Below, piece after piece: positions 1 through 25,703 of a stretch of DNA of 25,703 bases. Within the stretch, counting starts at the first letter, position 1. Every line of letters starts with the position of its first letter. A program made the translations under genes and the position numbers. The notes under the pieces were generated by a model, which was given only the letters and a program-made list of their open reading frames with translations, was not told the origin of the DNA and made no database searches. The DNA comes from a virus: positions 1-25,703 of the IMG/VR virus record IMGVR_UViG_3300010430_002823. One strand, 5' to 3'.

Positions 1-250
1 CAGGTGCGGGGCCTCCCTCCGGGGGGGCCTCGCCCTTCGTGCACCCCGTCGCTGGCGCCCTTAGTGTCAGGGCGCTGACGCGCCACCACGGCCACCGCGA
101 CCACCCAACAGGGGGAGAGCCCCCCACCCGCCCTTGGAAGGGGGGAGGGAGTAGTGTGTAAAGCGGGACCTCCCGACCTTGCTACCCATTTTCAAATTAC
201 AGCAAGCTCCCTCCAACCCGTGCACCCCCTCTCTGATACCCTCCCCATAG
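1..250. other. GC-rich region with hairpins, no supported gene
   Basis: No convincing gene is visible. One frame stays open from base 3 to a TAA at 159-161 and could be the tail of a Gly/Pro-rich gene entering from the left, but nothing supports it. A perfect 7-bp inverted repeat (GCGCCCT 55-61, AGGGCGC 69-75) overlaps a second possible hairpin (GTCAG 66-70, CTGAC 75-79); the two cannot form together. GGGGG 111-115 can pair with CCCCC 120-124. CTTGCT 178-183 and AGCAAG 201-206 form another inverted repeat. None is followed by a T run, so a classical terminator is not supported. The stretch may be an untranslated leader before the gene at 251. Confidence 0.5.
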
Positions 251-550
251 GTGAAACTAGAAGTGCCTGAAATGCCCTCACCCGAAGAACTCTTCGCCAC
301 CTTCGTCGTGGCCCGCCTCGACGAGCCCGCCGGTTTCAGGCTCCGACTAGGTGCACCGATCAGCGGCCAGAAGCTCATCATCTACGTCATCGTCTCCAGC
401 GAGGGCATGATGCACAACTTCACCACCGTCCACATGTACCCCAAAGGTCGTCCCAAGAAGCCCACCGTCGAGTGGATGAGGGGCGCTCAAGAGACAGTCG
501 ATCGGGCCGCTGAGAAGCTCCGAAAGAAGCTCTGTGCTTTCTACCAGTGA
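251..550 (+). CDS. Small protein of unknown function (99 aa)
   Basis: I do not recognise this protein. It has a beta-like middle part (residues about 25-60, with a hydrophobic IIYVIVS stretch) and a basic, helical C-terminus rich in Lys and Arg. No cysteine motif, signal peptide or membrane segment is seen. The start is uncertain: GTG at 251 has no good ribosome binding site, and an in-frame ATG at 272 would give 92 residues with only a weak AGAAG upstream. It stands apart from the late operon, with a 247-bp non-coding stretch after it, so it may be the last gene of a different transcription unit. Its smooth composition and length relative to chance suggest a real gene, with moderate certainty. 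Confidence 0.6.
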   Translation: MKLEVPEMPSPEELFATFVVARLDEPAGFRLRLGAPISGQKLIIYVIVSSEGMMHNFTTVHMYPKGRPKKPTVEWMRGAQETVDRAAEKLRKKLCAFYQ

Positions 551-603
551 CTTTCGCTTTTTCCCTGTAAGTCGTTGATCCCCTAACTGCCCAAAAACGA
601 AAG
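551..603 (+). other. Inverted repeat directly after the 251-550 stop codon
   Basis: CTTTCGCTTTTT (551-562) and AAAAACGAAAG (593-603) pair almost perfectly, with one extra base in the left arm and a loop of about 30 bases. It begins at the base after the TGA of the preceding gene. The long loop makes it a poor intrinsic terminator, although its position fits a 3'-end element. It could also be chance. Confidence 0.25.
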
Positions 604-652
604 CCCCTATTTGCTGGACTTTCTTCAAAAACGACCCTTCTCGACCAGTAGG

Positions 653-779
653 TGGGAAGTTCCCAAACAAAGTTGTTCCCACGGAATAACTACAACAACA
701 ACAACGACCTACGACTGGGAACTGAAAAAGTGGGAACCCCTCCTTAGAGGAGAGGGGGACTTCCCACACCCACTTCCCA
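653..779. promoter_or_regulatory. Cluster of seven TGGGAA/TTCCCA half-sites
   Basis: Within 127 bases the hexamer TGGGAA occurs on the + strand at 653-658, 716-721 and 731-736. Its complement TTCCCA occurs at 660-665, 676-681, 761-766 and 774-779. The first pair forms a perfect palindrome around one base (TGGGAA-G-TTCCCA, 653-665), the usual shape of a site bound by a protein dimer. Chance would give well under one copy in this length. The region lies between two genes and directly before the structural operon. An operator, a phage-specific activator site or a replication or packaging site are all possible. No sigma-70 promoter could be placed with confidence. Confidence 0.5.
730..767 (+). 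promoter_or_regulatory. Long hairpin just upstream of the 798 start
   Basis: GTGGGAA (730-736) pairs with TTCCCAC (761-767) and CCCCTC (737-742) pairs with GAGGGG (752-757). This gives a 13-bp stem with a 3-base bulge (GAC 758-760) and a 9-base loop. The outer arms are two of the TGGGAA half-sites. The hairpin ends about 18 bases before the GGAAGGAG ribosome binding site (786-793), so it may control translation or protect the mRNA 5' end. It may also simply result from the half-site array. There is no T run after it. Confidence 0.4.
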
Positions 780-797
780 CTTTCCGGAAGGAGTAGA

Positions 798-995
798 ATG
801 AGGGCCATGCGAGCGGTACGAGAGAAGAAGATGGAGCAGATGTTCAAGGCCGTCTGGACCCACCAGACAGACCTCCTGAAGGAAGCCTTCGAAGTCTCCG
901 GGATCATCAACTTCGAGATGGGCACCATCACCGTCACCGAGCGCCGCACCCAGTGTGTCTTTGAGGAGATGGAACGTGGACTGGATCGAGGATGA
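798..995 (+). CDS. Small protein of unknown function (65 aa)
   Basis: First gene of the packed operon, with a strong ribosome binding site (GGAAGGAG, 786-793) placed five bases before the ATG. The protein starts with a basic helical segment (residues 1-13, rich in Arg, Lys and Met), followed by a likely helix and a short beta-like part around GTITVTERR (residues about 42-50). It has one cysteine and no membrane segment. Small proteins just before the large terminase are sometimes small terminase subunits, but this one is shorter than known families and no helix-turn-helix can be argued. The next gene begins inside its last codons. Confidence 0.6.
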   Translation: MRAMRAVREKKMEQMFKAVWTHQTDLLKEAFEVSGIINFEMGTITVTERRTQCVFEEMERGLDRG

Positions 996-1140
996 CTCTT
1001 CTGTCGACATCATGATCCTCGACGACCCCACCGAAGAGGTGGAGCAGCAAATCGTGAAGAACCTTGGACACTGGGTCGACGAGGTCTATACTCAGCGTAC
1101 TGAAGAGTGCGAGTTCGAAAAGCATGAGCGACCCCGTTAA
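976..1140 (+). CDS. Small acidic protein ending in ECEFEKHERPR (54 aa)
   Basis: Not recognised. The start chosen is GTG at 976, with GAGGAG at 963-968 seven bases upstream. A more upstream GTG at 955 has no such site. The protein is acidic (residues 4-24 are rich in Asp and Glu) and contains a helical stretch EEVEQQIVKNL. It ends in ECEFEKHERPR, nearly the same as the end of the next gene product (ECEFEKFERDD). It overlaps the 3' end of the preceding gene by 20 bases and the 5' end of the following one by 17 bases. The tight overlaps suggest translational coupling. Confidence 0.5.
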   Translation: MDWIEDDSSVDIMILDDPTEEVEQQIVKNLGHWVDEVYTQRTEECEFEKHERPR

Positions 1141-1267
1141 GGATCTCATCGAGATAGTCGACGAAGCCATCGAAAAGGCCGTCGAGCAGGAGTCTCCTTT
1201 CCTCAGGGCTATCCACAGGGGACCCCGCCTTTTCCGTCCTCCCGGCGACGAGTGCGAGTTCGAAAAG
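1105..1267 (+). repeat. 18-bp direct repeat encoding ECEFEK at two gene ends
   Basis: The same 18 bases (GAGTGCGAGTTCGAAAAG) occur at 1105-1122 and 1250-1267. Both are read in frame as ECEFEK near the C-terminus of successive small genes, and each copy sits just before the start codon of the next gene (1124 and 1278). The repeat contains the palindrome TTCGAA. It points to a past duplication or to a conserved signal at the gene junction. Confidence 0.7.
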
Positions 1268-1285
1268 TTCGAGCGGGATGACTGA
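1124..1285 (+). CDS. Small protein ending in ECEFEKFERDD (53 aa)
   Basis: Not recognised. The ATG at 1124 (MSDPVKDLIEIVDEAIEKAV) gives a compact N-terminal helix with an amphipathic pattern, a basic middle (HRGPRLFRPP) and a C-terminus that repeats the end of the preceding gene product. It has no usual ribosome binding site; the repeated sequence containing GAAAAG lies just upstream and the start sits inside the preceding gene, so re-initiation is likely. Its TGA overlaps the start of the large terminase, so it may be translated together with it. A small terminase role is possible from position only. Confidence 0.5.
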   Translation: MSDPVKDLIEIVDEAIEKAVEQESPFLRAIHRGPRLFRPPGDECEFEKFERDD

Positions 1286-2894
1286 CAAGCTCCCCACCCT
1301 CCAAGAGCTGATTACCGACCGAAAGGCCAGGGACCAGCTCACCGACTCTCAGCTTCAGAAGTTCATCGACCAACTCAAGCACATGACCCGGGGCAGAGGC
1401 CGTCCGGGCGGCTTCATCGACAACCCCGCCGATCTCGCACTCAAGCTATCTGAAGGACACTGGAAGGAAGCCCAGCACCTTCGCTACCTCTCCGACATGA
1501 TCGTCAAGTTGGAGAACCGCGAGATCAAGCGCCTCATGGTCTCCCTTCCCCCGCGCCACGGCAAGAGCGTCATCCTCGACATCTGGACTCCCCTCTGGTG
1601 GCTCACAAGGCACCCCCGAGATCACGTCGTGCTCGCCTCCTATGGAGAGGTCTTCGCTCGACAGTGGGGAGGAAAGGTCCGGGATCTCGTCATCGAGCAT
1701 GCCGACTACCTGAACCTCGTCGTCAAGAAAGACATGATGGCTGCCGACGAGTGGGGCCTCACAGCTGGTGGGGGCATGATCTCCACCGGAGCCCACGGTG
1801 CCATCACCGGACGTGGCGCGAACCTCCTCCTCATCGACGACCCCATCAAGAACGACGAGGAGGCCAACTCCCAGACCCAGCGGGACAAGATCTGGGACTG
1901 GTGGCAAGCCACTTCCCAGACCCGTCTCGAACCAAACGCTGTCGTGGTCTTGGTTGCAACACGCTGGCACGAAGACGACCTCCTCGGCAGGATCGAGAAG
2001 GACGAGGCAACCCAACAGGACTGGACGATCGTCAAGATCCCAGCTCTCGCCGAAGAGGGCGATGTTCTCGGTAGAGCCGAAGGGGATCCTCTCTGGCCCA
2101 CACGCTTCTATGATGATCCGCTCTACGAAGCCAAGCAGCGCGGTCTCTCTCCCTACTGGTGGTCCGCTCTCTACCAGCAGCGGCCCACTCCCCCGGGTGG
2201 CGGGCTCATCATGCGGGACTGGTGGGAGTTCTACCAGAAGCTCCCCTCCGAGTGCGAGCAGTGGATCCAGTCCTGGGACATGGCCCTGAAGGACACCGAG
2301 ACCTCCGACTACACCGTAGGCCAAGTCTGGGCTCGCAAGGGCGCGACCCTCTACCTTATTGATCAGGTCCGAGGGCATTTCAACCTCCACGAGGTCGCCG
2401 ACCAGATGAGGATGTTCGCCTCGATGTACCCTCGGGCCAGGGCCAAGGTCATCGAAGACTCCGCGATGGGACCCTCGATCAAGCAGACCCTCCAACATGA
2501 GGTCCCCGGGATCATCCCCATCAAGCCAGTGGGCTCCAAGTTCTCCCGTGTGCAGGCGGCGATTCCCTTCCTCCGGGGTGGCAACGTCTGCCTTCCTGAG
2601 CAGGCCGATGGCTCCAAGAAGCGGTGGGTCTGGGAGTTCATCGAGGAGCATGCTGCCTTCGACAAGGGTCGGTATGACGATCAGGTCGACGCCTTCTCCC
2701 AAGCCTGCTTCTTCCTCATGCCGGGAGGCTGGAGATTCGAGGAAGACGAGAAGCGGCGACACACCTCCGAAGACAGGGTCTCAACGCCCCGAGAGTCCCA
2801 GCGTCAGTGGTTCTCCGAGAAGTTCGTCTCGACCGGCAAGCAAAAGTCAGACAAGGCTTTCGGAGACAGGCCGTATCGACCCCAGATGTGGTAG
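1278..2894 (+). CDS. terL: Terminase large subunit
   Basis: Packaging motor: an N-terminal ATPase drives DNA into the prohead and a C-terminal nuclease cuts the concatemer. The ATPase shows a Walker A-type loop, SLPPRHGKS (residues 89-97), a Walker B, LLLIDD (183-188), and the coupling motif VATRWHEDD (226-234). The RNase H-like nuclease carries acidic motifs: Asp in QSWDMALKD (321-329), ED in VIEDSAMG (391-398) and the Asp residues of YDDQVDA (466-472). The length of 538 aa is normal for the family. The ATG lies in GAGCGGGATG and overlaps the preceding gene by eight bases. The last 60 residues are charged and low in complexity, as is common. The function is certain; the exact packaging strategy cannot be read from this window. 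Confidence 0.96.
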   Translation: MTDKLPTLQELITDRKARDQLTDSQLQKFIDQLKHMTRGRGRPGGFIDNPADLALKLSEGHWKEAQHLRYLSDMIVKLENREIKRLMVSLPPRHGKSVILDIWTPLWWLTRHPRDHVVLASYGEVFARQWGGKVRDLVIEHADYLNLVVKKDMMAADEWGLTAGGGMISTGAHGAITGRGANLLLIDDPIKNDEEANSQTQRDKIWDWWQATSQTRLEPNAVVVLVATRWHEDDLLGRIEKDEATQQDWTIVKIPALAEEGDVLGRAEGDPLWPTRFYDDPLYEAKQRGLSPYWWSALYQQRPTPPGGGLIMRDWWEFYQKLPSECEQWIQSWDMALKDTETSDYTVGQVWARKGATLYLIDQVRGHFNLHEVADQMRMFASMYPRARAKVIEDSAMGPSIKQTLQHEVPGIIPIKPVGSKFSRVQAAIPFLRGGNVCLPEQADGSKKRWVWEFIEEHAAFDKGRYDDQVDAFSQACFFLMPGGWRFEEDEKRRHTSEDRVSTPRESQRQWFSEKFVSTGKQKSDKAFGDRPYRPQMW

Positions 2895-2937
2895 CCTTGG
2901 CCTCAGTGAGCTGGATCTAAATCTGAGGAGCAGAGTG

Positions 2938-3087
2938 ATGGCCAAGGAATCCAAGCAGGACGTCATTGATCGTTGTGTCGGTGGCAAGGAGGAGACCTCG
3001 TTCCACCGGGGACAGCGCGAACTGGCCGAGAAGAAAACTGCTGTCGAGAAGGCCGAGAAGAAGGCAGCCAAAGAAGCCGCTGCGTAG
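2938..3087 (+). CDS. Small Lys/Ala/Glu-rich protein (49 aa)
   Basis: Not recognised. Good ribosome binding site TGAGGAG (2924-2930), seven bases before the ATG. The first half contains one Cys (DRCVGG); the second half is a charged helix of Lys, Glu and Ala (residues about 26-49, AEKKTAVEKAEKKAAKEA), likely a free helix or short coiled coil. It lies between terminase and portal. It could be a small internal or accessory protein, but nothing in the sequence tells its role. Confidence 0.6.
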   Translation: MAKESKQDVIDRCVGGKEETSFHRGQRELAEKKTAVEKAEKKAAKEAAA

Positions 3088-3093
3088 AAGGCC

Positions 3094-3429
3094 ATGTTCG
3101 GGAAGCGAGCCCTTGATCAGGCTCTGACGATAGCTCTCGCCCAGAACTCTGATCTGAAGCAGCAACTTCAGGAAAGAGACAATCGGATCGAGAAGCTCCT
3201 CGATCGCATCATGGCCCTCACCAATGTGGGCGCATTCAGGGAAGTGCATCGGCCACTTCCGAAGGGATCGGAGCCGCCCGCCGAAGATCAAGCCAAGGAG
3301 CCAAGGGTCAACCGCTTTCCCGGTAATGAAGCGCTGGCCCCGCCGACCCGCCCCCCTACGGCTCCGACTCCCTTCATTCATAAGCCCCGCACTGTGAAGG
3401 TAACTTCAGCTCCCAAGGAAGCCAGCTGA
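3094..3429 (+). CDS. Small coiled-coil protein upstream of portal (111 aa)
   Basis: Not recognised. Residues about 8-42 form a clear helix with heptad character (ALTIALAQNSDLKQQLQERD and onward to LLDRIMAL), suggesting a short coiled coil that may oligomerise. The rest (about 50-111) is rich in Pro and Lys and probably disordered. Start ATG at 3094, six bases after the preceding stop, with AGAAGG close upstream. Its TGA shares one base with the ATG of the portal gene, so translation is probably coupled. It may be a head accessory protein; function unknown. Confidence 0.7.
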   Translation: MFGKRALDQALTIALAQNSDLKQQLQERDNRIEKLLDRIMALTNVGAFREVHRPLPKGSEPPAEDQAKEPRVNRFPGNEALAPPTRPPTAPTPFIHKPRTVKVTSAPKEAS

Positions 3430-6155
3430 TGAGCGCTACTGAGAAGCAGACGTGGCATCGGTTCCCAGACTCTGAGGCTGATCCAGCCGAGATCACGACC
3501 TTCCGTGATCGGCACTTCGCCGAATACTTCACCTACCGCGATCGGCACATGCAGAGGATCGTTCGCAACCTCTACTACGACATCGGGCGGCAGTGGATCG
3601 AGCTACACAACGACGTCCTTGTCGAGGGCGCTCGTGGCTATGCCTACCGGGAGATGCAGCACAACGTCGATGTCGAGACGCCACGTCCCGTCACCAACAT
3701 CATCTCCCCAGCGATCGACGTCGAGTTTGCCACTCTCGCCAAGCGCCAGTGGCTCCCGAAGATCCCGACCTACTCAAGAAATCCCAGGATCGAAGCAGGA
3801 GCCAAGGTAGCTCATTCGATTCTCACCGACCGACTGAAGAAGCTCGAATGGGATTCCCAGCGAGACACCTTCATCCGCAACATGATCACGATGGGCACCG
3901 CAACCTTCCACTCGTTCTGGGACCAGTCGCACTTCGACATGGTGTGGCAGGCCGTCTCCGATCCCCAGAAGTGCCCCCAGTGCGAAGCCCTCTATGCTGA
4001 CCCGGAAGTTCCCATCGGCTTCATGGCGATGCGCAACGCCAACCCCCAGACTCGCTACCAAGACATGGAGGGCCTCGACGACGTCGACATGGACGACAAG
4101 GTCACGCTGAAGCACTGCCCTGAGTGCAACGGCAGCGACGAGCTTCAGAAGGTAGACCTCTCCCCAGATCAGTCCCGACAGGATGACGCTTTCGGAAGAC
4201 CGCTTGGCGGCAACGTGCCGAAGGGCAACACGAACCTTGAGATCCTCACGCCCTTCGAATACTACCCACAGAATGCGGGCATCTTCGTAGACCCGCTCAC
4301 AGTGAGGCAGCATGGGATCCAGAAAGTTCGTTCCCTGGATTGGGTCGAAGAGCACTGGCCCGACATCATCGACAAGGTCAACCCAGAAGACCCCGTGGAC
4401 CTTCTCCGGGAACATCCCCTCCTCGGAGAATGGGACATTATTGGACGATTCGATCATGCCCTCGATGCCGGGATATTTGACCACCACGTCCGAGTTTATG
4501 AACTGGTGGCGGAACCGTCACATCGGTTCCCTCGTGGACGGCTGATCCGGATCGTCGGCAAGCAGCAAGCTCTCATCGTCGAAGACCGCGACCTCGTCGA
4601 GGACATGACCGACGAGCAAGGCAAGAAGGTCGCGCAGACGCCCCTCGTGAAGTTCGCCTCAGCCCGCTGGAAGATCCGTCAGGGCGAGTTCTGGGGCAAG
4701 GGACTTCCCGACGACATCATCTCCCCGCAGAACCGAATCAACGGGATGGACTCCCAGATCATCGACGCCCGCGAGCGCATGGGCTCGCCCAACCTGCTGA
4801 TGCCGGAAGACTCGGACCTCAAGGGACCGGAGTATCGCTCTGGCTACGGCTCCGCGAAGCTCTTCAAGTACCGCCTCTCGGCGCTCAACCCCAGTGCCAA
4901 GCCTGAGGTCTTCGGTTCGATCCTCATGCCGCAAGGCGTGAACGTCGAGCGCGACCAGATGATGGGCGACGTCACCAAGATCATCGGCCCTGCCGACATC
5001 GAGATCGGTGAGGCTCCCAGGAACGTCACCACAACCTCTGGGCTGCAGATTCTTGGAGAGCAAGCTGAGCGTAGACGCGGGACCCGGGAGCGGGGGATCA
5101 CCCAAGCCTTCCAGACGATCTGGGAACACCAGCTCCAGATGCTCTGGGTCCTCAGAGAGGAAGTCGATGAGTACGACGAGGAGACCCCAGACGGTCTCTG
5201 GGAGGTGAAGCAGTTCACCCGCGACAAGATCGAGGGCCACACGAAGGTCGAAGTCGAGAGGCAGGCTTTCATCGACCGCTCGATCGCAGTCCGTGAGGCA
5301 ACACGCGAGGCGATCACTGATGGTCTGGTGGACATTTCAGATCCTCTCGTCAGGAAGAAGGCTACCGAGCTGATGGGCCTTCCGAATGACCTGAACGAGA
5401 AGCAGAACATTCAGATCGACCACGCGAAGAGGGTGTGGGTGGACTTCGTGGACGACGGCATCCTTCATCCTATCGACGGCACGCTCGACGACCCCTTCTT
5501 GAATTCCCAGGTGCTTGGCACCTACATGAAGCAGGACGAGGGACAGGCGCTGGCCAAGGCTGCAGGGTGGCCGATCCTTGGTCCGCTCCTGGCCGGGTGG
5601 CAGGAGGAGTTCCAAGCCGCTTCCGCACACGACCAGAAAGTCCGGATGGAATACGGCGGGGAGCCACCGCCCGATGAAGCGAAGGAGATGTTCGCTCAGA
5701 AGCAGATCGAGTACACCCAAGCCATAGAGAAGTTCGAACAGGCTAGCTCCGGTGCGCTGGGTCCATTGGCGCAGGAAGCGATCATGCAGCAGCCTCCTCC
5801 CGAGAAGCCGTTGGAGCCTGTCTTCCTTCCGCGCCAGATCGAGGAGCGCATCTTCATCGTCTGGCAGAACATGCTGCAGAACAAGATCGACATGGAGAAG
5901 CTCCACGGGATGCTCGCGTCTCAGTCCATGGCTCCACTCAGTGATGTTGCACAGAACGTCGAGCGGTTCCTGAGGTTCAGAGCGATCATCGAGGGCTACG
6001 CCATGATGGCTGGTCCTGCTGCTCCTGCTCCTGGCGGAACTCCCCCTGCAGGTGGGGGCGAGCCTCCGCAGACTCCCGGTGGGGTAGACGGTGGGCCTCC
6101 TGTTGGAGCTGAACCACTTCCACCCGACTCACCACCCGTTCCACCCGCACCGTAG
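3429..6155 (+). CDS. Portal protein, large, with CxxC pair
   Basis: Twelve-subunit portal ring at the capsid vertex through which DNA enters and leaves; call based on position between terminase and scaffold/capsid, size and general layout. It is 908 aa, close to the large portals of P22-like podoviruses. The N-terminal half has the mixed portal body; residues around 540-640 are long helical segments (QTIWEHQLQMLWVLREEVDE) that fit the stem and wing helices. The C-terminus (about 866-908) is almost pure Pro/Gly/Ala and looks disordered. Unusual: CPQC (182-185) and CPEC (230-233), 44 residues apart, look like a zinc-binding insertion. It overlaps the preceding stop by one base. Confidence 0.85.
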   Translation: MSATEKQTWHRFPDSEADPAEITTFRDRHFAEYFTYRDRHMQRIVRNLYYDIGRQWIELHNDVLVEGARGYAYREMQHNVDVETPRPVTNIISPAIDVEFATLAKRQWLPKIPTYSRNPRIEAGAKVAHSILTDRLKKLEWDSQRDTFIRNMITMGTATFHSFWDQSHFDMVWQAVSDPQKCPQCEALYADPEVPIGFMAMRNANPQTRYQDMEGLDDVDMDDKVTLKHCPECNGSDELQKVDLSPDQSRQDDAFGRPLGGNVPKGNTNLEILTPFEYYPQNAGIFVDPLTVRQHGIQKVRSLDWVEEHWPDIIDKVNPEDPVDLLREHPLLGEWDIIGRFDHALDAGIFDHHVRVYELVAEPSHRFPRGRLIRIVGKQQALIVEDRDLVEDMTDEQGKKVAQTPLVKFASARWKIRQGEFWGKGLPDDIISPQNRINGMDSQIIDARERMGSPNLLMPEDSDLKGPEYRSGYGSAKLFKYRLSALNPSAKPEVFGSILMPQGVNVERDQMMGDVTKIIGPADIEIGEAPRNVTTTSGLQILGEQAERRRGTRERGITQAFQTIWEHQLQMLWVLREEVDEYDEETPDGLWEVKQFTRDKIEGHTKVEVERQAFIDRSIAVREATREAITDGLVDISDPLVRKKATELMGLPNDLNEKQNIQIDHAKRVWVDFVDDGILHPIDGTLDDPFLNSQVLGTYMKQDEGQALAKAAGWPILGPLLAGWQEEFQAASAHDQKVRMEYGGEPPPDEAKEMFAQKQIEYTQAIEKFEQASSGALGPLAQEAIMQQPPPEKPLEPVFLPRQIEERIFIVWQNMLQNKIDMEKLHGMLASQSMAPLSDVAQNVERFLRFRAIIEGYAMMAGPAAPAPGGTPPAGGGEPPQTPGGVDGGPPVGAEPLPPDSPPVPPAP

Positions 6156-6164
6156 GAGGACGAG

Positions 6165-6473
6165 ATGCCGATCGACCAATATCAGACAGGCCGTTACGTT
6201 CCCCCGACCGAGGGAGATCAGTCTCGTGGGACTCGGCGTCCAGCTCCTCGACGTGGACGCAGGTTCACTGCTCGGCGAGCCAATCCCTACAAGGGTGGCG
6301 CTCGGAGCGGGAGGATCTCCTACAACAAGGGCCGTACTGTAGGAGCTTCAGAGCAAGCTGACGCCATCTCGACGGCGAAGCCCACCACAAAGCGCACTGT
6401 GAGGCGTGGTGGATCTTCACGGGGTGATCAGGCCCAGACCGGCGGGAACATGCCGGACCCGCGAAGAGGTTAA
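6165..6473 (+). CDS. Small Arg/Gly-rich basic protein (102 aa)
   Basis: Not recognised. Strong ribosome binding site TAGGAGGA (6153-6160) four bases before the ATG. The protein is very basic, with RRPAPRRGRRFTARR (residues about 24-38) and RRGGSSRG near the end, and no hydrophobic core. It is probably disordered and could bind nucleic acid, for example as an internal virion protein or a packaging accessory. It sits directly after the portal gene. The minus strand is open here too, but the ribosome binding site and spacing favour the + strand reading. Confidence 0.7.
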   Translation: MPIDQYQTGRYVPPTEGDQSRGTRRPAPRRGRRFTARRANPYKGGARSGRISYNKGRTVGASEQADAISTAKPTTKRTVRRGGSSRGDQAQTGGNMPDPRRG

Positions 6474-6475
6474 CG

Positions 6476-6631
6476 ATGCCCAAGGCCAAGGACACGTATG
6501 GTGGCTCCAACAGGTCTGCCATGTCTGCTCGTGAGCAGCTGCGTGGGTTGGAGAATGCAGAGCCACCCGAGTCGGCGGACGACCTCGACCGCATGAAGAA
6601 GAGGACAAAGAAGCGTGCCTCTCGACGCTGA
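6476..6631 (+). CDS. Small charged protein (51 aa)
   Basis: Short gene filling the space between two others. ATG at 6476, two bases after the preceding TAA, with GAGG in AGAGGTTAACG upstream. The product is hydrophilic: a Ser/Gly-rich start, a helix around AMSAREQLRGLENAE and a very basic end (MKKRTKKRASRR). No domain is recognised. The end overlaps the next gene by 17 bases. The perfect fit into the operon is the main support. Confidence 0.55.
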   Translation: MPKAKDTYGGSNRSAMSAREQLRGLENAEPPESADDLDRMKKRTKKRASRR

Positions 6632-6794
6632 CAAGAAACCGATCCGCTGTAGTCACCAAGACTACGAGCCAGTGATTGCAGATGGCTACGCCTACGTCTG
6701 CAACGACTGTGGCCTGAAGTTCAAGTACGAACCTCATCAGGTGAGCCGAAGCGGACGCCAACGGTCGCAGCGAATGCCCCGAAGGAGACAGTGA
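6615..6794 (+). CDS. Small zinc-ribbon-like protein (59 aa)
   Basis: Starts at GTG 6615 with AAGAGGA about nine bases upstream, inside the end of the preceding gene. The product contains RCSH (residues 11-14), then YVCNDCGLKF (28-37). The set Cys12, His14, Cys29 and Cys32 would form a treble or ribbon-type zinc site. The C-terminus is basic (RSGRQRSQRMPRRRQ) and could contact nucleic acid. Its TGA overlaps the next ATG (TGATG). Zinc ribbons of this size often bind DNA, RNA or protein; the role here is unknown. The gene is easily missed because of its short length and GTG start. Confidence 0.6.
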   Translation: MPLDADKKPIRCSHQDYEPVIADGYAYVCNDCGLKFKYEPHQVSRSGRQRSQRMPRRRQ

Positions 6795-7381
6795 TGCCTG
6801 CAGGAAAGAACTTCCCAGTCTGGACCGACCAGAATGAGCCCAAGGGCGACGATCCCATCAGGCGTGAGCCCTATCTCTGGCAGCACCCATCGGCGGGACC
6901 GATTCTTGTCGATCCCAGAGGGGGAATGAGTCAGGTCTCACAGGAGTGGTTCGACGCGAATTCCTTCAGCGCACCTGTTGCTGAAGAGCAGGCAGAGGCT
7001 GTTGCCGGCGCGACTGTCGCTGATCCACAGCCAGCAGGTCAGCTTGGAACTGGAGTCACGGCCTCTGAGACCAACACGGTTGCTCCCATCCGCGAGACCC
7101 TGACTGAGAAGAACGAGCGGGAGCAGCGCGAGGCAGCTGCCAAGGGTGTAGCCACCGCTCAGTATCAGGAGCGGGTCGCTGGAGAAGGAGTCCTCGGCGG
7201 GCTCTCGATCGGAGACCGGGCGACTGTCCAGCAGATGATTGCTGAGGGACTTGCCGAGACTGAGGAAGAGGCTGCTGCTCTGATCCTTGCGGAACGGGAG
7301 AAGCAGAGCCTTGGGGCTGCTCAGCAGGAGGAAGCTCTCTCTACTCAGGACGCTGGGACCAGAGGAGTTCCCAGCCCGTGA
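6794..7381 (+). CDS. Acidic protein of unknown function (195 aa)
   Basis: Not recognised. ATG at 6794 preceded by AAGGAG (6782-6787); a GTG directly before it is also in frame but less likely. The first 60 residues are Pro/Trp-containing and may fold (VWTDQNEPKGDDP, EPYLWQHPSAGP). The rest is rich in Ala, Glu and Gln, with a probable helix at about 140-180 (RATVQQMIAEGLAETEEEAA). It lies two genes before the scaffold. It could be an internal head protein or a second scaffold-like helper. No catalytic motif is visible. Confidence 0.65.
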   Translation: MPAGKNFPVWTDQNEPKGDDPIRREPYLWQHPSAGPILVDPRGGMSQVSQEWFDANSFSAPVAEEQAEAVAGATVADPQPAGQLGTGVTASETNTVAPIRETLTEKNEREQREAAAKGVATAQYQERVAGEGVLGGLSIGDRATVQQMIAEGLAETEEEAAALILAEREKQSLGAAQQEEALSTQDAGTRGVPSP

Positions 7382-7590
7382 AGCTCCTGATCTGCCCGCA
7401 CTGTCACTCCAAGACGATCGGGCCAGACAACCGACCAGTGACCATGGGGAGGTGGCACGGCACGAGCAACCACCCCCTCGTTTACAAGTGCCACAACTGC
7501 ACTTCATCTTTCAAACTCACGGCCTCAGCGTTCAACGGTCTACCCGAGATCTCTGAGGCTGGACCTTCGACACAACCTGCTGTAGATTAG
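7378..7590 (+). CDS. Zinc-ribbon protein (70 aa)
   Basis: GTG start at 7378 overlapping the TGA of the preceding gene (GTGA). CPHC (residues 6-9) and CHNC (38-41) form a classical four-cysteine zinc ribbon with a beta-rich spacer. The C-terminal 20 residues are Pro/Ser-rich. Similar small ribbons occur scattered in phage genomes with no agreed role; binding DNA, RNA or a protein partner are the usual guesses. It is the second small zinc-binding protein in 800 bases. The fold is well supported, the function is not. Confidence 0.7.
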   Translation: MKLLICPHCHSKTIGPDNRPVTMGRWHGTSNHPLVYKCHNCTSSFKLTASAFNGLPEISEAGPSTQPAVD

Positions 7591-7627
7591 GACGGAACTC
7601 ACAGGGACTACCCCTACGAGGTAAACC

Positions 7628-8770
7628 ATGCCTGTAGAAGCAGAAGCCACACTGGATCCTCCCGAGACAGACGAGACGCCCCCTGAGGGTGATACTCAAA
7701 CTGTTGCTGATGGAGGCACCCCGCCGACCGTTGACGACGGCGAGGAAGGTTCTCAGTCAACCACCAAAGAAGCAGACTCTTCGGATGAAGGCGACACAAC
7801 CACCAAGGAAGACGACACCGGAGAAGGGGACGAAGGCGAAGGAACTACTTCCGAGAAGAAGAGTGCCTATGCCGACCTGCTAGCGAAGTACGACAACGAC
7901 CCGGAGAAGCTCGCCGAAGGCGTGTGGAACCAGTCGAAGTCGCTTTCGGAGATGAACAAGAGGCTCAAGAGCATCGAGGGCAATCTCCAGCAGGCTATGG
8001 CTCCCCCACCTGTCGACATACAGGCTCTCGTCGATGACGATCCTTATGTCAAAGAGGCTGCTGCTAATCTGCGCTCTACCGATGCGGAAGTGAAGGCTGC
8101 CGAGCAGGAACAGATCCAGATCGTTGCTCGACACGGCAAGGCCGAGAAACTGGTTGCCCGACTTGAAGGCAAGCTGGAATCTGCGGCTCCGGAAGACAAG
8201 GACGACATCAAGGATGATCTTCGGGAAGCGAAGGCAGACAAGAGCGAAGCTGCCCGCGACTACAAGGATTCGAAGCGGAAGATCGCTGAGTCCAAGAAGG
8301 AACTCCGAGGATACGCCAAGGATTTTCGGGAAGCTGAGGCCAACGCCAAGCAGAGAGTGGAGCGCTCACAGCAACAGACTCAGACAAAGAAGGAACGACA
8401 GCTCGAACTTCGCGCCGAGTTCACAGAAGCGGTTGCCAAGGAGGCCGAGAAGTTTGGCATCCCGACTGACAGCCAGACCTTCAAGGTTCTTCACCAGAGC
8501 ATCAGAGATCGCGTCACAGGGTTCCTCCGGACGTTGCCCAAGGGTTCGCCGGGGATCAACACTGAAGAGGCGGTCGAGGTTCTCATGGAGGAGTACGTTG
8601 AGGCGATGGGCCTGAAGTCGAGGTTCCAGCGGTCTTCAACAGCGAAGAGAGAGACCACGAAGACCACCAAGAAGGGTTCGGGGATTGTCGCGCCTGATCT
8701 GTCTGGGGACAAGAAGGGTCCATGGACAGCAGACTACGTTCGCCAAAGAGCGGCTCAGCTGTTGCCCTAA
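7628..8770 (+). CDS. Capsid scaffold protein
   Basis: Acts inside the prohead to guide coat assembly and is removed before or during packaging. The 380-aa product has the typical profile: an acidic, disordered N-terminus (residues 1-77, mostly Glu, Asp, Thr, Gly), a long charged helical and coiled-coil region (about 135-255) and a basic C-terminal tail (about 325-380, with KRETTKTTKKG), which in known scaffolds contacts the coat protein. It lies directly before the major capsid gene with an 18-base gap. Ribosome binding is weak (GAGG in ACGAGGTAAACC). No Ser-His-Asp protease motif is visible, so a fused maturation protease is not supported. The call rests on profile and position. Confidence 0.85.
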   Translation: MPVEAEATLDPPETDETPPEGDTQTVADGGTPPTVDDGEEGSQSTTKEADSSDEGDTTTKEDDTGEGDEGEGTTSEKKSAYADLLAKYDNDPEKLAEGVWNQSKSLSEMNKRLKSIEGNLQQAMAPPPVDIQALVDDDPYVKEAAANLRSTDAEVKAAEQEQIQIVARHGKAEKLVARLEGKLESAAPEDKDDIKDDLREAKADKSEAARDYKDSKRKIAESKKELRGYAKDFREAEANAKQRVERSQQQTQTKKERQLELRAEFTEAVAKEAEKFGIPTDSQTFKVLHQSIRDRVTGFLRTLPKGSPGINTEEAVEVLMEEYVEAMGLKSRFQRSSTAKRETTKTTKKGSGIVAPDLSGDKKGPWTADYVRQRAAQLLP

Positions 8771-8785
8771 GATCCGACGAGGATC
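8771..8785 (+). promoter_or_regulatory. Small hairpin overlapping the capsid gene ribosome binding site
   Basis: GATCC (8771-8775) can pair with GGATC (8781-8785) around GACGA. The right arm covers part of the capsid gene's GAGGA. The stem is only five base pairs, so any effect on translation would be modest, and it may be chance. Confidence 0.2.
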
Positions 8786-8788
8786 CAA

Positions 8789-10087
8789 ATGGCTGGTGAG
8801 TTCCAAAATCTCGGGGTGGCCATCAAGGTCATCTATCCGTCGAAGGCGCTGGAGCCGATGATCAACGAGGAGGCCCCCTTCAGGGCCAAGCTCTCGAAGT
8901 CCGTCCCTGCGGGGTCGAAGGCTTCTGAGGGTGACCTCAAGTTCAACGGTGTCCTGGCGCTCCCCCAGAACGTCGGTCAGATCGTCGATGCTGGCGACCT
9001 TCAGGACGCTGCAGAGCGTTCCGAGGTTCAGTTCAATCTGAAGCCGACCATCTTCCAGGCCACCATGAACATCGGGTGGCTGACCCGCAAGGCTGCCAAC
9101 ACTGGCAAGTCGGCCTTCAACGGTGGTGAGGTTCGGCGTCGAACCGAGGAGACGGTTTCCAACCTCGGCAAGTACATCGAGTCCACCTACGTCGCTACCG
9201 TCGACGGCATCCGTGGGTATGTCGAGTCCAGCGGTGCGGGCGGGATCGTCCTCAAGGACCCGGAGACCGTCAAGCTGCTTCGCCAGGGGATGAAGATCTC
9301 CGTCCGCGACAGTGGTACTCCGACGTCGGCGCGGGCCACGCTCGATGCTGTGAGGGTCGCTTCGGTCAACTCGCAGACCAACACGATCACCGTCACGGGC
9401 ACCCCGACCTACACCAACGCGGTTCTCGATGACCCCATCTACGTGGTCGTCGGTGTGGCTGCGAACTACGCCCTGACCAACGTCTTCGCCGAGAGCCTGC
9501 GTGGGCTGATCGACGACGGCACCTACAAGACCACCATCCACGGCGTGGATCGGACCGCTGTCGGCAACGAGCGACTCAACTCGACCGTCAACGACAACGG
9601 TGGGTCTCTTCGGAATCTGACCGAGCAGATGCTCATCCGGACCTGTCACGAGGTTCGGGAGAACGTCGGGAAGCGTGTCACCGACATGTGGACCGGCCCG
9701 GGTCAGATGGAGAAGTACATCGAGTTCGTGGCTCCCGAGCGGCGACGTGCCGTACAGGGTGGGACCTACGACAAGTCCACTGGGTACAAGGACGGCGAGC
9801 TGGTGCACTACGCACCGGGGACCGCCCTGAAGCTCAACATGTCGTTCGACGTCATCCCCCGGGAGCTGTTCCTGCTGTGCTGGGACACCTTCTTCCACTA
9901 CGTCTCGCAGGAGATGCAGTGGGTCGATGACGACAGCATGCTGCACCTTGCCATCGGTGCCAACAACTCGTCCTACCGTGCGCGGTGGGATGCGTTCATG
10001 GCCTCGATGGAGAACATCGGGAACGACATGCCATCGGCCAATGCCGTGATTCGAGATCTCAAGGATCCTGTTCTCGGCGATCTCTAG
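8789..10087 (+). CDS. Major capsid protein (HK97-fold candidate)
   Basis: Shell protein of the icosahedral head. At 432 aa it has the length, position after scaffold and mixed alpha/beta composition of HK97-fold coats. A long central helix is likely around residues 105-135 (GGEVRRRTEETVSNLGKYIE), and a beta-rich insertion covers about 160-225 (SVNSQTNTITVTGTPTYTNA). The C-terminal part (about 285-400) holds conserved-looking text such as NVGKRVTDMWTGPGQMEKY. No cleaved N-terminal delta domain is evident, in line with a separate scaffold. Ribosome binding site GAGGA (8779-8783). The gene is followed by a strong hairpin. Codon use looks regular, as expected for a highly expressed gene. Confidence 0.88.
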   Translation: MAGEFQNLGVAIKVIYPSKALEPMINEEAPFRAKLSKSVPAGSKASEGDLKFNGVLALPQNVGQIVDAGDLQDAAERSEVQFNLKPTIFQATMNIGWLTRKAANTGKSAFNGGEVRRRTEETVSNLGKYIESTYVATVDGIRGYVESSGAGGIVLKDPETVKLLRQGMKISVRDSGTPTSARATLDAVRVASVNSQTNTITVTGTPTYTNAVLDDPIYVVVGVAANYALTNVFAESLRGLIDDGTYKTTIHGVDRTAVGNERLNSTVNDNGGSLRNLTEQMLIRTCHEVRENVGKRVTDMWTGPGQMEKYIEFVAPERRRAVQGGTYDKSTGYKDGELVHYAPGTALKLNMSFDVIPRELFLLCWDTFFHYVSQEMQWVDDDSMLHLAIGANNSSYRARWDAFMASMENIGNDMPSANAVIRDLKDPVLGDL

Positions 10088-10100
10088 GTTCAACCCAATA

Positions 10101-10120
10101 GGGGGCGGGCAACCGCCCCC
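10101..10120 (+). terminator. GC hairpin with GCAA loop after the capsid gene
   Basis: A perfect 8-bp stem, GGGGGCGG (10101-10108) with CCGCCCCC (10113-10120), closed by the GNRA-type tetraloop GCAA, 13 bases after the capsid stop codon. The tail (TCGTACATCTTC) is only weakly T-rich, so this may be a partial terminator or a 3' mRNA stabiliser that lets capsid mRNA exceed that of downstream genes. Confidence 0.75.
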
Positions 10121-10150
10121 TCGTACATCTTCATGGTGGAGGAGGAGAAG

Positions 10151-10993
10151 ATGAGCAGCGGAAGAGGCATTCCACGCAGGGCGATCGACGACGATGCGAT
10201 CAGTCCCGCAAAGGTTCTGGCAGGACTCAAGGACGGATCATGGCTGCATCAGGCGTGGCCATCGGAGAACCCACTCGTCACAGACGTGGGCGGTAACGCT
10301 CCCGCGACGGGTGCGACAGGCGATTTCAACTTCATCCACTTCGGTGGTGGGCTCGTTGGGAATCAGGCGTCCTATCACATCAAGGGCGCGGGTCAGACGA
10401 TTCTCAACCCGACGGTGGTGGCCGCGACCGGCTTGCTGAGTGCAGGACTGGACGTGGTGGCTGCCGAAGGCGTCGAGTACATCTTCGGTGGTCTCCAGAC
10501 AGACGTGAACCCACTTGGTGGTTCTCCTCTCGGTACGAGGGGCAATCATTTCATCCGGCACAAGTTCCAGCTGGGTGACGCTTCGGAAGCAGCGGAGTGC
10601 GCGATCGGGTTCCGTGGTGCTGAAGCAGCTGAAGCCAACCTCGACGACTACACCGACTTGGCCTGCCTCAACATCCAGGCTGGGGTGGTGAATGTCGAGA
10701 CGATCGTCGGCGGTGCTGCCACAGTGACGACCCCGATTCCGGGGATCAGTGCTGTAGCAGATGACGACGTCCTCACCTGTGAAGTGCAGACGAAGGGGGC
10801 GCATCCCATCTTCATCTTCACGAACCACACCCAGAACGAGTCGGCGCAGTTCGAAGTCCCTGTCGCAGAGGATCTGGCCAATGACTACGTCCCGTTTGCC
10901 TTCTTCCTTCAGGGAGCGGCGGGGTGCCTGTGGCCTTGGCATGCGATCACCTGCGGAGACGTGGCTGACGACAACGAGTCTCTGCAGTTCTAG
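10151..10993 (+). CDS. Probable virion protein after capsid, unknown (280 aa)
   Basis: ATG at 10151 is chosen because GGAGGAG (10141-10147) lies directly upstream; an in-frame ATG at 10133 would place that site inside the gene. The protein is beta-rich, with many Gly/Val/Thr strands, and has no signal peptide or membrane segment. A helical linker EAAEANLDDYTDL sits at about residues 159-172, followed by a beta-domain (about 175-280) with NVETIVGGAATVTT and IFIFTNHT, which could form a jelly-roll or Ig-like sandwich. Position suggests a head decoration or a vertex protein. No family is recognised. Confidence 0.75.
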   Translation: MSSGRGIPRRAIDDDAISPAKVLAGLKDGSWLHQAWPSENPLVTDVGGNAPATGATGDFNFIHFGGGLVGNQASYHIKGAGQTILNPTVVAATGLLSAGLDVVAAEGVEYIFGGLQTDVNPLGGSPLGTRGNHFIRHKFQLGDASEAAECAIGFRGAEAAEANLDDYTDLACLNIQAGVVNVETIVGGAATVTTPIPGISAVADDDVLTCEVQTKGAHPIFIFTNHTQNESAQFEVPVAEDLANDYVPFAFFLQGAAGCLWPWHAITCGDVADDNESLQF

Positions 10994-11003
10994 GAGACCT
11001 CTC

Positions 11004-11720
11004 TTGGAGCTTGCTGACTGGAGTGCCGGGGTTGCACCGGATGCGCTAAAGCCTGTCCTGCGCAGCCCCGGCGACGTTGAATCCGTCTTCACAAAGCGGC
11101 GGGATTCCTTCCACACCGCTCCCGGCTTCCGAGAGGTCGCCGTCGAGTACACCTGCATCCCGGACTCGATGTACCCATGGGATCCCTTCATCATGAAGGA
11201 GATCAACCGCATCGCCCCGGACGCTGTTCCAATGTGGGTGCGGTGGGCATTCCGTTCCCCAGAGGAGTACGAAGACGTTGGGACTGTCGTCTATGGACGG
11301 CATGCTCTGGGTAGACACGTCGAGCACTTGGCGTCGGACATCGACCAGTTTCAGTGCCCGATGCCTGACGGGGTTACCTTCAAGAAGCCCAACCGGGTCT
11401 GGTTCATCCACGAAGGTCCAAGGCCAACAGAGAAGTACGTGGACTTGCCGGGAGACTACCTCCCGTTCGATCACTCGATCTACGCGAAGGCCGTCGAGAT
11501 GGCGGAAGGCTTCAAGATGAGCCTCAAGGAGTACAAGAAGGAACTCTTTGATCAGTTCGTCCATGCGGCAGATCGGGCCAAGACGAAGAGACGTCTGGCG
11601 ATCGCGGACGACATGGAGCAGCGTTCGAAGGACTGGCACAAGTACGCAGACAAGATCATCGAGCGCATCTCCGACGTCGAGATCGACGAGTACAACCGAA
11701 GCATCGGACAGAGACGATAG
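11004..11720 (+). CDS. Probable head or tail structural protein, unknown (238 aa)
   Basis: The first usable start is TTG at 11004, with AGGAG (10992-10996) seven bases upstream; the open frame extends further upstream but only inside the preceding gene. The N-terminal 140 residues look folded, with several Trp, Tyr and Pro (YPWDPFIMKEINRIAP, MWVRWAFRSPEEYED). The C-terminal 70 residues are strongly helical and charged (KEYKKELFDQFVHAADRAKT). No catalytic motif is seen. Position between capsid and adaptor suggests a virion or assembly protein. A rare TTG start may keep expression low. Confidence 0.7.
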   Translation: MELADWSAGVAPDALKPVLRSPGDVESVFTKRRDSFHTAPGFREVAVEYTCIPDSMYPWDPFIMKEINRIAPDAVPMWVRWAFRSPEEYEDVGTVVYGRHALGRHVEHLASDIDQFQCPMPDGVTFKKPNRVWFIHEGPRPTEKYVDLPGDYLPFDHSIYAKAVEMAEGFKMSLKEYKKELFDQFVHAADRAKTKRRLAIADDMEQRSKDWHKYADKIIERISDVEIDEYNRSIGQRR

Positions 11721-11740
11721 GGGCCTACCCCCGAGGAGTC

Positions 11741-12535
11741 ATGATGGCGACAAGCGCAATTCCAAAGACCGCACTTCCCAGCTTCGTGAACAAGCCCGAA
11801 GAGTACGGGCTCTACAACCCCTCCGAGCAGTGGGTCGATCTGCAGTGGGGTGGAAGGTCGATGAGACTTCCTGGGTGCAAGGACATCTCGCACACGCCCT
11901 GCCACTTCGACGATCAGGCCAAGACACCTATTCCTGGGACGCTGATCATCAAGGATGGGTACACTGCTGGCCTCGACGGCCTGATCCCGCAGCAGGGGTC
12001 ACCCTACAACTGGAAGGCATCGTCTGCCATCCGGATGATGCTGGGCATCGACATCGAGACGGGCATCGCCCACTCGACGAAGGCCGGACGAGGGATCACC
12101 TTCATCCCGCCGGTCCTCGATCAGAACACCTTCGCTGCTGTGCAGGCTGACGCCTCCGAGCGGTTCGTCACTCACGAGATCGCTTGGGCCGAGGGTGAGG
12201 TCGCAGCCAGGAAGCAGTCGATCGAGCGTCACGAGCGTGCAGGAGAGGCCGCTCCTCCCCCGGATCAGGGCTATCACAAGGCGATCGTGATCCTGGCCAA
12301 GGCCGGGGCGGGAAGAGAAGTCCCTTCGGAGCCCGAGGTCACCGAAGAGGATGTGAAGGAGATCGCCGGGATCGAGGCGCTTGCTCTGGAGATGGCATCC
12401 GAGATCGCCAAGGGCAAGGCGGTCGATGAGAACGAACTGGCCGAATCCCTGTTGAAGAAGCCTGCGGTGCGGAAGCATCTCCAGAAGCAGTTCAGCATCC
12501 GCAAGCGGGGTCATCAGGAAGAGAAGGTGGAGTAA
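11741..12535 (+). CDS. Probable structural protein, unknown (264 aa)
   Basis: GAGGAG at 11733-11738 precedes two adjacent in-frame ATGs (11741 and 11744); the second gives better spacing. The N-terminal half seems folded (YNPSEQWVDLQWGGRSMRLP, then PIPGTLIIKDGY), the second half is helical, with Ala/Glu-rich segments (FVTHEIAWAEGEVAARKQSI at about 147-166) and a Lys/Arg-rich end. An acidic helical linker lies at about 200-225. No membrane segment or known domain. It could be a head-completion protein, as it comes directly before the adaptor gene. Confidence 0.7.
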   Translation: MMATSAIPKTALPSFVNKPEEYGLYNPSEQWVDLQWGGRSMRLPGCKDISHTPCHFDDQAKTPIPGTLIIKDGYTAGLDGLIPQQGSPYNWKASSAIRMMLGIDIETGIAHSTKAGRGITFIPPVLDQNTFAAVQADASERFVTHEIAWAEGEVAARKQSIERHERAGEAAPPPDQGYHKAIVILAKAGAGREVPSEPEVTEEDVKEIAGIEALALEMASEIAKGKAVDENELAESLLKKPAVRKHLQKQFSIRKRGHQEEKVE

Positions 12536-12541
12536 CTCCCA

Positions 12542-13240
12542 ATGCCCTACGCCAATGTGCTGGAGATCGTCGATGATCTAGCGTCCTACGCAGACGAGAC
12601 CGATGCGACGACGTACACGGTTCCTCCGTCCCGGCAGCGGCGGCTTGGGCACTACGTGCAGCGTGCTATGGACGAGATCTGGGGCTACCGGCCCTGGAGC
12701 TTCAAGTATGCGCTGCACGGTCCCTTCACCTTTTCGAACGGGTTTGCAACCCTTCCAGACAACTTCGCCAACATCGGCGACAACGGGATGCTCTGGAACG
12801 ACGGGGACAATTCCAAGGCCCCGTGGGCTGAGGTCGCCATGCAAGACATGGTGGCCTTGAGAGCAGCTGGCAGGCAGACAGAGAAGAAGTGGTTCACGGT
12901 TGGGCTACTCGATCAGGCTGCTACAGCTACTGCCCAGTTCACACGGCAGCTCTGGATCCCAAAGAACGATGTCAGCTTCGGATCGTTCATGCTCTTCTTT
13001 GAGTTGAACCCCAGGATGTTCGACCTCACAGATCTGGCCAACGAGGAGGTTCCCCTTCCTGAGCTGTTCCACAACGTGCTCTTCGCAGGTGCGCTCGCCA
13101 AGCTCCAGCAGGCGAAGGGTGATCCTCAGCCTATCTGGCGGGCTGAGTACGTGGCGCTTCTCGCCAAGGTCACGGCAAACTTCCACATCCAGTCTGGGCA
13201 GATGGAGCAGCTGCCCAACACGGTCGGTGGTCAATGGTAG
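12542..13240 (+). CDS. Head-tail adaptor, P22 gp4-like tail accessory factor candidate
   Basis: Forms a ring under the portal that closes the head and receives the tail. The 232-aa product has features I associate with phage adaptor proteins of the gp4/gp6 type: an opening helix (NVLEIVDDLASYADE), then PPSRQRRLGHYVQRAMDEIW (residues 22-41) with a following WGYRPWSFKY, a beta-rich middle, and a C-terminal helical bundle with PLPELFHNVLFAGALAKLQQ (172-191). The ATG lies six bases after the preceding TAA with a poor ribosome binding site, so coupling to the upstream gene is likely. The position between head genes and tail genes fits. Family membership is from memory of the pattern, so not certain. 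Confidence 0.72.
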   Translation: MPYANVLEIVDDLASYADETDATTYTVPPSRQRRLGHYVQRAMDEIWGYRPWSFKYALHGPFTFSNGFATLPDNFANIGDNGMLWNDGDNSKAPWAEVAMQDMVALRAAGRQTEKKWFTVGLLDQAATATAQFTRQLWIPKNDVSFGSFMLFFELNPRMFDLTDLANEEVPLPELFHNVLFAGALAKLQQAKGDPQPIWRAEYVALLAKVTANFHIQSGQMEQLPNTVGGQW

Positions 13241-13250
13241 GAGAAGGAAG

Positions 13251-14342
13251 ATGAAGGCAGTCTACAGTCCGTGTGTCGATCCGCTGGAGTACATGTACAA
13301 CTCGAAGAAGAAGAGCCTCCCTCCGAGAGAGATGGTCGTTCTCGACGATGCAGAGGCACGCTACCTCATCAGGAAGTTCGAGAAGTTTGGGGTCAGGTTC
13401 CTCAAGACCGTGAAGAAGGGCAACAAGCTGGTTGCCGACGAGGGTGCCTTCAAGGCTGCTGGAGAGCAGTGGGAGAAGGGCAACAAGGCTTGGGCTGAGG
13501 AAACGGTCACCGATTTCCACAAGGCAACCAAGGATCAGCGTGAAGCTGGGGTCAAGGTAGATGAACCAGTGAGAGTGCAGGTAGCGAAGAAGATCTTGAA
13601 GATCGCCGTCATCGCATGTGCTCTGCTTCTACCTGCAGCAAGCTGGGCACAGGACACCGGCCAACATAAAGCAGCCAACTTCACCTACAAGTACGACGTG
13701 GCCTCGGCGACGATCACCTACTGTGCGACCGAAGGAGCGAATGGAGATCCGTTCGCTCAGCCCTACGACGGCCCCGGGCAGATCGAGACCGTTGGAGACT
13801 CGGTCACGATTACTGGAGCCAACCTTGCTGAGGATGTCTTTCTAGGCGTTGACCTCGGGGATGTGATCTTCATCCGAAGGCAGAACGGGACTACTGAAGA
13901 TCGAGTGGTGGTGACCAACGCCGACAACGACACCATCACAGTGGACACCAGCATCGACCTGTCCAGCGGTGTGGTCTGGAGCTACAGGAAGCTCATCTGT
14001 GGGACGACCGTCAACGACGGCTGGATCAACACAGCAGGCTACTCCATTGTTCAGATGGGGATTCAGTACGACGCAGGAGACGTGACTACTCTTGCTGCGA
14101 CGATGGAGTGCAAGGGTGGTGGCCTGGGAGCAGCCCCAAACCGGGTCTACCCTGGGATCTCCTCAGACTGTGGCGACGGCACCTTGGTCGGAACGACTTG
14201 CGAGTTCGCCAACACTGGAGACGTCCTGTCGTTCAAGATCGCCCACAACGCTTTCACTGCTTGCAGGATTGGAGTGGCGTGGGTCACTGCGGATGGTGGG
14301 ACTCGGGACGAGATCACAGCACTGATCGACGTCGGGAGATAG
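13251..14342 (+). CDS. Fusion: small cytosolic domain plus secreted beta domain (363 aa)
   Basis: One open frame with two unlike parts. Residues 1-105 are a small soluble alpha/beta and Lys-rich helical domain (ARYLIRKFEKFGVRFLKTV). Then comes a complete Sec signal: basic KKILK, hydrophobic IAVIACALLLPAA and a cleavage-type SWA|QD (after residue 133). Residues 134-363 are a Thr/Asp/Gly-rich beta domain with several Cys. A signal in the middle of a protein makes no sense for export, so a second translation start is likely, GTG at 13569 or 13575 (AAGGTAG lies upstream). The ATG at 13251 has a good site (TAGGAGAAGGAAG). Either two proteins are made from one frame or two genes fused by loss of a stop codon. 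Function unknown; the beta domain suggests adhesion or display. Confidence 0.7.
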   Translation: MKAVYSPCVDPLEYMYNSKKKSLPPREMVVLDDAEARYLIRKFEKFGVRFLKTVKKGNKLVADEGAFKAAGEQWEKGNKAWAEETVTDFHKATKDQREAGVKVDEPVRVQVAKKILKIAVIACALLLPAASWAQDTGQHKAANFTYKYDVASATITYCATEGANGDPFAQPYDGPGQIETVGDSVTITGANLAEDVFLGVDLGDVIFIRRQNGTTEDRVVVTNADNDTITVDTSIDLSSGVVWSYRKLICGTTVNDGWINTAGYSIVQMGIQYDAGDVTTLAATMECKGGGLGAAPNRVYPGISSDCGDGTLVGTTCEFANTGDVLSFKIAHNAFTACRIGVAWVTADGGTRDEITALIDVGR

Positions 14343-14345
14343 CCA

Positions 14346-15149
14346 ATGCGGCGCTCGGTTCTTCTCGTGCTGCTCATCGCAGCGACTGCGATCGGTCAAG
14401 AAGCAGACATAGATAGTGACAGGGTCTACCCATCCGAGGATGGGATTGGCGTTGTAGGGATCACTCCAGAGCCTGCCACACCTGTCATTCTCCAGTCTGC
14501 TGTCAACTACTGGAAGATGAACGAGTCAGGAACCGACGATCGGGTGGACTCCATCGGGACGAACGATCTGACCGCCAACGAGGCGATCACCACCACGACA
14601 GGGAAGAACAACACCGCAGCCAACTTCGATTCCGCCACGCACTCTCTCATCGACACGTCTTGGACGGCGTCAGGGTGGACCGGCTTCACCCTCTCGATTT
14701 GGCTCAAGCGTCAGGCGAACCCCAGCCTCAACGCCTGGGCGGTGGTGGAGAACGTCGCGGCTAATCCTGGGTGGGCGACCTACACCCTCACCAATGGTCG
14801 GCAGTTGTTCATCATTCGGAATCAGGCGCTTTCCACCCTAACCGCACTCACCGCAGGAGACATCGGAACCGATTCGGGGTGGGTCCACGTCTGTGGTACG
14901 TGGGAGGCCGACGACAACGCCCGAATCTACATCGACGGGACTCTGACCCAAACCTCTGGCGGCACGATGGACGGGACGGTTCGAGACGTCGGGGTGGGCA
15001 TCAAGTTCGGGTCAGCGCAGGCTGGCGGCAACCCGTGGTCGGGCACGAACGAGGGCTACATCGACGAGGTCGCCATCTTCGACACCAACATCGGTCAGGC
15101 GGGATGCAGCGACATTTACGACGCGGGAGCCGGGAAGTTCTGGCCCTAA
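14346..15149 (+). CDS. Secreted LamG (concanavalin-like) domain protein (267 aa)
   Basis: Residues 1-18 are a signal peptide (MRRSVLLVLLIAATAIGQ), with cleavage likely near IG|QE. Residues about 48-267 form a LamG-type jelly roll, as seen in phage tail and adhesin proteins: YWKMNESGTDDRVDS at the start, FTLSIWLKRQ, WVHVCGTWEADDNARIYIDG and a closing YIDEVAIFD. Such domains bind sugars or other surface ligands. The gene is three bases after the previous stop, with GGGAGATAG just before the ATG. LamG domains are common on virions, but a cleavable Sec signal is not usual for a virion protein. It may be a receptor-binding or host-envelope protein. Confidence 0.82.
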   Translation: MRRSVLLVLLIAATAIGQEADIDSDRVYPSEDGIGVVGITPEPATPVILQSAVNYWKMNESGTDDRVDSIGTNDLTANEAITTTTGKNNTAANFDSATHSLIDTSWTASGWTGFTLSIWLKRQANPSLNAWAVVENVAANPGWATYTLTNGRQLFIIRNQALSTLTALTAGDIGTDSGWVHVCGTWEADDNARIYIDGTLTQTSGGTMDGTVRDVGVGIKFGSAQAGGNPWSGTNEGYIDEVAIFDTNIGQAGCSDIYDAGAGKFWP

Positions 15150-15158
15150 GGAGATGAG

Positions 15159-17282
15159 ATGAGGAAGCTACTCTTTGCGCTGTTTCTGAGCAGCACACTG
15201 GCGTTTGGTCAGTCCTACCCCCCTGACTCTACGAAGGACGTTGCTGTCGGATTCGGGTCAGGGTTGCTGACGAACGTCTGCATCGAGGCAGATCAGACCC
15301 TCACGACCACAGGGACAATCGAAGAGGTCTTGGCAACCTGCACGATCCCTGCGAACACCTTCCCTGCGAGCTTCGCAGGGGTGGAGATCATCGCAACCTA
15401 CATCGGGGCTGCGAACGCCAACTCCAAGACGATGAACGTCCGCGTCGATGGGATCGCTGGGACGATTGTTCTAGAGGTCACAGGCGACACAGACAGCGCC
15501 GACACCTACGAGTTGAGTGGCTTCATGACGGTCGGCAGCGGGGGCTCTGGCAACCTCAGCGGGTCGGGGACGACTACTCAAGGCACGGGTGCTAGCACAA
15601 ACGAGCGGATGAGGGTCACTGGGCTGACCTTCTCCTCGGCGATCGACGTGGTCTTCACAGGGCTCACCGCGACCTCGTCGGGGGACGTCACCCTCACGAG
15701 CTACATGGTGCGTCTGATGACCGGGGTCACTGGGGACTCTGGTGGGCATTGGAACGGTGGAGTCTTCGACAATCCTGCTCTTGGCCCTGCGGGAGTTGTG
15801 GGAGCGCCGGGATACGCTTTCAGTGCACAGCCAACCACAGGCATGTTCAAGCTACTCGACGACTATCTGAGCTTCTCGTCTGATGGGCTGGAGATGCTCC
15901 GCTTCCGCAACCAAGCGACTGTCCAGGGGCTGTTCACAATTACCGGGGGCACCACAGGCAACGAGACGCACACGATCTCAGGAAGCACAACAGGATCCTT
16001 CTCCCTCACGACACAGCATGTGGCGTCGAGCAACAGGGCTCAGATCATCACGTCCAGCCAAAGCACCTCGAACACGATGGAGTTTCGAGCTAGTCAAGCC
16101 GGGACGAATCCAACAGGTCTGTTCATCCAGGCCAACTCCCCAGAGCAAGCGCGCCTTGATGTGAATGGCTTGGGAAGGTTCGGGGCCTTCGACACCTACG
16201 TCGAGACGCTTGGTGTCCCTCATCGAATTGACGACGGGACCGTCACTGCCCCGGGTCTCGCCATCTCAAGCGACCTAGATCATGGGATCTGGCACACCGG
16301 CACGTCCACGTACCTCTCTGGGCTGGACACGACTCAGAACGACAGTGCCTATGTGCTGGTGGATGGTGACGGGAACTTCGCTCGGCTCGGCATGGAGACT
16401 CCCGGGGGCACTGGCATTGTTAGCTCGCTGGCTGGAAGTATCACCCTGGCGACCGGCCCTGCTGCTGCTGGCATCACAAGGGTCACGGTGGACAGCACCA
16501 ACGTCACTTCGACGCTGCCGTCCCTGTGGCCGAACGCTGGCTACTGCTTCACGACCGACAACGACGCCTGCCTTCAGTTGCTCGGTGTGAACAACTTGCG
16601 GCTCACCAACGCGACCTCGGACCCGGAAGACCTCATCCAGATCAACACGACCGCGATCACCATCGAGGCGGGCGAGGACGACAACTCCGACTACTCGACC
16701 ATCACCGTGACTGAGGGCGTCAGCATCAACCTCGATGTGGAAGACAACCAAGGAACCGGAACGAATGCGGACCTAACCCTCTCTGCGGCGGCTGACCAGT
16801 TCAGGGTGGACGTCAACGACCAGACCAATGACGTGGTCCTCGATGCAACTCCGACGGCGATCATCGAGAGCTTCGACACGACGATCGACCGGGTCTTCCG
16901 TCCGCGAGCGCCTGTGGCCCTCACTACTGCTGTAGCCACACCAGTCGTGCAGGTTGGTGTCACAGCAGGGAACGCGGTTGGCTTCACTGTCAACTGGACT
17001 GTTCAAGCCGACGATGCCACCGACTTCCAGAGTCGCAGGGGTAGCACCTACGTCGCCGCCGTGAACAAGGCGACAGTCGAGACCTGCACTGTGGGAGACA
17101 TCGGAACACCGATCGTTGCTGTGTCGGCGGGAACGCTCACGGTGACTACATCCTGCGACACGACTCCGGTGAATGCAGTGGACTTCGAGATCGACGCAGT
17201 CAGCAGTCTCACAGAGACGACCCTTGAGGTCTTCTACAGTGTCGTCAAGGACGACGGCTTCGGTAGTCTTACAGGACAATAG
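15159..17282 (+). CDS. Fibre-like protein with N-terminal signal peptide (707 aa)
   Basis: Long beta-rich protein, very rich in Thr, Ser, Gly, Val and Asp and poor in Lys, typical of phage fibres or adhesins. Residues 1-18 (MRKLLFALFLSSTLAFGQ) are a Sec signal, with cleavage near FG|QS. After a beta-sandwich-like region (25-190), a short module is visible about three times: GAPGYAFSAQPTTGMF (215-230), TAPGLAISSDLDHGIW (363-378) and a looser NAGYCFTTDNDACLQL (459-474). The module resembles a motif common in phage fibre proteins. The C-terminal part (600-707) looks like one more beta domain with two Cys. No chaperone or peptidase signature is seen. Strong ribosome binding site (AAGGAGATGAG). 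Receptor binding is an inference. Confidence 0.75.
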   Translation: MRKLLFALFLSSTLAFGQSYPPDSTKDVAVGFGSGLLTNVCIEADQTLTTTGTIEEVLATCTIPANTFPASFAGVEIIATYIGAANANSKTMNVRVDGIAGTIVLEVTGDTDSADTYELSGFMTVGSGGSGNLSGSGTTTQGTGASTNERMRVTGLTFSSAIDVVFTGLTATSSGDVTLTSYMVRLMTGVTGDSGGHWNGGVFDNPALGPAGVVGAPGYAFSAQPTTGMFKLLDDYLSFSSDGLEMLRFRNQATVQGLFTITGGTTGNETHTISGSTTGSFSLTTQHVASSNRAQIITSSQSTSNTMEFRASQAGTNPTGLFIQANSPEQARLDVNGLGRFGAFDTYVETLGVPHRIDDGTVTAPGLAISSDLDHGIWHTGTSTYLSGLDTTQNDSAYVLVDGDGNFARLGMETPGGTGIVSSLAGSITLATGPAAAGITRVTVDSTNVTSTLPSLWPNAGYCFTTDNDACLQLLGVNNLRLTNATSDPEDLIQINTTAITIEAGEDDNSDYSTITVTEGVSINLDVEDNQGTGTNADLTLSAAADQFRVDVNDQTNDVVLDATPTAIIESFDTTIDRVFRPRAPVALTTAVATPVVQVGVTAGNAVGFTVNWTVQADDATDFQSRRGSTYVAAVNKATVETCTVGDIGTPIVAVSAGTLTVTTSCDTTPVNAVDFEIDAVSSLTETTLEVFYSVVKDDGFGSLTGQ

Positions 17283-17293
17283 GAGATCGAGGA

Positions 17294-17683
17294 ATGCAAC
17301 ATCGTCACGCACACCGAGCCGAAGAGTCTGGGGACTTCACCCGTGCCCGTCATGGGATGGACCCCACCCTGAAGAAGGTTCTCTTCGGTGGAGTAGCTCT
17401 TCTCCTGTCTGTTCTAGGAGTTCTCCTTGGATACGATCGTGATGGAATCAAGACGAGCGCCGAGGCCGGGGAGAAGGTTTCCATCGAGAACCGGGCTGAG
17501 ATTGGTCTCGTGAAGAACGATCTGGATCATGTGAAGGCAGACGTCGAGGATCTGAAGTCGGGCCAAGCGACTATCGTCGAGGGTCAGAACAAGATCCTAG
17601 AGACGCTCTATACCCTGCCCAGCAGGAGACGTCAGCAGGAGAGACCAGTCGTCGAGTTGACGCCTTCAACGCCGCCTGAGTAA
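17294..17683 (+). CDS. Membrane-anchored coiled-coil protein, possible spanin or holin
   Basis: 129 aa: a basic N-terminus, one membrane segment (residues 29-47, VLFGGVALLLSVLGVLLGY), then a heptad-patterned helix (about 55-105, with VKNDLDHVKADVEDLKSG) and a Pro-rich end. The start at 17294 has GAGATCGAGGA upstream; an in-frame ATG at 17357 would leave six residues before the hydrophobic stretch. The layout of an N-terminal anchor followed by a periplasmic coiled coil fits an inner-membrane spanin subunit or a single-span holin. It is nine bases upstream of the endolysin gene. No Cys, so disulphide pairing is not expected. Lysis role is an inference from context and topology. Confidence 0.6.
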   Translation: MQHRHAHRAEESGDFTRARHGMDPTLKKVLFGGVALLLSVLGVLLGYDRDGIKTSAEAGEKVSIENRAEIGLVKNDLDHVKADVEDLKSGQATIVEGQNKILETLYTLPSRRRQQERPVVELTPSTPPE

Positions 17684-17692
17684 GGAGATCGC

Positions 17693-18175
17693 ATGACCGA
17701 GTTTCCGACAGGTCTAGCTGAGATCAAAGCGGTCTACGGAGACCCGACCACCTACATTCAAGATGGAGGGTTGGTCAAGCCGGAGTGGGAAGGTCATACT
17801 CTCGGCATGCTGCACCTACCGGCACCGCTGCCGCTTGGGTGGGACCACTCGATCGCGGTGTCGAGGGTGCGGATTCACTACAAGCTGATGGAGTCGCTTG
17901 GGAAGGTGTTCGACAAGATCAAGGCCGATGGGAACTGGAATCGGATCGCGTCCTTCGACGGCACCTACGTGTGGAGAGCGAAGCGTGCTGCACACAAGCT
18001 CTCGACCCACTCGTGGGGGATTGCTATCGACCTGAACGCATCGACGAACCAGCTGGGGGAGATCGGCGATATGCCCCCGGAGATCATCGCGCCCTTCGTT
18101 GATGAGGGCTGGGAGTGGGGCGGAAACTGGGAGCGCAAGGACTGCATGCACTTCCAGGCTTGCCACGGGTACTAG
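17693..18175 (+). CDS. Endolysin, M15-type zinc peptidase
   Basis: Cuts peptide bonds in peptidoglycan to release phage progeny. The M15/VanY signature is present: KLSTHSWGIAIDLN (residues 102-115) supplies the zinc ligands His106 and Asp113, and WERKDCMHFQ (146-155) supplies the catalytic Asp150 and zinc ligand His153. GWEWGGNW (139-146) is the usual preceding motif. With 160 aa it is a single-domain enzyme without a cell-wall binding module. No signal peptide is visible, so it needs a holin to cross the inner membrane. Ribosome binding site AAGGAG ten bases before the ATG. Whether it acts as an L-Ala-D-Glu or a D-Ala-type peptidase cannot be told from sequence. Confidence 0.93.
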   Translation: MTEFPTGLAEIKAVYGDPTTYIQDGGLVKPEWEGHTLGMLHLPAPLPLGWDHSIAVSRVRIHYKLMESLGKVFDKIKADGNWNRIASFDGTYVWRAKRAAHKLSTHSWGIAIDLNASTNQLGEIGDMPPEIIAPFVDEGWEWGGNWERKDCMHFQACHGY

Positions 18176-18178
18176 AAG

Positions 18179-18772
18179 ATGCCCTTCAGGGGATCAGAGA
18201 AGCCAGCGCAACGCGCCAGCACAGCCACGCACCAGAAGCGGAACGAGGCTGCTGGGGGTCGCGGGCGTGGGCCTGCCTACCGGGGCGCTCGTGGTGGGGG
18301 TGACGTTCGTGGTGGGATGGCTGCCTACCAGCATGGGGTGCGGAACCGTCAGGGCACAGGCCCGAGGCTTCTCAACAACCAGGGCCAGCAGATCAGGGGA
18401 ACTGGGGCCTCTGCCAACCAGGGCACTCCTTGGGGTGGGGGCAAGCGTCGGCCCTCTGAAGCGTTCGACTTCGAATCCGAGAATGAGGGCTTCTTCTCTG
18501 ACGTGCTGCAGAAGCGCTTCGGGGGTGACTCCTCGATGCGTGATCGCCTCATCGGGATGTTCGATTCGAGTGATCCGATGGCAGCGGTCAACAGGTTCAA
18601 CGAGTGGTCGGGGAACACAGGAGAGGTCTTCAATCCGGGAGATGCTGCCCGAGCAGAGACCGGGGTGTGGCGCAACGCTGCTGGGCAGAACATGTTTGAT
18701 AAGCGTCACCAGACAGCAGAGCAGCAGGCTGAGGCGTTGGAGGAGTTCAACATTCTGAGAGGGTTCATCTGA
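18179..18772 (+). CDS. Arg/Gly-rich protein of unknown function (197 aa)
   Basis: The first 95 residues are low in complexity: GGRGRGPAYRGARGGGDVRGG and related text, rich in Gly, Arg, Gln and Asn. The second half (about 97-197) could form a helical fold (SEAFDFESENEGFFSDVLQ; QQAEALEEFNILRGF at the end). RG-rich segments like this often bind RNA or DNA or stay disordered. It starts four bases after the endolysin stop with little room for a ribosome binding site, and its TGA overlaps the next ATG. It may be an internal virion protein ejected with the DNA; no direct support. Confidence 0.65.
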   Translation: MPFRGSEKPAQRASTATHQKRNEAAGGRGRGPAYRGARGGGDVRGGMAAYQHGVRNRQGTGPRLLNNQGQQIRGTGASANQGTPWGGGKRRPSEAFDFESENEGFFSDVLQKRFGGDSSMRDRLIGMFDSSDPMAAVNRFNEWSGNTGEVFNPGDAARAETGVWRNAAGQNMFDKRHQTAEQQAEALEEFNILRGFI

Positions 18773-19407
18773 TGCTTCCTTCGGGAGCAGACCCACACGC
18801 CCGAGCGTTCCGAGGTGCCGACTATGGTGCGAAGGAACAGATGCAGGCGATCTCTTCAGCCACGGATGCTCCGCAGGCCGCAACACAGCCTGCTTCCAAC
18901 GACACAGGGGGACATTGGAGAGGGAAGCTCCCAGGCGGGGTAGACGAGTCTTGGGTACGGCGTGCTGTGTCGTTGCTCGGTCAGGACAAGGTCGGATCGT
19001 TCGATGACCTCGCTGACCCAGAGCATCGAGCGTGGCTGCGCCGAAAGATGAACAAGGCAAAAGGTCAGCAGAAGGCTGCACCCGTTGGGGAGGTGGTAGA
19101 TGAAGAGGTCGCGGAAGAGACGGGACCTGAGGAAGAAGCTCCTCCGCAGACGAAAGAACGACGTGCAGTTATCCCCTCCGGACGCATCCCTTCGCGGAGC
19201 ATTCCACGGCCCACAACCGGAATCCCTGGGCCGGGAGGATGGGTCCCAGCAGGAGACGACCTCTGGTGGCCACCGTACCCAACGACAGCTGGGCCTATGG
19301 CCCGGCCTGAGCTGACCACGGGTATCGAGACTGGACTGAAGAGGACACTTTCAGCTGGGGATCAGTCAGATGCCTTGGAACGAGGCTTTCTAACGAATCG
19401 AGTGTGA
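18772..19407 (+). CDS. Unknown protein, Pro-rich C-terminus (211 aa)
   Basis: ATG shares its A with the preceding TGA, so translation is probably coupled. Residues about 58-100 form a compact helical stretch (GVDESWVRRAVSLLGQDKVG then DLADPEHRAWLRRKMNKAKG) that could be a small DNA- or protein-binding domain. Around it are disordered parts: an Ala/Gln/Ser N-terminus, an acidic block (DEEVAEETGPEEEAPP, about 109-124) and a Pro/Arg/Trp-rich end. No known family. It could be a virion-internal protein, like its neighbour. Confidence 0.65.
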   Translation: MLPSGADPHARAFRGADYGAKEQMQAISSATDAPQAATQPASNDTGGHWRGKLPGGVDESWVRRAVSLLGQDKVGSFDDLADPEHRAWLRRKMNKAKGQQKAAPVGEVVDEEVAEETGPEEEAPPQTKERRAVIPSGRIPSRSIPRPTTGIPGPGGWVPAGDDLWWPPYPTTAGPMARPELTTGIETGLKRTLSAGDQSDALERGFLTNRV

Positions 19408-19410
19408 ATC

Positions 19411-20223
19411 ATGAGTGGTCGAACGAAGGACGTTGTCTGGGTCTACATGCTGATCCTCACAGTGGTAGTTGCTGTATGGGCTGCTTGTGGGAGCGACAAG
19501 CCTACGACTCCAGAGTTCGTACCGACGATCCTTGACGTTCCTGTCGAGCAGGAAGTGGAGCCGCAGATCATTACGGCTCCTCAGAGCGTGGCCGATCCCA
19601 ACTTCGTCGGCTCGTGGAATGGCTGCAAGCTGACCATCGAGGCGAAGAGAAGCCGAGACTTCTTGGTGCAGATCTTCACCCACACGGGGAGCATCTGGAA
19701 CCAGACTGCTGTTCACAAGGAGACGATCCATGTCTCTCCTGGGACGAATGAGTTCGACTTCTGTTGGGCGAAGACTGAGTTCCCGGGCTGTCGCATGCAG
19801 ATCGACATTGGGAACCTTCTCACCTATCACTGGCTGGATGGTGGGCCGTGCCCGGAACCGACTCCGTCGCCTTCACCTTCTCCGAGTCCAAGCCCAAGTC
19901 CGAGCCCTTCTCCCTCACCTAGCCCTTCTCCAAGCCCGTCGCCGAGCCCGAGTCCTTCTCCGACTCCGTGCCCTACGCCGGAACCAAAGCTCTGCCATGT
20001 CTCCAATAAAGGCGGCAAGGATGGGCAGGTGAACCTCGTAATCACGTCGCATGGTCACACACAGCATCTCAATGCGAACAAGTTCTGCCCACCGGATCTG
20101 TTGGGTGACTGCTCGTGCGAGGCTGCGATTCAGGCCGCGAAGGATTGTGGTATTGAAGCGGACGGGGGGTTCTTCTGCAAGAACCAAACGGACTTCAGCG
20201 CTTCTACTGGAGGCTGTGAATGA
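19411..20223 (+). CDS. Lipoprotein-like protein with Pro-Ser linker (270 aa)
   Basis: The N-terminus has a short basic start, a hydrophobic stretch (residues 8-25) and WAACGSD, with Cys26 as candidate lipid site; Trp at -3 is atypical, so a plain membrane anchor is the alternative. A first domain (about 58-145) has several Cys and beta-like segments. A long linker (152-184) alternates Pro and Ser, 16 times, and ends TPCPTPEP. A second Cys-rich domain (195-270, seven Cys) follows. The arrangement of anchor, domain, stiff linker and domain suits a protein that reaches across the periplasm or out from the surface. Function unknown. The ribosome binding site is weak. Confidence 0.7.
   Translation: MSGRTKDVVWVYMLILTVVVAVWAACGSDKPTTPEFVPTILDVPVEQEVEPQIITAPQSVADPNFVGSWNGCKLTIEAKRSRDFLVQIFTHTGSIWNQTAVHKETIHVSPGTNEFDFCWAKTEFPGCRMQIDIGNLLTYHWLDGGPCPEPTPSPSPSPSPSPSPSPSPSPSPSPSPSPSPSPSPTPCPTPEPKLCHVSNKGGKDGQVNLVITSHGHTQHLNANKFCPPDLLGDCSCEAAIQAAKDCGIEADGGFFCKNQTDFSASTGGCE
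19864..19962 (+). repeat. Pro-Ser coding repeat
   Basis: About 99 bases made of alternating proline and serine codons, encoding residues 152-184 of the lipoprotein-like protein. The codons vary (CCT, CCG, CCA, CCC with TCT, AGC, AGT, TCG, TCA), so selection acts on the dipeptide rather than on a recent DNA slippage event. Such linkers are extended and resist compact folding. Confidence 0.9.
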
Positions 20224-21359
20224 CTCGAAGCCTTGTCGTTATCCTCAGCGTGCTGCTTCTACCGGCCTGCGGGGGCAACCCTGGCCCGGGGCCGATTCCG
20301 CCCGAACCGACGCCCGAACCAACGCCCCCATACACAGCGGCGTGTCAGGAACTCCTCGACCAGGGGCTTCCGTGGTGCCACGACGTCTCGCCACCGTTGA
20401 CGTGTGGAGAGTGTGTCCACAATCCCTCAGGGGATCCACGTCACTGCGAGAAGGCTCCTGACTGCAACGAGCCTCCACCACCTGAGCTGCCTGAGCCGCA
20501 GTGCTCGACCTTCATGGACAGGGGAGGGACGATCCAGCTCACGTCTGGAGAGTGTGACTGCTACCGAGAGACAGTCTGGATTCCATGTCCTGATCCTCCT
20601 CAACCCACCGAGTGTGGGTTCCCTCAGGGGATCCCAGAAGACGACTTCACTTACGACCCAAATGGACAGGGGACACTGGGCTCAGTGATCAACGCGACGA
20701 TGTCCGACATGACTGGCTGCTCTGTGGGGAGTGACTGTCCGATCACCTTCGCGCCCGACGTGTGGATGCACCTCGTCTGCGACAAGCTGTGCAACGAGCG
20801 CAGCCTCAACTGTGGACGGCACATCGACCAGACCCCAGGAGGGACCGATCAGATCAGCGTGATCGTCGGGAGCTTCTGTGATGGTCGGCCTCATCAGCAG
20901 TACCAGATCTTCAACTACGGAGGGGGCAAGGTTCGGTGGGCTCCAGGTGGGAGTCAGGGCACGTACACAGTGAGCTGCACAGACCAACCTCCTCCGAGTC
21001 CGCAGAACTGTACTGACCCGGATCCTCGGGGGTTGTCGGCGAGGTTCGACTGCCATCGTGTTGGGAACGGCAACAAGATCGACTGCACGTACAAAGTCAC
21101 CGTGCGAGAATACTGCGAGCAGGTGTGCAGCCCCATCGAACCTGACGTCTGCTTCACCGGAAGAAACAAATGTCCAATGCGAATGGAGGGCGACCCCGAG
21201 AGACACGTCTGCTACGAAGCGGTAGTCGCTCCGCAGAAGTGGTGGTGCAACGGTCAGGAGATCGAGTCCACCGAGAATCCAGCGCAGGCGGTCTGTTCAG
21301 GCCCAGCCCGGACTTGTACCGGAGATGGGGCGACCTGTCAGGAGATCCCGCCCCGATGA
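20220..21359 (+). CDS. Cysteine-rich lipoprotein (379 aa)
   Basis: The signal MTRSLVVILSVLLLPACGG ends in a lipobox-like LPAC with Cys17; Gly follows at +2, which in enteric bacteria favours the outer membrane. A Pro/Glu linker (residues 20-37) leads into a body with 30 further Cys, about one in twelve, spread along its whole length and often paired closely (TCGEC, ECDCY, CDKLC). Reduced cytosol would not support this, so an oxidising periplasmic or surface location is likely. The middle (170-250) has beta-like text (QISVIVGSFCDG, QIFNYGGG). No domain is recognised. The ATG overlaps the previous TGA (ATGA), with GGAGG five bases upstream. Role unknown: superinfection exclusion or envelope remodelling are guesses. 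Confidence 0.75.
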   Translation: MTRSLVVILSVLLLPACGGNPGPGPIPPEPTPEPTPPYTAACQELLDQGLPWCHDVSPPLTCGECVHNPSGDPRHCEKAPDCNEPPPPELPEPQCSTFMDRGGTIQLTSGECDCYRETVWIPCPDPPQPTECGFPQGIPEDDFTYDPNGQGTLGSVINATMSDMTGCSVGSDCPITFAPDVWMHLVCDKLCNERSLNCGRHIDQTPGGTDQISVIVGSFCDGRPHQQYQIFNYGGGKVRWAPGGSQGTYTVSCTDQPPPSPQNCTDPDPRGLSARFDCHRVGNGNKIDCTYKVTVREYCEQVCSPIEPDVCFTGRNKCPMRMEGDPERHVCYEAVVAPQKWWCNGQEIESTENPAQAVCSGPARTCTGDGATCQEIPPR

Positions 21360-21781
21360 TTTGCCTACGCTGTGGTCATCCACATACCGCTGAAGAGTGG
21401 GACGAGTTGTGGTGGGACCACAAGCTGGCATTTGCTCGGAAGCACGGGTTCAATGAAAGGAAGGCGTTCGACGCAGCACACCATGAGATGGAGAAGCATG
21501 GACCGCGTCCAAAGGAGCCGAAACCTCCTCTCTGGATGAGACTGGGAGCGAGGACACTGGGAGGAGAAGAGATGGTCAATACGCTGAAGAAGATCTGGGG
21601 CTGGTTCAACGGGAAGAAGACTCTGATCTCGTCGATCCTCGTCGGAGTGCCGGTCATCTGGGAGACGGTTCAGGTGATCCTCCGGACCGGGGGTGTCGAG
21701 GAAGCAACTCTCGTTGGGATCACTGGTTCCATCGGCCTCATCGTTGGGTGGGGCCACAAGCTCGTGAAGACGTTCGGGTAA
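21356..21781 (+). CDS. Holin-like protein with N-terminal Cys/His domain (141 aa)
   Basis: The ATG at 21356 overlaps the preceding TGA, with AGGAG at 21340-21344. Residues 1-60 are soluble and start MICLRCGHPH, a possible zinc site with later His residues (42, 43, 48). Residues 73-141 form a holin-like unit: MVNTLKKIWGWFNGKKTLIS, a hydrophobic segment (about 90-109), a short loop, a second hydrophobic segment (about 118-133) and a basic tail HKLVKTFG. Holins make the membrane holes that let endolysin out. An in-frame ATG at 21572 has its own excellent ribosome binding site (GGAGGAG, 21560-21566), so two products are likely. Confidence 0.7.
   Translation: MICLRCGHPHTAEEWDELWWDHKLAFARKHGFNERKAFDAAHHEMEKHGPRPKEPKPPLWMRLGARTLGGEEMVNTLKKIWGWFNGKKTLISSILVGVPVIWETVQVILRTGGVEEATLVGITGSIGLIVGWGHKLVKTFG
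21572..21781 (+). CDS. Short holin from internal start (69 aa)
   Basis: In-frame internal start of the gene at 21356. GGAGGAG at 21560-21566 lies five bases before the ATG, better than the site for the long form. The product is only the two-segment membrane unit (MVNTLKKIWGWFNGKK, two hydrophobic stretches, HKLVKTFG end), which is the size of many phage holins. The longer form would keep a soluble domain on the cytoplasmic side and could act as an antiholin or timing control, as known for dual-start holins such as lambda S. That role is inferred. Confidence 0.55.
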   Translation: MVNTLKKIWGWFNGKKTLISSILVGVPVIWETVQVILRTGGVEEATLVGITGSIGLIVGWGHKLVKTFG

Positions 21782-21784
21782 GAG

Positions 21785-23236
21785 ATGCCGAGGAAGTCCA
21801 TCCAGAAAGGCGGGGAGTATTTCGAGTACCGGAATGGGCTCGGGGGGTTCTCGTGGGAGGGTATGGCCACCAAGGTCGACCCCGGCGGGAACCCTCCAAA
21901 TCGCCCCCGCTACTTGGGTAATACCCGCATCCAGGGTGGGGTAATCGTAGGGAATCCACCCTTCAAGGACACTGGAACGATCGTCCCAGAGACGTTGGTG
22001 CTGGATCCGAACACCCAGAACCTGAACAACCGACCTCCCTTCGATGACACTGGATCAGAGAAGTGGCTGAAGCACTGGGTTGGAGAGCACAACTCGGTGG
22101 GTGGGACTCGGCTGTGGTGGGGAGGGGAGCCGCCTCTCACCTACGTCGACCCTGACTGGATCGTCACCAACGGTGGAGCGTTCATCGGCTTCATCGACAC
22201 AGACGCAGACCCTCCCTTCAACGAGGTTGCCTACTATCCAGCAGGAGACTCGTGGACTCCGTCGATCGAGAAGTTCGACCGCGAGATCTACATGGGTGAC
22301 TTCGGTAAGCTCAGGAAGCTGCAGCTAATCCGCCCGCCTGCAGGTGTTGATCCCTCTGACATCCTGAGCGCGCCTGCTGATGAGACGATCGCTACCTTCC
22401 CGGGGTATCGGGTAGCGGCTCTGCAGGAGTTCAACGGCAAGCTCTACTTCCTGCTGACAGATCCGTTCACAGCAGCCGTTGGGGAGATCTGGTCATGGGA
22501 CGGGTTTCAGGTGGTGCAGGAGTTCGTCACTGCGACGACGGCTGCTGCGGGGGCTGCGGCGGCTGTCTACAAGAACCAGTTGGTGTTCACTCTCGCTGGT
22601 TACGGGAGCATCATCTATCTCGATCCATCGGCGGGTTGGACGACTGCCACGCTTGGTGGGTTCGACTCCAGTCCCTTCCTGAACTCGATGGCCCAGTACA
22701 GGGACAAGCTCTACATCATGGACGGGGTGGACAAGATCCACTCTTGGGACGGAACGACACTGGCTCTGGAGTACACCATCACTGCGACCTTTGGTGAGAT
22801 GGGCAGGGGTAGCATCAACGCGATTCCCGCGCTCGCCTTCTGCTGCGCGGTGTTGGCTGATCGCTTCTACTTCGCCTGGACGGACGTAGCGGTGACCCCA
22901 AACCTGATCACCATCGGATGCCTCGATGCGAAGACAGCTGCAGCTTCTCAGTGGATCCCCAACTACCAGCGGACCTTCTCTATCACGGATCTTGGAGGCT
23001 ACCCTTCGATCGGGGGCAACGGGACTTGTACAGCGCTTGCTCCATATAGAGGAAGACTGTGGGGAGCCTTCGGAGACTTCCCGGTAGGGAACTCCCAGGT
23101 CATGACTCACTCGATCCAGTTCGCTCCGTTCGATGGATGGTTCCGCTGTGACGGTGCCAACGGTCCAGGGATCAGCTTCGGATCGGGGAGTCCGTTCCCA
23201 GGCAAGGTGCCGATCAACTTCTTCAGGAGCCTCTGA
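21785..23236 (+). CDS. Beta-propeller tail protein (483 aa)
   Basis: After a Gly/Pro-rich N-terminal part (residues 1-130), repeating blade-like units appear at about 40-50 residue spacing: FNGKLYFLLTDP with EIWSWDG, YKNQLVFTLAGYGSIIYLD, YRDKLYIMDGVDKIHSWDG, LADRFYFAWTD and YRGRLWGAFGD. This fits a beta-propeller, as in nozzle or tail-tube proteins of short-tailed phages. No signal peptide or catalytic motif. The ATG is three bases after the preceding stop; its final TGA shares one base with the next ATG. It probably works with the following protein in the tail. Exact role unassigned. Confidence 0.7.
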   Translation: MPRKSIQKGGEYFEYRNGLGGFSWEGMATKVDPGGNPPNRPRYLGNTRIQGGVIVGNPPFKDTGTIVPETLVLDPNTQNLNNRPPFDDTGSEKWLKHWVGEHNSVGGTRLWWGGEPPLTYVDPDWIVTNGGAFIGFIDTDADPPFNEVAYYPAGDSWTPSIEKFDREIYMGDFGKLRKLQLIRPPAGVDPSDILSAPADETIATFPGYRVAALQEFNGKLYFLLTDPFTAAVGEIWSWDGFQVVQEFVTATTAAAGAAAAVYKNQLVFTLAGYGSIIYLDPSAGWTTATLGGFDSSPFLNSMAQYRDKLYIMDGVDKIHSWDGTTLALEYTITATFGEMGRGSINAIPALAFCCAVLADRFYFAWTDVAVTPNLITIGCLDAKTAAASQWIPNYQRTFSITDLGGYPSIGGNGTCTALAPYRGRLWGAFGDFPVGNSQVMTHSIQFAPFDGWFRCDGANGPGISFGSGSPFPGKVPINFFRSL

Positions 23237-25437
23237 TGTACGCATGCGGAGTCTACCGAAAGGGTGTCGCGGCCAACTACATGGGCGGTGTCTACCTATG
23301 GGCTGGGAACCAAAACGGAGGGTGGGGAGCTGATGGCCAAGGTGCGATCTCGGACGCCGAGTACTACGGACAGAAGAGAGGGCGCTGGTTCTGTTCTCTC
23401 CCGTTCGGAGTTGTGGCTGTTGATGCTCCCGTTGCTCAAGCCAGTTACGCAGGTCGGCTCTACCTCGGGGGCGGCTACTCGCACAACCTCGTCCTCGATG
23501 AACACCACCGGCTTTGGAAGCAAGGCATCCGGCCCCCAGAAGAGATCCCAGAGTTCTCCTCCGGTGGAGGATCAGGAACCCTCACCGCGTACTTTTCGTG
23601 GTACGACGAGGCCACTGGCGAAAGGAGTCCACTAAGTCTCGGGGAGACGAACTCGATCGCGTTGGGCTCTGCTCGGACGTGGATCAACCTTCCTGAGCGC
23701 CCACCGGATGACGTCTATCTGAGCGACGACCTCGTCACCCTCGATGGGACTACTGAGGGCGGGCTCGATCAGGGAGTCTGGTGGATCGACGCAGCTGAGA
23801 CAGAAGGTGGTCGGATCGGGATGATGCGGCCAGGAGACGAGATCGACCTGTTGGAGGGAGCGACTCAGCGCTTCTCGCAGGCGTTCTTCATGAACCCTCT
23901 GAGCTTCGACACGTTCAACGACTGGACTGGAATCGGGGTCACCCCAACTGCGGTGGACATCCTGCCGGTGTCGAGGGCTACACACCTTGAGCTTTGGCTA
24001 CAGCCTGCTGCAGATTTCCCACGGCTCGCGCTCAGGGTTGCTCGGGGGACCACAACGGTCACGGAGTCGACGGCGCTTGGAGATCTGGGCGAGGCGTTCA
24101 TCGACTCCTTCCAGCGGCTTCCTCGTGCAGCGGTCAACGCGATCTACCACGATCGTCAGGTTGTCGCAGGGGATCCGGAGAACCCGGACACCGTCTACCT
24201 CTCGCAGCTGTTCTTCCCGGAGCGGTGGGACGGACTGAGCTTCCGAACGAAGAGCGGGGAGCCCATCACGGGGATCCTTGCCACACGGGACTACTGTCTG
24301 GTGTTCACCCGGAACGCGACCTACATGCTGCAGGGGTACACCGACTCCGACTACACCTTCCAGCTCATCGACCAGAGTCTTGGGGCGGTCGGCCACAACT
24401 GCAATGTGGTGATCCACGGGAACCCGTTCGTCTGGACTGAGAAGGGACCGTACATGTACAACGGCATGTACCACCCCCTCTCTCCTGAGAATCGGTGGAA
24501 GCCTCCCTCGACCGGAGCGGTCTCTCTTGCTCAGCCCATCGGGCCTGCTGAAAGGATGGAGGCAACGGACGATCCGTACTTCAACACCTACATCGTCTCC
24601 AATGCGTGGGATGCAGCTCGGTCAGTCGGTCAGCCCTACAGAGAAGACGACACCTTTGTTGACGAGAGCAGATTCTTTCATGCAGTGTTGGACTACACGT
24701 TGGTGCAACCCGAGACTGGTGGAGCGCTACGTCCAGCACGCTTGAGCTTCGACCGGAAGATGGCTCTTGGATCAGTCGAGTTCGAACAGCTGAAGTACCT
24801 CAGGACTCGGTGGGGAGAAGGCAACCTCTACCACGTTGGGTACAACCCATCACCGAACATCGGCGTCTACACCGATCCCTATGGGGAGACCTCACCGACA
24901 ACGGTCAGCTTTGTCATCATTGCGATGAGGAACTACTCACCGCTTCATGCCAATGCTTGGCCGACGAACATGATCATCACCCCGCAGTCTCGGATCATCC
25001 TGCCCTTCTACTACTTCGACGAGCCGGGAGGCTACAGCTTCGACGCGAAGAAGTTCACCAAGGTGTGGGTCCACGGCTCGTTCCCTCAGACCACGAACAA
25101 CTGGAGGGTGCGGGTCTTTGCTGGGCCTGACTCCCGCTTCTGGAACCAGTTGAAGGACGGCAACCAGTGGCAGGACGGGAACGGAGATGACTGGCGGTAC
25201 GAGTCTCCCAGGCTGGAGATCAGTCCCGGAGAGAACAACTTCGGGGGCTACGCAGTCGACAACGAGGATCACGTCCTTGGGGACATCCTTGAGCCGACCC
25301 TCCCGACCAGCCTCCAGGGCAGGGGGCTGTGGCTCGACATCGAGGGCGGCGACGATTGGATGTGGTTTGAGGGCTTTGGGGGCCGATGGATCCACGGAGC
25401 CATCTCTCAGCCCTTCGTCGTGAGCACGCCGGAATAA
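23236..25437 (+). CDS. Tail nozzle-like protein (733 aa)
   Basis: Large beta-rich tail protein. Features that resemble nozzle proteins of podoviruses (P22 gp10 or T7 gp12 type): ASYAGRLYLGGGYSHNLVLD near residues 74-93, TAYFSWYDEATGERSPLS (about 118-135), then VYLSQLFFPERWDGLSFR with the following GEPITGILATRDYCLVFTR and ATYMLQGYTDSDYTFQLIDQ. These are typical of propeller blades that read surface data along the tail channel. The C-terminal third (about 480-733) is a separate beta region. The preceding gene may be the first half of the same structural unit. No membrane or signal segment. Ribosome binding is by overlap with the upstream stop. The nozzle call rests on remembered pattern and context. 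Confidence 0.7.
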   Translation: MYACGVYRKGVAANYMGGVYLWAGNQNGGWGADGQGAISDAEYYGQKRGRWFCSLPFGVVAVDAPVAQASYAGRLYLGGGYSHNLVLDEHHRLWKQGIRPPEEIPEFSSGGGSGTLTAYFSWYDEATGERSPLSLGETNSIALGSARTWINLPERPPDDVYLSDDLVTLDGTTEGGLDQGVWWIDAAETEGGRIGMMRPGDEIDLLEGATQRFSQAFFMNPLSFDTFNDWTGIGVTPTAVDILPVSRATHLELWLQPAADFPRLALRVARGTTTVTESTALGDLGEAFIDSFQRLPRAAVNAIYHDRQVVAGDPENPDTVYLSQLFFPERWDGLSFRTKSGEPITGILATRDYCLVFTRNATYMLQGYTDSDYTFQLIDQSLGAVGHNCNVVIHGNPFVWTEKGPYMYNGMYHPLSPENRWKPPSTGAVSLAQPIGPAERMEATDDPYFNTYIVSNAWDAARSVGQPYREDDTFVDESRFFHAVLDYTLVQPETGGALRPARLSFDRKMALGSVEFEQLKYLRTRWGEGNLYHVGYNPSPNIGVYTDPYGETSPTTVSFVIIAMRNYSPLHANAWPTNMIITPQSRIILPFYYFDEPGGYSFDAKKFTKVWVHGSFPQTTNNWRVRVFAGPDSRFWNQLKDGNQWQDGNGDDWRYESPRLEISPGENNFGGYAVDNEDHVLGDILEPTLPTSLQGRGLWLDIEGGDDWMWFEGFGGRWIHGAISQPFVVSTPE

Positions 25438-25461
25438 TATAGAATGTGCTGGGAGTAAGCC

Positions 25462-25703
25462 ATGGCAGGTGGACTGGGCGGGACAGGCGAAGAGAGCAGG
25501 GGCACTGGGGGCTCTGGAATTGGAGGTCGCAGTAAGCGAGCCAAGACCCGCGCTGGGGGTGGCCTCCGGGTAGAGACCGTCGATGGTGAGACTCGGGCCT
25601 ACGCCCGCCAGCCCGGTGCAGCAGGCTCTCCCTACGGTGGGACCCCTCATGGCTCTCCTGGCGTCGTTCATCCTGGGGCCAGGACGATCGGAGACGATGG
25701 GGA
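25462..25703 (+). CDS. Glycine-rich protein, cut by the window end
   Basis: Begins at ATG 25462 with GGGAG upstream (about 25451-25455) and stays open to the last base, giving at least 80 residues. Composition is Gly, Ser, Arg, Thr and Pro (MAGGLGGTGEESRGTGGSGI then GGRSKRAKTRAGGG), most likely disordered or a repetitive spike or collagen-like segment. The upstream AT-rich patch (AATAATATAGAAT, about 25434-25446) is unusual in this GC-rich sequence and could hold a weak promoter. Whether the protein continues as a structural protein cannot be told here. Confidence 0.6.
   Translation, partial: MAGGLGGTGEESRGTGGSGIGGRSKRAKTRAGGGLRVETVDGETRAYARQPGAAGSPYGGTPHGSPGVVHPGARTIGDDG

Follow-up and report, generated by a model that had tools for sequence, protein, structure and literature searches.

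The window analysed here is an entire viral contig of 25,703 bases from a short-tailed phage, with 24 genes. The terminase (1278), portal (3429) and capsid (8789) genes precede the gene for a tail adaptor protein (12542), which is followed by three genes for predicted exported proteins, here designated P1, P2 and P3. These are followed in turn by a small one-TM protein, an M15 endolysin, two genes without assignment, two lipoprotein-like genes, a holin-like gene and two tail proteins, the last of which is nozzle-like. The features are summarized in Table 1.

Table 1. Features of the cassette region and the downstream genes of the window.
Feature	Position	Strand	Basis and remarks
Tail adaptor protein	12542..13240	+	AlphaFold model from 10-sequence alignment; directly 5' of the cassette
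106-codon cytoplasmic-type ORF	13251..13568	+	Strong Shine-Dalgarno, GC3 0.73 (coding-like); PF09956 E 0.077
P1, exported two-domain beta protein, conserved cassette core	13569..14342	+	Predicted signal 13569-13649; Gln 13650 first mature residue
P2, exported LamG-type lectin-like protein	14346..15149	+	Predicted signal 14346-14396; VYPSED 14424-14441
P3, exported fibre-like protein, six cysteines	15159..17282	+	Predicted signal 15159-15209; YPPD 15216-15227 just after the cut
One-TM small protein	17360..17683	+	Single TM segment at the N-terminus, coiled-coil-like tail; resembles a holin or inner spanin; adjoins endolysin
Endolysin, M15 peptidase	17693..18175	+	PF13539 E 7e-14; phrog_17001 endolysin E 8.7e-14
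Exported, probably lipoprotein; PSPSPS linker, 13 Cys	19411..20223	+	Sequence and scorer
Cysteine-rich lipoprotein (31 Cys), PAC|G lipobox-like site	20220..21359	+	Scorer lipo 6.25
Nozzle-type tail protein	23236..25437	+	phrog_3287 virion structural protein E 2e-11

The window phage belongs to a family of uncultured soil phages. Its relatives (14 other contigs) were collected by searches with the portal and capsid proteins and were thus not chosen for having P1. The ORF that precedes P1 has no counterpart in the relatives compared; its weak Pfam match is to a phage cement protein. The P1 frame is open upstream to the ATG at 13251, and the ORF joins P1 without a stop. Given the open frame and the coding-like ORF, P1 may carry a small gene as a real fusion or may have an internal start; an assembly error could also account for the arrangement. 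The most likely start of P1 is GTG 13569 or TTG 13596; MKRLITAFVLALLLPAAGWA|QN of the relative L008 matches LKIAVIACALLLPAASWA|QD of the window. In L029, P1 appears to be extended by 102 residues at its N-terminus; this stretch was discarded as a counterpart of the window's ORF, as it is not homologous and looks like the adaptor in another frame.

Extension of the one-TM ORF to 17294 gives a weak match to DUF2746, and the same gene is found in L008 at 15760. In two relatives, L031 (16013-16237, 74 aa) and L033 (15096-15290, 64 aa), a small one-TM protein separates P1 from the exported gene that follows. Cysteine-rich lipoprotein genes recur 3' of the cassette, in the window and in L012, where a similar protein with a proline linker and 18 Cys is encoded at 18559-19695. 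The best PDB sequence match of the nozzle-type protein, a weak one (E 0.047), is a 1005-residue chain in the tail entries of Escherichia phage SU10 (7z47 etc.), which has the length of SU10 gp17. Giant Cys-free proteins are encoded 3' of the nozzle genes in G008 (30997-38799, 2600 residues), G011 (19739-27964, 2741 residues) and G014 (56070-61484, 1804 residues) and are probably internal or ejected proteins.

Export signals and paired cysteines

Signal peptides were predicted with our own rule-based scorer, a simple rule set. Among 37 annotated E. coli genes it called 12 of 13 exported, none of 17 cytosolic and one of seven membrane proteins (weakly); the exported protein missed was hyaA, which has a long Tat-type signal. 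The initial annotation had described three consecutive products with Sec-type signals and Gln near the cut. Its coordinates and cut sites proved right, the scores being 5.15 for P1, 4.81 for P2 and 3.91 for P3. All three proteins (257-707 aa) carry n-, h- and c-regions of the Sec/signal-peptidase-I type with a predicted cleavable site that places Gln at +1 (SWA|QD, AIG|QE and AFG|QS, respectively). Assignment as lipoproteins or outer-membrane barrels was rejected, as neither a lipobox nor a barrel signature was seen. None of the 12 genes 5' of P1 in the window gives any signal score, and the only positives 3' of the cassette are the one-TM protein (4.46), the two lipoprotein-like products and, weakly (2.23), the nozzle-type protein. 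Control pieces of lambda, P22, SU10, phi14:2 and phi38:1 gave one to three isolated positives each and no runs of signal-bearing genes. The sole positive in the lambda piece was Lom, which is exported and encoded beside tail genes.

With +1 residues assigned by eye and by scorer, Gln follows the predicted cut in 6 of 11 P1 proteins, 12 of 18 other cassette proteins and 4 of 5 exported genes of the cultured phage Tunturi_2. Gln at +1 is the Q-rule of Bacteroidota signal-peptidase-I substrates (PMC5837995). In a crude test, Gln occupied the candidate +1 site of 15 of 35 exported candidates in Candidatus Acidiferrum, 9 of 11 in Spirosoma and 1 of 5 in E. coli; by this rough measure +1 Gln seems to be favoured in an Acidobacteriota genome too, though less than in a Bacteroidota genome. 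In the Candidatus Acidiferrum loci (L064-L083, L026) +1 Gln seems common, though the Q-rule was published as Bacteroidota-specific. Phages of Porphyromonas gingivalis (proposed family Nixviridae) also encode substrates of signal peptidase I in which Gln stands at +1 (PMC10367356); these differ in being five genes of unknown function from prophages of a Bacteroidota host, and the passage on them describes no fibre slot or run (PMC10367356).

Across 11 phages, P1 has six cysteine columns, which are present or absent only as the pairs 1-2, 3-6 and 4-5; P1 of L030 has one cysteine in addition to these columns. Shuffling of columns gave zero half-pairs in 0 of 20000 trials, and in 47 of 20000 with the five distinct patterns, a comparison from which kinship is not fully removed. 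Beyond P1, every complete exported protein of L008, L009, L012 and the window has an even number of mature cysteines or none; L031 and L032 have exceptions, so that parity by itself is not used as evidence. As the cysteines are lost only as matched pairs, the P1 sequences indicate that they very probably form disulfides, which would place the maturation of P1 outside the cytoplasm.

These features bear on the possibility that the proteins are not exported at all, their hydrophobic N-termini being signal-like docking peptides of the virion. Every member does have a hydrophobic segment at its N-terminus, and it is by their N-termini that tail fibres commonly dock on the adaptor, as in SU10 (PMC9509320). 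The docking N-termini of SU10 are not hydrophobic, however, and the Lys/Arg start, hydrophobic core, A-x-A/G cut site, frequent +1 Gln and paired cysteines of the cassette proteins make this explanation improbable. Export is strongly supported by the conserved signals, the paired cysteines, the +1 Gln and the finding of such genes again in the relatives and in one cultured phage. We consider it very likely that P1-P3 are exported; signal peptidase I would then cleave them at the predicted sites.

The slot beside the tail adaptor

Judged by its modelled fold, the product of gene 12542 is a tail adaptor. The model aligns with the SU10 adaptor 7z47_B at Z 14.3 (201 aligned, rmsd 4.0), with the adaptor of cyanophage A4 at Z 15.1 and with T7 gp11 at Z about 10, and nearly all of the top 29 matches are tail adaptors or connectors. 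Plain sequence comparison of the window adaptor with SU10 gp11 was not significant; adaptor homologues in some relatives match phrog_6013, 'tail protein'.

In SU10 the adaptor gene (gp11) is followed by the long tail fibre genes gp12 and gp13, holin, endolysin, a short fibre and the nozzle. The gp12 and gp13 proteins (proximal and distal long tail fibre) were seen by cryo-EM as trimers on the adaptor (PMC9509320), to which the fibre N-termini bind (PMC9509320). Because the gene upstream of the cassette is an adaptor and the next genes of SU10 encode long fibres, the exported genes occupy the long-fibre slot. The likeness to gp12 and gp13 of this Kuravirus extends to the position before holin and endolysin, with the nozzle further on, and to the fibre-type beta character of the proteins. 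The SU10 fibres differ in having no signal peptides and few cysteines, whereas P1-P3 carry Sec signals; there are two fibre genes in SU10 and three to five exported genes here, with no sequence similarity detected.

The beta-rich, LamG or fibre-like domains noted in the initial annotation were confirmed. P2 matches LamG (PF13385, E 3.9e-13) and phrog_8510, a virion structural protein (E 1.9e-5), and has a counterpart in L008. P3 is beta/fibre-like without a family match and has counterparts in L008 and L029. The P1 model (pLDDT 77, pTM 0.74) is a two-domain beta protein with no confident global match among known folds, in which an insert (29-113) resembles phage tail protein domains at modest Z (7.7, 7.6 and 6.9). 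Neither P1 nor P3 found a match among families or in the phage collection. It is likely that the cassette proteins are of fibre or lectin type.

A P1 homologue with a signal lies directly 3' of the adaptor in all ten relatives whose contigs reach the slot (L008, L004, L009, L012, L013, L029, L030, L031, L032 and L033). In most of these, P1 is followed by one to three further exported beta-rich proteins of variable kind; in L013 the contig ends soon after P1, and the next start has a weak signal. Among exported members, matches to tail-spike and virion families were found in L030 (phrog_4636, E 6e-14). Scans of viral contigs in which P1, P2, P3 or the nozzle served as the single query gave no matches, and neither did tblastn of the phage collection with P1, P3 and an 858-residue exported protein of L029; the relatives could be reached only through the portal and capsid proteins. 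A capsid scan of bacterial genomes was likewise negative. P1 was not found in 396 genomes of the Acidobacteriota phylum, an empty answer that proves little.

Tunturi_2 is a cultured podovirus isolated on Tunturiibacter psychrotolerans, a member of the Acidobacteriota (PMC11924767). By our scorer, its gp12, gp13, gp14, gp16 and gp17 are predicted to be exported, and they lie between the tail protein gp11 and the endolysin gp21 (L097 9802-22744). It resembles the window in this run of exported genes in the same slot and in the preference for Gln at +1. The exported proteins of Tunturi_2 are large beta proteins with many cysteines, pectate-lyase-like or beta-helix domains among them, and no other large fibre gene was recognised in this phage. 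Tunturi_1 has the same gp12, and no exported cassette-type genes were found among the structural genes of Tunturi_3. The P1 profile found no homologue in Tunturi_2 or Tunturi_3. The Tunturi phage paper makes no mention of signal peptides (PMC11924767).

An exported protein of L012 (15788-17059) and one of Candidatus Acidiferrum (L026 4759-6141) end alike, with 83% identity over the C-terminal 46 residues of the L012 protein. The common C-terminal module reads GTPANGT..YCSDCTIANPCAG.GTGAFAKRLNG.WVCN; sequences resembling it were found in 14 of 297 Acidobacteriota genomes. This shared module, together with Tunturi_2, points to Acidobacteriota as the host of the window-type phages.

The position of the cassette between the adaptor and the endolysin and holin-like genes could also suggest a part of the lysis machinery, in which exported proteins and lipoproteins would act on the envelope to complete lysis in the manner of spanins. 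Weak matches to Rz-like spanins were obtained for the lipoprotein at 19411 (E 0.034) and in L032 (E 0.008). The exported proteins reach 858 residues in the window clade, carry lectin and fibre modules unlike spanins, and vary in number and content, which leaves a lysis function highly improbable.

Virion fibres or a host-surface system

The initial annotation had left two possibilities: the set works at the host surface, or its products are joined to the virion during exit. The evidence leans to virion parts, since the genes lie 3' of the adaptor in the place of the long tail fibres and encode fibre and lectin modules. On this reading the short-tailed phage would produce P1-P3 late in infection as proteins of the tail-fibre type. 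The Sec pathway of the host would export them, signal peptidase I would remove their signals and so expose Gln, and oxidation would take place in the periplasm. They would meet the particles only at cell lysis and dock there onto the tail adaptor, through P1 and through the short N-terminal peptide of [YF]PP type that cleavage exposes, and they may serve as receptor- or polysaccharide-binding side fibres. The support computed for this explanation consists of the conserved signals, the paired cysteines, the slot beside the adaptor and the shared post-cleavage motif. Late export, periplasmic oxidation and joining at lysis, taken together, are proposed tentatively, at slightly below an even chance; for the attachment of P1-P3 to the virion as such, the chances appear about evenly balanced.

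The window, L008 and L029 together have seven exported proteins other than P1, and in six of these the motif [YF]P[PISE] lies within 15 mature residues of the cut (for example VYPSED, SYPPDS and VYPPEG). Over the remaining 6,006 positions of the exported set the motif occurs once, and it is absent from 51 exported candidates of bacterial origin. It was noticed post hoc in the close clade only, and some of the seven proteins are mutually homologous. As the P2 and P3 types are otherwise unlike yet share the motif, it is plausible from these sequences that the [YF]PP-type peptide is a common docking peptide.

Several observations speak against virion fibres. Normal tail fibres, including SU10 gp12 and gp13, have no signals, export takes the proteins away from the place where particles assemble, the fold of P1 finds no confident global match, and the [YF]PP motif is post hoc. 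In the relatives G008 and G014, signal-less fibre or LamG genes lie 3' of the giant internal protein and could be the real virion fibres; the notion that the exported proteins are the only receptor binders was dropped because of these genes.

The strongest rival to the virion-fibre reading, possible though on the doubtful side, is that the set acts at the host surface or in exit and at no stage becomes part of the virion. In such a system soluble lectins, fibres and, in Tunturi_2, pectate-lyase-like proteins would be exported late. By binding or breaking down either the receptor that the phage itself uses or host polysaccharide, they would keep progeny off debris and from re-infecting dying cells, the neighbouring lipoproteins belonging to the same system. 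Export and disulfides are consistent with it, as are the cysteine-rich lipoproteins and lysis genes that adjoin the cassette, the separate signal-less genes of G008 and G014, and the pectate-lyase and beta-helix proteins exported by Tunturi_2. Precedents exist in lambda Lom and in T5 Llp (PMC9586334), both exported and encoded beside tail genes; the llp gene adjoins that of the receptor-binding protein pb5, and Llp blocks FhuA (PMC9586334). P1, however, is conserved along with the structural genes and in the fibre slot, no membrane anchor was recognised in P1-P3, and superinfection exclusion is known from small lipoproteins and not from sets of three to five large beta proteins.

Llp, Cor and Lom resemble the cassette as exported phage proteins with genes beside tail or receptor-binding genes. 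They are single small lipoproteins or outer-membrane proteins, whereas the cassette consists of several large, soluble-looking beta proteins in a row, one of which is conserved, and its place is always the fibre slot. The exclusion proteins of the Llp/Cor type are small outer-membrane lipoproteins with a lipobox, while P1-P3 are of the signal-peptidase-I type. The statement in the initial annotation that tail proteins carry no such signals holds for the controls SU10 gp12 and gp13, but exported proteins encoded beside tail genes were already known. No precedent for the layout was found in the open-access literature searched, in agreement with the initial annotation, and that literature held no described case of Sec-exported tail fibres.

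Tailed-phage particles are taught as cytoplasmic assemblies, the tail parts being made and assembled inside the cell. The broader proposal, that Acidobacteriota-type phages build tail fibres outside the cytoplasm with Sec signals, a Gln docking peptide, periplasmic disulfides and joining at lysis, is held more tentatively still than the sequence of events proposed for P1-P3, at somewhat less than an even chance. The cultured phages Tunturi_1 and Tunturi_2 carry exported genes in the slot, which makes the question testable in the laboratory. The style of the signal peptides offers a way of reading phage-host links. If the proteins are attached to the virion, part of the virion would be made in another compartment, a two-compartment route of virion assembly that would be new; alternatively, these phages would keep a whole set of exported lectins that manage the host surface at exit, which would also be new.
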